In this document: piece after piece, positions 1 to 64,000 of the stretch
Layout: every line of letters starts with the position of its first letter
Position numbering within the stretch: position 1 is the first letter of the stretch
Assembly (NCBI RefSeq): GCF_026712205.1
Contig: NZ_JAPPUW010000008.1
Location: forward strand, 124,001 to 188,000
Reading direction: 5' to 3'
DNA length: 64,000 nt
DNA from: Pelomonas aquatica
GTDB lineage: Bacteria > Pseudomonadota > Gammaproteobacteria > Burkholderiales > Burkholderiaceae_C
The notes under the pieces: model-generated
What the model was told of the DNA's origin: nothing
Database searches by the model: none
The model's input: only the letters and a program-made list of their open reading frames with translations
Translations under genes and position numbers: made by a program

Positions 1-2
1 CG

Positions 3-266
3 CGTTATCGCAGCAAGACGAAAAGCTTTCTGACGCCAAACGCCTATTCGGATGACCTGAACGATATGAAGGCCGTCACCTACGTCGATTTGAGATTGAA
101 CTACAAGGCAACCAGCCAGTTGAGTGTTTATGTCGGAGCAAACAATGTGTTCAATGTTCAACCTGACATCAACGTACGCGATCCAGCTGTCGGCACCAAC
201 ACGGAACCCGGCGCCTACGACGTGATCGGCAGACAGTATTTCGTCGGTATGAAGCTCAAGATGTAG
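3..266 (+). CDS. TonB-dependent receptor, C-terminal end (partial)
   Basis: The reading frame is open from the window edge and ends at a TAG, so this is the 3' end of a longer gene whose start lies outside. The visible 87 residues have the features of the last strands of an outer-membrane TonB-dependent receptor: alternating hydrophobic and polar residues, a VGANNVFN turn motif common near the end of these barrels, a GRQYFVGMKLKM end and a short extracellular-loop-like stretch between them. The barrel would import a ligand across the outer membrane. Its position before sialate genes suggests a sialic-acid-related ligand, which is inference only; the plug domain and TonB box are not visible. 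Confidence 0.75.
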   Translation, partial: RYRSKTKSFLTPNAYSDDLNDMKAVTYVDLRLNYKATSQLSVYVGANNVFNVQPDINVRDPAVGTNTEPGAYDVIGRQYFVGMKLKM

Positions 267-576
267 GCGCTCCCATCGCTTTCGGCACTGGGCTGCCGGC
301 GCCGGGCCATCAAACGCCGATTCAGGCACTCAATAAATGGCGATCCTAAAAGCCGTTGCTATTTAACAAGTGGGTGTCTGAACAGGCGGGTCTTGACAAG
401 TTCAAGTAAGAAGAAAACCGCGGGCCTTGCTGCGACATGGCTCTTACCTGGCGTTTTTGCCGTCGATGCAGCAAGCCCACGGACGGGCCCGAGTTCTTTG
501 ACGCCGTAACTCAGAAATCCGAAATGAGAAGCCTTGAGACCGCATTTTCCGAGCTCGAAATGAGCGGGCGCCAGCG
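267..576. other. intergenic stretch without a recognisable gene
   Basis: About 310 bases between the receptor end and the O-acetylesterase start. No tRNA, strong terminator or convincing reading frame is visible; the short frames here on both strands lack family features. It probably holds the promoter or leader of the downstream three-gene block, but no clear -35/-10 pair can be picked out. Confidence 0.4.
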
Positions 577-2121
577 ATGAAGCACCCGCTCGCCGTCTTG
601 GCAATTTCGCTTTGCACAGCCACGCCATTGTTCGCAGCGGTGGAGGTCGATTCGATCTTTGGCGATCACATGGTCGTTCAACGCGACAAGCCCGTGGCCG
701 TCTTTGGCAGCGCGGCCGCCGGCGAGCTTGTGAAGGTCGCTTTCGGAGCCGATGTCGCCGAGACCCATGCTGGCGTCGACGGCCGCTGGATCGTTCGCCT
801 CCCTGCGCGCAAGGCCGAGGCCAAGCCTAGCCAGATCCGAATCGTGGGAGTGAGCAATGAGGTTCTGCTGCAGGACGTGCTGGTCGGTGATGTCTGGATC
901 ACCGCCGGTCAGTCGAACATGGAATTCAAGCTCGGGCAAGACGCAGAAGGCGGCGCGGAACTCCAGTCCGCAGCCGACCCCGCGCTGCGTGTGGCCACGT
1001 TCGAGCCACTCAACAAGAACGTCGGCGCCCTGGCGTTCGGACCCGATGACGCGCAGCGCCTGAATCCGGACAGCTATTACCGGGGAAGCTGGGCGGCCGC
1101 AGCGGGCCCCGATGCCGCGCGCGCCTCAGCCGTCGGGTATTGGTTCGCGAAGAAGATCCGGGCCGAAGTCGGCATTCCCGTCGGCGTCGTTGGCTACGCC
1201 ATCGGCGGCGCGCCGCTCGAAACCTTCGCCTCCAGGGAAGCGCTCACGGCCAGCGGCTTCGGCAACAAGCTCTCCGGCGATTGGATGAAGAACCAGGAAC
1301 TCCCAACGTGGGTGCGCGCGCGCGCGGCGCAGAACCTCGCCAAGCTGCTGGACTCGCCGGGAGACGAACTTGGCAAAAACCACGGCTACAAGCCGGCGTT
1401 CGCTTGGGAGTCCGGCATGGCCCGCATCGCCGAGTTTCCCGTGCGCGGCTTCCTCTGGTATCAGGGCGAGTCGAACGCCGTCGAGCCGGCCCGCATCGCC
1501 GAGTATGCGCGGCTACAGGCGCTGATGGCTGCCGACTGGCGTGCGAAATGGAAAGACCCGAAGCTGCCTTTCTACTTTGTGCAGCTCTCCGCGTGCGAAG
1601 CCGCCGAGCGCAAGCACTGGGGCGAGTTCCGCGACATGCAGCGACGATCCGTCGCGGCGATTCCCGCGCCCTCCGGCATGGCCGTCTCCTACGACCACGG
1701 CCCGCCGGTCGACGCGAAGAGCGATGTCCATCCGAACCATAAGCGCCCGGTCGGCGAACGCCTCGCGCTCCTCGCCCTGCGCGACGTTTACGGAAAACCC
1801 GGAATGATCTCGTCCGGCCCCGCCCCGGCAGAAATGACCGTGCGCGGCGGCGAACTCGTCATCGGCTTCGACCACGCCGCCGGCATGAAATCCTCGTCGG
1901 GCGGCCAGCTCGCGGGCTTCGAAATCTCCAACGATGGAGCCGCCTGGACGCCCGCCGACGCCCGCGTGGAGGGCCATACCGTGATCGTCTCCGCCCCCGG
2001 CGTCTCGGCCCCGAAAGCCGTCCGCTATGCCTGGGCATCTTGGTGCAAGGACGCCAACCTCGTGAACGGTGCGGGCCTGCCAGCCTCGACTTTCCAACTG
2101 CCCGCGTCTGCACAACCATGA
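577..2121 (+). CDS. sialate O-acetylesterase-like SGNH hydrolase
   Basis: A 514-residue secreted esterase that would remove O-acetyl groups from sialic acids outside the cytoplasm before uptake. Residues 1-20 form a signal peptide ending in PLFA. The SGNH catalytic set is visible: GQSNM with nucleophile Ser113, the family block WYQGESN at 295-300, and the Asp383-x-His385 dyad in the DVHPNHKRP block. The domain arrangement, with a short beta domain before the hydrolase core and a beta-rich C-terminus from about residue 410, is that of SIAE-type enzymes of glycan-degrading bacteria. The stop overlaps the next start (ATGA), so it is translationally coupled to the epimerase. A xylan or other carbohydrate acetylesterase is possible, but the neighbours favour sialate. 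Confidence 0.85.
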   Translation: MKHPLAVLAISLCTATPLFAAVEVDSIFGDHMVVQRDKPVAVFGSAAAGELVKVAFGADVAETHAGVDGRWIVRLPARKAEAKPSQIRIVGVSNEVLLQDVLVGDVWITAGQSNMEFKLGQDAEGGAELQSAADPALRVATFEPLNKNVGALAFGPDDAQRLNPDSYYRGSWAAAAGPDAARASAVGYWFAKKIRAEVGIPVGVVGYAIGGAPLETFASREALTASGFGNKLSGDWMKNQELPTWVRARAAQNLAKLLDSPGDELGKNHGYKPAFAWESGMARIAEFPVRGFLWYQGESNAVEPARIAEYARLQALMAADWRAKWKDPKLPFYFVQLSACEAAERKHWGEFRDMQRRSVAAIPAPSGMAVSYDHGPPVDAKSDVHPNHKRPVGERLALLALRDVYGKPGMISSGPAPAEMTVRGGELVIGFDHAAGMKSSSGGQLAGFEISNDGAAWTPADARVEGHTVIVSAPGVSAPKAVRYAWASWCKDANLVNGAGLPASTFQLPASAQP

Positions 2122-4307
2122 ACACCGATCTCACCAACCCCGACAGCTGCGCGCGGCTTGCAACGTTCTATCGCCGCACGCTCGTCGAGGACGTGATGCC
2201 GTTCTGGCTGAAGCACGGCCTCGACCACGAGCACGGCGGAATGATGACCTGCCTCGACCGCGACGGATCCTTGCTCGATACGGACAAGAGCGTGTGGTTC
2301 CAGGGGCGCGCGGGGTGGATGTTCTCGACGCTTTACAACACGATCGAGCCGCGCCCGGAATGGCTCGATGCGGCGCGGTCGTGCGTCGAGTTCTCCCGCA
2401 AGCATTGCCACCGCGAGGACGGCAAGATGTGGTTCAGCGTCACCCGCGAAGGCGCGCCGCTGCGGATGCGGCGCTACGTTTTCAGCGAAGCCTTCGCCGC
2501 GATCAGCTACGCCGCGTATGCGAAAGCCACCGGCGACGCCGGCGCGGCGGAGGACGCGGCGAAGGCGTTCGCCACCTATCTGCGCTACAACTTCCAGCCG
2601 GGCGTGATGCCGCCGAAGTTCGAGCCGACCCGCCCGGCGAAAGGCGTGGGCGGGCTGATGATCGGCATCGTCACCGCGCAGGAATTGCGCGCGAATCTCG
2701 GCGACATCGAGATCAGCGGGAAGACTTGCTCGGCGTGGATCGACGCCTTCATTGCGGAGATCGAGCGCGATTTCCTCAAGCCCGAACACGAGGCGATGAT
2801 GGAAACGGTCGCGCCGGACGGCGGCGTCATCGACCACATCGACGGCCGCACATTGAACCCCGGTCACGCCATCGAAGCCGCGTGGTTCATCATGCACGAA
2901 GGCGAGTTCCGTCAGGACCGGCGCCTCGTCGAGGTCGGCTGCAAGATCCTCGACTGGATGTGGGCGCGCGGCTGGGATAGCGAGCACGGCGGCATCCTCT
3001 ATTTCACCGACCTGCGCGGGCTGCCGCCGCAGGAGTATTGGCAGGACATGAAGTTCTGGTGGCCGCACTGCGAGGCGATCATCGCCACCCTGCTTGCGTG
3101 GAAGCTCACCGGCGAGGCGCGCTACGCCGCCATGCACGCGCAAGTCCACGACTGGAGCTTCGCGCATTTCCCCGATCGCGAGCACGGCGAGTGGTATGGC
3201 TGGCTGCACCGCGACGGCACGCCCGCGCAGCGCGCCAAGGGCAACTTATTCAAAGGACCCTTCCACCTCCCGCGCGCGCTTTGGTATTGCGTCCGCGCGC
3301 TGAGTCCGGAGACCCCTGCCGCTTCGCTCTCGTGCTTGCCGAATGTGCCGGACGAGCACGGGTTCGCGGGGGCATTCGCCGGGGTGCATCGCGGGCGATT
3401 GCTGGCGGCGGGCGGGGCGAATTTTCCCGATGGCGTGATGCCTTGGCACGGCGGGAAAAAGGTGTGGCACGACCGGGTATTCGCGCTCGATCTGGAGAAG
3501 CCGGAGGCCGCCTGGAGCGAGGTGGGCAGACTGCCCGCGCCGAATGGCTACGGCGTGTCACTGACCGCTCCGGAAGGGGTGCTGCACATCGGTGGCGGCG
3601 ACGCGGCGCGGAATTTCTCGGAGGTGACGCTGCTGACCCTCGACGCGGAAGGCAGTGCTGCGTTTCGCGCGCTGCCGCCGCTGCCCGTGCCGCTGGCGCA
3701 AATGTGCGGCGCGTTGGTGGGGCGCGTGGCCCATATCGTCGGCGGCGTCGAAACGCCCACGGCGAACACGGCCTCGAACCAACACTGGAGTCTCGATCTC
3801 GACGCGCTCGACCGCGGCTGGCGGGAGGAGCCAGCCCTTCCGGCGGCGGGGCGCGTGCTCGCGGTGGCCGCGGCGGTCGATGGCGCGTTTTTCGTTATGG
3901 CGGGCTGCTCGCTGGCGCCGGACGCGAAGGGCGGCGTGGCGCGCTCGTATCTGCGCGACGCCTGGAAATTCGCGGACGGAGCGTGGACGCGGCTCGCCGA
4001 TCTGCCGCGCGCGGCGGTGGCGGCGGCGTCGCCCGCGCCGGTCGCGGAGGGTTCGCTGTTCGTGGTCTCGGGCGACGACGGCTCGCGGTTGGGCCTCGCC
4101 TCGCCGGACGATCATCCCGGCTTCACGAAGGAAATCCTGCGCTACGACACGGCGGCGGATCGCTGGTCGAGAGCGGGCGAACTCGGCGTGCCCGCCCCAG
4201 TGACGCTCGCGGTCGCTCCGTGGCGGGACGGCTGCATTTTCTTCAACGGCGAAGTCCGCCCCGGCGTCCGCTCCCCGCAGGTTTTCGTATTCCAACCCCG
4301 TTGCTGA
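2118..4307 (+). CDS. N-acylglucosamine 2-epimerase fused to kelch mutarotase
   Basis: A 729-residue two-domain protein. The start is set by the ATGA overlap with the esterase stop. Residues 1-400 match the AGE family (about 400 residues, alpha/alpha barrel) that interconverts N-acetylmannosamine and N-acetylglucosamine. His250 (NPGHAIEAAWF), His317 (WWPHCEA) and His383 (GPFHLPR) sit where the family has its conserved and catalytic histidines. Residues 405-729 are a six-bladed kelch-type domain of the cyclically permuted mutarotase (NanM/YjhT) kind, with AGGANFP near residue 434 and repeated GG turns. There is no signal peptide, so the mutarotase half should be cytoplasmic, unlike classical NanM. 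The join falls just after the normal end of an epimerase, so both domains look complete. Fusion by loss of a stop codon is the simplest origin. Confidence 0.8.
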   Translation: MNTDLTNPDSCARLATFYRRTLVEDVMPFWLKHGLDHEHGGMMTCLDRDGSLLDTDKSVWFQGRAGWMFSTLYNTIEPRPEWLDAARSCVEFSRKHCHREDGKMWFSVTREGAPLRMRRYVFSEAFAAISYAAYAKATGDAGAAEDAAKAFATYLRYNFQPGVMPPKFEPTRPAKGVGGLMIGIVTAQELRANLGDIEISGKTCSAWIDAFIAEIERDFLKPEHEAMMETVAPDGGVIDHIDGRTLNPGHAIEAAWFIMHEGEFRQDRRLVEVGCKILDWMWARGWDSEHGGILYFTDLRGLPPQEYWQDMKFWWPHCEAIIATLLAWKLTGEARYAAMHAQVHDWSFAHFPDREHGEWYGWLHRDGTPAQRAKGNLFKGPFHLPRALWYCVRALSPETPAASLSCLPNVPDEHGFAGAFAGVHRGRLLAAGGANFPDGVMPWHGGKKVWHDRVFALDLEKPEAAWSEVGRLPAPNGYGVSLTAPEGVLHIGGGDAARNFSEVTLLTLDAEGSAAFRALPPLPVPLAQMCGALVGRVAHIVGGVETPTANTASNQHWSLDLDALDRGWREEPALPAAGRVLAVAAAVDGAFFVMAGCSLAPDAKGGVARSYLRDAWKFADGAWTRLADLPRAAVAAASPAPVAEGSLFVVSGDDGSRLGLASPDDHPGFTKEILRYDTAADRWSRAGELGVPAPVTLAVAPWRDGCIFFNGEVRPGVRSPQVFVFQPRC

Positions 4308-4309
4308 CG

Positions 4310-6991
4310 ATGCTTCGCCAACTGTTTTTCGCCGCGTGCCTGCTCGCGTCGGTCACGCTCGCGGCTCCGCTGCGGGCCGCCGAGCTGCGCATGAGCCCGG
4401 CGAGCGAGCCAGCGATTCCCGAACCGCACGGGCTCGCGGGGATGGCGGCGGTGGTGCTGCCCGCGAAGGAGGGGAGGGCGGTGGTGCTCGCGGCGGGTGG
4501 CGCGAATTTCCCCGAAAAGGCCCCGTGGAAAGGCGGCGCGAAAGCATTTCACACCGCGATTTACCGGCTCGACGGTGGCGCGTGGACGAAGGTGGGCGAT
4601 CTGCCTTCGCCGCGCGCCTACGCCGCCTATGCCGCGATGGCGAAGGGCATGGTCGTGGCCGGTGGCGTGGATTCGGAAAAGCATCTCGCGGAAACGCTGC
4701 TCGTGACCGCCGACGGCAAAACGTTTGCGCTCGCACCGCTGCCGCGGCCGGTCGCCTACGCGGCCTTCGCGGTGGACAACAACCGCCTCTACGTGATCGG
4801 CGGCCAGGAGTCGCCGACGGCCACCGCCGCGCTGGCCGCGACGTATCGGCTCGACCTCACCAAGGTCGATCCGGCGAAGCCCGAGGCAGCGCAGTGGGAG
4901 ACGCTGCCGGGCGCGCCGTTCGGCGGCCGCATTCTCTCCATCGCCGGTGCGCTCGATGGAAAAATCCAAGTCTTCGGCGGATGCTCGCTCGCCGCCGGGC
5001 CCGATGGCAAACCGGCGCGCATCTATCACACTGACGGCGCGACGTTGATCGCCTCCGCGTCAGAGCCCGCGCAGTTGTGGGCGTCCGAAAAACCCGCGCC
5101 GCTGCCCGGCAATCTCGCCGCCGCCGCGATGCCCGCCCCGGCCCGCGAAGGGATCCTGCTCGTGATCGGCGGCGACGACGGCTCGCGCTACGGCCAGCCG
5201 CCGCAGGAGCATCCGGGGCAATCGAACAAGATCCTCGCCTACGATCCGCGCGCGAACGCGTGGACGCCGCGCGGCGACTGGCCGGAAAAAATCGCCACCG
5301 CCCCCGCGCTGATCGCAGGCGACACCTTGATGACCGTCTCCGGCGAAACGCGCCCTGGCATCCGCACGCCAGCGGTCGCCGCGATGGAGATCGGCTACGT
5401 CCTCCGCCTCGTGCCGATGGATTGGCTCATCTTCGTCCTCTGCGCAATCGCGGTGGGCGTCATCGTGTGGCAGGCGCGCACGAAGGGCGTCTCGCGCGTG
5501 ATGGCCGATCTCGCCAGCGCCAGCGGCAAGCCCAGCCGCGCCGCGTGGATCGCCGTCGGCCTGCTTTTCGCGGTGGCGATGCTGAATTACCTCGACCGCC
5601 AGCTCCTCGCGACGATGCGTCCACCGATCGTGCGCGACATCCCGCAGACCGACGCGCAGTTCGGCCTGCTCACGGCGATCTTTCTATTCATCTATTCGGC
5701 GCTCAGCCCGGTCGGCGGCATTTTCGCGGACCGTTTCAGCCGCCGGCTCGTCATCCTCGTCTCGCTCGTCGTGTGGTCGGTGGTCACGTGGATCACCGGC
5801 CACGTCCGCAGCTACGAGGAACTCGTCGCCGCTCGCGCGCTCATGGGCGTGAGCGAGGCGTGCTACATCCCGGCGGCGCTCGCGTTGATCACCGATTTCC
5901 ATCGCGGCCCGACGCGCTCGCTGGCCACCGGCATTCACATGAGCGGCATCTACCTCGGCCAGGCGCTCGCTGGCCTCGGCGGTTTCGTCGCGGAAGCCGC
6001 GGGCTGGCGGCTCACGTTCGGCGTCTTCGGCCTCGTGGGCGTCGCCTATGCGCTGGTGCTCATCCTTTTTCTCAAGGAACCCGGCGGCGGCCACGCGGAC
6101 ACGGCGGAGTCCGGCGCGCAAGCCTCCGCGCCCGCAGAAAGGCCCGGCCTTGGCGAGATCCTCTCGGGCGTGCTGCATGTACCCGCGTTCTGGCTGTTGA
6201 TGGCGATCATGGCTTGCGCGAGCACGGCGAACTGGTTTGTGCTCTCGTGGCTGCCGTTGTTGTTGCAGGAAAAATTCAACCTCTCGCTCGGCGTCGCGGG
6301 CATCGCCCACGTCGGCGGCAACTGCGTCGAAGATGCCAAAGCCCTCGCGCTCAAAGCGGAGGAACTCGGCCTCGACGGCATCAGCGCGCTCGCGCCGTCC
6401 TACTACAAGCCTGGCGATCTCGGCGCACTCATCGATTGCTGCGCCGCCATCGCCGCCGCTGCGCCGAAGACGCCCTTTTACTACTACGACATTCCCGTGC
6501 TCACCGGCGTCAACCTGCCGATGCACCAGTTTCTGGCCGAAGCGCCCGCCCGTATCCCGACGTTCGCGGGGATCAAATTCACCAACCCCGACCTCGTTTC
6601 GTATCGCCGCACCCTCGATGTCGCCGGCGACGGATTCGACGTTCCGTGGGGCGTCGATGAAACGATCCTCGCCGCCCTCGCCACCGGCGCGAAAGGCGGC
6701 GTCGGCTCGACCTACAACTGGGCGCCGAAGCTCTACACCGACCTCATCGCCGCCTTCGAGCGCGGCGACCTCGCCGAAGCGCGGCGCCTGCAATCGCTCT
6801 CGATCGCGATGATCGACGCCATCGCGTCCATCGGCTTCCTCGGCGCGGCCAAGAAACTCATGACCCACCTCGGTGTACCTGTCGGCCCTGCGCGCCTCCC
6901 GCTCGGCAATCCGACCCAGGAGCAATTCGACGCCCTGCTCGCGAAGCTCAACGCCCTCGGCTTCCAGGACTGGGGCGCAAAAGCTGTGTAG
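4310..6991 (+). CDS. chimera: secreted mutarotase, half MFS transporter, truncated N-acetylneuraminate lyase
   Basis: An uninterrupted 893-codon gene starting two bases after the previous stop. Residues 1-24 are a signal peptide (cleavage after PLRA). Residues 25-365 are a second NanM-type kelch mutarotase, again with AGGANFP. A membrane segment at about 370-390 leads into an MFS transporter from about residue 410 (LNYLDRQL, FADRFSRR motifs). The MFS part stops near residue 664, after roughly seven of the expected twelve helices. It continues in frame as the lyase from IAHVGGN (665-671), with Tyr726 in YYYDIP and Schiff-base Lys756 in GIKFTNP. The first 80 or so lyase residues, including the GSTGE carboxylate-binding motif, are absent, as is the C-terminal half of the transporter. 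Neither function is likely to be intact. This is either a real in-frame deletion or an assembly join. Confidence 0.8.
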   Translation: MLRQLFFAACLLASVTLAAPLRAAELRMSPASEPAIPEPHGLAGMAAVVLPAKEGRAVVLAAGGANFPEKAPWKGGAKAFHTAIYRLDGGAWTKVGDLPSPRAYAAYAAMAKGMVVAGGVDSEKHLAETLLVTADGKTFALAPLPRPVAYAAFAVDNNRLYVIGGQESPTATAALAATYRLDLTKVDPAKPEAAQWETLPGAPFGGRILSIAGALDGKIQVFGGCSLAAGPDGKPARIYHTDGATLIASASEPAQLWASEKPAPLPGNLAAAAMPAPAREGILLVIGGDDGSRYGQPPQEHPGQSNKILAYDPRANAWTPRGDWPEKIATAPALIAGDTLMTVSGETRPGIRTPAVAAMEIGYVLRLVPMDWLIFVLCAIAVGVIVWQARTKGVSRVMADLASASGKPSRAAWIAVGLLFAVAMLNYLDRQLLATMRPPIVRDIPQTDAQFGLLTAIFLFIYSALSPVGGIFADRFSRRLVILVSLVVWSVVTWITGHVRSYEELVAARALMGVSEACYIPAALALITDFHRGPTRSLATGIHMSGIYLGQALAGLGGFVAEAAGWRLTFGVFGLVGVAYALVLILFLKEPGGGHADTAESGAQASAPAERPGLGEILSGVLHVPAFWLLMAIMACASTANWFVLSWLPLLLQEKFNLSLGVAGIAHVGGNCVEDAKALALKAEELGLDGISALAPSYYKPGDLGALIDCCAAIAAAAPKTPFYYYDIPVLTGVNLPMHQFLAEAPARIPTFAGIKFTNPDLVSYRRTLDVAGDGFDVPWGVDETILAALATGAKGGVGSTYNWAPKLYTDLIAAFERGDLAEARRLQSLSIAMIDAIASIGFLGAAKKLMTHLGVPVGPARLPLGNPTQEQFDALLAKLNALGFQDWGAKAV

Positions 6992-7127
6992 CGCATGCTA
7001 CCGACAGTTCACCCCACAGATCGCGTGCGCTTCAGTGAGACGGCCTGGGACGCTGTGCACATTGACTACCGAAGGGGGCTTGCACAGAACATCGAACTAC
7101 GGGACGGCGCGAGACGCCGTGGGACAC
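6992..7127. other. junction between sialate locus and core yicC region
   Basis: A short convergent gap. It contains a hairpin at 7104-7120 (ACGGCG/CGCCGT, 5-base loop) just beyond the yicC stop, which may help end yicC transcription but has no T-run. No gene is visible. Confidence 0.3.
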
Positions 7128-8042
7128 TCATTCAATGTTCTGCACCTGCTCGCGCATCTGCTCGATGGCGACCTTCATTTCGACAGAGATGTTCGTCAGC
7201 TCCAGCGCCGCGGACTTGGAGCCCAGGGTGTTGGCTTCGCGGTGCAGTTCCTGGATCAGGAAATCCAGGCGCTTGCCGAGCTCGCCGCCCTTCTTCAGCA
7301 GCCGGCTCAGTTCGTCGAGGTGGGCGCGCAGCCGCGCCAGTTCCTCGGCCACGTCGATGCGGATCGCAAACGCCGCGGCTTCGTTCAGCGCGCGCTCCTG
7401 CAGGGCTTCCTGAGGCACGCTGGACTGCGCGCCCGTGGCGGCCAGCGCCTCTTGCCAGCGCTCCAGGAAGCGCTGCTGCTGCCGAGCGACCACGGCCGGC
7501 AGCAGGGGTTCGGCCTCGTCGGCCAGCGTACGCAGCCGGGCGATGCGCTCCATCAGGATGGCGACCAGCTTCTCGCCCTCGCGCTCGCGGGACTCGGTCA
7601 GGCCGTCGACGCAGGCGCGGGCCGCCTCCAGCGTCGTGGCGTCGAGCTGGGCCGGCGCGCTGCCGCCGCTCTTGCACCAGTTCAGCGCCTCATGGACGGA
7701 CAGCGGCGCGGCCTGGGGCAGCCAGGCGCGCACCTTGGCTTCCAGGTTGGCCAGGCGGTTGAGCTGCTCGGGCTGAGGCTGGGGCCAGCCGCCGTCGGCC
7801 TCGCGCTGGGTGTTGATGCGCAGCTCGATCTTGCCGCGTTTGAAGCGGGCGGCGACCAGCTCGCGCAGCTGAGGCTCCAGGCCGCGCAGCTCCTCGGGCA
7901 TGCGCATGGACAGGTCCAGGAAACGGCCGTTGACCGACCGCAATTCGACGCTGACACTTGCCGGGATCGTGCTGCTGCCATCGTCGGCCTTAGGGGGTTG
8001 TGCCAGGGAATTGGCGTACCCGGTCATGCTGTAGACTGGCAT
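7128..8042 (-). CDS. yicC: YicC family endoribonuclease
   Basis: A 304-residue protein of the YicC family, described in E. coli as an endoribonuclease acting on small RNAs. The N-terminus MPVYSMTGYA matches the family's SMTGYA opening, so the start at 8042 is preferred over the more upstream in-frame codon and over the internal ATG at 8027. The RSVNGRFLDLSMRMP block and the acidic C-terminal end (NISVEMKVAIEQMREQVQNIE) are characteristic. It is divergent from the kinase gene with a 46-bp gap. In related genomes yicC is usually followed by gmk; here it faces the sialate locus instead. Confidence 0.9.
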   Translation of the reverse strand: MPVYSMTGYANSLAQPPKADDGSSTIPASVSVELRSVNGRFLDLSMRMPEELRGLEPQLRELVAARFKRGKIELRINTQREADGGWPQPQPEQLNRLANLEAKVRAWLPQAAPLSVHEALNWCKSGGSAPAQLDATTLEAARACVDGLTESREREGEKLVAILMERIARLRTLADEAEPLLPAVVARQQQRFLERWQEALAATGAQSSVPQEALQERALNEAAAFAIRIDVAEELARLRAHLDELSRLLKKGGELGKRLDFLIQELHREANTLGSKSAALELTNISVEMKVAIEQMREQVQNIE

Positions 8043-8088
8043 TTCGCACTCGTAAAAACAGACGTTAACTAAGAGATTTAGCGCGATT

Positions 8089-9057
8089 ATGTCCAAGCCG
8101 AAGCCGGCGCCCTTGCCCGCAGGCACGGTGGTTGGGGGCTACCAGATCATCAAGCGGCTGGCGGCGGGCGGTTTCGGCGTGGTCTACCTCGCCGAGGACC
8201 CCGACCACCATCTGGTCGCGCTGAAGGAATACCTGCCCTCGTCGCTGGCCGAGCGTTCGCCGGGGGAACTGACGCCCCGCGTGAAGCCCGAGAAGCAGCC
8301 GCTCTACCGGCTCGGGCTGAAGAGCTTCTTCGAGGAAGGTCGCTCGCTCGCGCAGATCTCGCATCCCAGCGTCGTCTCGGTGCTGAACTTCCTGCGCGAG
8401 AACGAGACCGTCTACATGGTCATGAACTATCTGCAGGGCGACACCCTGCAGGACTTCATCGTGACCGCGCGCGACATGAAGCGCGACAAGGTCTTCCGCG
8501 AGTCGACCATCCGCAGCCTGTTCGACGAGATCCTGCGCGGCCTGCGCATCGTGCATCAGCACAAGATGCTGCACCTGGACATCAAGCCGGCCAACATCTT
8601 CATCACCAACGACAACAAGGCCGTGCTGCTGGACTTCGGCGCCGCGCGCGAGGTGCTGAGCAAGGAAGGCAACTTCATCCGCCCGATGTACACGCCGGGC
8701 TTCGCCGCGCCGGAGATGTACCGCCGCGACGGCTCGCTCGGCCCCTGGACCGACATCTACGCCATCGGTGCCTGCATCTATGCCTGCATGCAGGGCTACC
8801 CGCCCAACGACGCGCCGCAGCGCCTGGAGAAGGACCGCCTGAACCTGAGCCTGAGCCGGCTGCGCAATGTCTATTCCGACAACCTGCTCGAAGTGACCGA
8901 GTGGTGCATGTCGCTGGACCCGCTGGCCCGGCCGCAGAGCGTGTTCGCGCTGCAGAAGGAACTCGCCCGCGAGACCGAGAGGCGCTACACCAAGCTGTCG
9001 TTCAGCGAAAGGCTCAAGCTGCAGCTCGAAAACCTGAAGTCCGGAGCGAAAGCTTGA
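8089..9057 (+). CDS. Hanks-type serine/threonine protein kinase
   Basis: A 322-residue cytosolic kinase without membrane segment or sensor domain. The glycine loop is at residues 24-32 (LAAGGFGVV), the ATP lysine is Lys46 (VALKEYLP), the catalytic loop is HLDIKPAN at 162-169, and DFG is at 182-184. The catalytic loop has Leu where most kinases have Arg (HRD), so this is a non-RD kinase that may not need activation-loop phosphorylation. A PP2C phosphatase follows on the same strand, suggesting a reversible phosphorylation pair. Its substrates cannot be told from sequence. About 35 residues after the kinase core are basic and helical. Confidence 0.9.
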   Translation: MSKPKPAPLPAGTVVGGYQIIKRLAAGGFGVVYLAEDPDHHLVALKEYLPSSLAERSPGELTPRVKPEKQPLYRLGLKSFFEEGRSLAQISHPSVVSVLNFLRENETVYMVMNYLQGDTLQDFIVTARDMKRDKVFRESTIRSLFDEILRGLRIVHQHKMLHLDIKPANIFITNDNKAVLLDFGAAREVLSKEGNFIRPMYTPGFAAPEMYRRDGSLGPWTDIYAIGACIYACMQGYPPNDAPQRLEKDRLNLSLSRLRNVYSDNLLEVTEWCMSLDPLARPQSVFALQKELARETERRYTKLSFSERLKLQLENLKSGAKA

Positions 9058-9082
9058 ACCCCCACGTTCGCGTTCGCTCACT

Positions 9083-9134
9083 GCCCCCCGAGGGGGCGCA
9101 AGGCTGCCCTAGGGGCGGCCCGTCGGGAGCCTTG
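9083..9134. repeat. GC-rich intergenic hairpin element upstream of the phosphatase
   Basis: A C6-GA-G5 palindrome (about 9083-9098) is followed by a hairpin with arms CAAGGCT (9099-9105) and AGCCTTG (9128-9134), enclosing a further GCCC/GGGC pair. The likely ribosome binding site of the phosphatase (GGGAG, 9124-9128) lies at the base of the 3' arm. It resembles the C-run palindromes at 17007, 47178 and 59226. Confidence 0.5.
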
Positions 9135-9136
9135 GC

Positions 9137-10045
9137 GTGAGGTTCAGCGTCTTCCAGGTCAGCCGCCGCGGCGGCCGCGAGACCAATGAAGACCGCATGG
9201 GCTATTGCTTCACGCGGGAGGCCGGCCTGTTCGCGCTGGCGGACGGCATGGGCGGCCACCCCGAAGGCGAGGTCGCGGCCCAGATCGCGCTGCAGACCCT
9301 GGCCGCGCTGTTCCAGCAGGACGCCCGGCCGGTGCTCGACGACCCGCAGCGCTTCCTGCAGGAAACCATCGTCATCGCCCACCGGCAGCTGCTGCGCTAC
9401 GCGGCCAGCAAGGGCCTGGCCGACACGCCCCGCACCACCGTCGTCGCCTGCATCCTGCAGGGCAACCAGGCCTGGTGGGCGCACTGCGGCGATTCGCGCC
9501 TCTACCTCGTGCGCGACGGCAAGCTGATCGCCCGCACGCGCGACCATTCCTACTCCGAGCTGCAGGAGGCGCTGGGCCGCGTCGGGCCGGGCAACGAGCC
9601 CTTCAACCGCAACGTGCTCTTCACCTGCCTGGGCAGCCCCGGCAAGCCGATGGTGGACTGCCAGGGGCCGCTGACGCTGGAGTCCTCGGACCGCCTGCTG
9701 CTGTGCTCCGACGGGCTGTGGGGCAGCGTCGAGGACCACGAGATCGTCCAGCACATGGCCGACCAGGCCATCTCCGAGGCCGCCCCCGAGCTCGTCGAAG
9801 AGGCGCTGCGCCGCGGCGGGGCGCGCAGCGACAACGTGACCGTGCTCGCCGTCGAGTGGGAAGGCGAGGGCGACCCCGCCGGCGAGACGACGCAGAACCT
9901 CGGCAACTCCGGCTTCGCGTCCACCATCCAGGGGGCGCTGGACGTCGACCTCGTTGCCGCCATGGACGACGAGGAGATCGAGCGCGCCGTGCGCGAGATC
10001 AACGAAGTCATCCGCCAATCCGGCCGCGGCGTCAACCGCCGCTAA
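9137..10045 (+). CDS. PP2C-type serine/threonine protein phosphatase
   Basis: A 302-residue metal-dependent phosphatase starting at GTG. Motifs for the two-metal site are complete: NED at 17-19, ADGMGGH at 35-41, GDSR from Gly118, SDG at 191-193 and SDN at 231-233. The catalytic domain ends near residue 245 and is followed by an acidic, helical tail of about 55 residues of unknown role. It should dephosphorylate targets of the adjacent kinase. Translation may be affected by the hairpin that contains its ribosome binding site. Kinase, phosphatase and rph are all on the same strand with short gaps. Confidence 0.92.
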
Positions 10046-10058
10046 CCTTCTTTCCGCC

Positions 10059-10781
10059 ATGACCAAGACCTTCACGCGCAGCGCGGGCCGCGCTGCCAAT
10101 CAATTGCGCCCGGTGCGCATCACCCGCAACTACACCGTCCACGCCGAGGGTTCGGTGCTGATCGAGTTCGGCGCCACCAAGGTGCTCTGCACCGCCTCGG
10201 TCGAGGAGCGCGTGCCGCCGCACAAGCGCGGCTCGGGCGAGGGCTGGGTGACGGCCGAGTACGGCATGCTGCCGCGCGCCACCCACACGCGCGGCGACCG
10301 CGAGGCCGCCAAGGGCAAGCAGAGCGGGCGCACGCAGGAGATCCAGCGCCTCATCGGCCGCTCGCTGCGCGCCGTGTTCGACCTCGCGCTTCTCGGCGAG
10401 CGCACGATCACGCTGGACTGCGACGTGCTGCAGGCCGACGGCGGCACGCGCACGGCCGCCATCACCGGCGCCTTCGTCGCGGCCCGCGATGCGGTGGACA
10501 GGCTGCTGGCCGACGGCAGGATCGCCGCGTCGCCGATCAAGGACGCGGTCGCCGCGATCTCGGTCGGCCTCGTCGACGGCGTGCCGCTGCTCGACCTGGA
10601 ATACATCGAGGATTCGGCCTGCGACACCGACATGAACGTCGTCATGACCGGCGCCGGCGGCTTCGTCGAGCTGCAGGGCACGGCCGAGGGCGTCGTCTTC
10701 ACGCGCGACGAGATGAGCGCGTTGCTGGATCTGGCCGACAAGGGCATCGGCGAGTTGCTCGAATTGCAGAAGCAGGCATGA
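10059..10781 (+). CDS. rph: ribonuclease PH
   Basis: A 240-residue phosphorolytic 3'-5' exoribonuclease that trims tRNA 3' ends. The start at 10059 gives [19 protein letters not shown], the usual opening of this protein. It carries the phosphate-binding stretch around [10 protein letters not shown], the [13 protein letters not shown] block and the C-terminal GTAEG segment. Length is normal. Its stop overlaps the rdgB start (ATGA), a gene pair conserved in proteobacteria. Confidence 0.97.
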
Positions 10782-11383
10782 AGCTCGTCCTCGCCTCCAA
10801 CAACGCGAAGAAGCTCGTCGAGCTGCAGGCGCTGTTCGCGCCGCTCGGCGTCGAACTGGTCGCCCAGGGCAGCCTCGGCATCGCGGAGGCCGAGGAACCC
10901 TTCGAGACCTTTGCCGAGAACGCGCTGGCCAAGGCCCGCCATGCGGCCCGCGCCAGCGGCCTGCCGGCCCTGGCCGACGACTCGGGCCTGAGCGTCGACG
11001 CGCTGGGCGGTGCGCCCGGCGTGCGCTCGGCCCGCTATGCGCTGGACGCCGGCGGCGAGAAGGGCGACGCGGCCAACAACGAGCGCCTGCTGCGCGAACT
11101 GGCCGGCCGCGAGGACCGCACAGCCCGCTTCGTCTGCGCGCTGGTGGCCGTGCGCGGCGCGGCCGACCCCGAGCCGCTGGTCGCGATGGGCCGCTGGCCC
11201 GGCCGCATCCTGACCGCGCCGCGCGGCACCGGCGGCTTCGGCTACGACCCGCTGATGTTCATCCCGCCGCTGTGCCGCGCCGTGGCCGAACTCGGCGCCG
11301 GCGAGAAGAACATCCACAGCCACCGTGCGCTGGCTGCCGGAGAACTTGTGCGCCAGATGCGCGAGGTCTGGAAGCTTGGCTGA
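10778..11383 (+). CDS. rdgB: dITP/XTP pyrophosphatase (HAM1/RdgB)
   Basis: A 201-residue house-cleaning enzyme that hydrolyses ITP, dITP and XTP to monophosphates and keeps deaminated purines out of nucleic acids. Signature segments are [11 protein letters not shown] at the N-terminus, [13 protein letters not shown], the ADDSGL catalytic block and GGFGYDP near residue 150. It is translationally coupled to rph and sits 13 bp before hemW, consistent with one transcript. Confidence 0.96.
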
Positions 11384-11396
11384 TCTCTTGAATTTG

Positions 11397-12560
11397 ATGC
11401 GCCCGGGCACGCTGCAGCTGCCCGCGCTGCCGCCGCTGGCGCTCTATGTGCACCTGCCCTGGTGCCTGCGCAAATGCCCCTACTGCGATTTCAACTCGCA
11501 CGAAGTCAAGGATGGGGCACTGGCGGCCGACACGGCCGCGGCCTATCTCGCCGCGCTGCGTACCGATCTGGAGGCGGCGCTGCCGCTGATCTGGGGCCGG
11601 CCGGTCGTCAGCATCTTCATCGGCGGCGGCACGCCCAGCCTGTTCGACCCTGGGCAGATCGCGCAGCTGATCTCCGACGTCCGCGCCCGCCTGCCGCTGG
11701 AGGCCGGCTGCGAGATCACGCTGGAGGCCAACCCCGGCACCTTCGAGCGCGAGCGCTTCCGGGGCTTTCGCGAGGCCGGCGTCACGCGGCTGTCGGTGGG
11801 GGTACAGAGCTTCGACGACGCGCAGTTGAAGAAGCTCGGCCGCGTGCACAGCGCCGGCCAGGCGCGCGAGGCCCTGGCCGAGGCGGCGTCGGCCTTCGAG
11901 ACCTTCAACCTCGACCTGATGTATGCGCTGCCCGGCCAGACGCTGGACGACCTGGCGCTTGAGCTGGACACGGCGCTCGCTTTCAAGCCGCCCCATCTGT
12001 CCATCTACCACCTGACCATCGAGCCCAACACGGTGTTCGCGACGCGCACGCCGGCCGGCCTGCCCGACCCCGACCTCGCCAGCGACATGCTGGACCGGAT
12101 CGCACGCAAGACCAGCGCCGCAGGCCTGTCGCGCTACGAGGTCTCGGCCTTCGCCCGCGACGGCCACCGCTGCGCGCACAACCTGAACTACTGGCAGTTC
12201 GGCGACTACCTCGGCATCGGCGCTGGCGCGCACAGCAAGCTCAGCTTCCCGAACCGCGTGCTGCGCCAGGTGCGCTGGCGCGAGCCGGCGGCCTTCATGG
12301 CCCAGGCCGACAAGGTCAGCAACGAGCACGAGGTCGCGCGCAAGGATCTGCCCTTCGAGTTCATGCTGAACGCGCTGCGGCTGAAGGAGGGCGTAGCGCT
12401 GGTGCAGTACCTGGAGCGCACCGGCCTGCCGCCGTCCAGCATCGCCAGCGCGCTGGAGACGGCGCGCGCCCGCGGCCTGCTCGCGGCCGACCCGGCGCGC
12501 ATCCGGCCGACCGAGCGCGGCTTCGACTTCCTCAGCGATCTGCAGCAGCTGTTTCTGTGA
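11397..12560 (+). CDS. hemW: radical SAM heme chaperone HemW
   Basis: A 387-residue HemW, often annotated as oxygen-independent coproporphyrinogen oxidase-like but lacking the HemN-specific N-terminus. The radical SAM cluster motif is Cys23-x3-Cys27-x2-Cys30 followed by Phe32 (WCLRKCPYCDF). GGGTPSLF and the SVGVQSFDD segment are typical of the HemN/HemW superfamily, and the C-terminal HemN_C domain is present. It is thought to deliver heme to membrane proteins. The ATG at 11397 is chosen because it places the usual LPPLALYVHLPWC opening near the N-terminus; an upstream in-frame start overlapping rdgB is less likely. Confidence 0.92.
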   Translation: MRPGTLQLPALPPLALYVHLPWCLRKCPYCDFNSHEVKDGALAADTAAAYLAALRTDLEAALPLIWGRPVVSIFIGGGTPSLFDPGQIAQLISDVRARLPLEAGCEITLEANPGTFERERFRGFREAGVTRLSVGVQSFDDAQLKKLGRVHSAGQAREALAEAASAFETFNLDLMYALPGQTLDDLALELDTALAFKPPHLSIYHLTIEPNTVFATRTPAGLPDPDLASDMLDRIARKTSAAGLSRYEVSAFARDGHRCAHNLNYWQFGDYLGIGAGAHSKLSFPNRVLRQVRWREPAAFMAQADKVSNEHEVARKDLPFEFMLNALRLKEGVALVQYLERTGLPPSSIASALETARARGLLAADPARIRPTERGFDFLSDLQQLFL

Positions 12561-12568
12561 GCCGCTGA

Positions 12569-13654
12569 TCAGACGCGGTTGATCGACAGGCCGGCCGTCG
12601 CGCGCAGGCGCTCCAGTACCTTGGCGGCGATCTGGTTCAGCGGCAGCACCTCGTCGGCCGCGCCGGCCGCAATGGCCTCGCGCGGCATGCCGAAGACGAC
12701 GCAGCTGGCCTCGTCCTGGCAGTAGTTGTAGGCGCCGGCGTCCTTCATGACCTTCATCGCGCGGGCGCCGTCGGCGCCCATGCCGGTCAGCATGATGCCG
12801 ATCGCGTTCGGGCCGACGACCTTGGCGGCCGACAGGAACAGCGCCTCCACCGACGGCTTGTGGCGGTTGATGGGTTCGCCGTCCTGCACGCGGGCGATGT
12901 AGTTGGCGCCGCTGCGCTCCACGGTCAGGTGCAGGCCGCCTGGCGCGATATAGCCGTGGCCGGGCAGGATGCGTTCGCCGTCCTGGGCCTCCTTCACGCG
13001 GATCTTGCACAGGCCGTCCAGCCGCGCCGCATAGCTCTTCGTGAAGCCGGGCGGCATGTGCTGGGTGATGACGACCGCGGGGCTGTCGGCCGGCAGGTTG
13101 ACGAGCACGTCCTTGGTCGCCTCGGTGCCGCCGGTGGACGCGCCGATGAAGAGGATCTTCTCGGTCGAGGCCTTGCCCAGGCTGGCCATCGTGACGGCCC
13201 TGGCCGGCGCGGCGGGCGCTCCCGGCGCCGGCGCGGCGGGTGCGCGGCGGATGTGGGCCTTGGACGCGATGCGGATCTTGTCCGTGATGTCCTGGGCCAG
13301 CTGGCGGATGCCGTCGGCCACGCCGATCTTGGGCTTGGCGACGAAGTCGATCGCGCCCAGCTCCAGCGCCTTCAGCGTGACCTCGGCACCGCGCTCGGTC
13401 AGCGTGGACACCATCACCACCGGCATCGGCCGCAGCCGCATCAGGCGCGACAGGAAATCCAGCCCGTCCATGCGCGGCATCTCGACGTCCAGCGTGATGA
13501 CGTCGGGGTTGAGGCTGCGGATCATCTCGCGGGCGACCAGCGGGTCGGACGCCGCGCCGATGCATTCCATGTCGGGCTGGCGGTTGATGATCTCGGTGAG
13601 GATGGAGCGCACCAGCGCCGAATCGTCCACCACCACGACCTTGGTCTTGGCCAT
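12569..13654 (-). CDS. cheB: chemotaxis response regulator protein-glutamate methylesterase CheB
   Basis: A 361-residue two-domain protein. The receiver domain (1-125) has Asp10/Asp11 and phospho-acceptor Asp56. A proline/alanine linker of about 40 residues leads to the methylesterase/deamidase domain with catalytic Ser173 (GASTGGTEA), His199 (QHMPPGFT) and Asp295 ([10 protein letters not shown]). It demethylates or deamidates chemoreceptors once phosphorylated by CheA. It is the last gene of a tight cheR-cheD-cheB set on the minus strand (10-bp gap to cheD). No cheA, cheW or receptor is in the window. Confidence 0.96.
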
Positions 13655-13664
13655 GGGCGTCTCC

Positions 13665-14324
13665 TTAGAACAGGTCGATGGAGCCGCCGCTGCTGGCGAC
13701 GGGCTGCACCTTCTGGATGGCGGCGCGGTCCTGCTGGACCAGCGCGTCGGTATTCGTCGGCGCGAGGCGCTTGACCATGGCCTTGCCGCTGGCCGGCAGG
13801 AAGCAGACCTTGCGCGGGTAGACGTCCATCACGTCCTTGGACACGATGGGAATGCGCTCCAGCTTCAGGTAGTCGATGACGAAGTTGGTGTTGCGCTCGC
13901 CGACGTTGAGCGAGTTCATGCCCGAGATGACGGCGCCGCCGCCGAAGATCTTGGCCTCCATGCGCGCCTTGCTGGCGCCGCGCTTCATCATCTCGTTGAT
14001 CAGCAGCTCCATCGCGAAGCTGCCATAGCGGCCCGAGTCGCCATTGCCCTCGGGCAGCATGAAGTGGTTCATGCCGCCGATCCTGGCGACGCGGTCCCAC
14101 AGGCAGGCCGCGATGCAGGAGCCCAGCGTCGTCATGACGAGCAGGTCCTCCTGGTCGACGAAATATTCGCCCGGCAGGATCTTGACGGCGGCGTTCTTGA
14201 AATGCGCGTCGTAGAAGAAGAACGCGGCCTCGCCCTGCTTGCGCGGCTGGGCCTTGAGCTGGTTGACCTTGGCGAGCGCGGCGGGGTTACCGAGGGTCGA
14301 TGCAGAGGCGAGGGGCGTACTCAT
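13665..14324 (-). CDS. cheD: chemoreceptor glutamine deamidase CheD
   Basis: A 219-residue CheD that deamidates glutamines on chemoreceptors. The catalytic Cys70 lies in [13 protein letters not shown] and His87 in GGMNHFMLP; the GGGAV segment typical of the family follows. It carries an N-terminal extension of about 40 residues and a C-terminal tail of about 30 beyond the core fold, which is common in betaproteobacteria. It lies 3 bp after cheR and 10 bp before cheB, so one transcript is likely. Confidence 0.95.
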
Positions 14325-14327
14325 GGA

Positions 14328-15179
14328 TCAGACCCGTTCGTAGATCGTCTTGCCGCGCAGCTTGAACAGGTCGCGCGATTCGGTGAAGTTCTCGGAGTGG
14401 CCGACGAAGAGCAGGCCGCCCGGGCGCATGACGCGATGGATGCGCTCCAGCACCTTGCGCTGCGTGGTGGCATCGAAATAGATCATCACGTTGCGGCAGA
14501 ACACCATGTGGAAGGGGTCGCCGAGCTGCCACTGCTGGTCCATCAGGTTCAGCGCGCGGAACTCGACCCAGCGCTGCAGCTCGGGCTTCACGCGGATCTT
14601 GCCGGCATTGGCGCCCGTGCCGCGCATGAAGAAGTTCTTCAGCCGCGTCGCGTCCAGGCCGCGGGAGTCGGCGTTGTAGACGCCGCGCTTGGCCGTGGCC
14701 AGCACATGGGTGTCGATGTCGCTCGCGACCAGCTGCACCGAGGCGCCGGGCCCGAGGGCCTCGCTGCAGGTCATCAGGATGGAATAGGGCTCCTCGCCGG
14801 TCGAGGCCGCGCAGCACCAGATGCGCACGGGCTTGCCGGCGAAGGGCCGGAGGTCTTCCTTCAGCGCGTGGAAGTGATGTTCCTCGCGGAAGAAGGAGGT
14901 CAGGTTGGTCGTCAGGCAGTTGACGAACTCCTGCCACTCGACGGCGCCCGACGGGCCGCTCGACGATTCCAGCCACTGCAGATAGCTCGCGAAGCTCTTG
15001 TGCCCGGTCTCGCGCAGCCGGCGCGACAGCCGGCTGTAGACCATCGCATGCTTGCCGTCGTGCAGGCTGATGCCGGCATGCTTGTAGATCAGCTCGCGCA
15101 CGCGGTCGAAATCGGCCTTGCTGAAGCTGAACTCGTGATCGACGGAGTCGCCGCCGTGGGCGAGGTCGGGTGCGGGCAT
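14328..15179 (-). CDS. cheR: chemotaxis protein methyltransferase CheR
   Basis: A 283-residue SAM-dependent methyltransferase that methylates chemoreceptor glutamates. It has the N-terminal helical CheR_N domain (FSFSKADFDRVRELIYKHAGISL) and the SAM-binding core with IWCCAASTGEEPYS, ending in the MRPGGLLFVGHSENF block. It is the first gene of the cheR-cheD-cheB set and is divergent from the diguanylate cyclase gene across a 237-bp gap, which should hold promoters for both directions. Confidence 0.96.
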   Translation of the reverse strand: MPAPDLAHGGDSVDHEFSFSKADFDRVRELIYKHAGISLHDGKHAMVYSRLSRRLRETGHKSFASYLQWLESSSGPSGAVEWQEFVNCLTTNLTSFFREEHHFHALKEDLRPFAGKPVRIWCCAASTGEEPYSILMTCSEALGPGASVQLVASDIDTHVLATAKRGVYNADSRGLDATRLKNFFMRGTGANAGKIRVKPELQRWVEFRALNLMDQQWQLGDPFHMVFCRNVMIYFDATTQRKVLERIHRVMRPGGLLFVGHSENFTESRDLFKLRGKTIYERV

Positions 15180-15416
15180 GTCTCAATAATCAGATTTGTT
15201 GGTGCCCGCAGCAGTTCTGGCGTTGGCGCACAGATTCTGCACCGCGGGCCGTTCGTCCGGCCCCTGTCCGGCCCAGCATAGTGCAAACAGCCCGCGGGAA
15301 CGTGCCTGTTTCACGGCCTGGGCCGGCGCGGCCCGCTGCTAGACTGCCTTGGAACCGCGCCCCACTTTCATCCGTCCCGCCCGCAGCCTTTGGAACACCG
15401 CCCGCCCGCTCCCCTG

Positions 15417-16127
15417 ATGATCGATGCCCACCGGCTCGATCTGGATCAGGCTCTGCAACTGCTGCAGCAGGCCGGGGCCCTGCTGCCGGACGAGGCCCCG
15501 CACAGCGCCCCGTGGCTGCAGGCCGTGCTGAACGCGCTGTGTGACCTGTCCAGCAGGGACGCGCTGACCGGCCTCGTGAACCGCCGCAGCTTCGAGATGG
15601 CCCTGTCCCGCGAGGTCGACCGCGTCGCACGCGCCGGTGAGCCGGCCCTGCTGCTGATGCTGGACATCGACCATTTCAAGGCCGTCAACGACACCCACGG
15701 CCACGGCGTCGGCGACCAGGTCATCCGCGCTGTGGCCGGTGCCGTCGCGCAGACCGTGCGGCCGATGGACCTCGTCGCCCGCGTCGGTGGCGAGGAGTTC
15801 GCCATCATCCTGCCCAATTGCGCGACGCATGTGGGCCTGGCCGTGGCCGAGCGGGTGCGCGAGCGCGTCTCCGAGCTCAGCATCGAGGTCGGGCCCGGGC
15901 AGATGCTCGGCGTCACCGTCAGCCTGGGCGGTGCGTTCGCGCCGCCGTGGGTGCGTTCGTCGGCGCTGCTGTGGACGGAGCGGGCCGACCGCCAGCTCTA
16001 CCGCGCCAAGGCCGAGGGCCGCAACCGCGCCTGCCTCGAACCCCAGATCGACTCCCTGGTCAGCGCCGAAGAAAAGGGCATGCTGTTTTCTCCGCTGAAT
16101 TCAGACCTGCAACAGGACAGCCCATGA
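15417..16127 (+). CDS. diguanylate cyclase (GGDEF domain)
   Basis: A 236-residue cytosolic protein making cyclic di-GMP. After a short helical N-terminus of about 40 residues, the GGDEF domain begins with DALTGLVNRRSF. The active site is GGEEF (124-128), a functional variant. An RxxD inhibitory site (RPMD, 115-118) lies exactly five residues before it, so product inhibition is expected. There is no sensory domain, so control must come through the N-terminal helices or partners. The ATG at 15417 is preferred over an upstream TTG. The stop overlaps the next start (ATGA), coupling it to the MinD/FlhG-like ATPase. Confidence 0.92.
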   Translation: MIDAHRLDLDQALQLLQQAGALLPDEAPHSAPWLQAVLNALCDLSSRDALTGLVNRRSFEMALSREVDRVARAGEPALLLMLDIDHFKAVNDTHGHGVGDQVIRAVAGAVAQTVRPMDLVARVGGEEFAIILPNCATHVGLAVAERVRERVSELSIEVGPGQMLGVTVSLGGAFAPPWVRSSALLWTERADRQLYRAKAEGRNRACLEPQIDSLVSAEEKGMLFSPLNSDLQQDSP

Positions 16128-16954
16128 GCACGACCTCCGATCCTGCTGCTTCCGCCTCGTCGCCGGCCCAGCCGGCCCAACCGCCGCGCCCCGCGCGCAG
16201 CGGTGCCCACACGCTCGCCGTCACCAGCGGCAAGGGCGGCGTCGGCAAGACCTTCGTCACCGCCAACCTCGCCGCGGCTCTGGCTGCGCGCGGCCAGAAG
16301 GTGCTGGTGCTGGACGCCGACCTCGGCCTCGCCAACCTCGACGTGGTGCTCAACCTGCACCCCAAGCTGACGCTGCACGACGTCTTCACCGAGAAGGCCA
16401 CGCTGGAACAGGCCATCCTGCCCGCGCCCGGCGGCTTCTCCGTGCTGCTGGCCGGCTCCGGCATGGTCGAGTATTCGCGCCTGACGCCCGAGGTGCGCGA
16501 CAAGCTGCTGCACATCATCGACCTCGTCAAGCCGCGCTTCGACTGGGTGCTGCTCGACACCGGCGCCGGCATTTCCGATGTCGTGCTGTACGCGATCTCG
16601 CTGGCGACCGACGTGCTCGTCGTCGCGACGCCCGAGCCCACGTCCCTCACCGACGCCTACGCCACCATCAAGGTGCTGGCCACGCAGCAGGAGCGCCGCC
16701 AGGTGGGCCTGCTCGTCAACCAGGCCAACCGCGTCGGCGAGGGCAAGCTGATCTGCGGCCAACTGCAGCAGGTGCTGCAGCGCTTCGTCGGCCCGGTGCC
16801 GGGCCAGGGCTTCCGGCTCGAACTGCTCGCCGAGGTCAAGGCCGACCCGGCCGTCAAGCAGGCCGTGCTGAAGCGCCAGCTGATGCTGGAGCACTACCCC
16901 GGCTGCGACGCGGCCCAGGCCATCAAGGCCCTGGCCTCCAAACTCCTTGGCTGA
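16124..16954 (+). CDS. MinD/ParA family ATPase, FlhG (FleN)-like
   Basis: A 276-residue deviant Walker P-loop ATPase. SGKGGVGKT (near residue 36) is the deviant Walker A; DADLGLANLDVVL and LLDTGAGISD follow as switch and Walker B segments. The ANLDVVL block and the long C-terminal helix resemble FlhG/FleN, which sets flagellar number and placement, more than septum-site MinD; the C-terminal amphipathic MinD helix is not obvious. Coupling to a c-di-GMP synthase and proximity to che genes support a motility role. ParA-like cargo positioning is the main alternative. Confidence 0.8.
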   Translation: MSTTSDPAASASSPAQPAQPPRPARSGAHTLAVTSGKGGVGKTFVTANLAAALAARGQKVLVLDADLGLANLDVVLNLHPKLTLHDVFTEKATLEQAILPAPGGFSVLLAGSGMVEYSRLTPEVRDKLLHIIDLVKPRFDWVLLDTGAGISDVVLYAISLATDVLVVATPEPTSLTDAYATIKVLATQQERRQVGLLVNQANRVGEGKLICGQLQQVLQRFVGPVPGQGFRLELLAEVKADPAVKQAVLKRQLMLEHYPGCDAAQAIKALASKLLG

Positions 16955-17006
16955 ACTGACGCCCCTCGCCCAGTCTCGCCTCGCTGAACGCGGGCGCCCC
17001 TGGTCG

Positions 17007-17099
17007 GTCCCCCGTGGGGACGGCGATGTTCGCGGCATCGAGCCGCGAACACATCGCCTCACGCGGGCCGGCTTGGGAGCGGCCCTGCGCTCGGCCCGC
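17007..17099. repeat. multi-hairpin intergenic repeat, copy 1
   Basis: Three consecutive palindromes: GTCCCC/GGGGAC (17007-17021); GGCGATG-TTCGCGGC-loop-GCCGCGAA-CA-CATCGCC (17022-17058); and GCGGGCCG (17063-17070) paired with CGGCCCGC (17092-17099). Copy 2 at 59226-59316 shares the same order and nearly identical loops. It sits just before the truncated hemoglobin gene. Confidence 0.75.
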
Positions 17100-17113
17100 A
17101 ACTGCCAGCGCCT

Positions 17114-17506
17114 ATGGATGTGAACGCCGCCACCGCCTTCGAGTGGATCGGCGGCGAGGCGCGCGTGCGCGAACTCGTCGACCGCTTCTACGACCTGATG
17201 GACCTGGAGCCGGCCTACGCGAAGCTGCGCGCGGCCCATGGCGACAGCCTGGACAGCGCGCGCGACAAGCTGTTCTGGTTCCTGTGCGGCTGGCTGGGCG
17301 GGCCCGACCACTACATCAGCCGCTTCGGCCACCCGCGGTTGCGCGCGCGGCATCTGCCGTTTCGCATCGGCATCGCCGAGCGCGACCAGTGGCAGGCCTG
17401 CATGGGCCAGGCGATGCAGGAAGTAGATGTGGACCCGGCCCTGCAGGCGCGCCTGGCCGAGTCCTTCGCGGGCACCGCCGACTGGATGCGCAACGTCGGC
17501 GGCTGA
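17114..17506 (+). CDS. group II truncated hemoglobin
   Basis: A 130-residue 2-over-2 globin of the GlbO type. The family hallmarks are present: IGGEARVRELVDRFYDLM at the start, the YISRFGHPRLRARHLPF segment carrying the proximal histidine, and Trp in ERDQWQACM at the G8 position typical of group II. It binds oxygen and may aid oxidative or nitrosative stress tolerance. It follows the multi-hairpin repeat, and its stop lies 2 bp from the convergent smr stop. Confidence 0.93.
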   Translation: MDVNAATAFEWIGGEARVRELVDRFYDLMDLEPAYAKLRAAHGDSLDSARDKLFWFLCGWLGGPDHYISRFGHPRLRARHLPFRIGIAERDQWQACMGQAMQEVDVDPALQARLAESFAGTADWMRNVGG

Positions 17507-17508
17507 CT

Positions 17509-18147
17509 TCAGCCGGCCAGCAGCACCATCAGCGCACCGGCGCCGCCATCGCTGGCGCGTGCCTGCACGAAGGCCAGCACCTCGTTCTTCTGCACCAGCC
17601 AGCGCCGCACGCGGCCCTTGAGCACCGGCTCGCGGCCCGGCGAGCCATGGCCCTTGCCGTGCACGACGCGCACGCAGCGCAGGCCGCGCCGGACGCTGTC
17701 GTGGATGAACAGGCCCAGCGCCTCGCGCGCCGCGTCGCGGCGCAGGCCGTGCAGGTCCAGCTGGGCCTGCAGCGCCCAGTGGCCGCGGCGCAGCTTGCGC
17801 ACGACTTCGACGGCGATGCCCTCGCGGCGGAAGGACAGGGTCTCGTCGGTGTCCAGCAGCGTGTCGATGTCGATCTCGTCCGACAGCGCCTGCAGCAGCA
17901 CGGCGCGCTCGTCGGCCTCGCGCTGGCGCGGCTCTGGGGCGGGCTGCTGGCGCTCGTGCAGCACGCGGTCCACGCGGCGCAGCGGCGTCACGGGGCCGAC
18001 GCTCAGCTCGAAGGCACGCCTTTCCTGCTCGGCCAGCCGGGCCGCGGCGGCACGGCGCTCGCGCTCCAGTTCGGCCGCCAGCCGCGCGCTGGCCAGCTCG
18101 CGGGCCAGCGGCTTCAGGTCGGCGAAGCTGCGAGCCACCTTGCTCAC
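17509..18147 (-). CDS. Smr domain protein
   Basis: A 212-residue protein with a C-terminal Smr domain ([12 protein letters not shown] then [10 protein letters not shown]), the fold found at the end of MutS2 and in SmrB. Stand-alone Smr proteins act as nucleases; SmrB cleaves mRNA at collided ribosomes. The N-terminal half is a charged helical region rich in Arg, Glu and Ala. It overlaps radC by 4 bp (ATGA) and is convergent with the hemoglobin gene. Confidence 0.88.
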
Positions 18148-18818
18148 ATCAGCCCCCGCTCGGCCAGGGACACGACCTCGCCGGCACCGACGACGAGGTG
18201 GTCGACGACGCGCACATCCACCAGCGCCAGCGCCTGGCCGAGCTGGCGGGTCAGCAGCTCGTCGGCCTTGGACGGTTCGGCATGGCCGCTGGGGTGGTTG
18301 TGGGCCAGGATGGCCGCCGCCGCGCCCAGCGCCAGCGCGCGCTTGACGACCTCGCGCGGATGCACCGTCGTGGACGTCAGCGAGCCCTGGAACAGCGTCT
18401 CCATCGCAATCAGCTTCAGCTGCGCGTCCAGGAAGAGCACGGCGAAGACCTCGTGGCCCAGGCCGCCCAGTTGCAGGCGCAGATAGGTCTTGACCGTGTC
18501 GATGTCGTTCAGCGCCGGCTTCTCGGCGAGCCGCTGGTTCAGCGAGCGCCGCGCGATCTCCAGCACGGCGGCGATCTCGGCGCGCTTGGCCGGCCCCAGG
18601 CCCTTGACCTTGCCCAGGTCCTGCACGTCGGCGGCCAGCAGCCCGGCCCAGCCGCCGAAGCGGTCCAGCAGGCTCTGGGCCAGCTGCAGCACCGGCGTGC
18701 CCTGGATGCCGGTGCGCAGCAGCAGGGCCAGCAGCTCGGCGTCCGCCAGCGCCTGCGGGCCGCGGGCGAGCAGCTTCTCCCGCGGTCGGGCTTCAGGGGG
18801 CAGGTGGGTCAGCGACAT
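18144..18818 (-). CDS. radC: RadC family protein (JAB/MPN+ domain)
   Basis: A 224-residue RadC. Helix-hairpin-helix-like segments occupy residues 1-95 ([14 protein letters not shown]), followed by an MPN+ metalloprotease-like domain with HNHPSG and a downstream Asp forming a JAMM zinc site. The historic link to DNA repair in E. coli was withdrawn, so its role is uncertain. It is the first gene of a radC-smr pair and is divergent from fkpB. Confidence 0.93.
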
Positions 18819-18860
18819 AAAATCGGCCGCAGTCTAGCCAAGCGTTTGCCTCTTCCTCGC

Positions 18861-19304
18861 ATGAACCCCATCCAGGCCGGGTCCTTCCTGACCCTGCATT
18901 ACCGGCTCACGGGCCCGGACGGTGCCGACATCGTCAATACCTTCGGTGCCTTGCCCGCCACGCTGTCGCTCGGCGCGGGCCAGCTGTCGCCGGCCATCGA
19001 GGCGCGCCTGATCGGCCTGCCCGAGGGCGCGCACGAGCGCTTCGAGCTGGCGCCGGGCGAGGCCTTTGGCGACCGCAACCCCGAGCTGCTGCAGCGCGTG
19101 AAGCTGGCGCTGCTGCGCCAGCTGGGCGACCCGGACGAGGTCTACCACGTCGGCGACGTCGTGCAGTTCCCCGGCCCGGACGGGCAGGGCGGCTATGCCG
19201 GCGTCGTGCGCGAGCTGGGCGAGGAGGCGCTGCTGTTCGACTTCAACCACCCGCTCGCCGGCCAGCCGGTCAGTTTCGAAGTCCAAGTGATAGGGGTGCT
19301 GTGA
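18861..19304 (+). CDS. fkpB: FKBP-type peptidyl-prolyl isomerase (FkpB/SlpA)
   Basis: A 147-residue cytosolic prolyl isomerase/chaperone of the SlyD-like group with an inserted flap. LTLHYRL at the N-terminus, [29 protein letters not shown] in the middle and the FDFNHPLAG segment are characteristic. It lies directly before ispH and overlaps it (TGATG), an arrangement conserved in many proteobacteria. Confidence 0.93.
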
Positions 19305-20281
19305 TGAGCGTTGCCCAGCAAACCCAGGAAGTGCTGCTGGCCGAGCCGCGCGGCTTCTGCGCCGGCGTGGACCGCGCCATCGAGATCGTCGAGCGCGCGC
19401 TGCTCAAGTTCGGCGCGCCCATCTATGTGCGCCACGAGATCGTGCACAACACCTATGTCGTCAACGATCTGAAGTCGCGCGGCGCCATCTTCATCGAGGA
19501 TCTGGCCGAGGTGCCGGCCGGCGCGACGCTGGTGTTCAGCGCCCACGGCGTCAGCCAGGAGGTGCGCCGCGAGGCCGCCGCGCGCGGCTTCAACGTGTTC
19601 GACGCGACCTGCCCGCTGGTGACCAAGGTCCACGTCGAGGTGGCCAAGCTGCACCGCGAGGGCTTCGAGTTCATCATGATCGGCCACAAGGGCCACCCCG
19701 AGGTCGAGGGCACGATGGGCCAGCTGTCCGACGGGATCTACCTCGTGGAGGAAGTCGAGGACGTGGCCAAGGTCCAGGTCAACGACCCGAGCAAGCTGGC
19801 GGTCGTCACGCAGACGACGCTGAGCGTGGACGACGCGGCCGAGATCCTCGCCGAGGTGAAGCGCGTGTTCCCGCAGGTGCGCGAGCCCAAGAAGCAGGAC
19901 ATCTGCTACGCCACGCAGAACCGCCAGGACGCCGTCAAGCTGCTGGCGCCGCAGGTGGACGTCGTCATCGTCGTCGGCAGCCCGACCAGTTCCAACAGCA
20001 ACCGCCTGCGCGAGCTGGCCGAGCGCCTGGGCACCCCGGGCTACATGGTCGATGCCGCCGAAGACCTCAAGCCCGAATGGCTGGAGAACCGCCCGCGCGT
20101 GGGCCTGACGGCCGGCGCGTCGGCGCCCGACGTGCTGGTGCAGGCCGTCATCGACCGGCTGCGCGAGTTCGGCGCGACGACCGTGCGCAGCCTTCCCGGC
20201 GTGGAAGAGCATGTGCGCTTTCCGCTGCCCATGGGTCTGGGCGACAAGTCCATGGCCGAGGTGAGTTCCTCCCGATCTTGA
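19304..20281 (+). CDS. ispH: 4-hydroxy-3-methylbut-2-enyl diphosphate reductase
   Basis: A 325-residue iron-sulfur enzyme for the last step of the MEP pathway, producing IPP and DMAPP. Cys19 ([13 protein letters not shown]), the Cys in [12 protein letters not shown] and the Cys in [10 protein letters not shown] bind the cluster. Conserved [14 protein letters not shown] and [10 protein letters not shown] segments are present. The ATG at 19304 overlapping the fkpB stop is chosen over a GTG one codon earlier. Confidence 0.97.
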
Positions 20282-20302
20282 TGCCGATGCCACACGCATC
20301 CG

Positions 20303-20330
20303 GCGGCGCCTGACATCGGCGCCGCTTTCG
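20303..20330 (+). terminator. probable intrinsic terminator after ispH
   Basis: GCGGCGCC (20303-20310) pairs perfectly with GGCGCCGC (20318-20325) across a 7-base loop and is followed by TTTCGT. The T-run is short, so termination may be partial. Confidence 0.55.
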
Positions 20331-20344
20331 TATCCGATTCCTGA

Positions 20345-21658
<1,314 letters not shown>

Positions 21659-21674
21659 GAGTTTGGGCGCAGGC

Positions 21675-21695
21675 TAACTTCGCGCAGCGAAGTTA
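21675..21695. terminator. hairpin after serS, possible terminator
   Basis: TAACTTCGC and GCGAAGTTA form a perfect 9-bp stem with a GCA loop, 17 bp after the serS stop. There is no T-run, so it could instead be a recombination or repeat remnant between serS and its decayed 3' copy. Confidence 0.4.
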
Positions 21696-21715
21696 AGCGC
21701 AGCGGGGGCCGCAGC

Positions 21716-21781
21716 CAGAACTGCCAGAACGCCGATGGCAGCATCACCGTGCCCGAGGCACTGCGCCCCTGCATGGGCGGC
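21716..21781 (+). pseudogene. decayed second copy of serS 3' end
   Basis: Read in frame, this stretch gives QN-C-QNADGSITVPEALRP-C-MGG, matching the functional serS end ([22 protein letters not shown]). Both tyrosines have become cysteine by single-base change. Its QNADGSITVPEALRP wording looks closer to the usual SerS C-terminus of this group than the intact gene does, so this may be the displaced original end. Confidence 0.75.
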
Positions 21782-21802
21782 ACGACACGCTGCGCGCCTG
21801 AG

Positions 21803-21833
21803 TTGATGGCGGGGACGAAAAGCTGGCTATAAT
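21803..21833 (+). promoter_or_regulatory. putative tRNA-Ser promoter
   Basis: A perfect -10 box TATAAT at 21828-21833 lies 35 bp before the tRNA. TTGATG at 21803-21808 is a possible -35 with a rather long 19-bp spacer. Confidence 0.6.
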
Positions 21834-21868
21834 GGTCGGCTTCACTCGCACCAAAGCGCACCGAATCA

Positions 21869-21959
<91 letters not shown>

Positions 21960-21983
21960 AGACAGCTTGTCAATCAAGCACTT

Positions 21984-22012
21984 AGGCCACCGCAAGGTGG
22001 CCTATTTCATTT
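21984..22012 (+). terminator. intrinsic terminator of tRNA-Ser
   Basis: AGGCCACC and GGTGGCCT form a perfect 8-bp stem with a GCAA tetraloop, followed by ATTTCATTT. It lies 25 bp after the tRNA. Confidence 0.8.
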
Positions 22013-22264
22013 CTGCCGTACGTCGCGGTGACCCGCGATTTACCGCTGTTCTGCAGCGACTTTTCCCTCTGCGCTTTCCCGTTGGCTCCCGACGCCATGA
22101 AGCCGTCGAGCGAGGCGGATAGTGCCGGGATGTTCGGACAGCTTTTTGATGACCATGTCGGCAGATCCCCAGTTCCCCGGCCGCCTGGCCCAGGCTTTCG
22201 GGACACGGGGCGCAAGTCAGACCGTCCGGAGAACGGCATTGCCGGCAAGTCTGGTCCGTTGGGA

Positions 22265-22351
22265 ATGGCGTACGACCGAGCCGAGTTCATGGATCAGCGC
22301 AGGCAGATGATGGACATCTGGGCCGACTACTTGGAACGCTTGGCGGGATGA
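22265..22351 (+). pseudogene. remnant of a tyrosine integrase C-terminus
   Basis: The last 28 codons of an open frame read AYDRAEFMDQRRQMMDIWADY and then LERLAG before TGA. This is the typical terminal helix of P4/CP4-57-type phage integrases (A-Y-x-R-x-x-x-x-x-x-R-R-x-M-M-x-x-W-A-D-Y-L). The catalytic R-H-R-Y region is not found upstream, where the frame is low in similarity. It therefore appears to be only the tail of an integrase gene left beside tRNA-Ser. It marks the downstream tyrosinase region as likely acquired. Confidence 0.65.
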
Positions 22352-22511
22352 GGGCAACCGCGTCGCCACCGGGCGGCGCTCTGTGGGACACCGGCTGAAG
22401 CGCAGCTTCACAGTGGCCATCTGACGTCGCACCCTCCGCATTTCTAATGATGTGGGTGCCAGCGTGCCTGCCCATACTTGCCGACGCTCCGAGCCACCTG
22501 AAGGAGACGTT

Positions 22512-24047
22512 ATGGCCAATGTGCGGAAGAACGTGTGGGAACTGGGCACACCGTGGGCGCCAGAGATTCTTTGGTATGCACGGGCTGTGAAAGTGATGAA
22601 GGCCCGTCCGTTGAAGGATCGACTGAGCTGGCGCTTTTATGGTGCGATCCATGGATTCAACGCGTCGGCCTGGGCTGCTGCCGGGCAGCCTGCGAAGGCT
22701 GCAGACCTGCCCTCCAAGACAGATCAAGCACAGTTTTGGAAGCAGTGCCAGCACGGCAGCTGGTATTTCCTGCCCTGGCACCGCGGCTACCTGCTGGCCT
22801 TTGAAAAGGTGGTGCGCGCGGCCATGGCTACGCTACCGGGCGCGCCCGCCAACTGGATGCTGCCCTACTGGAACTACTTCAAGCCTGGGCAGAATCAACT
22901 GCCTGCCGAATTCGCGTCCAAGTCGTGGCCCGACGGCGCGAATGACAATCCGCTATTCGAGGCCGCGCGCTACGGCCCCAATGACGACGGCAAGGTGTTT
23001 GTGGACTTCACCGGCCCCTACGCTGTGGAAGAGGGCACGGCGTTCAAGGATCTCGCCTTCATCGGTGGGGCCGATGGCGGTTCGCCAGGCTTTGGCGGTC
23101 CCGAGACCGACCGTTTCACCCACGGCGGCGGCACCCATGGCGGGCTGGAGCACCAGCCACACGACATGGTGCATGTGAACGTGGGCGGGATCAACAAGGT
23201 CGGCTTGATGACGGACCCCGACACGGCGGGCTTGGACCCCGTCTTCTGGCTGCACCATGCCAACGTCGACCGGCTCTGGGAGGTCTGGAAATCGGTGCCC
23301 GATGTGCAGGGCGACCCGAAAAGCCCCAAGTGGCTCGGCGGCCCCGCCAGCAGCCATGGCGGGCGAGCCTTTGTCATGCCCCTGCCGGACGGCTCGGCCT
23401 GGACCTACGTCCCAGCCGATATGGAAAACCTCTCCGACCTGCAGTACACCTATGACAATCTGGCTCTGCCCACAGGTCTTGCACTGCCGGCCCAGCGCTT
23501 CGAGCGCCTGGGAGCTAGCGCGACGCAGGCCCAGGCGTTGCAGAAAAAGGTGAACGCCATGAGCCGCAGCGTCAATCTCCTCGGAGCGAGCGACACGCAG
23601 CTGAGGCTCGCCGGCATGGGAGGCACCACGCGCGTGACGCTGCATCCGCCGGTCCAGAAGAAGCTAGCCGCTTCGCTGACCGCTGCGCCACAGGCTGTGC
23701 CGGGCCGCGTCTATCTGAACCTGGAGAACGTGCGCGCCAAGCGTGATGGCGCGGTATTCACCGTCTACATCAACCTGCCCCACGGCGCCGACCCCGCCAA
23801 ACATCCCGAGTTGCGGGCCGGCAGCATCGCCCTCTTTGGCGCGCGGGCGGCCAGCGAAACCGACGGCGAACATGCGGGCGAAGGTCTGAGCTTCTCGCTC
23901 GACATTTCCTCCATCGTCGATGTCCTGCACCAGGCGCAAGACCTTGACGCCGGCAAGTTGGACGTACAGCTTGTGCCGCGCAACCCCCTGCCGGAAGAGG
24001 CGCAGGTCACCATTGGGCGAATCGGTGTCTATTTGCAAGAAGGATAG
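22512..24047 (+). CDS. tyrosinase / polyphenol oxidase, long form
   Basis: A 511-residue type-3 copper oxidase that would hydroxylate phenols and oxidise catechols to quinones. A strong ribosome site (AAGGAG, 22501-22506) fixes the start. CuA ligands are His47, His81 and His90 (QHGSWYFLPWHRGY); CuB ligands are His217 and His221 (HDMVHV) plus the HH pair 248-249 (WLHHANVDRLW). Cys79-Gln-His81 matches the CxH motif that forms a Cys-His thioether in fungal tyrosinases. After a linker (about 330-395), residues 400-511 form a beta-rich C-terminal domain resembling the one that caps the active site in long bacterial and plant enzymes. No signal peptide or Tat motif is visible, so it is probably cytoplasmic or a proenzyme. 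The DUF2182 gene overlaps its end. Confidence 0.9.
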   Translation: MANVRKNVWELGTPWAPEILWYARAVKVMKARPLKDRLSWRFYGAIHGFNASAWAAAGQPAKAADLPSKTDQAQFWKQCQHGSWYFLPWHRGYLLAFEKVVRAAMATLPGAPANWMLPYWNYFKPGQNQLPAEFASKSWPDGANDNPLFEAARYGPNDDGKVFVDFTGPYAVEEGTAFKDLAFIGGADGGSPGFGGPETDRFTHGGGTHGGLEHQPHDMVHVNVGGINKVGLMTDPDTAGLDPVFWLHHANVDRLWEVWKSVPDVQGDPKSPKWLGGPASSHGGRAFVMPLPDGSAWTYVPADMENLSDLQYTYDNLALPTGLALPAQRFERLGASATQAQALQKKVNAMSRSVNLLGASDTQLRLAGMGGTTRVTLHPPVQKKLAASLTAAPQAVPGRVYLNLENVRAKRDGAVFTVYINLPHGADPAKHPELRAGSIALFGARAASETDGEHAGEGLSFSLDISSIVDVLHQAQDLDAGKLDVQLVPRNPLPEEAQVTIGRIGVYLQEG

Positions 24048-24744
24048 AGCGCCGCTGGCGCTGGCGCTGCTGTCCCTTGCAGCGGCGCTGGTGCTGGCTT
24101 CGGGGGCCGGAGAGTTGGCTCTGGGCATATGCAGCGCGGGGCTGGACATGTTCGCGCTTGCGGCGCTCGGCGTGGCGGGTGCTGAAAGACAACTCGCCCT
24201 CCACTGGTTGCTCATGCTGGCCACCATGACGCCGCTGTTGCTCGTCGCCCCGGTGCGTCATTTGTGGCTGCGCAGCTTGGCCGACCGTCGCGCGCTCTTG
24301 CTCGGCCTCTTCGTCGCAAGCTACCTTACGGTGTGGATGGTCGCAGGGCTACCCTTGATGCTCGCCGCACAGGCCATCAAGGCCGCAAGCGCCAACGCCC
24401 TTCCATGGACGCTCGCGTTGGCGCTGCTTTGGCAAATGTCCCCCGCCAAGCAGGCCTGCCTGAACCGCTGCCACCGCCGTCCGTCCCTGCCGGCCTTTGG
24501 TCCTGCCGCGGCGCGTGCTGTGCTGGCCTATGGTATTGGGCAAGGTCTGTGGTGCCTGGGCGCCTGCTGGCCGCTCATGCTCGCGCCACTCGTCTTGGAG
24601 CGCGGCATGATCGTCGTGATGGCGGCTTGCACGCTATTCGTGATGACGGAGCGCATGGAGCCGCCCGCGCCGCTGGCTTGGCGGTGGCGGGGAACGAGGA
24701 CAGCGGCGAGATGGGTTGCGGCGCGATGGGGCAGAGGTGCGTGA
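24025..24744 (+). CDS. DUF2182 family integral membrane protein
   Basis: A 239-residue polytopic membrane protein beginning at GTG inside the last 23 bp of the tyrosinase gene. About six hydrophobic segments are visible. The family hallmarks are WLLMLATMTPLLL with APVRH in the middle, WQMSPAKQACLNRC, and GLWCLGACWPLML; the Cys pairs and His are conserved and suggest metal handling. The family's biochemistry is not established to my knowledge. Overlap with a copper enzyme makes copper supply or membrane handling of the tyrosinase product attractive, but that is inference. The C-terminal 25 residues are basic and low in similarity. Confidence 0.75.
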   Translation: MSICKKDRAPLALALLSLAAALVLASGAGELALGICSAGLDMFALAALGVAGAERQLALHWLLMLATMTPLLLVAPVRHLWLRSLADRRALLLGLFVASYLTVWMVAGLPLMLAAQAIKAASANALPWTLALALLWQMSPAKQACLNRCHRRPSLPAFGPAAARAVLAYGIGQGLWCLGACWPLMLAPLVLERGMIVVMAACTLFVMTERMEPPAPLAWRWRGTRTAARWVAARWGRGA

Positions 24745-25024
24745 AGGGGGAGTAATTCCTTGACCCGCGAATGATTGCGGGGCGGCCGAGCACTTCCGCG
24801 ACAAGAAAGCCCGCCAGGGCGGGCTTGTGACTGACGCAGGCACTCAGGCAATCTAGTCGGATCCACCGCCGGCCGTCGTGTCCCGGTCGGTGCATGGTCT
24901 TCTCGAACGAATCGGGCCTTGAGTGTCGTGGCTATTTTTGGGGGTATGCCGGCCATCTCAATGGCGAATAGCCGGTGGCAATGCGGCGTATGTCGAATGA
25001 TCTGGAGCTGGAGTCGGTTGCCAT
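24745..25024. other. intergenic region ending the tyrosinase patch
   Basis: About 280 bases without a convincing gene. It contains the hairpin terminator at 24807-24826. The part from about 24850 to 25020 is visibly less GC-rich and may be further mobile-element debris, but no family is recognised and no copy of the tRNA-Ser 3' end (which would mark the other att site) is seen. Confidence 0.4.
24807..24826. terminator. hairpin terminator, better on the minus strand
   Basis: AAGCCCGCC pairs with GGCGGGCTT. On the minus strand the stem is followed by TCTTGTCG, and on the plus strand by GTGACT. It could serve the plus-strand DUF2182 gene and the minus-strand peptidase operon that ends 200 bp away. 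Confidence 0.55.
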
Positions 25025-26116
25025 TCAGTCCAGCGGTGTCGCCAGCCCGGCCAGCGCCTGGCCCACGACCTCGCGGCCCTGGGTCAGCACGGCCTGCTTC
25101 CAGGCCGCCGTCTCGACGTAGAAGGCCGCGCGCAGGCGCCGGCGCACGCGGGCAGCGGTGGCCTCGTCCGCACCGGGGTTGCGGTGGAGCCAGTGGTCGG
25201 CGCGCAGCGCGTCCAGCACCTGGCGACCGGGCAGGGTGCCATATTCCAGCGTCAGGCCGTTGTACTCGGCCTGCGGGCAGGCGCGCATCACGCCGATATC
25301 CAGCGTGCCGCCCAGCAGGGCCGACGAGGAATTGCCCTCGGCCGTGCTGGTGACCTGCGGCCCCCACCAGCGCCGCGCCCGCGCGATGGCCTCCGGCCCC
25401 GGCGCGCCCTTGTAGATGCGCTCGCCGACGCCCGGCGGCCCGAGGCCGGTGTGCACGTCGATCCAGGCCATGCGGCGGCATTGCCGGCCGTGGGCGGCCA
25501 GGATGTCGAGCAGGCGCAGATGGCTCCAGCTCGGCGCGTGGCCGGCGAAGAACAGGCCCCGCGCATCCTCGTGCTGGCCGCGCGAGATGGCCGCCTGCAC
25601 ATGCCGGCGGCCCTTGCGCGCCAGTTGCAGCATCAGCCCGAGCTGGCTGCCCAGCGTCGGCGGGCAGCGGCGCGGCAGCAGCAGCGGCGCCAGCGCGAGG
25701 TAGTCGGGGTTGGCCGGCAGCGGCGCGGCGAAGTCGCGGAAATTGCGGTTCAGGTCGACGTTCTCGTGCGTGACGCGGCGCTCCCACGAGAAGCCATGCG
25801 GGTTCAGCGCATGCAGGTAGAGCACGGCCAGGCCGGCGCGCTCGCAGCGTGCCTGCCAGGATGCATCGCGCAGCAGGTCCACCTGCAGGCCCGAGCCGCA
25901 ATAGCCCTCGATGCCGTGGCAGCCGCTGCTGACGATGAGCAGATGGCGCGCGTCCGCGGCCCCGAGGCGGGCCACGTCGATGGCCAGCTCCTCGCCCTGG
26001 CGGCCGCGCAGCGGGTGGACATGGCTCTGCACGGCGAGGCCGCGCAGCTCGCAGGCCTGCAGGAACTTCTCGCGCGCCTCGGCATAGCTGCCGGAAAAAC
26101 TGTCGAGGTCCATCAT
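25025..26116 (-). CDS. DUF2817 / M14-like metallopeptidase
   Basis: A 363-residue protein with zinc carboxypeptidase-type motifs: SGCHGIEGYCGSG (HxxE zinc pair), NPHGFSWERRVTHENVDLNRNF, IDVHTGLGPPG (third ligand) and a late LEYGT segment with the presumed catalytic Glu. This is the DUF2817 group, related to M14 carboxypeptidases and succinylglutamate desuccinylases. No signal peptide is seen, so it should act on cytoplasmic peptides or acylated amino acids. Its start overlaps the MFS stop (ATGATG/TGA), placing it third in a porin-MFS-peptidase operon. The substrate is unknown. Confidence 0.85.
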   Translation of the reverse strand: MMDLDSFSGSYAEAREKFLQACELRGLAVQSHVHPLRGRQGEELAIDVARLGAADARHLLIVSSGCHGIEGYCGSGLQVDLLRDASWQARCERAGLAVLYLHALNPHGFSWERRVTHENVDLNRNFRDFAAPLPANPDYLALAPLLLPRRCPPTLGSQLGLMLQLARKGRRHVQAAISRGQHEDARGLFFAGHAPSWSHLRLLDILAAHGRQCRRMAWIDVHTGLGPPGVGERIYKGAPGPEAIARARRWWGPQVTSTAEGNSSSALLGGTLDIGVMRACPQAEYNGLTLEYGTLPGRQVLDALRADHWLHRNPGADEATAARVRRRLRAAFYVETAAWKQAVLTQGREVVGQALAGLATPLD

Positions 26117-27390
26117 CGAGCCCGCTCCGTCGCTTCGGCCGCTTCGGGCACGTGGCGCAGGCGGCTGCGCTCGGGGTCGATCAGGGCCAGGCCGAGCAGC
26201 CCGCCGGCGATCAGCGCGAGGCCGATGCCGCCCAGCGCGAGCTCGAAGCCGGCGGCGATGTGCCCGCCCTGCCAGGCCACGGCCTGGCCCACGAGATGCG
26301 GCGCCAGCATGCCGGCGCTGGTCATCAGGCCGATGTGGATGGCCAGCAGGCTGCCGCGCTGGCGCGGCGGCGCGAAGAAGGCGACGATGGTGTTGGAGAA
26401 GGCCGGCGTCAGATTGACCAGCACGCTGCCCAGCGCGAACAGCAGCAGCAGCGGTAGCCGCTCCAGGCTCAGGAAGCCGATGGCCGACAGGGCCAGGCCG
26501 GCCGCGATGCAGGCCAGCATGGGCGGCCAGACCATCGCGCGGCGCACGCGGGCACCGCGCTGCAGCGCGCGCTGCGACAGGCTGGACACCACCAGGTTCA
26601 TCACGATGACGCCCAGCGTCGCGGCCATCACCAGATAGCCTGACTGCATCGGCGTCATGCCCAGGCCGCGCTGCAGATAGACCGGCACCCAGCTGTAGAT
26701 GAGCGCATTGGGCAGATAGGTGCAGAAGCCCGCCAGCGTGATGAAGACGAAGCTGCGGTCGCGCAGCAGATGGCGGTAGAGCGCCGGCGCCTGGCTGCTG
26801 CCGGCCGCGTCGTCGTGGCCGCCCTCGCGCCCCTGCCACAGCCACAGCAGCAGCCACAGCAGGCCGACGCCGGCCAGCAGCAGATAGGCCGCACGCCAGC
26901 CCAGTCGCTGGATCAGCAGCGGCAGCAGCAGCGCGCCGCTGATCGCGCCCAGCATCAGGCCGACCTGGATCAGCGCCGAGGGCAGCACGCGCTCGCGCGG
27001 CGCGAACCATTTGAAGCAGGCGTGCTGGGTCACGGCCGTGCCGGGGCCGCAGCCGGCGCCCAGCAGCATGCGGCTGGCCACCAGGGCCGTGAAGCTCTGG
27101 CTGAAGGAGGTCAGCAGCTGCGCCAGCATCCAGACCAGCGACATGATCGACAGGATCCAGCGCGAGGCCCAGCGGTTGGCCGCGAAGCCGACGATCAGCC
27201 CGGCGAGCGAGTATAGGAAAAAGAAGGCGCTGCCCACGAAGCCGAACTGCTGCGGCGTCAGCCCCAGCTCGTCGATGATCTGGGGGCCGGCGAAGGCGAA
27301 GATGGACTTGTCCAGCACGCTGATGACCATCACGGCCATCAGCAGGGCCACCACCAGGCGGCGTCCTCGGGCGGGGGCTGCGCTCATCAC
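26113..27390 (-). CDS. MFS transporter
   Basis: A 425-residue major facilitator with twelve predicted helices. The opening helix contains SVLDKSIFAFAGPQIIDELGLTPQQFGFVGSA, typical of the anion:cation symporter branch; the loop between helices 2 and 3 (FAANRWASRW) and the central loop (about 195-215) are as expected. It lies 5 bp after the porin gene and overlaps the peptidase gene, so porin, transporter and peptidase probably import and open the same organic acid, peptide or conjugate. Confidence 0.9.
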   Translation of the reverse strand: MMSAAPARGRRLVVALLMAVMVISVLDKSIFAFAGPQIIDELGLTPQQFGFVGSAFFFLYSLAGLIVGFAANRWASRWILSIMSLVWMLAQLLTSFSQSFTALVASRMLLGAGCGPGTAVTQHACFKWFAPRERVLPSALIQVGLMLGAISGALLLPLLIQRLGWRAAYLLLAGVGLLWLLLWLWQGREGGHDDAAGSSQAPALYRHLLRDRSFVFITLAGFCTYLPNALIYSWVPVYLQRGLGMTPMQSGYLVMAATLGVIVMNLVVSSLSQRALQRGARVRRAMVWPPMLACIAAGLALSAIGFLSLERLPLLLLFALGSVLVNLTPAFSNTIVAFFAPPRQRGSLLAIHIGLMTSAGMLAPHLVGQAVAWQGGHIAAGFELALGGIGLALIAGGLLGLALIDPERSRLRHVPEAAEATERAR

Positions 27391-27395
27391 CCGGC

Positions 27396-28607
27396 TCAGA
27401 AGTGGACGAACATGCCGAGCGAGGCGGTGCGCGCCTCGATGCCGGGCTGGGCGTTGCTGCTGGCCGGCAGCAGCGGCAGCGTGGCGTTGTTCAGCACGAC
27501 GGTCGAGGCGCCGAAGTTGCGCAGCACGCCGGCGCGGGCATACAGGCCCACGCTGCGCGAGAACTCGTAGTCATAGCCGGCCATCCAGCCCAGCGCCGAG
27601 CTCTCCACCTCCTGCTTGGTCACGTTGCTGCGCACGCCGCGGGTATCGCGGTAGACCAGGGACAGGCGCCAGATGTGGCGCTCCTGCGGCAGGATCATGC
27701 CCAGGGAATAGACATCGGCCCGGCCGCCGGTGGCCGTCTTCAGCTGCGAGCGGTTGACGGCGGCGGACAGCACCAGATCGCCCGCGTCGTAGATGCCGGC
27801 CAGGCCGCTGACGTCGGTGCGCACCGCGCTCATCGTGCTGGTGTCCACGCCGAAGACCTGGTTGTAGCTGGCGGCGCCGTACCAGGGGCCGTGGATCAGA
27901 GTCGTGACCACGCCCTTGTTGTAGGTGCGGTTGTAGCTGGCCGTGTTGGCGCCCGGCGCGTAGAGCAGCTTCAGGTCCACGCCGGCGACGCGCGGCGAGG
28001 TGTAGCTGATGGCGCGCGGTACGCGGGTCGTGACCTGGGAGGCGCCGTTGCCGAGATCGCTGTTCGTGCCGACCGGGCTGGTCGCGCTCAGGCCCGGCGT
28101 CACGGCGCTCTTCTGCACGATGGCGCTGGCCAGCCAGTAGGTCATCGAATTCGTCGACACGACGCCGAAGGGGTCGACGAAGAGGGGCAGGCTCACGCCC
28201 AGCTGGTTGCCCAGGCGCAGCGTGCCGTAGTCCCTGGACTTCAGGCCCACCCAGGCCGCGCGGTCCCAGAACTGGCTGGCGTTGGCGGTGCCGGTGTCGG
28301 TCTGCAGGCCGGCCTCGAGGTTGAACTCGGCACGCAGGCCGCTACCCAGGTCCTCGCGGCCATAGATGCCGAACTTGGAGGTGTAGGCGCCGCCGCTCTG
28401 TTCCTTCTTCAGGCTGGCGGCATGCTCGGTCTGGGTCAGGTTCAGGCCCGCGTCGACGCTGCCGTAGAGGCTGAACTTGTTGTCGCCGGCCGCGCCGCTG
28501 TACTCGGGGTATTTGGACAGCTGCTTGAACAGATAGGGCTCGGCCTGCGCGGCGCTGAAGAGGGCGCTGAGGCACAGGGTGGCCAGGGTGGCTTGAGGCT
28601 TTTTCAT
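27396..28607 (-). CDS. Gram-negative trimeric porin
   Basis: A 403-residue outer-membrane porin of the betaproteobacterial general porin family. A signal peptide (MKKPQATLATLCLSALFSAAQA) precedes a mature barrel with SLYGSVDAGLNLTQ, SKFGIYGREDLGSGLRAEFNLEAG and a terminal Phe (SLGMFVHF), the sorting signal for the BAM complex. The ATG at 28607 is chosen from the signal peptide. It is the first gene of the operon and is divergent from a LysR regulator; a perfect inverted repeat between them is a candidate operator. Confidence 0.92.
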   Translation of the reverse strand: MKKPQATLATLCLSALFSAAQAEPYLFKQLSKYPEYSGAAGDNKFSLYGSVDAGLNLTQTEHAASLKKEQSGGAYTSKFGIYGREDLGSGLRAEFNLEAGLQTDTGTANASQFWDRAAWVGLKSRDYGTLRLGNQLGVSLPLFVDPFGVVSTNSMTYWLASAIVQKSAVTPGLSATSPVGTNSDLGNGASQVTTRVPRAISYTSPRVAGVDLKLLYAPGANTASYNRTYNKGVVTTLIHGPWYGAASYNQVFGVDTSTMSAVRTDVSGLAGIYDAGDLVLSAAVNRSQLKTATGGRADVYSLGMILPQERHIWRLSLVYRDTRGVRSNVTKQEVESSALGWMAGYDYEFSRSVGLYARAGVLRNFGASTVVLNNATLPLLPASSNAQPGIEARTASLGMFVHF

Positions 28608-28725
28608 GGAGTTTGGCTCGGGGTTGGACGAATTGGGTACCCGCCGCGAGGCAGGGACGGGCCGCCGCCGCGTACCCGCACTCTGATGAAGCCAGTGCGA
28701 AGCAACAATCAAATTGCATTTATAT

Positions 28726-28744
28726 TGATAAACATCATTTATCA
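28726..28744. promoter_or_regulatory. candidate LysR operator
   Basis: TGATAAA-CATCA-TTTATCA is a perfect 7-bp inverted repeat with a 5-base spacer in an A/T-rich patch of a GC-rich gap. It fits the T-N11-A LysR box. It lies 12 bp before the lysR start and about 120 bp upstream of the porin start, so it could serve autorepression and activation of the divergent operon. Confidence 0.7.
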
Positions 28745-28755
28745 GTGCGTTTCAG

Positions 28756-29664
28756 TTGAAGCAGCATCAGCTCGTCGCCCTCGTCGCCGTGGCCGACCAC
28801 GGCGGCATCCATGCCGCGGCCCGGGCGCTGCACCTGACGCAGCCCGCCGTCACCCGCGCGCTGCGCGACCTGGAGACCGAGGTGGGCACGCCGCTGCTGC
28901 AGCGCCAGTCGCGTGGCGTCGTGCTGACGGCCGAGGGCCAGGTGCTGCTGGCGCGGGCGCGGCTCATCGTGCGCGAACTGCAGCGCGCCGAGGAGGACAT
29001 GGGGCAGTTGCGCGGCCGCCGCGGCGGGCGGCTGGTGATCGGCGTGACGCCGCTGGCCGGCCTGACCATCGTGCCCAAGGCCTTTGCCCGCTTCCGCCAG
29101 GCCTGGCCCGAGGTGGCGCTGGACTTCGTCGAATGCACGCCCGAGCAGCTCCACGAGAACCTGCACAACAGCCGGCTGGACTTCGCCGTCGGCTCGACCA
29201 CCGCACCGCAGGGCGACACGACGCTGCGCTGGGAGCCGCTGTTCTCGCTGCCCACGGCCTTCGGCGTGCGCCGCGACAGCCCGCTGGCCGCCAGCCGCAG
29301 CCTCGCCGAGCTGCAGGGCGCCGAGTGGATTCACACCGACGTCAGCGGCCGCTTCCCGGCCCTGCTGGCCGAGCTGTTCGCACGCGAGGGTCTGGCGCCG
29401 CCGGCACGCGTGACGCGCTGCACCTCGCAGGCCCTGTTCCACAGCCTGGCGATGGAGAACGACGTCGTGTTCTTCTGGTCGCTGTTCGCGATCGGCATGC
29501 CCGAACTGCGCCAGCGCTTCAGCGCCCTGCCGCTGGGGCTGACCCTGCCGCGCCTGAGCATGAGCCTGCTGGTGCACGAGGACAGCCTGCTGACCCGTGC
29601 GGCGGACTATTTCATCCGCTGCATCCGCGAGGTCGCGCGCGAGGAGTGGACGGCGCTGGACTGA
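28756..29664 (+). CDS. LysR family transcriptional regulator
   Basis: A 302-residue LTTR. Residues 1-60 form the winged helix-turn-helix (HQLVALVAVADHGGIHAAARALHLTQPAVTRALRDLE); residues 90-290 form the periplasmic-binding-protein-like effector domain. The start is TTG at 28756, since no in-frame ATG or GTG exists between it and the operator. It most likely controls the divergent porin-MFS-peptidase operon in response to its substrate. Confidence 0.9.
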   Translation: MKQHQLVALVAVADHGGIHAAARALHLTQPAVTRALRDLETEVGTPLLQRQSRGVVLTAEGQVLLARARLIVRELQRAEEDMGQLRGRRGGRLVIGVTPLAGLTIVPKAFARFRQAWPEVALDFVECTPEQLHENLHNSRLDFAVGSTTAPQGDTTLRWEPLFSLPTAFGVRRDSPLAASRSLAELQGAEWIHTDVSGRFPALLAELFAREGLAPPARVTRCTSQALFHSLAMENDVVFFWSLFAIGMPELRQRFSALPLGLTLPRLSMSLLVHEDSLLTRAADYFIRCIREVAREEWTALD

Positions 29665-29750
29665 AATCCTGTTCTGCGTTTCCCCAAGGGCGCCCGTCGG
29701 CGGCCGGCAAGGCCTTGCAGCAACTGCTGGGAAGGCAGCCCGGCCCGCGC

Positions 29751-30608
29751 CTACCCGTCGCGCTGCAGCCAGGCGCGGGGCGACTGGCCCGTCTGCTGCG
29801 TGAAGCGCCGGCTCAGCGCCGACGCGTTGGCGTAGCCGAGTTCCGCGGCCAGGGCCTTGAGCGGCTTGCCGGCGCGCAGTTCGCTGCGCGCGATGGCCAG
29901 GCGCCACTGCGACAGATAGTCGGCCGGCGTCTGCCCGACGGCCGCCTTGAAGGCCGGCGCGAAGCGGCTGCGCGACATGCCGGCCTCGGCCGCCATGCCC
30001 TCCAGGCTCCAGACCACGCCGGGCCTCGCGTGCAGGGCCGTCAGCGCGCGGGCCAGGCGCGGGTCGCTCAAGCCGCGCAGCAGGCCCAGCGGCAGCACCG
30101 CGTCGCGCTGGTCCAGCATCCAGCGCAGCAGCTGCAGCAGCAGCACCTCGAAGAGCCGGTCGGCCAGCAGGCGCTGGCCGCAGCGCACGCGCTCCGCTTC
30201 GCCGAACAGCAGGGCCAGCGTCGCGGCGATGCCATCCACCCGGGCCAGCGGCAGCACCACCAGCGGCGGCAGCGCCCGCACGAGCGGATGGGCCACGCCG
30301 GCGTCGAAGTCCAGCGTCGCGCAGACGAAGTCCGAGCCCTCGGCCGGCGCGTTGTGGAAGTCGTGGGCCAGCGGCCGGGGGTAGAAGACCAGGCTGGGCT
30401 CGCTGACGACGATGCGTTCGACGAGGCCGCTGCCGGCCGCGTGGCGGATCTCCATCTCGCCGTTGCGCATCACATGCAGGAAGCTGCGGCCGGGCTGGGC
30501 GTCGAATTGCGTCACGCCGCACAGCGGCCCGGCGTGGAAGAGGCGGGCCCGCACACGAAAGCGCTCGAACAGCGGGCTCAGGCGGTCCAATGGGGTTTCT
30601 TGGATCAC
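29751..30608 (-). CDS. AraC family regulator with cupin N-terminal domain
   Basis: A 285-residue regulator. Residues 15-190 are a cupin-type ligand/oxidant domain (HAGPLCGVTQFDAQPGRSFLHVMRNGEMEI), and the C-terminal 100 residues hold two helix-turn-helix motifs ending GYANASALSRRFTQQTGQSPRAW. It is divergent from an AhpD-like gene across 97 bp, a recurrent pairing in proteobacteria, so it probably regulates that gene. Confidence 0.9.
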   Translation of the reverse strand: MIQETPLDRLSPLFERFRVRARLFHAGPLCGVTQFDAQPGRSFLHVMRNGEMEIRHAAGSGLVERIVVSEPSLVFYPRPLAHDFHNAPAEGSDFVCATLDFDAGVAHPLVRALPPLVVLPLARVDGIAATLALLFGEAERVRCGQRLLADRLFEVLLLQLLRWMLDQRDAVLPLGLLRGLSDPRLARALTALHARPGVVWSLEGMAAEAGMSRSRFAPAFKAAVGQTPADYLSQWRLAIARSELRAGKPLKALAAELGYANASALSRRFTQQTGQSPRAWLQRDG

Positions 30609-30705
30609 GAGACGAATGGGTATCTTGTGCGGACGAAATGATACCTATCGTGCCGGTTAGGCGGCCACAGTGGAGGCCTTCCCACTGCAACCGACAGGTG
30701 ACCCC

Positions 30706-31254
30706 ATGAACGCCCGCGTTTCCCTCGTTTCCGCCACCGACACCCCCGACGCCAGCCGTGCGCTGCTGGACGCCGTGCACGGCGCCTTCGGCGCCACGCC
30801 CAATATGTTCCGCGCCGTGGCCAACTCGCCGGCCGCGCTGCAGGCGATGTGGGGCTTCTTCGGCGCGCTGGGTGGCGGCAGTCTCCCGGCCAAGCTCGCG
30901 GAGCAGATCGCCGTCGCCGTGGCCGACCGCAACGGCTGCGAATACTGCCTGGCCGCCCACACGATGCTGGGCCGCAAGGCCGGCGCGTCGGCCGCCGAGA
31001 TGAGCGCCGCCCAGGCCGGCGAGTCCGCCGATCCGGCGACGGCCGCGGTCCTGGGCTTTGCGCTGAAGCTCGTCGCGCAGCGCGGCCAGGTCGGCGACGC
31101 CGATGTCGCGGCCCTGCGCGCGGCGGGCTTCGGCGACGGCCAGATCGTCGAGATCCTGGCCCATGTCGCGCTGAACCTGTTCACCAACTATGTGAACGTC
31201 GCCTTCGCCGTGCCGGTGGATTTCCCCGCCGTGAAGCTGCGCTCGGCAGCCTGA
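30706..31254 (+). CDS. AhpD-like / carboxymuconolactone decarboxylase family protein
   Basis: A 182-residue all-helical protein with the redox motif CxxCxxxH (NGCEYCLAAH), as in alkylhydroperoxidase AhpD. It would reduce peroxides or other electrophiles through the cysteine pair. The SALPAKLAEQ-like segment before the motif and the C-terminal NLFTNYVNV helix are usual in the family. Start 30706 is preferred over an upstream in-frame codon because family members begin close to it. The divergent AraC gene is its likely regulator. Confidence 0.88.
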   Translation: MNARVSLVSATDTPDASRALLDAVHGAFGATPNMFRAVANSPAALQAMWGFFGALGGGSLPAKLAEQIAVAVADRNGCEYCLAAHTMLGRKAGASAAEMSAAQAGESADPATAAVLGFALKLVAQRGQVGDADVAALRAAGFGDGQIVEILAHVALNLFTNYVNVAFAVPVDFPAVKLRSAA

Positions 31255-31273
31255 GCCACGAGCTGGTGCGGCG

Positions 31274-31987
31274 ATGATGCAGCCCATGAAAAAGACCGCG
31301 CTGGCGCTGCGCCACCTCGCCTTCGAAGACCTCGGCCTCATCGAGCCGCTGCTGTGTGGCCGCGGCTTCGACGTGCGCTATCACGAGGCCGGCGTCGACG
31401 ACTTCCGGGCCGTCGACCTGGCCGAAGTGGATCTGCTCGTCGTGCTCGGCGGCCCGATCGGCGTCGAGGACGAGGCGCGCTTCCCCTGGCTGGCCGACGA
31501 GGTCGCGTTGGTCCGCCGCCGGCTGGATTCGCGCCGGCCGCTGCTCGGCATCTGCCTGGGCGCGCAGCTGATGGCGCGGGCGCTGGGCGCGCGGGTCCGG
31601 GCCATGGGCGTCAAGGAGATCGGCTTTGCTCCGCTGGCGCTGACCGCGGCAGGGCAGCGCACGGCGCTGGCCGAACTGGGAGGCCAGCCCATGCTGCACT
31701 GGCATGGCGACCAGTTCGAGCTGCCGGCCGGCATCGCCTCGCTCGCAGCCACGGCCGTCTGCCCCCACCAGGCCTTCGCGCCGCACGAGCGAGCCCTGGG
31801 CCTGCAATTCCATCCCGAGGTCGACCCGACCCGCTTCGAGCAATGGCTGGTCGGCCATATCGACGAACTGGAGCACGCGGGCATCGCGCCGGGCGAGCTG
31901 CGCACCGCGATGGCGCGCGAGGCTTCGGGATTGAAGGCCGCGCTCGCGCGGCTGATGGAACGCTGGTTAGACCAGGCCCTGCTTTGA
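31274..31987 (+). CDS. class I glutamine amidotransferase-like protein
   Basis: A 237-residue stand-alone GATase1 domain. Nucleophile Cys94 sits in GICLGAQLMA, and the catalytic His-x-Glu in LQFHPEVD. Proteins of this type, often annotated as GMP synthase-like glutamine amidotransferases, hydrolyse glutamine or act as gamma-glutamyl hydrolases; no synthetase partner is nearby. An extra 40-residue C-terminal helical tail follows. Its end overlaps the convergent response regulator gene by 21 bp. Confidence 0.85.
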   Translation: MMQPMKKTALALRHLAFEDLGLIEPLLCGRGFDVRYHEAGVDDFRAVDLAEVDLLVVLGGPIGVEDEARFPWLADEVALVRRRLDSRRPLLGICLGAQLMARALGARVRAMGVKEIGFAPLALTAAGQRTALAELGGQPMLHWHGDQFELPAGIASLAATAVCPHQAFAPHERALGLQFHPEVDPTRFEQWLVGHIDELEHAGIAPGELRTAMAREASGLKAALARLMERWLDQALL

Positions 31988-32710
31988 CGCCAGCACGGCC
32001 GCCTCGGCGCGGCTGGACACGTTGAGCTTCTTGTAGATGCTCTTGATGTGGTCGTTGACGGTGAACCACTTGATGCCCATCAGGTTCGCGATCTCCTTGA
32101 TCGTGAAGCCCTTGCTCAGATAGGTCAGCACTTCGCTCTCGCGCGGCGTCAGGCGCTCCCATTCGGGCGGCGGGTCCAGTGCGACGCTGCGGCTGCTGCT
32201 GAAGGGCGCCTGCGAGGACGACAGCGAGCCGAAGCCGGAGTTCAGCGGCATGGAGCCGCTGTCGCCGGACGCGGGCCGGAAGTGCGACAGCAGGCGGCGC
32301 GCGATGGCCGGCGACAGCGGCGGCTGGCCGCGCACGATGCGCTGCAATTCCTCCACCAGCACCTCGAAGCGGTCTTCCTTCAGCAGATAGCCGTCGGCGC
32401 CGCACTGCAGCGCCGGGAAGAGGTGGTCGTCGTCGGAGTAGAGCGTCGTGACGATCTTGATGGCCGTGGAGCCGGCGAGTTCGGTCAGGAACTCCATGCC
32501 GTTGCCGTCCGGCAGCTCCAGGTCGACGAGGACGAGCTTGAAGCCGCCGTCGGGCGCGCTGCCGCCGGTCTTGGCCACCTGGCGGCGCGCGTTCTCGAGA
32601 TCGCCGACCTCGGTGATCTCCATCGCATCGCTGAAGCTCTCTCGCACCACGCGGCACAGGAAGCTGCGGGCGACAGGGTTGTCTTCGATGATGAGGACTT
32701 TGACGGTCAT
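31967..32710 (-). CDS. NarL/LuxR-type response regulator
   Basis: A 247-residue response regulator. The receiver (1-125) has Asp10 and phospho-acceptor Asp63 (LVLVDLELPDG); a Ser/Pro-rich linker (about 140-180) leads to a LuxR helix-turn-helix (LTPRESEVLTYLSKGFTIKEIANLMGI...TVNDHIKSIYKKLN). No histidine kinase is adjacent, so its signal is unknown. It is convergent and overlapping with the amidotransferase gene. Confidence 0.92.
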   Translation of the reverse strand: MTVKVLIIEDNPVARSFLCRVVRESFSDAMEITEVGDLENARRQVAKTGGSAPDGGFKLVLVDLELPDGNGMEFLTELAGSTAIKIVTTLYSDDDHLFPALQCGADGYLLKEDRFEVLVEELQRIVRGQPPLSPAIARRLLSHFRPASGDSGSMPLNSGFGSLSSSQAPFSSSRSVALDPPPEWERLTPRESEVLTYLSKGFTIKEIANLMGIKWFTVNDHIKSIYKKLNVSSRAEAAVLASKQGLV

Positions 32711-32810
32711 GGCGCGGGTACGGCGGCTGTCGATTCGACCGCCGAATGTAGCGCACCAGCCCTGCGCAAACGCCGCGCGACCGCGGGGGGGCGCGCCCCC
32801 GTTTCAGGCT

Positions 32811-33788
32811 TCACGGATTGGTAAGAACCAACTTGCCGATGACCTCGCGGGCTGCCATGCGGGCGAAGGCCGCGGGCAGTTCCTCCATCGGCAGCACGCG
32901 GTCCAGCACGGGCTTGATCTTGCCGGCGGCATACCAGGCGGCCAGTTCGCCCAGCATGCTGGCGTTGCGGCCGGGTTCGCGCTTCGCGAACTCACCCCAG
33001 AACACGCCGACCAGGGACGCGCCCTTGAGCAGGGCCAGGTTCAGCGGCAGCGCCGGGATGGCGCCCTGGGCGAAGCCGACGACGAGGTAGCGGCCGCGCC
33101 AGGCGATGGAGCGGAAGGCGGCCTCGGCCAGATCGCCGCCAACCGGGTCGTAGATGACGTCGGGGCCCTTGCCCTCGGTCAGGGCTTTCAGCTCGTCGCG
33201 CAGGTTCTGGGTCGCGTAGTTGATGGTCGCGTCGGCGCCCAGGGCCTGGCAGGCCTGGCATTTGGCGTCGCTGCCGGCGGCGGCGATGACGCGCGCGCCG
33301 GCGGCCTTGGCGATCTGGATGGCCGCCGTGCCGACGCCGCCGGCCGCGCCGAGGATGAGCACGGTCTCGCCGGCCTGCAGCGCCGCGCGGTCCATCAGCG
33401 CGTGGTGGCTGGTGGCATAGGTGCAGATGAAGGCGGCGGCGTCTTCGTAGGCGAAGCCCTCGGGCAGGGGCATGGCCAGCTGGGCCGGGATGCAGACCTC
33501 GGTCGCGAAGCCGCCCAGGCCGCCGAAGGCCGCGACGCGCTGACCAACCGCAAAGCCCTTGACGCCTTCGCCCACCTCCGTGACGACGCCCGAGAACTCC
33601 GTGCCCGGCACGAAGGGCAGGGGCGGCTTCATCTGGTACTTGTTCTGCACGATGAGCAGGTCGGGGAAGTTCAGGCTCGCGGCGCGAATGGCCACGCGCA
33701 GCTGGCCGGCGGGCAGGGCCGGCGCCGGCAGTTGGCGCCATTGCAGCGCCTCGACGCCCACCGGGTTTTCGCAGAGCCAAGCCTTCAT
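32811..33788 (-). CDS. NADPH:quinone oxidoreductase, zinc-independent MDR family
   Basis: A 325-residue medium-chain reductase. The N-terminal GroES-like domain (MKAWLCENPVG...) lacks the structural-zinc cysteines, and the Rossmann core carries ILGAAGGVGTAAIQIAKAAGA. This is the quinone oxidoreductase type reducing quinones or enones. Of two closely spaced ATGs, 33788 is preferred because AGGAG lies 6 bases upstream. A GC palindrome at about 32787-32802 lies beyond its stop and may act as a weak terminator. Confidence 0.9.
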   Translation of the reverse strand: MKAWLCENPVGVEALQWRQLPAPALPAGQLRVAIRAASLNFPDLLIVQNKYQMKPPLPFVPGTEFSGVVTEVGEGVKGFAVGQRVAAFGGLGGFATEVCIPAQLAMPLPEGFAYEDAAAFICTYATSHHALMDRAALQAGETVLILGAAGGVGTAAIQIAKAAGARVIAAAGSDAKCQACQALGADATINYATQNLRDELKALTEGKGPDVIYDPVGGDLAEAAFRSIAWRGRYLVVGFAQGAIPALPLNLALLKGASLVGVFWGEFAKREPGRNASMLGELAAWYAAGKIKPVLDRVLPMEELPAAFARMAAREVIGKLVLTNP

Positions 33789-33880
33789 CGTCATCTCCTG
33801 TTTGCGTGGACCGCGCATGATAGGAATCAAGGGGCTTACACCCGGTCCCGCAGGTGACGCCCTCCCTACAATTGGCCGCC

Positions 33881-34624
33881 ATGCGCATCCTGATTTCCAA
33901 CGACGACGGCTACCTCGCGCCGGGCCTGGCGGCTCTCGTGAAAGCCTGTGAAGGCCTGGGCGAGATCGACGTCATCGCCCCCGAGCAGAACGCCAGCGGC
34001 ACGTCCAACTCGCTGACGCTGAACCGCCCGCTCAATGTCCATCGCGCCGCCAACGGCTTCCGCTACGTCAGCGGCACGCCGTCCGACGGCGTTCACCTCG
34101 CGCTGAGCGGCCTGCTGGGCTACCGGCCCGACCTGGTGCTCTCGGGCATCAACAACGGCGCCAACATGGGCGACGACACGCTCTACTCCGGCACCGTCGC
34201 CGCGGCCACCGAGGGCTATCTGTTCGGCATCCCGTCCATCGCCTTCTCGCAGGCCGAGAAGGGCTGGGGCGAGCTGGAGGCGGCGGCCCGCACGGCGCGC
34301 AGCGTCGTCGAGCAGGTCATTGCCGGTGGCCTGGGCCAGGGCTTTCTGCTGAACGTCAACATCCCCAACCGGGCCGATGCCGACAAGCTGCCGCGCAAGA
34401 TCACGCGGCTGGGCCGTCGCCACTCCGCCGAAGCCATCATCGAGCAGGTCAGCCCGCGCGGCGAGATCATCTACTGGATCGGCCCGGCCGGCGACGCCAG
34501 GGATGCCGGCGCGGGCACGGACTTCCACGCGACGGCCAACGGCCAGGTCTCGATCACGCCGCTGCAGGTGGACCTGACCGAGCATGCGTCCCTGGGCTCC
34601 TGGGCGCAGCGCCTGGGCCTCTGA
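33881..34624 (+). CDS. surE: 5'/3'-nucleotidase SurE
   Basis: A 247-residue metal-dependent nucleoside monophosphate phosphatase of the survival protein family. ISNDDG at 5-10 supplies the metal-binding Asp8/Asp9, and [22 protein letters not shown] is the signature. It starts the conserved surE-pcm-nlpD-rpoS stationary-phase cluster; its stop abuts the pcm start with no gap. Confidence 0.97.
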
Positions 34625-35437
34625 ATGTCCACACCCAAGCGCTTTCCGGCCAGCCTGAGGTCGGCCGCCACGCCGCAGCGCGAGCTGCTGATGCCGCAGC
34701 GCCATCTGCGCCAGGCCACGGCCGACGCGGCGCGGCTGGCCCGACCCAGCGGTACGGGCCTGGACAGCGGCGCCGTGCGCGAGCGCATGGTCAGCCGGCT
34801 GCGTGCCGAGGGCAGGTTCGACGAGCGCGTGCTGGCCGCGATGGCCGCCGTGCCGCGCCACGAGTTCGTCGACAGCGCGCTCGCGGCCCAGGCCTATGAA
34901 GACACGGCCCTGCCCATCGGCCACGGCCAGACCATCTCCAAGCCCTCCGTCGTCGGCCACATGCTGGGCCTGCTGTTTGCCGGTGCGGGCGCCCGGCAGC
35001 GCGGCTCGCTCGGCCGCGTGCTGGAGATCGGCACCGGCTGCGGCTACCAGGCTGCGGTCATCGCGCTGCTGGCCCGCCAGGTCACGTCCATCGAGCGCCT
35101 GCAGGGCCTGCACGACAAGGCCAAGGCCAATCTGCAGCGCATCGCGCTGCCCAGATCGCATCCGGTGCCGCGCCTGGTCTGGGGCGACGGGCGCATCGGC
35201 CACTCGGCCAGCGGCCCCTTCGACAGCATCGTCGCGGCGGCCGGCGGCGAGGACATCCCGCGGGCCTGGATGGACCAGTTGGCACCGGGCGGGCGCCTCG
35301 TCGCGCCGACGGCGGCGGGCGGCCGCGGCCAGGTGCTGGTCGTGCTCGATCACGTCGTCGAGGCCGGCGTCAGCCGCTGGGTCCGCAGCGAGCACGAGGC
35401 CGTGCTCTTCGTCCCCCTAAAATCCGGCGTTGTCTGA
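34625..35437 (+). CDS. pcm: protein-L-isoaspartate O-methyltransferase
   Basis: A 270-residue SAM-dependent enzyme that repairs isoaspartyl residues in aged proteins. The core contains FVDSALAAQAYEDTALPIGHGQTISKP and VLEIGTGCGYQAAVIA. The N-terminal 50 residues are a basic extension beyond the E. coli length, usual in this order. It lies between surE and nlpD; a likely promoter for nlpD/rpoS may lie inside it or in the 62-bp gap that follows. Confidence 0.95.
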   Translation: MSTPKRFPASLRSAATPQRELLMPQRHLRQATADAARLARPSGTGLDSGAVRERMVSRLRAEGRFDERVLAAMAAVPRHEFVDSALAAQAYEDTALPIGHGQTISKPSVVGHMLGLLFAGAGARQRGSLGRVLEIGTGCGYQAAVIALLARQVTSIERLQGLHDKAKANLQRIALPRSHPVPRLVWGDGRIGHSASGPFDSIVAAAGGEDIPRAWMDQLAPGGRLVAPTAAGGRGQVLVVLDHVVEAGVSRWVRSEHEAVLFVPLKSGVV

Positions 35438-35499
35438 CGGGGCCGTCGGCGTATCGCGCCACACAATCGGGTCGGCCTCCAACGTGCCGTAGCCACACG

Positions 35500-36357
35500 A
35501 TGCCCTCAAGCCTGCGTTTCCTTCTCGCCCTCTCCACCTCGCTGCTGCTCAGCGCCTGCGGCACGTCGCTGCACCGCGCGCCCGTCGAGGACCGCAACCC
35601 GCAGCAGCCCAGGCCGGCCGCCGAGGCGGCGTCCTCCGCGGCCTCGGCGCCCGAGGCCAAGCTGCCGCCGGGCGCCGAAAACGCCGGCAAGCCCGGCTAC
35701 TACACCGTCAAGCCCGGCGACGCGCTGATCCGCATCGCGCTGGACAACGGCCAGAGCTGGCGCGACGTGGCCAAGTGGAACAGCCTCGAGAACCCGAACC
35801 GCATCGAGGTCGGCCAGGTGCTGCGCGTCGTGCCGCCCGGCGTCGACGCCGCCGCCGTGACGGCCAGGCCCATCGCCTCGGCGCCCAAGGTCGAGGCCCG
35901 CCCGCTGGATGCCAAGCCGCCGGTGGCCGTGGCCAGCGTGCCTCCGGCCGCGGCTTCCGCGGCGCCTGCGGCACCGGCCGCGGAAGAGGACGGCCTCGCC
36001 TGGGGCTGGCCGGTCGCGCAGCCGGTCAGCGCCGGCTTCGACGAGCAGCGCAACAAGGGGCTGGACTTCTCCGGCAAGCCGGGCGACCCGGTGCTGGCCG
36101 TGGCCGACGGCCGCGTGGTTTACGCCGGTTCGGGCTTGCGCGGCTACGGCAACTTGGTCATCATCAAGCACAACAACACCTACCTGACGGCGTATGCCCA
36201 CAACCGGGCAATGCTGGTCGAGCAGGACCAAGTCGTACGCAAGGGTCAGAGGATTGCCGAGATGGGTTCCACCGAGAGCGACACCGTCAAGCTGCACTTC
36301 GAAGTGCGCAAGCTCGGCAAGCCGGTCGATCCGGCCAGGCTGCTGCCGCCGCGCTGA
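35500..36357 (+). CDS. nlpD: NlpD-like lipoprotein, LysM and degenerate M23 domains
   Basis: A 285-residue envelope lipoprotein. The lipobox LLSAC places the lipidated Cys at residue 20. A LysM domain lies at about 66-112 (YYTVKPGDALIRIALDNGQ), followed by an Ala/Pro-rich linker and an M23 (LytM) domain at about 180-283. The first zinc ligand is missing (NKGLDFSG instead of an H-containing motif), as in E. coli NlpD, so it should activate amidases at the septum rather than cut peptidoglycan itself. It lies upstream of rpoS, whose transcript often begins within nlpD. Confidence 0.94.
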   Translation: MPSSLRFLLALSTSLLLSACGTSLHRAPVEDRNPQQPRPAAEAASSAASAPEAKLPPGAENAGKPGYYTVKPGDALIRIALDNGQSWRDVAKWNSLENPNRIEVGQVLRVVPPGVDAAAVTARPIASAPKVEARPLDAKPPVAVASVPPAAASAAPAAPAAEEDGLAWGWPVAQPVSAGFDEQRNKGLDFSGKPGDPVLAVADGRVVYAGSGLRGYGNLVIIKHNNTYLTAYAHNRAMLVEQDQVVRKGQRIAEMGSTESDTVKLHFEVRKLGKPVDPARLLPPR

Positions 36358-36401
36358 GCGGGCGGTCAGCACACCCTCCGCACCGGGCCAGCGAACACGC
36401 C

Positions 36402-37409
36402 ATGAAACGCGCTGCGCCCAAACTCAACGGTCATCATGACGGCGCCGAGCCCGGCGTCGTGCTGTCGGCGCTGAACGGCGCTGCCGATGCGGGCAGCGGC
36501 CCGGCCGAATCGCCCGAGGACGATGCCCAGGTGCTGCGCGGTGCCGGCGACGACGTCGAGGTCGGCAATGCCTTGCAGGCCTATCTGCGCGACATCCGGC
36601 GCACGCCGCTGCTGACGCCCCAGCAGGAGTTCGACACCGCCCAGGCCGCGCGTGCCGGCGACTTCCATGCTCGCCAGGCCATGATCGAGCACAACCTGAG
36701 GCTCGTCGTCAGCATCGCGAAGAACTACCTCGGCCGCGGCCTGCCGATGAGCGACCTCATCGAGGAGGGCAACCTCGGCCTGATGCACGCGATCAGCAAG
36801 TTCGAGCCCGAGCGGGGCTTCCGCTTCTCGACCTATTCGAGCTGGTGGATACGCCAGAGCATCGAGCGTGCGTTGATGCACCAGGCCCGCCTCGTGCGGC
36901 TGCCGGTGCATATCGTGCGCGAGCTCAACCAGGTGCTGAAGGCCCGCCGCGCGCTGGAGGCGCTGCAGAGCGCCCAGGGCGCCGAGAGTCGCGTGCGCGC
37001 CGAGGACGTGGCCCAGGCCCTGGGCCGGCCGGTCGACGAGGTGGCCGAGCTGCTGGCCTATGCCGAGCTGCCGAGTTCCCTCGATTCGCCGGTGGACCGC
37101 AGCGGCGAGGGCGGCGAATCCATGCTCGACCTGGTCGCCGACGACCAGGCCATCGACCCGATGGGCCTGCGCCTGTCGCATGAGGTCGAGGAGCTGCTGC
37201 GGCACGGCCTCGCCAGTCTGAACGATCGCGAGCGAGAGGTGCTGTCGGGGCGCTATGGCCTGTCCGACCGCGAGCCCGAGACGCTGGACGTGCTGGCCAT
37301 CCGCCTCAAGCTCACGCGCGAGCGCATCCGCCAGATCCAGATCGAGGCGCTGGCCAAGCTGAAGCGCAACATGATGCGCCACGGGGTGGACCGGGACTCG
37401 ATCTTCTGA
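36402..37409 (+). CDS. rpoS: RNA polymerase sigma factor RpoS
   Basis: A 335-residue stationary-phase/general-stress sigma factor. Region 1.2 begins near DDVEVGNALQAYLRDIRR, region 2 contains LIEEGNLGLMHAISKFEPERGFRFSTYSSWWIRQSIERAL, and region 4 contains RLKLTRERIRQIQIEALAKLKR. The N-terminal 50 residues are variable. The start at 36402 is consistent with the family and follows nlpD by 44 bp. Regulation by proteolysis and translation is known for the family but cannot be seen here. Confidence 0.97.
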   Translation: MKRAAPKLNGHHDGAEPGVVLSALNGAADAGSGPAESPEDDAQVLRGAGDDVEVGNALQAYLRDIRRTPLLTPQQEFDTAQAARAGDFHARQAMIEHNLRLVVSIAKNYLGRGLPMSDLIEEGNLGLMHAISKFEPERGFRFSTYSSWWIRQSIERALMHQARLVRLPVHIVRELNQVLKARRALEALQSAQGAESRVRAEDVAQALGRPVDEVAELLAYAELPSSLDSPVDRSGEGGESMLDLVADDQAIDPMGLRLSHEVEELLRHGLASLNDREREVLSGRYGLSDREPETLDVLAIRLKLTRERIRQIQIEALAKLKRNMMRHGVDRDSIF

Positions 37410-37442
37410 GGCTGGAAAGCGGTGTCGGGATAATCCGGCTCC

Positions 37443-38798
37443 ATGAATCAGATGACGGATTGGCTCAAGGTCGAAAGCATCGAACTTGAGGCGCAGGGCG
37501 TGGCGCACAACGCCGAGGGCAAGGTGGTCTTCATCGACGGCGCCTTGCCCGGCGAAGTGGTGAAGGCGCAGATCTCGCGCCGCAAGAACAACTGGGAGCA
37601 GGGCCAGCTCATCGAGGTCCGCAAGGAAAGCCCGCTGCGCGTCGCGCCGGGCTGCCCGCATTTCGGCCTGCATGCCGGCGCCTGCGGCGGCTGCAAGATG
37701 CAGCATCTGCATGCCGGGGCCCAGGTGGCGGTCAAGCAGCGGGTCGTCGAGGACCAGCTCTGGCATCTGGGCAAGGTCAGGCCCGAGGTGCTGCTGCGGC
37801 CCATCGAGGGGCCGACCTGGGGCTACCGCTATCGCGCTCGCTTCTCGGTGCGCTATGTGGCCAAGAAGGGCGTCGTGCTGATCGGCTTCCACGAGCGCAA
37901 GAGCCGCTACGTGGCCGACATGCAGGTCTGCAAGGTCGTGCCCAAGGTCGTCAGCGACCTGCTGATGCCGCTGCGCGAGCTGATCGCCGGCATGGCCGAG
38001 CGCGACCGCCTGCCGCAGATCGAGCTGGCCATGGGCGACGAGGTCATCGCGCTGGTGCTGCGCCACCTGAACCCGTTGCCGGATGGCGACGTCGCGATGC
38101 TGCGCGAGTTCGCCGCCAGGCATGGTGTGCAGTGGTGGCTGCAGCCCAAGGGGCCGGACACGGTGCGCCTGCTGGACGAGGGCGGCCCGCAGTTGGCCTA
38201 CCGCCTGCCCGAGTTCGGCGTGACCATGCCCTTCAAGCCGACCGACTTCACGCAGGTGAACCCGCACATCAACGCGGCGCTGGTGGGCCGCGCGCTGCGC
38301 CTGCTGGCCGTGCAGCGCGGCGACCGCGTCATCGACTGGTTCTGCGGCCTGGGCAATTTCACGCTGCCGCTGGCGACGCAGGCGCGCGAGGTGCTGGGCA
38401 TCGAGGGCAGCGAGACGCTGGTGCAGCGCTCGCGCGAGAACGCGGCGGCCAACGGGCTGGCGCACAAGACGGGCTTCGTCGCGCGCAACCTGTTCGAGAT
38501 GACGCCCGCGCTGTTGGCGGCCGATGGCATTGCCGACCGCTGGCTGATCGACCCGCCGCGCGAAGGCGCGTTCGCCCTGGCCAAGGCCGTGGCCGACATC
38601 GCCCAGGAGCCGTCGCTGGCGCCGGGCTGGACGCCGCCCAAGCGCATCGTCTACGTCAGCTGCAACCCGGCGACGCTGGCTCGCGACGCGGGCCTGCTCG
38701 TCAACGTGGCCGGCTATCGCTGCACGGCGGCCAGCGCGGTCAACATGTTCCCGCACACGGCCCACGTCGAGAGCGTTGCGGTCTTTGACCTTGTATGA
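37443..38798 (+). CDS. rlmD: 23S rRNA (uracil-5-)-methyltransferase RlmD
   Basis: A 451-residue RumA/RlmD enzyme methylating the conserved U1939 (E. coli numbering) of 23S rRNA. It has an N-terminal TRAM domain, an Fe-S cysteine cluster ([18 protein letters not shown]), a SAM site around [14 protein letters not shown], and the catalytic Cys in [11 protein letters not shown]. Length fits. It follows rpoS by 33 bp; after it a palindrome begins the insert that reaches 40.66 kb. Confidence 0.96.
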
Positions 38799-38804
38799 AA
38801 AAGG

Positions 38805-38843
38805 GCCCCTCGGGGCTAGGGATTTGATTAATGTGTTGATGCC
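38805..38843 (+). repeat. inverted repeat bounding an insert, left copy
   Basis: A 39-bp sequence starting with the palindrome-like GCCCCTCGGGGC and continuing through GGGATTTGATT and GTGTTGATGCC. It matches the reverse complement of 40623-40661 at 32 of 39 positions. It begins 6 bp after the rlmD stop. Confidence 0.7.
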
Positions 38844-39050
38844 GAGCAGTAAGGTATCCGCGGTGAACTTCCAACCCACTTCGACCCGTCGGACGCTGCC
38901 TGTCGAGCCTATCGACGCGGCGGGGCGCGAGTTGCGCAATCGCATGCTCGACGAGATGGCCATATGTTTCCTGAACAGCGGGCCAAGGAACTGGCGGCTA
39001 CGGAAGCCGCAATGGCGAAGCTTGGCAAGCAGTGGGTGAAAGTTCGATAA
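38839..39050 (+). pseudogene. possible small frameshifted gene
   Basis: An open frame from ATG 38839 (MPSSKVSAVNF..., high GC at third positions) looks coding up to about 38957 (RELRNRMLDEMA). The coding character then seems to move to another frame reading MFPEQRAKELAATEAAMAKL and ending QWVKVR with TAA at 39048-39050. Joined, they would make a protein of about 70 residues. No family is recognised. It may be a decayed small gene carried by the insert or chance. Confidence 0.35.
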
Positions 39051-39073
39051 CCCCGGCCGCTTCCCTTCGAAGG

Positions 39074-39100
39074 CCTGACGCGATGCCATATCGCGTCAGG
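39074..39100. repeat. perfect 11-bp stem hairpin
   Basis: CCTGACGCGAT and ATCGCGTCAGG pair perfectly around GCCAT. It lies 23 bp after the small broken frame and 60 bp before the orphan membrane gene. With no T-run, it is a weak terminator candidate or a protein/recombination site. Confidence 0.55.
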
Positions 39101-39160
39101 CACTGGCGCCGGTCAAAGGCGTCTAAACAAGGATTCGGCCGATAGCGTAGGGAGTTAGGG

Positions 39161-40489
39161 ATGGGCGAAACACTCGGGACTTTGTTTGGGCTGGTACTGG
39201 CTGCAGGAGTAGCTGTCACCGGGCATTTTTTGGCGAAGGCGCTGCGCAGCCGGAACCCCGAGACCTTCGCGGGCGAACGCAATTGGCAGTCCTGGCAAAG
39301 CAAGGTGTATCTGGGGATTGGGGCCGTTGGATGGGTCGCCGTCGTGGCCCTTGGGCTCCATGGCGTCTTGAAGCTGTTCATGCCGGCCTGGGGAGACGCA
39401 CGCCTGACCATTTCCATCTTGGGCGCACTCGCCACGCTACCCCTGGCAGAACACTTAGAAAAGCTGCCGCGTCTATGCAAGGACTATGCGGTTTTGTCGG
39501 GAACCGTTGCTTGGCTTGAAGAGAACCTGAGCCGAGGGCCAACACCGACCGACGCTGAGTTGGAGCGCATCCTGGAGCAATCTCGGGACACGTCAAAGCC
39601 TCTCGTGGAGCGACACGCACTGGTCTACAAGCATCAAATGATGCTTACGCTGAAGATTCGGGATGCTCGAGTGGAAGCTGCTGTCATTGCACGGCAGGAA
39701 AACGCTCGCGCGTTGGAAGCCGCCGATGCAGAACGCGCCCGTGCTGCGGTGTTGAAGGCGGAGCAAGAGGCTGCCAGGCAAGCTGCGCAGATTGAGAAAC
39801 GTCAGCGTGCCGAGGCTCTCGTGGCACAGCGCGTTCAGCCGGAATCACTTATTGAGTCCGTTGACCAGGTCCAGCTGAGCGGTGCTGTAGGCCAGGACAA
39901 GGTCATGAGCTTATGGAACGAGTTCAAGGCGTCGATAGTTGGTGCCGTGCCGTCCGGCCCGGACAAGTCGCAGGCAGCCGCAGCGCAACTTCCCTCGCTG
40001 CTGACCAAGTTGGCAGGGGTGGCTCTACCCTCGACCGTGAACCCTTATATCGCTTACCAAGGCACGCCTCGGGATGGCTATTGCGACGCGGTAGCCGTGG
40101 AAGCATCTGGTGGGGTGCCGCTGTACCAGCGCTTGCAGTTTGAGCACTCCACCTCTGGGCTGGTGAATGCCTTGTTTTTTGCAGCCGTGCTGCCTCAGAA
40201 GTGGTCCTGGGGCCACGGCTGCTATGACCGTGACGCCGAACTTATTCTGAGCGCAGACCGCTTGGTCGCAGTGGTTCAGGACGCCGGCAAGAGGGAGCCG
40301 ACCGATGATGCGACTTGGCCACCTGCGGGCCTTCGCATCAAGCGCCTTGATGACGGATTTGAGGTCGGCTGCTTGGCCAGCCGTCCCGGGCGCGGGCTCT
40401 ACGACCTCTCAGTGCCCGTTCGCAACGGACATGCGGGCCCGCTTGAAGTCCGTAAGCTGTTCGTCTGGGGTCAGGGCGTCTTCTACTGA
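39161..40489 (+). CDS. unrecognised membrane protein with coiled coil
   Basis: A 442-residue protein that I cannot place in a family. Hydrophobic segments at about 5-26, 48-70 and perhaps 82-98 anchor the N-terminus. A charged helix rich in Ala, Glu, Arg and Gln (about 165-225) predicts a coiled coil. Residues 230-442 look globular and soluble, with few prolines early and a mixed beta-rich end (DGFEVGCLASRPGRGLYDLSVPVRN...). Codon use is visibly less GC-rich at third positions than in rlmD or carB. GGAG lies about 10 bases before the ATG. It is the only sizable gene in an insert bounded by inverted repeats. A sensor, defence or envelope role is possible, but nothing in the sequence decides. 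Confidence 0.75.
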   Translation: MGETLGTLFGLVLAAGVAVTGHFLAKALRSRNPETFAGERNWQSWQSKVYLGIGAVGWVAVVALGLHGVLKLFMPAWGDARLTISILGALATLPLAEHLEKLPRLCKDYAVLSGTVAWLEENLSRGPTPTDAELERILEQSRDTSKPLVERHALVYKHQMMLTLKIRDARVEAAVIARQENARALEAADAERARAAVLKAEQEAARQAAQIEKRQRAEALVAQRVQPESLIESVDQVQLSGAVGQDKVMSLWNEFKASIVGAVPSGPDKSQAAAAQLPSLLTKLAGVALPSTVNPYIAYQGTPRDGYCDAVAVEASGGVPLYQRLQFEHSTSGLVNALFFAAVLPQKWSWGHGCYDRDAELILSADRLVAVVQDAGKREPTDDATWPPAGLRIKRLDDGFEVGCLASRPGRGLYDLSVPVRNGHAGPLEVRKLFVWGQGVFY

Positions 40490-40687
40490 AGGCAACATGC
40501 GCGTGTTGTCTGGAGCCTAAAAAGCAAGACACGGCCTGGGAAGGCTGCTGGAAAAATCTCCAGAAGGAAAACGCCCTCTGGAACCAAAGTTCTCAGAGAG
40601 CGAATCAGGCGCCAGGGCCAAGGGCGTCAACACGTCAATCGAATCCCCAGCCCCTCGGGGCGCTCTGTCTTGCCGGCCATATCGGGC
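40490..40687. other. gap between orphan gene and BI-1 gene
   Basis: About 200 bases rich in short palindromes: CAACA/TGTTG (40493-40508), CTGGA/TCCAG (about 40548-40563) and TCCAGA/TCTGGA just after it, then the right inverted repeat. No gene is visible. The palindromes may act as terminators for the orphan gene. Confidence 0.4.
40623..40661 (-). repeat. inverted repeat bounding an insert, right copy
   Basis: The reverse complement reads GCCCCGAGGGGC, then GGGGATTCGATT and GTGTTGACGCC, matching the left copy at 38805-38843 with 7 differences, mostly transitions. It lies just beyond the stop of the BI-1 gene, for which the GCCCC/GGGGC stem could also serve as a transcription stop. No target-site duplication is evident outside the repeats. 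Confidence 0.7.
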
Positions 40688-41380
40688 TTATTCGCGATCG
40701 CCGCCAAAAATCCCGAGCAACGACAGCAGGCTCTGGAACACGTTGTAGACATCCAGATAGATGGCCAGCGTGGCGCTGATGTAGTTGGTCTCGCCGCCGT
40801 CGACGACGCGCTTGATGTCGTAGAGCATGAAGGCCGAGAAGATGGCCAGGGACATCACCAGCATCGTCAGCATCAGTGTGGACGACTGCAGGAAGATGTT
40901 GGCAATGCCCGCGACCATCAGGATCACGGCGCCGACGACGAGGAATTTGCCCATCGAGGACAGGTCGCGCTTGATGACGGTGGCCAGGCTGGCCATCGTG
41001 AAGAAGACCGCCGCCGTGCCGCCGAAGGCCGTCATGACCAGCGACGTGCCGTTCTTGAAGCCCAGCACGAAGCCGATCAGGCGCGACAGCATCAGGCCCA
41101 TGAAGAAGGTGAAGCCGAGCAGGGCGGCGACGCCGGCGGCGCTCTCCTTGGTGCGCTCGATGACGAACATCAGGCCGAAGGCTCCGACGAAGAAGACCAG
41201 GGCGCTCAGGCCCGGGCTCATCGTGCGGAACAGGCCGGTGGCGACGCCGATCCAGGCGCCCAGCACCGTGGGGACGAGGGACAGGGCCAGCAGCCAGTAG
41301 GTGTTGCGCAGCACGCGCTGACGGTCGGCAGCAAGGCCCACGTTGGCGTAGCCGTATGGGGTTTGCAGGCTGTCGTTCAT
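40688..41380 (-). CDS. Bax inhibitor-1 / YccA family membrane protein
   Basis: A 230-residue protein with seven hydrophobic helices of the BI-1 (TMBIM) family. YWLLALSLVPTVLGAWIG, the GFTFFMGLMLSRLIG helix and the C-terminal YISATLAIYLDVYNVFQSLLSLLGIFGGDRE are characteristic; the conserved Asp residues of the pH-sensing pair lie in the last helices. YccA in E. coli interacts with the FtsH protease, and ftsH is in this window, but the two are not linked here. Confidence 0.92.
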   Translation of the reverse strand: MNDSLQTPYGYANVGLAADRQRVLRNTYWLLALSLVPTVLGAWIGVATGLFRTMSPGLSALVFFVGAFGLMFVIERTKESAAGVAALLGFTFFMGLMLSRLIGFVLGFKNGTSLVMTAFGGTAAVFFTMASLATVIKRDLSSMGKFLVVGAVILMVAGIANIFLQSSTLMLTMLVMSLAIFSAFMLYDIKRVVDGGETNYISATLAIYLDVYNVFQSLLSLLGIFGGDRE

Positions 41381-41472
41381 GACGATCCTCCGAAGGACGA
41401 ATGGGAAACCGGGCCGATTCTAGGCCGGCGCCAGGCGGCTACATTGGGGTCTGGATCCCTCAAATCAAGACC

Positions 41473-41874
41473 ATGAAACAGCAAGCCCAACTCGAACTCG
41501 AAGACGTCAAACGCATCGCCGCTGCCGCCGAGGCGCATGCGCGCCAGCAGGGCTGGGCCGTCAGCATCGCCATCGTCGACGCCGGCGGCCATCTGCTGTG
41601 GCTGCAGCGCCTGGACGGCGCCGCGCCCATCTCGGCCCAGATCGCGCCGGCCAAGGCGCACACGGCCGCGCTCGGCCGCCGCGAGAGCAAGAGCTACGAG
41701 GACATGATCAACCAGGGCCGCGTGTCCTTCCTCAGCGCGCCCGGCCTGCAGGGGCTGCTGGAAGGCGGCGTGCCCATCCTCGTCGACGGCCAGTGCGTGG
41801 GCGCCATCGGCGTCAGCGGTGTCAAGTCCAGCGAGGACGTGGAGATCGGTCGCGCCGGCATCGCGGCACTTTGA
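41473..41874 (+). CDS. GlcG/HbpS family (DUF336) protein
   Basis: A 133-residue protein of the heme-degrading/cobalamin-adenosyltransferase-like HbpS/GlcG fold. AHARQQGWAVSIAIVDAGGHLLWLQRLDGA, the AKAHTAALGRRES stretch and VGAIGVSGVKSSEDVEIGRAG are the usual signature. The function is not settled; relatives bind heme or assist in redox sensing. The ATG at 41473 is selected from the family N-terminus. The next 175 bp lead to carA. Confidence 0.88.
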   Translation: MKQQAQLELEDVKRIAAAAEAHARQQGWAVSIAIVDAGGHLLWLQRLDGAAPISAQIAPAKAHTAALGRRESKSYEDMINQGRVSFLSAPGLQGLLEGGVPILVDGQCVGAIGVSGVKSSEDVEIGRAGIAAL

Positions 41875-41920
41875 CGCGTCACGAAGCGGTCACGAAGTCT
41901 CCGTACTAACCCCAGTCGGC

Positions 41921-42051
41921 TATACTCGATGGGTTTACCTGAACCCATCTCGACCCCTGTCGCTATCCGGCGCAAACCCCTCAGTTTCTTGAGCTGATCC
42001 GTCCTCGGACGGGGTTGACGCCTGCCACGCGCGCCATTTGCGGAGACCCCT
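41921..42051 (+). promoter_or_regulatory. carA promoter/leader region
   Basis: A -10-like TATACT lies at 41921-41926; no good -35 is visible. The leader of about 120 bases that follows contains GGGTT/AACCC (41931-41946) and CCGTCC-TC-GGACGG (41999-42012) stem-loops. A long leader before carA suggests control by pyrimidine or arginine, but no known riboswitch or ARG box is recognised. Confidence 0.4.
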
Positions 42052-43212
<1,161 letters not shown>

Positions 43213-43223
43213 AGGAGGCACTC

Positions 43224-43862
43224 ATGTTCGGCATCACCGACCTCGGCACCTTCGTCGCGGCAGCCATCTTCATCATCCTGCTGCCCGGCCCCAATTCGCT
43301 GTACGTGCTGTCCGTCGCGGCGCAGCGTGGCGTGCGCGCCGGCTACACGGCGGCCTGCGGCGTGTTCGTCGGCGACACGGTGCTGATGACGGCGGCGGCC
43401 GCCGGTGGTGCGTCGCTGCTGATGGCCAGCCCGCAGATCTTCTTCGTCGTGAAGATGGTGGGCGCGGTCTACCTCGGTTGGATCGGCATCCAGCTGCTGC
43501 GCGGTGCGCTGGGCGCCTGGCGCGGCGATGTCAAGTCCGAAGCGCCCCGCGCCGTGGATGCGAACCAGCCCTTCCGCAAGGCCCTGGTCGTCAGCCTGCT
43601 GAACCCCAAGGCCATCGCCTTCCTGTTGTCCTTCTTCATCCAGTTCGTCGACCCGGCCTATCCGCGTCCGGCGCTGACCTTCCTGATCCTGGGTTCCATC
43701 ATCCAGGGCTTTAGCTTCCTCTACCTCTCGACGCTGATCTTTGCCGGTGCCCGCCTCGCGGCGGCCTTCCGTGCGCGGCGTCGACTGTCTGGCGCGGCCA
43801 ACGCCAGCGTCGGTGCACTTTTCGTTGGGTTCGGGGCCAAGCTGGCCACGGCCACGCTCTAA
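43224..43862 (+). CDS. LysE/LeuE family amino-acid exporter
   Basis: A 212-residue membrane protein of the RhtB/LeuE branch. FIILLPGPNSLYVLSVAAQRGVRAGYTAACG opens the family signature, and five to six helices follow, ending with a basic tail. It probably exports leucine-like or other amino acids. It is inserted between carA and carB, with a good ribosome site (GGAGG) 11 bp after carA; the same insertion is seen in other Burkholderiales. Confidence 0.9.
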   Translation: MFGITDLGTFVAAAIFIILLPGPNSLYVLSVAAQRGVRAGYTAACGVFVGDTVLMTAAAAGGASLLMASPQIFFVVKMVGAVYLGWIGIQLLRGALGAWRGDVKSEAPRAVDANQPFRKALVVSLLNPKAIAFLLSFFIQFVDPAYPRPALTFLILGSIIQGFSFLYLSTLIFAGARLAAAFRARRRLSGAANASVGALFVGFGAKLATATL

Positions 43863-43877
43863 GCAGACTCGCAAGCC

Positions 43878-47153
<3,276 letters not shown>

Positions 47154-47177
47154 CGGCCCACCCCGTACCGGCTGCGC

Positions 47178-47231
47178 CGCCCCCCTCAAGGGGGCACTGC
47201 CAGTGGCCCGGCAAAGCCGGTTCCACGGCAG
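47178..47231. repeat. GC-rich hairpin element after carB
   Basis: A C-run/G-run palindrome (CCCCCCTCAAGGGGG, about 47179-47194) is followed by a long hairpin: CTGCC-a-GTGG-c-CCGGC, loop AAA, GCCGG-tt-CCAC-GGCAG (47197-47231). It is related in layout to the elements at 9083, 17007 and 59226 and may stop carB transcripts. Confidence 0.55.
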
Positions 47232-47293
47232 TCGCTTGGTAAGTCAGGGTTTCTGCGATCAGCTCGTTGTCATGATCGACGCCCCGGCTGCCT

Positions 47294-47299
47294 TAAAAT
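47294..47299 (+). promoter_or_regulatory. putative greA -10 element
   Basis: TAAAAT lies 12 bp before the terminator-like hairpin; TTGTCA at 47267-47272 is a possible -35, but the 21-bp spacer is long. If real, the hairpin would lie in the greA leader RNA. Confidence 0.35.
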
Positions 47300-47311
47300 G
47301 CCGACCATCGA

Positions 47312-47360
47312 TTCCGCCGCCGCAGCCTGATGAACAGGCCGCAGCGGCGGAACTCTTTTT
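47312..47360 (+). terminator. terminator-like hairpin in greA leader
   Basis: TTCCGCCGC (47312-47320) pairs with GCGGCGGAA (47344-47352), with an inner GCCTG/CAGGC stem and ATGAA loop, followed by CTC and five T. It ends 16 bp before the greA ATG. It is either the end of the carB transcript or an attenuator for greA, comparable in position to the E. coli greA leader terminator that releases GraL RNA. Confidence 0.75.
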
Positions 47361-47376
47361 GCCATCGAGTTTTGAC

Positions 47377-47853
47377 ATGACGACCATTCCCCTGACCAAG
47401 CGCGGCGCCGAGTCGCTGAAGGCCGAGCTGCACCGCCTCAAGACCGTCGAGCGTCACGCCGTCGTCCAGGCGATCGCCGAGGCGCGCGCCCAGGGCGACC
47501 TGAGCGAAAACGCCGAGTACGACGCGGCCAAGGACAAGCAGGGCTTCATCGAAGGCCGCATCCTCGAGATCGAAGGCAAGCTGGCGGCGGCGCAGATCAT
47601 CGACCCCGCGTCGCTGGACGCCGGCGGCCGCGTGGTCTTCGGCGCGACGGTGGACCTCGAGGACGAGGACAGCGGCAAGGCCGTGACCTACCAGATCACC
47701 GGCGACGACGAGGCCGACATCAAGCTGGGCCGCATCTCCGTCAGCTCGCCCATCGCCCGCGCGCTGATCGGCAAGGAAGCCGGCGACGTGGCCGAGGTGC
47801 AAGCCCCGGGCGGCGTGCGCCGCTACGAGATCGTTGAAGTGCGTTACGAGTGA
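47377..47853 (+). CDS. greA: transcription elongation factor GreA
   Basis: A 158-residue factor that rescues backtracked RNA polymerase by stimulating transcript cleavage. The N-terminal coiled coil carries the acidic tip ([22 protein letters not shown]); the C-terminal FKBP-like domain contains [15 protein letters not shown]. The ATG at 47377 gives the usual [18 protein letters not shown] opening. Its stop overlaps the DUF4149 start (TGATG). Confidence 0.97.
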
Positions 47854-48296
47854 TGCTCGCTCGGCTCCAAGCCCTGCTGGCCGCCCTTTGGGGCGGCTTT
47901 TTGCTGTGTGTGGCCTTCGCTGCGGCGCCGAGCGCCTTCGCGGTGCTGGAGCGGGTTCAGGCAGGTGCCTTTGTCGCGCGCGTGTTCGCGGTCGAGGCGC
48001 AGGTCAGCCTCGCGCTGGGCCTGGTGTTGATGATGATAGAGCGCCGCATCGCGCGGGATGCGGTCGAGGCGGGCGGCGCCAGTGAGCAGTTCTCGGCTCG
48101 CCTGCTGCTGCCTGCCGTGGCGCTGTTCTGCACCGTCGCCGGCTACTACGGCCTGCAGCCCATGATGGCGGATGCGAAGGCCGGCCACGGCATCGCGTCA
48201 TTCGCGGCGCTGCACGGCGTGTCGCTGGGCTTCTTTGGTGTCAAGGGCCTGGCCGTGCTGGCCCTGGCCTGGATCAGTCCGCGAAGGTCTTCTTGA
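47853..48296 (+). CDS. DUF4149 membrane protein
   Basis: A 147-residue protein with four hydrophobic segments (about 5-25, 40-62, 83-103, 122-141), as in DUF4149. ALWGGFLLCVAFAAAPSAFAVL and the ALHGVSLGFFGVKGLAVLALAW end are typical. Its function is unknown. It is coupled to greA and overlaps the convergent yhbY gene by 23 bp. Confidence 0.85.
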   Translation: MLARLQALLAALWGGFLLCVAFAAAPSAFAVLERVQAGAFVARVFAVEAQVSLALGLVLMMIERRIARDAVEAGGASEQFSARLLLPAVALFCTVAGYYGLQPMMADAKAGHGIASFAALHGVSLGFFGVKGLAVLALAWISPRRSS

Positions 48297-48753
48297 CGCT
48301 GGTGGTCTTGCTGCGCTTCTTGATGCGCTTGATCTCTCCGCCCTGGGTCACGCGCTCATTGCCCATGACCTTGACCTTGTTGATCTGCGGGCGGCCGTTG
48401 CCGCTCTTGGAGAACTTGACGATCTTGACGACGCGCGGGCCGGGCATGACGCCCTCACGTTCGGCCTTGGGCTTCTCGGGGATAGGGCGCCACAGCACCA
48501 GCAACTTGCCGATGTGCTGGATGGGCGCGGCGTTCAACTCGTCGCAGAGCTGCACGAACATCGCCTCGCGCGCCTCACGGTCGTCGCCCTGAACCCGCAC
48601 CTTGATCAGGCCATGGGCGTTCAGCGCGGCGTCGGTTTCCTTGACGACGGCAGGCGTCAGGCCCTCGCCACCGACCATCACGACGGGGTCGAGATGGTGG
48701 GCATCGGCGCGCTTTTCCCGGCGCTGGGTGGGGGTCAGGTTGATTTGAGGCAT
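48274..48753 (-). CDS. yhbY: YhbY-type ribosome assembly RNA-binding protein
   Basis: A 159-residue CRM-domain protein associated with pre-50S ribosomes. [49 protein letters not shown] is the CRM signature; GKLLVLWRP closes the domain near residue 92. A basic C-terminal tail of about 65 residues, absent from E. coli YhbY, ends the protein. It is divergent from rlmE with a 20-bp gap; both genes act on the large subunit. Confidence 0.93.
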
Positions 48754-48773
48754 CCCCGTATTATCCCGTAGGC

Positions 48774-49448
48774 ATGAAAACTCAAACCAAAAGCAAGAAG
48801 CTCAACAAGGCGTGGCTCAATAACCATGTCAGCGACCCCTATGTGCAGCAGGCCCAGAAGGACGGCTACCGGTCCCGCGCGGCCTACAAACTCAAGGAGA
48901 TCGACGAGGAGCTCAAGCTGATCCGCCCGGGCCAGGTGGTGGTGGACCTGGGCGCCACGCCCGGCGCCTGGAGCCAGTACCTGCGCCGCAGGTTCGCGCC
49001 CAAGGAGGCGGGGCAGGGCGGGGCGGCCGTGGGCCAGCTCAACGGCACCATCATCGCGCTGGACCTGCTGGACTTCGAGCCCATCGAGGGCGTGCAGTTC
49101 ATCCAGGGCGATTTTCAGGAAGACGCGGTGCTCGCCCAGCTGGAGGCGGCGCTGGCCGGCCGGCCGGTTGACGTCGTCGTGTCGGACATGGCGCCCAACT
49201 TGTCGGGCATTGCGTCCACCGATGCCGCCCGCATCTCCAACCTCATCGAGCTGGCCGTGGACTTCGCCAGCCGGCATCTCAAGCCCGAGGGCGCGCTGGT
49301 GGCCAAGGTCTTCCACGGCAGCGGCTACAACGAGCTGGTGCTGCTGTTCAGGGCGCAGTTCAAGACCGTCAAGGTGGTCAAGCCCAAGGCCTCGCGGGAG
49401 CGTTCCTCCGAGACATTCTTGGTCGGTATCGGCCTGAAACCCCGCTGA
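48774..49448 (+). CDS. rlmE: 23S rRNA (uridine-2'-O-)-methyltransferase RlmE
   Basis: A 224-residue FtsJ/RlmE enzyme methylating U2552 (E. coli numbering) in the large-subunit A loop. It contains [20 protein letters not shown], the SAM site [24 protein letters not shown] and the catalytic Lys in [10 protein letters not shown]. It lies upstream of ftsH, the standard order in proteobacteria. Confidence 0.97.
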
Positions 49449-49533
49449 GCCCAGGGCTGGCCCCCTTGCGTCGCCTAAAATCGCCCCCACTGTCCTGAAA
49501 CCCGCGCTGGGTCGTCAGGGCCAAGGAGTCGCA

Positions 49534-51435
<1,902 letters not shown>

Positions 51436-51486
51436 TCCCCTCCCGATCCGACAGCCTCCAGCCGGGCCCGTTTTCCATTCAAGACC

Positions 51487-52329
51487 ATGCACTGGCAGAC
51501 CCGCCGTTTCCGCATCGACCTGAGCCGCCCGCGCGTGATGGGCATCGTCAACGTGACGCCCGATTCCTTCTCGGATGGCGGCCGGCATGACGACACGCGT
51601 GCGGCGATCGCGCATTGCGAGCGCCTCGTCGCGGAAGGGGCCGACATCCTCGACATCGGCGGCGAGTCCACGCGGCCCGGCGCGCCGCGCGTCGACGCCG
51701 ACTGCGAATGGGCGCGCATCGACAAGGTGCTGGACGCGGCGGTGACGCTGGGCGTGCCGGTCTCGGTCGACACCTACAAGCCCGAGGTGATGCGGCGCGC
51801 GCTGCAGGCCGGCGCCGACATCGTCAACGACGTGCAGGCCCTGCAGATGCCCGGCGCGCTGGCGGCCATGGCCGGCAGCGGCGCGGGCGTCTGCCTGATG
51901 CATATGCGCGGCGAGCCGGCGTCGATGATGGACCTGACCTGGTACGGCGACGTGGTGGCCGAGGTCGCCGCCTTCCTGGCCCAGCGCGCCCAGGCCGCGC
52001 AGGCCTGCGGCATTCCGGCGGACTGCATCGCGCTCGACCCGGGCTATGGCTTCGCCAAGAACGCCAGCCACAACCTGCAGCTGCTGGCCGGCCAGCGCCG
52101 CCTGGCCGGGCTGGGCCATCCGCTGCTGGTCGGCTGGTCGCGCAAGCGCACGCTGGGCGACATCACGGGCCGCCCCGTCGACCAGCGCCTGCCCGCCAGC
52201 CTGGCCGCGGCGCTGCGCGCCGTCGGCGCCGGCGCGAACGTGCTGCGCGTGCACGATGTCGCCGCAACGGTGGACGCCCTCAAGGTCTGGGCCGCCGTCG
52301 ATGCGGCGACAATTGCAGCCACCGAATAG
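51487..52329 (+). CDS. folP: dihydropteroate synthase
   Basis: A 280-residue TIM-barrel enzyme joining p-aminobenzoate to the pterin in folate synthesis, and the target of sulfonamides. [16 protein letters not shown] and [15 protein letters not shown] are its two signatures; [17 protein letters not shown] is the sulfa-loop/Lys region. It lies between ftsH and glmM in the standard order. Confidence 0.97.
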
Positions 52330-52342
52330 AAGGAAGAGCTCG

Positions 52343-53674
52343 ATGAGCCGCAAGTATTTTGGAACCGACGGCATTCGAGGCACGGTGGGCCAGAGCCCGA
52401 TCACGCCGGACTTCATGCTGCGCCTGGGCCATGCCGTCGGCAGCGTGCTGCGCAAGACCGCCAAGCGCCCGACGGTACTGATCGGCAAGGACACGCGCAT
52501 CTCCGGCTACATGATCGAGTCGGCGCTGGAGGCCGGCTTCGCGTCCGCCGGCGTCAACGTGCTGCTGACCGGCCCGCTGCCGACGCCGGGCGTGGCCTAT
52601 CTGACACGCGCGCTGCGCCAGGACCTGGGTGTCGTCATCAGCGCCTCGCACAACCCCTTCCAGGACAACGGCATCAAGTTCTTCTCCGCCAAGGGCGAGA
52701 AGCTGCCCGATGCCTGGGAGCTGGCCGTCGAAGCGGCGCTGGGCGAGGCCCCGCAGTGGGTGGACTCGGCCAGCCTGGGGCGCGCCAAGCGCCTGGAGGA
52801 CGCCCGCGGCCGCTATATCGAGTTCTGCAAGAACAGCTTCGGCTCCGACCTGACGCTGAAGGGCATGAAGATCGTCGTCGATGCGGCCCACGGCGCGGCC
52901 TACCACGTCGCGCCCGACGTCTTCCACGAGCTGGGGGCGGAAGTCATCTCCATCGGCTGCAAGCCCGACGGCTTCAACATCAATGCGGGCGTCGGCGCGA
53001 CCGCGCCGGCCGCCCTCGTCGAGGCCGTCAAGGCTCACGGCGCGGATTACGGCGTCGCGCTGGACGGCGACGCCGACCGGCTGCAGCTGGTGGATGCCAG
53101 CGGCCGGCTCTACAACGGCGACGAGCTGCTCTATGTGATGGTCGCGGATCGCCTCAACCAGGGCCTGCGCGTCCCCGGCGCCGTCGGCACGCTGATGACC
53201 AATATGGCCGTCGAGCTGGCGCTGCGCTCGCGCGACGTCGAGTTCGTGCGCGCCAAGGTCGGCGACCGCTATGTGCTGGAGGAACTGGCCGCGCGGGGCT
53301 GGCAGCTGGGCGGCGAGGGCTCCGGCCATCTGCTGGCGCTGGACAAGCACACGACCGGCGACGGCATCGTCAGCGCGCTGCTGGTGCTGCAGTCGGTCTG
53401 CCGCAGCGGGCGCAGCCTTGCCGAGCAGTTGCAGGGCGTCGACCTGTTCCCGCAGACGCTGATCAACGTGCGCCTGGCCGCCGGCCAGGACTGGAAGGGC
53501 AACAGCCGTCTCGCCGAAGAGCAGACCGCCGTCACGGCCGAACTCGGCGGGCGCGGCCGGGTGCTGATCCGCGCCTCGGGCACCGAGCCGCTGCTGCGCG
53601 TGATGGTCGAGGCCTCGGACGCCGCGTTGGCGCAGCGCTGCGCCCAGCGCCTGGCGGAAGCCGTCGCGGCCTGA
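52343..53674 (+). CDS. glmM: phosphoglucosamine mutase
   Basis: A 443-residue enzyme converting glucosamine-6-phosphate to glucosamine-1-phosphate for peptidoglycan and [24 protein letters not shown] opens the protein; phospho-Ser102 lies in [15 protein letters not shown]; the metal loop is DGDADR; the C-terminal phosphate loop is [15 protein letters not shown] strong terminator follows. Confidence 0.98.
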
Positions 53675-53697
53675 TCCCCGCGCCAACTCCCCCGCTG

Positions 53698-53723
53698 AGG
53701 CCGCCATGGAAGCGGCCTTTTTC
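53698..53723 (+). terminator. intrinsic terminator of glmM
   Basis: AGGCCGC (53698-53704) and GCGGCCT (53712-53718) pair across CATGGAA and are followed by TTTTCG. It closes the ftsH-folP-glmM block. Confidence 0.8.
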
Positions 53724-53759
53724 GTTCCGAGGGGGCAAAACCACTTTGTCTGCGGCAAT

Positions 53760-53812
53760 CTGTCATGTGACGGTCGCGTGAACTTCAAATGACGCTGTCA
53801 TAAAACAGCGCC
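53760..53812 (+). promoter_or_regulatory. candidate Pho boxes upstream of pstS
   Basis: CTGTCAT-GTGA-CGGTCGC (53760-53777) and CTGTCAT-AAAA-CAGCGCC (53795-53812) each start with a perfect half-site of the PhoB box (CTGTCAT, 11-bp period). They lie about 130-180 bp before pstS, in the right place for PhoB activation. Confidence 0.65.
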
Positions 53813-53941
53813 TGATGGCTTCACAGAGGGCGTCGAGCGCGTTCCAATGGCCGTCCGGCCCAGGCGATGGTCACCGAATCGTCATATTCGGTCCCTAGGA
53901 TGCCGGGCATCGTCAAAGCCGCTCAGCGGAAGGTGTCTCAG

Positions 53942-54988
53942 ATGAACTTTGTTCAGGTCAGCAAGTCGTTCGCGCTCATTTCCACCTTGGCGGCGCTGTT
54001 CGGCGCCCAGGCGGCCCTTGCCCAGGACGTGACCGGTGCCGGCGCCACCTTCCCGGCGCCCATCTACGCCAAGTGGGCCGACGCCTACAACAAGGCTTCC
54101 GGCGCCCGCATCAACTACCAGTCCGTCGGCTCTGGCGCCGGCATCAAGCAGATCAAGGCCAAGACGGTCGACTTCGGCGCCTCCGACATGCCGCTGAAGG
54201 ACGAAGACCTGGCCAAGGACGGCCTGCTGCAGTTCCCGACCGTCATCGGCGGCGTCGTGCCCGTCGTCAACATCAAGGGCGTTGCCGCCGGCCAGATGAA
54301 GCTGACCGGTGCCGTGCTGGCCGAGATTTACATGGGCAAGATCACGAAGTGGAACGACGCGGCCATCACCGCGCTGAACCCCGGCATCGCGCTGCCCGAT
54401 GCCGCCATCGCCCCGGTGGCCCGCGCCGACGGCTCCGGCACCACCTTCATCTTCACGAACTACCTGTCCAAGGTCAGCCCCGAGTGGAAGGACAAGGTCG
54501 GCGAAGGCACGACGGTCAAGTGGCTGGCCGGCACGGCCGGCAAGGGCAACGAGGGCGTCGCCGCCTTCGTGCAGCGCCTGCCCAACTCCATCGGCTACGT
54601 CGAGTACGCCTATGTGAAGCAGAACAAGATGACCTTCGTGCAGCTGAAGAACAAGGAAGGCCAGTGGGTCCACCCCGGCGACGACGCCTTCAAGGCCGCG
54701 GCCGCCGGCGCCGACTGGCACAAGACCTTCTACCAGATCACGACCGACCAGCCGGGCAAGGCCTCGTGGCCCATCACCAACCCGACCTACATCCTGATGT
54801 TCAAGTCGCAGGACAAGCCCGCCCAGGCCGCCGCCGTGCTGAAGTTCTTCGAATGGGCCTACGGCAATGGCGACAAGATGGCCGACGAGCTCGACTACGT
54901 GCCGCTGCCTGCCGGCGTGAAGGATCTGGTGCGCAAGCAGTGGGGCGAGATCAAGGACGCGTCCGGCAAGGCCGTTTCCTTCAAGTAA
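53942..54988 (+). CDS. pstS: phosphate ABC transporter substrate-binding protein
   Basis: A 348-residue periplasmic phosphate-binding protein. The signal peptide ends at about residue 28 ([13 protein letters not shown]). The phosphate site is built from [35 protein letters not shown] and [14 protein letters not shown]. Start 53942 is selected from the signal peptide. It begins pstSCAB-phoU-phoBR and has Pho boxes upstream. Confidence 0.97.
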
Positions 54989-55071
54989 GCCTTCGGCGCC
55001 GAGCCAGGCCCGGCGCTGCCGGGCTTTGGCACATCGACGGCGCCCTTTCCTTTCAGACCTCCGGAGGTTCC

Positions 55072-56100
55072 TTGGCAGCCATCCTTCCCGCCGACAGCGC
55101 CGGCGCTGATCGAAGCGAACCTCAGCCCCAAACCGCGCCGATGAGTCCCCAACCCCCGCGCCGCCGCGTCGCCCCCTGGGCCGACACGCTGTTCGCCGCG
55201 CTGTCCCAGGGCGCCGCCTGGCTGACCCTGGCCGTGATGGTGGGCATCATCGGCTCCCTCGTCGTCGGCGCCACGCCGGCGCTGAAGGCCTTCGGCCTGG
55301 GCTTCCTGACCAGCGCCGACTGGGACCCGGTGCAGGAGAAGTTCGGCGGCCTCGTGATGATCTACGGCACGCTGGCCTCGTCCTTCATCGCGCTGGTCAT
55401 CGCCGTGCCGGTCAGCTTCGGCATCGCCATCTTCCTGACCGAACTCTCGCCCAGCTGGCTCAAGCGCCCGCTGGGTATCGCCATCGAACTGCTGGCGGCC
55501 GTGCCCTCCATCGTCTACGGCATGTGGGGCCTGCTGGTCTTCGGCCCCATCCTGGCCACCTTCGTGCAGCAGCCGCTGCAGGCCCTGCTGGGCGGTGTGC
55601 CGGTGCTGGGCTCGCTGGTGTCCGGCCCGCCGGTGGGCATCGGCATCCTGTCGGCCGGCATCATCCTGGCCATCATGATCATTCCCTTCATCGCCTCGGT
55701 GATGCGCGACGTCTTCGAGGTCACGCCGCCGATGCTGAAGGAGAGCGCCTACGGCCTGGGCGCGACGACCTGGGAGGTCGTCTCCAAGGTCGTGCTGCCC
55801 TTCACCAAGACCGGCGTCGTCGGCGGCGTCATGCTGGGCCTGGGCCGCGCGCTGGGCGAGACCATGGCCGTCACCTTCGTCATCGGCAACATGAACCAGC
55901 TGAGCTCGCTGTCGGTCTTCGAGGCCGCCAACAGCATCACGTCCACGCTGGCCAACGAGTTCGCCGAGGCCGGCGAGGGCCTGCACCAGGCCTCGCTGAT
56001 GTATCTCGGCCTCGTCCTCTTCCTGATCACCTTCGTCGTGCTGTCCATCTCCAAGCTGCTGCTGCTGCGGCTGAAGAAGGGCGAAGGAGCGCGCGCATGA
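55072..56100 (+). CDS. pstC: phosphate ABC transporter permease PstC
   Basis: A 342-residue inner-membrane permease with six main helices. [33 protein letters not shown] and the [16 protein letters not shown] coupling (EAA-type) loop are typical. The start is uncertain: a TTG at 55072 has a strong GGAGG five bases upstream and is preferred; the ATG at 55141 would give 319 residues and has no comparable site. Its stop overlaps pstA (ATGA). Confidence 0.93.
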
Positions 56101-56963
56101 GCATGTCCGCAATCGACGCCCGCCGCCTGGCGATGCACCACAAGCGCAAGCGCGTCAATGCGATCGCGCTGACGCTGTCCCTCGGGGCCATGGGTTTCGG
56201 CGTGTTCTGGCTGGTCTGGATCCTGTTCGAGACCATCTACCTCGGCATGGGCGGCCTGAACTGGGCCACCTTCACGCAGATGACGCCGCCGCCGCAGGGC
56301 GAGGGCGGCGGCCTGGCCAACGCGCTGTTCGGCAGCTTCGTCATGGTCGGCTTGGCTACGCTGATCGGCACGCCGGTCGGCATCCTGGCCGGCGTCTACC
56401 TGGCCGAGTACGGCCAGAAGACCTGGCTCGGCAGCTCGGTGCGCTTCATCAACGACATCCTGCTGTCCGCACCGTCCATCGTCATCGGGCTGTTCGTCTA
56501 CGCCCTCGTCGTCGCGAAGCTGAAGAGCTTTTCCGGCCTGGCCGGCTCGCTGGCCCTGGCCCTGCTGGTCATCCCCGTCGTCATCCGCACGACGGAGAAC
56601 ATGCTCAGCCTCGTGCCCAACGCGCTGCGCGAGGCGGCCTATGCGCTGGGCACGCCCAAGTGGAAGGTCATCCTGTCCATCACGCTGAAGGCCGCGCGCG
56701 CCGGCGTCATCACCGGCATCATGCTGGCGCTGGCCCGCGTGTCCGGCGAGACCGCGCCGCTGCTGTTCACCGCGCTGTCCAACCAGTTCTGGACCAGCGA
56801 CCTCGGCGCGCCGATGGCCAGCCTGCCGGTCACCATCTTCAAGTTCGCGATGAGCCCCTACGAGAACTGGCAGAAGCTGGCCTGGGCCGGCGTATTCCTG
56901 ATCACCGTCGGCGTGCTGCTGCTGAACATCCTTGCCCGCGTGCTCTTCAAGAACAAACACTAA
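56097..56963 (+). CDS. pstA: phosphate ABC transporter permease PstA
   Basis: A 288-residue partner permease of PstC with six helices. [33 protein letters not shown] and the [29 protein letters not shown] coupling loop identify it. It is translationally coupled to pstC. Confidence 0.96.
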
Positions 56964-56975
56964 GGAACCCAGGTC

Positions 56976-57761
56976 ATGGACGCCAAGATCGAAACGCCCG
57001 TGGGCGAGCGCGCCAAGCTCTCGGTGCGCAACCTGAACTTCTACTACGGCAGCTTCCACGCGCTGAAGAACATCAACCTCGACATCCCCGAGCAGAAGGT
57101 CACCGCCTTCATCGGCCCGTCTGGCTGCGGCAAGTCCACGCTGCTGCGCACGCTCAACCGCATGTTTGAGCTCTACCCCGAGCAGCGCGCCGAAGGCCAG
57201 ATCCTGCTGGACGGCGAAGACATCCTGATCAGCCGCGACGACGTCTCGCTGATTCGCGCCAAGGTCGGCATGGTCTTTCAGAAGCCCACGCCCTTCCCGA
57301 TGTCGATCTACGACAACATCGCCTTCGGCGTGCGCCTGTTCGAGACGCTGCCGCGCGTGGAGATGGACGAGCGCGTGGAGTGGGCGCTGAAGAAGGCCGC
57401 CCTGTGGACCGAGGTGAAGGACAAGCTCAACCAGAGCGGCGCCGGCCTCTCCGGCGGCCAGCAGCAGCGCCTGTGCATCGCGCGCGGCATCGCGATCAAG
57501 CCCGAGGTGCTGCTGCTCGACGAGCCCTGCTCCGCGCTGGACCCGATCTCCACCGGCAAGATCGAGGAGCTCATCCACGAACTCAAGAGCGACTACACCG
57601 TGGCCATCGTGACCCACAACATGCAGCAGGCCGCGCGCTGCTCCGACTACACGGCCTATATGTACCTGGGCGACCTGATCGAGTTCGGCCCCACCGCCGA
57701 GCTCTTCATGAAGCCCAAGCGCAAGGACACGGAAGACTACATCACCGGCCGCTTCGGCTGA
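56976..57761 (+). CDS. pstB: phosphate ABC transporter ATPase PstB
   Basis: A 261-residue ABC ATPase. Walker [10 protein letters not shown] is at 47-55, the signature is [13 protein letters not shown], Walker B is [12 protein letters not shown] and the switch His is in [12 protein letters not shown]. It powers import through PstCA and, with PhoU, reports transport status to PhoR. Confidence 0.98.
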
Positions 57762-57778
57762 CCCGGCAGGAGGACGAT

Positions 57779-58486
57779 ATGGTTGACAAGCATCTCTCCA
57801 CCCAGTTCGACGCCGAGCTCAGCGGCATCTCGACCCGCGTGCTCGAAATGGGCGGCCTCGTCGAGGCCCAGGTGGCCCAGGCCGTGCAGGCCCTCGGCGA
57901 CTTCAGCGCCGAGTCGGCCGACGAAGTGCTGGCACGCGAGGGCCGCGTGAACTCCATGGAAATCGAGATCGACCGCGATCTCTCCACCATCATCGCGCGC
58001 CGCCAGCCCACGGCCCGCGACCTGCGCCTGCTGATCGCGATCAGCAAGAGCATCGCCAACCTCGAACGCGTCGGCGACGAGGCCGCGCGCATCGCCCGCA
58101 CCGTGCAGCGCCTGGTGGCCAGCGGCGTCTCCAGCCGCATGCGCGTGCCGATGTCGGACCTGGCCTTCGAGGCCGAGCTCGCGACCGGCCAGCTGCGCAA
58201 GGCGCTGGACGCCTTCGCCCGCCTGGACGTCGAGCGCGCGCTGGACGTGCTCAAGCACGACGACGAGATCGACAAGGAATTCGACGGCCTGCTGCGCAAG
58301 CTCATCACCTACATGATGGAAGACCCGCGCACGATCTCGTCCTCCATCGACCTGGTCTTCGTCGCGAAGGCCATCGAGCGTGTCGGCGACCATGCCAAGA
58401 ACCTGGCCGAGGTCGTCATCTATGTGGTCAAGGGTCAGGACGTCCGGCACAACACGCCGGAAGCCGTTGAAACGATGGTGAGGTGA
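57779..58486 (+). CDS. phoU: phosphate signaling protein PhoU
   Basis: A 235-residue protein of two PhoU three-helix repeats, each with conserved metal-binding acidic motifs (ERVGDEAARIARTV and ERVGDHAKNLAEVVIY). It links Pst activity to PhoR inhibition when phosphate is plentiful. Its stop lies 2 bp before the phoB start, so the transporter, PhoU and the two-component genes form one unit. Confidence 0.97.
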   Translation: MVDKHLSTQFDAELSGISTRVLEMGGLVEAQVAQAVQALGDFSAESADEVLAREGRVNSMEIEIDRDLSTIIARRQPTARDLRLLIAISKSIANLERVGDEAARIARTVQRLVASGVSSRMRVPMSDLAFEAELATGQLRKALDAFARLDVERALDVLKHDDEIDKEFDGLLRKLITYMMEDPRTISSSIDLVFVAKAIERVGDHAKNLAEVVIYVVKGQDVRHNTPEAVETMVR

Positions 58487-58488
58487 GC

Positions 58489-59190
58489 ATGAGTCGAATC
58501 CTGGTGGTGGAAGACGAGTCGGCGATCGCCGAGCTGATCTCCATCAATCTGCGTCACGCCGGTTTCGAGGTCACCCTCGCCGGCAGCGCCACGGCGGCCC
58601 AGTACGAAGTGGACCGCGTGCTGCCCGACCTCGTCGTGCTGGACTGGATGCTGCCCGGCCAGAGCGGCGTGGCCCTGGCCCGCCAGTGGCGCGGCGCGGC
58701 GCGCACGAAGGAGCTGCCCGTCATCATGCTGACGGCGCGCGCCGAGGAGGGCGACAAGATCGCCGGCCTGGACGCGGGTGCCGACGACTACGTCACCAAG
58801 CCCTTCTCGACCAACGAGCTGCTGGCCCGCATCCGCGCGGTGCTGCGCCGCAAGGCGCCCGAGGCGCTGGACAGCGCGGTCGAGGTCGGCCCGCTGCTGC
58901 TGGACCCGGGCACGCGCCGCGTCAGCCGCGAAGGCGTCGAGGTCAAGCTTGGGCCTACCGAGTTCCGCCTGCTGCACTTCCTGATGACCCACCCCGAGCG
59001 CGTGCACAGCCGCTCGCAGCTGCTGGATCGCGTCTGGGGCGACCACGTCTTCATCGAGGAGCGCACCATCGACGTCCACGTCAAGCGCCTGCGCGAGGCG
59101 CTGGAGCGCGTGCAGTGCGCGCGCATGATCGAGACCGTCCGCGGTGCCGGCTACCGACTGACCCAGCAGAGCAGCGCGCTCTCGGCTTGA
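58489..59190 (+). CDS. phoB: phosphate regulon response regulator PhoB
   Basis: A 233-residue OmpR-type regulator. The receiver has Glu8/Asp9 and phospho-acceptor Asp52 (LVVLDWMLPG), with Lys in YVTKPFS; the winged helix carries LGPTEFRLLHFLMTHPERVHSRSQLLDRVWG. The ATG at 58489 is preferred over a GTG two codons earlier. It should bind the Pho boxes upstream of pstS. A multi-hairpin repeat separates it from phoR. Confidence 0.97.
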   Translation: MSRILVVEDESAIAELISINLRHAGFEVTLAGSATAAQYEVDRVLPDLVVLDWMLPGQSGVALARQWRGAARTKELPVIMLTARAEEGDKIAGLDAGADDYVTKPFSTNELLARIRAVLRRKAPEALDSAVEVGPLLLDPGTRRVSREGVEVKLGPTEFRLLHFLMTHPERVHSRSQLLDRVWGDHVFIEERTIDVHVKRLREALERVQCARMIETVRGAGYRLTQQSSALSA

Positions 59191-59225
59191 AATGGCGCCC
59201 CGCGTCCAAGGCGCGCCTTGGCCGG

Positions 59226-59316
59226 CCTCCCGAGGGGGCGGCGATGCTTGCGGCATCGAGCCGCAAGCACATCGCCGGTGCGGGCCGGCTTGGGAGCGGC
59301 CCGGCGCTCGGCCCGC
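59226..59316. repeat. multi-hairpin intergenic repeat, copy 2
   Basis: Same architecture as 17007-17099: a CCTC/GAGG-type palindrome, then GGCGATG-CTTGCGGC-loop-GCCGCAAG-CA-CATCGCC (59240-59276), then GCGGGCCG (59280-59287) paired with CGGCCCGC (59309-59316). Stem differences from copy 1 are compensatory. It lies within the phoB-phoR gap, so it is probably transcribed. Confidence 0.75.
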
Positions 59317-59341
59317 GAATTCAACGGAGTACATCTAGCCC

Positions 59342-60709
59342 ATGACCTGGTTGTTGCCTCGACTGCTGCAGGCCCTCGGGGCCGCGCTGCTCGGGTTTCT
59401 CATCGGTGCCGAGCTGCGCGTGGCGACCGGCTTCGAGGGTCTGAGCCTGGGGGCCGGGGTCGTCGCCGGCGTCGGCCTGCTGCTGCTGCTCGACGCCGTG
59501 CGCGGCCACCGCCTGCTGAGCTGGCTGCGCGGCAACCAGCAGGACAGCGCGCCGCGCGACTCCGGCCTGTGGGGCGAGCTCGGCTACCGCGTCGAGCGCG
59601 CGATGCGCGACCGCGACCGCGCCGTGGCACGCGGCCGGCTGGAGCTGGAGCAGTTCCTGTCCGCCATCGAGGCCTCGCCCAACGGCGTGCTGATGCTGGA
59701 CGCGCAGGAGCACATCCTGTGGTGCAACCGCGCCGCGGCCGACCACTTCGCGCTCGACCCCAAGCGCGACCTGCAGCAGCGCATCACCAACCTCGTGCGC
59801 GCGCCGGCCTTCGTCGCCTATCTGCAGGCCGGGCGCTTCGCCGAGCCGCTGGTGCTGGGCAACGGCCGCGGCCCGGGCACGCTCTCCATCATCGTGCGCG
59901 AGTACGGCGAGGGCCAGCGCCTGGTGCTGTCGCTGGACATCACCGAGCGCCTGCGCTCCGAGGCGATGCGGCGCGACTTCGTCGCCAACGTCTCGCACGA
60001 GATCCGTACGCCGCTGACCGTGCTGTCCGGCTTCATCGAGACCCTGCACACGCTGCCGCTGACGGCCGTCGAGCGCGACCGCGTGCTGGTGCTGATGAGC
60101 CAGCAGACCCAGCGCATGCAGACCCTCGTCGCCGATCTGCTGACGCTGGCCCAGCTCGAAGGCAGCCCGCGCCCCGCGCCGGACCGCTGGGTGGCGCTGG
60201 ACTCCCTGCTGCTGCGCATCGCGGCGGATGCCGAGGCCCTGTCTGCCGGCCGCCACACGCTGCGCCTGAAGCCGCTGACCGGCGTCGAGCTGGCCGGCAT
60301 CGAGAGCGAGCTGCTCAGTGCCGTCGCCAACCTCGTGACCAATGCGGTGCGCTACACGCCCGACGGCCGTGAGGTCGAGGTCGCGTGGCGGCTGCTCGAG
60401 GACGGCAGCGGCGAGCTGACCGTCATCGACACCGGCCCCGGCATCGCGCGCGAGCATCTGCCGCGCCTGACCGAGCGCTTCTACCGCGTGGACGGCAGCC
60501 GCTCGCGCGAGACCGGCGGCACCGGTCTGGGCCTGTCCATCGTCAAGCACGTGATGCAGCGCCACGGCGGCGAGCTGATGATCCAGAGCGAGGTCGGCAA
60601 GGGCTCGCGCTTCCGCCTGCTCTTCCCCGCCGCGCGCGTGCGCCAGGCCAGCGATTCGGCGCTGGGCGACGAGGCCGCCTTCAGCAACGCGGCGCTGAGC
60701 GATCACTGA
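59342..60709 (+). CDS. phoR: phosphate regulon sensor histidine kinase PhoR
   Basis: A 455-residue inner-membrane kinase. Two N-terminal helices (about 4-22 and 36-52) without a large periplasmic domain are typical of PhoR. A charged linker and a PAS domain (about 95-200, FLSAIEASPNGVLMLDAQEHILWCN) follow. Phospho-acceptor His219 lies in VSHEIRTPL; the ATPase domain has N, G1 (DTGPGI) and G2 (GGTGLGLSIVKHV) boxes. Its last codons overlap the convergent glycosyltransferase-like gene by 7 bp. Confidence 0.97.
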   Translation: MTWLLPRLLQALGAALLGFLIGAELRVATGFEGLSLGAGVVAGVGLLLLLDAVRGHRLLSWLRGNQQDSAPRDSGLWGELGYRVERAMRDRDRAVARGRLELEQFLSAIEASPNGVLMLDAQEHILWCNRAAADHFALDPKRDLQQRITNLVRAPAFVAYLQAGRFAEPLVLGNGRGPGTLSIIVREYGEGQRLVLSLDITERLRSEAMRRDFVANVSHEIRTPLTVLSGFIETLHTLPLTAVERDRVLVLMSQQTQRMQTLVADLLTLAQLEGSPRPAPDRWVALDSLLLRIAADAEALSAGRHTLRLKPLTGVELAGIESELLSAVANLVTNAVRYTPDGREVEVAWRLLEDGSGELTVIDTGPGIAREHLPRLTERFYRVDGSRSRETGGTGLGLSIVKHVMQRHGGELMIQSEVGKGSRFRLLFPAARVRQASDSALGDEAAFSNAALSDH

Positions 60710-62373
60710 CGCTCAAGCAGCACGAAGCCGGCGTTGTTGCCGCGGTCGGTCGGGCGCCTGACGTGCGCGATGACGCGCCAGCCCGGTGGCGTCGGCTCGC
60801 CTGTGTCGACGAGGGCATGCTGGCAGGCAGCGCCGGCCAGCGTGCCGCGACCCTGCACATGCCATCCGCCATGCCATTCCAGCGCCGACAGCGTCGCCAG
60901 GCTCTGCCCGGGGGCGGCCATGCAGCCGGCGTCGGCCGGCAGATGGGCCTTCAGCCGTGCCACGAGGGGGCCGTTGCCGCGCGCATAGTCCAGCGCCGGC
61001 AGCAGCAGGCTCATGACGAGCAGCCAGCCCAGGGCCACGCCGCCGGCCGGCAGGGCCAGGCTCTTCCACAGCGCATGGCGGTGGCGCGCCGTGCGCCAGC
61101 GCACCAGGGCCAGCCAGGCGGCCGTCGCGGCGATGGCCAGCAGCAGCGCCAGCAGGTTGAAGCTCGGCTCGAAGCCCTCGGCCAGGCGGCGCATATTGGC
61201 CAGCGGTCGCGCCGGCCAGCCGGTCTGCATGGACACGTAGTACAGCCAGAAGAACAGCGCCGCCGCGCTGAAGAAGAACACCGAGAACCAGTCCACCGCG
61301 GCCGAGAAACCGCGGCTCAGCGTGGGCAGCGCGAATGCGGCCAGGATGGCCAGCGAGGGCAGGGCCAGCAGCAGCGCGCGGTCCGAGCCGTCCATCGCGA
61401 CGCAGGCCAGCAGCGGCACCAGCAGCGCGATGAAGGGCACGGTGATGTGGCGGCGCAGGCCATGGCGGCGCCAGCGCCACAGCGTCCACAGCGCCAGCGG
61501 GCCGGAGGGCCAGCAGAACCACGCGAGCAGGCTCAGCAGCGGGCCGAGCTCTGGCTCGGGACTGACGCGCCAGGCCCAGCCGTCGAAGGCCCAGGCCGCC
61601 AGCACGGCCAGCGTCAGCGAGCCCAGCAGCCAGACGCGCTGGGCCTTGGCCTCCCGGTAGCTGGAGCGGTGGTTGAGCAGCACGCCCAGCGCGCCGAGCA
61701 GGCAGGCCACGGTCGGCGCGCCGCTGGCCGCCAGCACGGGCAGGGCCAGCAGCACGGCGATGCGCGCCTGGGTATGCCGGAACGGGGCCGCGGCAAGCCC
61801 GTAGAGGTAGGTCGACACGGCCAGCAGCTGCAGCAGCTCGGGCGTCGTCTCGTGGCCCAGTTGCAGCAGGCCCAGCGAGGCCATCAGCGCGAGCAGCGCG
61901 CCGTCGGCCAGCGCGCGCGCGTAGTCGACCACCTGGGCCTCGCCGCCGAAGGCGAAGGCCACTGGCTGCGCGGCCTCCGTGCGGGCGAGGTGGAAGCAGG
62001 CGTACCAGACCGCGACGAGCACGCCGATCAGCACGAGGGCATAGGGCAGGCGCGCGGCGAACGGTGCGTCCAGGAAGGGCAGGGCCTTGATCGCCAGCGC
62101 GCCCAGCCAGTAGGGCAGGGGGCCGCCCTCGGCCGGGATGCCGGCGATGGCCGGCTGCCACCACGGGGCGCGGCCCTCGGCGATGCTGGCCATGAAGCCG
62201 AAGGCCGTCAGGTCGGCATTGCGCCAGGGCTCGCGGCCGAAGAGGCCGGGCAGCACATAGGCCGCGCACAGCAGGATCAGCGCCAGGCGCGGCAGGCGCT
62301 GCGCGCCGCGCTCGGCGACGATGGCGGGGGTGGGGAGGTTCACGCGTTGGGCTTCGGTCGGGTCGGCCGGCAT
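60703..62373 (-). CDS. ArnT/GT39-like integral membrane glycosyltransferase
   Basis: A 556-residue polytopic protein with about twelve hydrophobic segments and a soluble C-terminal part of about 80 residues. The first loop after helix 1 (GLFGREPWRNADLTAFGFMASI) resembles the catalytic-loop region of ArnT/PMT-type glycosyltransferases that use polyprenyl-phosphate sugars, but the usual acidic pair is not clear. Acceptor and donor are unknown. The ATG at 62373 is preferred over an upstream TTG. It lies between rpmE2 and convergent phoR. Confidence 0.7.
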   Translation of the reverse strand: MPADPTEAQRVNLPTPAIVAERGAQRLPRLALILLCAAYVLPGLFGREPWRNADLTAFGFMASIAEGRAPWWQPAIAGIPAEGGPLPYWLGALAIKALPFLDAPFAARLPYALVLIGVLVAVWYACFHLARTEAAQPVAFAFGGEAQVVDYARALADGALLALMASLGLLQLGHETTPELLQLLAVSTYLYGLAAAPFRHTQARIAVLLALPVLAASGAPTVACLLGALGVLLNHRSSYREAKAQRVWLLGSLTLAVLAAWAFDGWAWRVSPEPELGPLLSLLAWFCWPSGPLALWTLWRWRRHGLRRHITVPFIALLVPLLACVAMDGSDRALLLALPSLAILAAFALPTLSRGFSAAVDWFSVFFFSAAALFFWLYYVSMQTGWPARPLANMRRLAEGFEPSFNLLALLLAIAATAAWLALVRWRTARHRHALWKSLALPAGGVALGWLLVMSLLLPALDYARGNGPLVARLKAHLPADAGCMAAPGQSLATLSALEWHGGWHVQGRGTLAGAACQHALVDTGEPTPPGWRVIAHVRRPTDRGNNAGFVLLERQ

Positions 62374-62402
62374 GATGCAGCACAAATGACGCAGAAACGA
62401 CG

Positions 62403-62424
62403 AAGGGCAGCCGAGGCTGCCCTT
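62403..62424 (-). terminator. terminator after rpmE2
   Basis: AAGGGCAGCC and GGCTGCCCTT form a 10-bp perfect stem with only two bases between the arms. It lies 35 bp beyond the rpmE2 stop on the minus strand and just before the glycosyltransferase-like gene. Confidence 0.7.
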
Positions 62425-62458
62425 GCTTTCGGAAGCGGTGCGGGACCGCCTCGACGAA

Positions 62459-62710
62459 TTACTTCTTGAGGTGAGCGAACTTGTTGCGGAACTTCTCGAC
62501 GCGGCCGCCCAGGTTGTCCACGCTCTTCTGCGTGCCCGTGTAGAAGGGGTGCGATTCGCTGGTGGTTTCCAGCTTCACCAGCGGCATGGTCTTGCCGTCG
62601 AGCTCGATGGTTTCCTTGGTCTGGACGGTGGAGCGCGTCACGAACTGGAAGCCGTTGGACAGGTCGACGAAGACGACGTCGCGGTAGTTGGGGTGAATGC
62701 CTTCTTTCAT
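62459..62710 (-). CDS. rpmE2: 50S ribosomal protein L31 type B
   Basis: An 83-residue L31 with [16 protein letters not shown] at the start and [26 protein letters not shown] at the end. It contains no cysteine, so it is the zinc-independent (type B, C-minus) form that in some bacteria replaces zinc-binding L31 under zinc limitation; many betaproteobacteria have this form as the main copy. The start at 62710 has AGAGG upstream. It lies downstream of rho. Confidence 0.95.
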
Positions 62711-62780
62711 GGGAACCTCTCGGCTTAGGTCGGGAGCCACGCCACACGCTGTGACGCACTTTCCGGGTGTTCTGGGGCGG

Positions 62781-62801
62781 AAAACCGGCGATTGTAGCCG
62801 G
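62781..62801 (-). terminator. probable terminator after rho
   Basis: On the minus strand CCGGC and GCCGG pair across TACAATC and are followed by TTTT, 36 bp beyond the rho stop. The loop also contains TACAAT, which could be a -10 element for rpmE2, so terminator and promoter may overlap. Confidence 0.5.
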
Positions 62802-62836
62802 CTTGCCCGCGGTCTGGCTAGTTTCTGGGCCGAAGG

Positions 62837-64000
62837 TCAGCCGCCGCGCCGCATCATGTCGAAGAAGTCCAGGTTGTTCTTCGACGCCTTCATCTTGTCG
62901 AGGATGAACTCCATCGCCTCGATCTCGTCCATGTTGTAGAGCAGCTTGCGCAGGATCCAGCTCTTTTGCAGGATCTCGGGCTTGAGCAGCAGTTCCTCGC
63001 GGCGCGTGCCGGACTTGTTGATCAGGATGGACGGGTAGACGCGCTTCTCGGCCATGCGGCGATCCAGATGGATTTCGCAGTTGCCGGTGCCCTTGAACTC
63101 TTCGTAGATCACCTGGTCCATCAGCGAGCCGGTGTCGATCAGCGCGGTGCCGATGATCGTCAGCGAGCCGCCTTCCTCGATGTTGCGGGCCGCGCCGAAG
63201 AAGCGCTTGGGGCGCTGCAGCGCGTTGGAGTCGACGCCGCCGGACATGACCTTGCCGGAGCTGGGCAGCACGTTGTTGTAGGCGCGGGCCAGGCGGGTGA
63301 TCGAGTCCAGCAGGATGATGACGTCCTTCTTCAGCTCCACCAGGCGCTTGGCGCGCTCGATGACCATCTCGGCCACCTGCACATGGCGGGCGGCGGGCTC
63401 GTCGAAGGTGGAGCTGATGACCTCGCCGCGCACGGTGCGGATCATCTCGGTCACTTCCTCGGGGCGCTCGTCGACGAGCAGCACGATGAGGTGGCAGTCC
63501 GGCGCGTTGGCGACGAGAGCATGGGCGATGCTCTTCATCATCTCGGTCTTGCCGGTCTTGGGCTGCGCGACGATCAGCGCGCGCTGGCCTTTGCCCAGCG
63601 GTGCCACCAAGTCGATGATGCGGCCGGTGATGTTCTCCTCGCCCTTGTAGGCTTCGCGTTCGAGCTTGAACTGCTCCTTGGGGAACAAGGGCGTCAAGTT
63701 CTCGAACATGATCTTGTTCTTGCTCTCCTCGGGCGTCTGGCCGTTGACACGGTCGACCTTCACGAGGGCGAAGTAGCGCTCGCCGTCCTTGGGCACGCGC
63801 ACCTCGCCTTCCACCAGGTCGCCGGTGTGCAGGTTGAAGCGGCGGATCTGGCTGGGCGACAGGTAGATGTCGTCCGTCGACGCCATGAAGCTGGCTTCGA
63901 TCGAGCGCAGGAAGCCGAAGCCGTCGGGCAGCACTTCGAGCACGCCGTCGCCGAAGACCTGCTCGCCGGCCTTGGCGCGCTTCTTCATGATGGCGAACAT
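62837..64000 (-). CDS. rho: transcription termination factor Rho (N-terminus cut by window edge)
   Basis: The visible 387 residues cover most of Rho; compared with the usual 420 residues, about 30 N-terminal residues lie outside the window. The RNA-binding cold-shock domain ([34 protein letters not shown]) is followed by the RecA-like ATPase with [17 protein letters not shown] (Walker A), [13 protein letters not shown], the Q loop and the [11 protein letters not shown] (Walker B) region. It ends with MMRRGG. The rho-rpmE order is common. Confidence 0.97.

Follow-up and report, generated by a model that had tools for sequence, protein, structure and literature searches.

An in-frame chimera in the 64,000-nucleotide stretch of DNA analysed here (the window) joins a NanM-MFS transporter fusion to an N-acetylneuraminate lyase that lacks its N-terminus. 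Most probably, import and cleavage at this locus were broken by a single recent deletion within an acquired island for sialic-acid use, which left the kelch domain in place. The fusion looks like ordinary gene decay, an accident that broke genes and not a novel protein design.

One open reading frame combines a NanM-MFS transporter with a truncated lyase

The chimera is a single open frame on the plus strand that runs from an ATG at 4310 to a stop at 6989-6991 (893 codons) and is composed of the following parts:

4310..6991, plus strand: chimeric open reading frame of 893 aa, with a NanM-like kelch domain, an extra transmembrane helix, approximately the first seven MFS helices and a lyase remnant
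4310..4381, plus strand: predicted signal peptide, hydrophobic residues 1-24 (hydropathy only)
4427..5389, plus strand: cyclically permuted kelch (mutarotase) domain of the NanM type, residues ca. 40-360, apparently complete
5390..5485, plus strand: extra membrane helix between kelch domain and MFS part, residues 361-392, predicted from hydropathy; kelch and MFS also share an open frame in L023 and L024
5525..6301, plus strand: MFS part, residues 406-664, with helices 1-7 present and 8-12 absent according to family alignment, the helix numbers being putative
6299..6304, plus strand: junction codons GGC (6299-6301) and ATC (6302-6304), breakpoint 6301/6302, possible overlap of 0-4 nt
6302..6991, plus strand: N-acetylneuraminate lyase remnant without its first ca. 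78 residues, which comprise the GSTGE loop and probably the first two barrel strands

The Pfam matches to MFS_1 (PF07690; residues 419-664, profile positions 1-241 of 347, E = 1.2e-39) and to DHDPS/NAL (PF00701; residues 664-881, profile positions 73-287 of 289, E = 1.2e-32) abut within one residue, meeting at residue 664, which is encoded at 6299-6301. Chance does not explain the chimera because both halves match at E < 1e-30 and abut. The first-pass annotation had described an in-frame chimera of an MFS transporter and N-acetylneuraminate lyase, with lyase sequence from 6302 on that begins at about residue 80 of a normal lyase, in agreement with the Pfam, NCBIfam and Protein Data Bank alignments, which place the start at about residue 79 and the switch at 6301/6302. 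Its left partner, described there as half an MFS transporter, is in fact the NanM-MFS fusion itself and not a plain MFS gene, as residues 1-400 hold a signal peptide followed by a kelch domain of the NanM type and an additional membrane helix. That annotation overlooked both the NanM domain and this helix, as well as the predicted periplasmic placement of the lyase remnant. The kelch domain scores 82.6 bits against PF24996 (NanM; cut-off 45), in two stretches, and 89.2 bits against TIGR03548, below the cut-off of 243.2.

The transporter part does not extend to twelve helices. Kelch and MFS sequences share one open frame in the fusion genes of L023 and L024, as they do in the window, but MFS_1 reaches profile positions 344 and 338 of 347, respectively, in these two genes (1-344 in L023) with no lyase in frame, whereas the window match stops at 241. 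By comparison with L023, the last 151 MFS residues are missing, which would correspond to five helices by family topology; a hydropathy scan resolves only about five MFS helices and the helix numbers are taken from family alignments. In the standard MFS topology, the chain exits helix 7 on the periplasmic side. Because the lyase sequence follows helix 7, the remnant would lie in the periplasm, on the wrong side of the membrane.

Among NCBIfam lyase models, N-acetylneuraminate lyase fits the remnant best, with a match that begins at profile position 75 and a score of 113.8 against a curated cut-off of 281, under which the intact L023 lyase (159.9) falls as well. In the Protein Data Bank, the alignments of the five top-ranking NAL chains begin at residue 75-108 of the respective chain. 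Among NanA structures (PF00701; 6h4e, 5afd, 6arh), 6h4e aligns through its residues 75-294 with residues 665-885 of the chimera, including the tyrosine and the Schiff-base lysine. Tyr726, in FYYYDIP (from 723), and Lys756, in GIKFTN (from 754), are both retained, as had been claimed. Compared with NanA, however, the remnant is without ca. 78 N-terminal residues including the GSTGE loop. This motif is absent from the chimera and found at 47 in the L023 nanA product, and GxxGE is present in 24/24 relatives of alignment A1. PMC3014015 sets out the roles of Lys165 and Tyr137 in the lyase and describes Ser47 and Thr48 of the E. coli enzyme as holding the pyruvate carboxylate. Since the Ser47/Thr48 loop falls in the missing part, the remnant has no carboxylate-binding loop. 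A complete lyase barrel (ca. 295-310 aa) is not present, the profile being covered only from position 73-75. An AlphaFold model of residues 644-893 (250 aa, 25-sequence alignment) has a mean pLDDT of 88.3 and superposes on NALs with TM scores of 0.83 by query length and ca. 0.70 by target length (best chains). By alignment, the model would start at the third strand and the first two barrel strands would be gone. A confident model obtained from a family alignment is no proof that the remnant folds.

Relatives encode transporter and lyase separately

A scan of a genome collection described as covering 84,980 species confirmed 95 relatives; the best 80 were taken as loci and the other 15 left out of locus counts. 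In the closest of these, L023, a NanM-MFS gene of 852 aa (7767-10325) is followed after 43 nt by a separate nanA gene (10369-11292) in a different frame. Identity between the window and L023 is 65% for the kelch domain, 76% for MFS and 77% for the lyase. It has no counterpart of L023 9870-10602, a stretch of 733 nt encoding 151 MFS residues, the stop, the gap between the genes and 78 lyase residues. Comparison with this nearest intact locus, with its separate neighboring genes and 733 extra nt, had been proposed beforehand, and it supports the suggested loss of about five MFS helices (151 residues, five helices by family topology) and of the GSTGE part of the lyase (78 residues). The lost lyase portion had been put at a third of the protein and is about a quarter (78/307 residues by L023).

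At the E-value limits set, both genes are present in 33 loci among the best 80 of 95 relatives. They lie on the plus strand together in 30 of these, the other three (L033, L041 and L054, with nanA on the opposite strand) being left out of further counts. In six of the 30 loci (L023, L025, L030, L034, L064 and L075) the MFS gene is immediately followed by nanA, and the two points joined in the window are 712-792 nt apart. The remaining 24 have nanA upstream (23 loci) or 5.9 kb downstream (L035). MFS and nanA are contained in one open frame in 0/30 plus-strand loci among the best 80 of 95 relatives. We looked for homologs with the same full-length architecture, as had been suggested, and reject an established MFS-NanA fusion architecture, which no examined relative carries. 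Kelch and MFS share an open frame in 2/39 loci among the best 80 of 95, namely L023 and L024 (Akkermansia glycaniphila).

Among the matches listed for 19 other genomes of the genus there is no NanM-MFS-lyase protein, and the best of them (≤84.5 bits) cover the MFS or the lyase part alone, in proteins of other kinds. No match to the chimera was found at E = 1e-60 in 398 other genomes of the family or in 398 other genomes of the order. At 1e-40, 8/397 other genomes of the phylum match in the lyase part only, through open frames of 301-340 codons; the family, order and phylum draws overlap and their counts are not independent. The part of the literature on sialic-acid operons that was consulted contains no evident description of such fusions, and we likewise found none of deletion fusions.

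The junction lies outside any long repeat

MFS relatives carry a conserved AG at the position of the join in 76/79 sequences and GG in 3/79, followed by I in 14/79 and by L in 44. In none of the 79 does IAHVG follow the conserved AG or GG. Lyases have [IVFL]xxVG in 32/33 sequences, with V directly before it in 24/33. Because MFS and lyase relatives differ at this point, the sequence possibly common to both sides is limited to 0-4 nt, at most the ATC codon and one further base. The earlier suggestion that GIAHVG represents shared short homology is not borne out by these alignments. At the corresponding breakpoints of L023, the MFS gene goes on with ACC and the ATC of the lyase gene is preceded by GTG, leaving no overlap.

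The 24-mer at the junction occurs once in the genome, its next match having 3 mismatches (the reversed control gave 1 match). Within the contig, the 16-, 18- and 21-mers that span the junction each occur once, and some 12- and 14-mers occur twice. A scan of 6150-6450 for direct repeats found a single pair, a 13-mer whose two copies (85% alike) flank the join at ca. 90-110 nt. Repeat-mediated misassembly is not supported by the k-mer uniqueness or by the repeat scan of 6150-6450.

No second nanA is recognized in the genome

The genome is a draft assembly of 56 contigs with a completeness of 99.99 and a contamination of 0.03. Four PF00701 genes were found: the remnant, one at C21, C32:6811-7662 and C1:318243-319091. 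The C21 gene is DapA (347.5 bits, cut-off 206.15). The C32 and C1 genes score 99.7 and 35.6 bits, respectively, against 382 for TIGR00683, a cut-off that the intact L023 lyase also misses (139.3). Both fall below the cut-offs of every NCBIfam model they match. Searching the genome with the L023 lyase recovered the window copy from residue 74 of the query onward (76% identity), all other matches being at most 31% identical; this search is the stronger argument against a second nanA because the intact L023 lyase also misses the TIGR00683 cut-off. A search for another nanA in the genome had been advised, and neither profile scores nor the L023 query led to a second gene being recognized. The missing MFS end gave no match elsewhere in the genome at E = 1, a weak negative without a positive control. 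Another sialate importer is possible among the 66 MFS matches of the genome. A nagA gene is present and scores over its cut-off (243.4 against 225.65), which makes GlcNAc use plausible.

The chimera closes an apparently acquired sialic-acid island

The other features of the island and its right edge within the window are:

1..265, plus strand: 3' end of a TonB-dependent receptor, the second of two in tandem
577..2121, plus strand: SASA-family sialate O-acetylesterase-like gene, 514 aa
2118..4307, plus strand: AGE-family N-acylglucosamine 2-epimerase fused in frame to a second kelch domain, 729 aa
6992..7127, no strand: host intergenic DNA; homology to L152 resumes at ca. 6993, taken as the right island border

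The island also contains a NanR-like regulator for which NanR is the best model (70.8 bits, under the cut-off of 260). The tandem TonB-dependent receptors (L103 1853-4873 and 5306-8266, the second ending at window position 265) are 83% identical to each other. The same region holds a truncated NanM piece on the minus strand (L103 117-614, G000 C55 116117-116614), matching PF24996 positions 4-107 of 350, and a short plus-strand open frame (L103 1112-1813, G000 C55 117112-117813) that is kelch-like by eye and has no Pfam match. These two possibly represent further decay in the island.

The AGE-kelch protein, the second unusual in-frame fusion of the operon, lacks an obvious signal peptide. Among the best 80 of 95 relatives, five loci contain AGE, and in these the AGE frame carries no kelch domain at its end. 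According to PMC8141875, the substrate of NanA is used preferentially in its open form, and its use in vitro is accelerated by NanM, which is periplasmic in E. coli. Judged by its sequence, the AGE-kelch fusion could be a cytoplasmic epimerase-anomerase. The lyase, AGE epimerase, MFS transporter, esterase and mutarotase families of the cluster also occur in the Bacteroides-type sialic acid pathway with the AGE epimerase NanE-II, reviewed in PMC10017367; in contrast to that pathway, the transporter and lyase of the window are both truncated and fused.

The sialic-acid-use island, carried by what is, judging by gene content, probably a member of the Burkholderiales, looks horizontally acquired, a foreign character suggested by its leucine codons, the lack of counterparts in related genomes and the end of homology at its borders. 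From SASA to lyase, CTC makes up 0.35-0.86 and CTG 0.14-0.48 of leucine codons, compared with CTG fractions of 0.50-0.80 in the seven flanking genes tested. The kelch part of the AGE fusion is the exception within this block (CTG 0.48 over CTC 0.35). The codon argument is weaker for the two TonB receptors because they favor CTG (0.45) over CTC (0.26-0.27); their GC3 is 0.73-0.74 versus 0.87-0.96 in flanking genes.

The island has sharp borders, at C55 115192 and at window position 6993. On the left, homology to 18 genus relatives stops at or just before the kinase stop codon. On the right, homology to the same-genus locus L152 resumes at window position 6993, 2 nt after the lyase stop; this border is one comparison, as L152 alone of 18 yicC-flank loci aligned with the intergenic stretch of the window. 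Another of them, L154, aligned only to other parts of the contig. An empty site was not seen, there being no yicC beside the kinase in 18 same-genus stretches of 2.5-10.6 kb each, the shortest of which is uninformative since the kinase itself spans ca. 2.4 kb. The left (kinase) and right (yicC) flanks of the island are not adjacent in the same-genus stretches read, and a rearrangement or misjoin near the island is possible. In G002, an integrase frame with arm-binding and central domains directly follows yicC (L149 2563-3333), and the 3' side of yicC may be an insertion hot spot.

A single deletion as the probable origin of the chimera

The ancestral locus would have resembled the relatives with separate, adjacent genes, within an acquired island likely composed of a NanR-like regulator, two TonB receptors, a SASA esterase, an AGE epimerase-kelch protein, a NanM-kelch-MFS transporter and nanA. 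A deletion of ca. 0.7 kb (about 730 bases) would then have extended from the loop after MFS helix 7 to approximately codon 79 of the next gene, nanA, the reading frame presumably being kept by chance. One deletion suffices because six loci have exactly the order MFS then nanA. The event looks recent, one of two options (recent or artefactual) first suggested from the sequence itself, because identity to L023 is 76-77% in the retained MFS and lyase sequences compared with 65% in the kelch domain. Its product would be a membrane-tethered NanM domain on a dead half-transporter, followed by a periplasmic lyase remnant without the carboxylate loop. Given such a half-transporter and remnant, the locus is predicted to no longer import or cleave sialic acid. 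Transport and cleavage appear to be lost; the kelch domain may survive and may still interconvert anomers. Several points speak against a deletion. The nearest relative is only 65-77% identical, providing no close intact copy for comparison, and frame retention is a one-in-three chance. Conserved residues are kept in both halves and there are no stops, which also fits a protein under selection. The AGE-kelch protein of this operon could also be a sign that in-frame fusions are favored here.

The main rival to a deletion is an assembly artefact, in which both genes are intact in the strain and ca. 0.7 kb was lost by the assembler. The 56 contigs of the draft, halves so well preserved that they show no sign of age, and island flanks that are not neighbors in the relatives read would all fit such an error. 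It is nevertheless rather unlikely given a junction 24-mer that is unique genome-wide with up to 2 mismatches, 16-, 18- and 21-mers that are single-copy in the contig, and a nearby direct repeat limited to the 85%-alike 13-mer ca. 90-110 nt off the join. In addition, neither the missing MFS part (a weak negative) nor the lyase N-terminus is found elsewhere in the genome, whose completeness and contamination are 99.99 and 0.03. Recombination between two different acquired clusters, instead of a simple deletion in one operon, is suggested by the differing gene order among G000, L023 and L025, by the truncated NanM piece and tandem receptors as signs of a reshuffled region, and by the codon use of the lyase, which is more extreme than anywhere else in the block (CTC 0.86). 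In the MFS part, however, codon use tends in the same direction (CTC 0.59), and with MFS followed by nanA in six loci a single deletion is enough, making such an exchange extremely improbable.

Selection for a working fusion, either as a useful membrane-tethered NanM or through a new role of the lyase remnant, for example as a scaffold, seems improbable. The frame is kept, the kelch part is apparently complete, the adjoining gene is another in-frame fusion, and the remnant model has a mean pLDDT of 88.3 and superposes on NALs (TM 0.83 by query). Yet none of the 30 loci among the best 80 of 95 relatives shares the fusion and the carboxylate-binding loop, GxxGE in 24/24 A1 relatives, is gone along with, presumably, the first two barrel strands. 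By standard MFS topology, helix 7 would place the lyase in the periplasm, and a confident family-alignment model is no evidence that the fragment folds. It is very improbable that the fusion is translated and retained as a NanM mutarotase anchored by about eight helices with a folded periplasmic lyase remnant, alongside a cytoplasmic AGE-kelch protein acting on sugars from another transporter. Were this the case, the locus would have given up full sialic-acid use and would now handle free or O-acetylated sialic acid or ManNAc.

If the chimera arose by deletion, as is most probable, a single event can strip an acquired catabolic island of its two key steps. Automatic annotation would still see an intact locus, with an open frame and both domains scoring well. 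Sialic-acid import and cleavage should not be credited to this genome from these domain hits.
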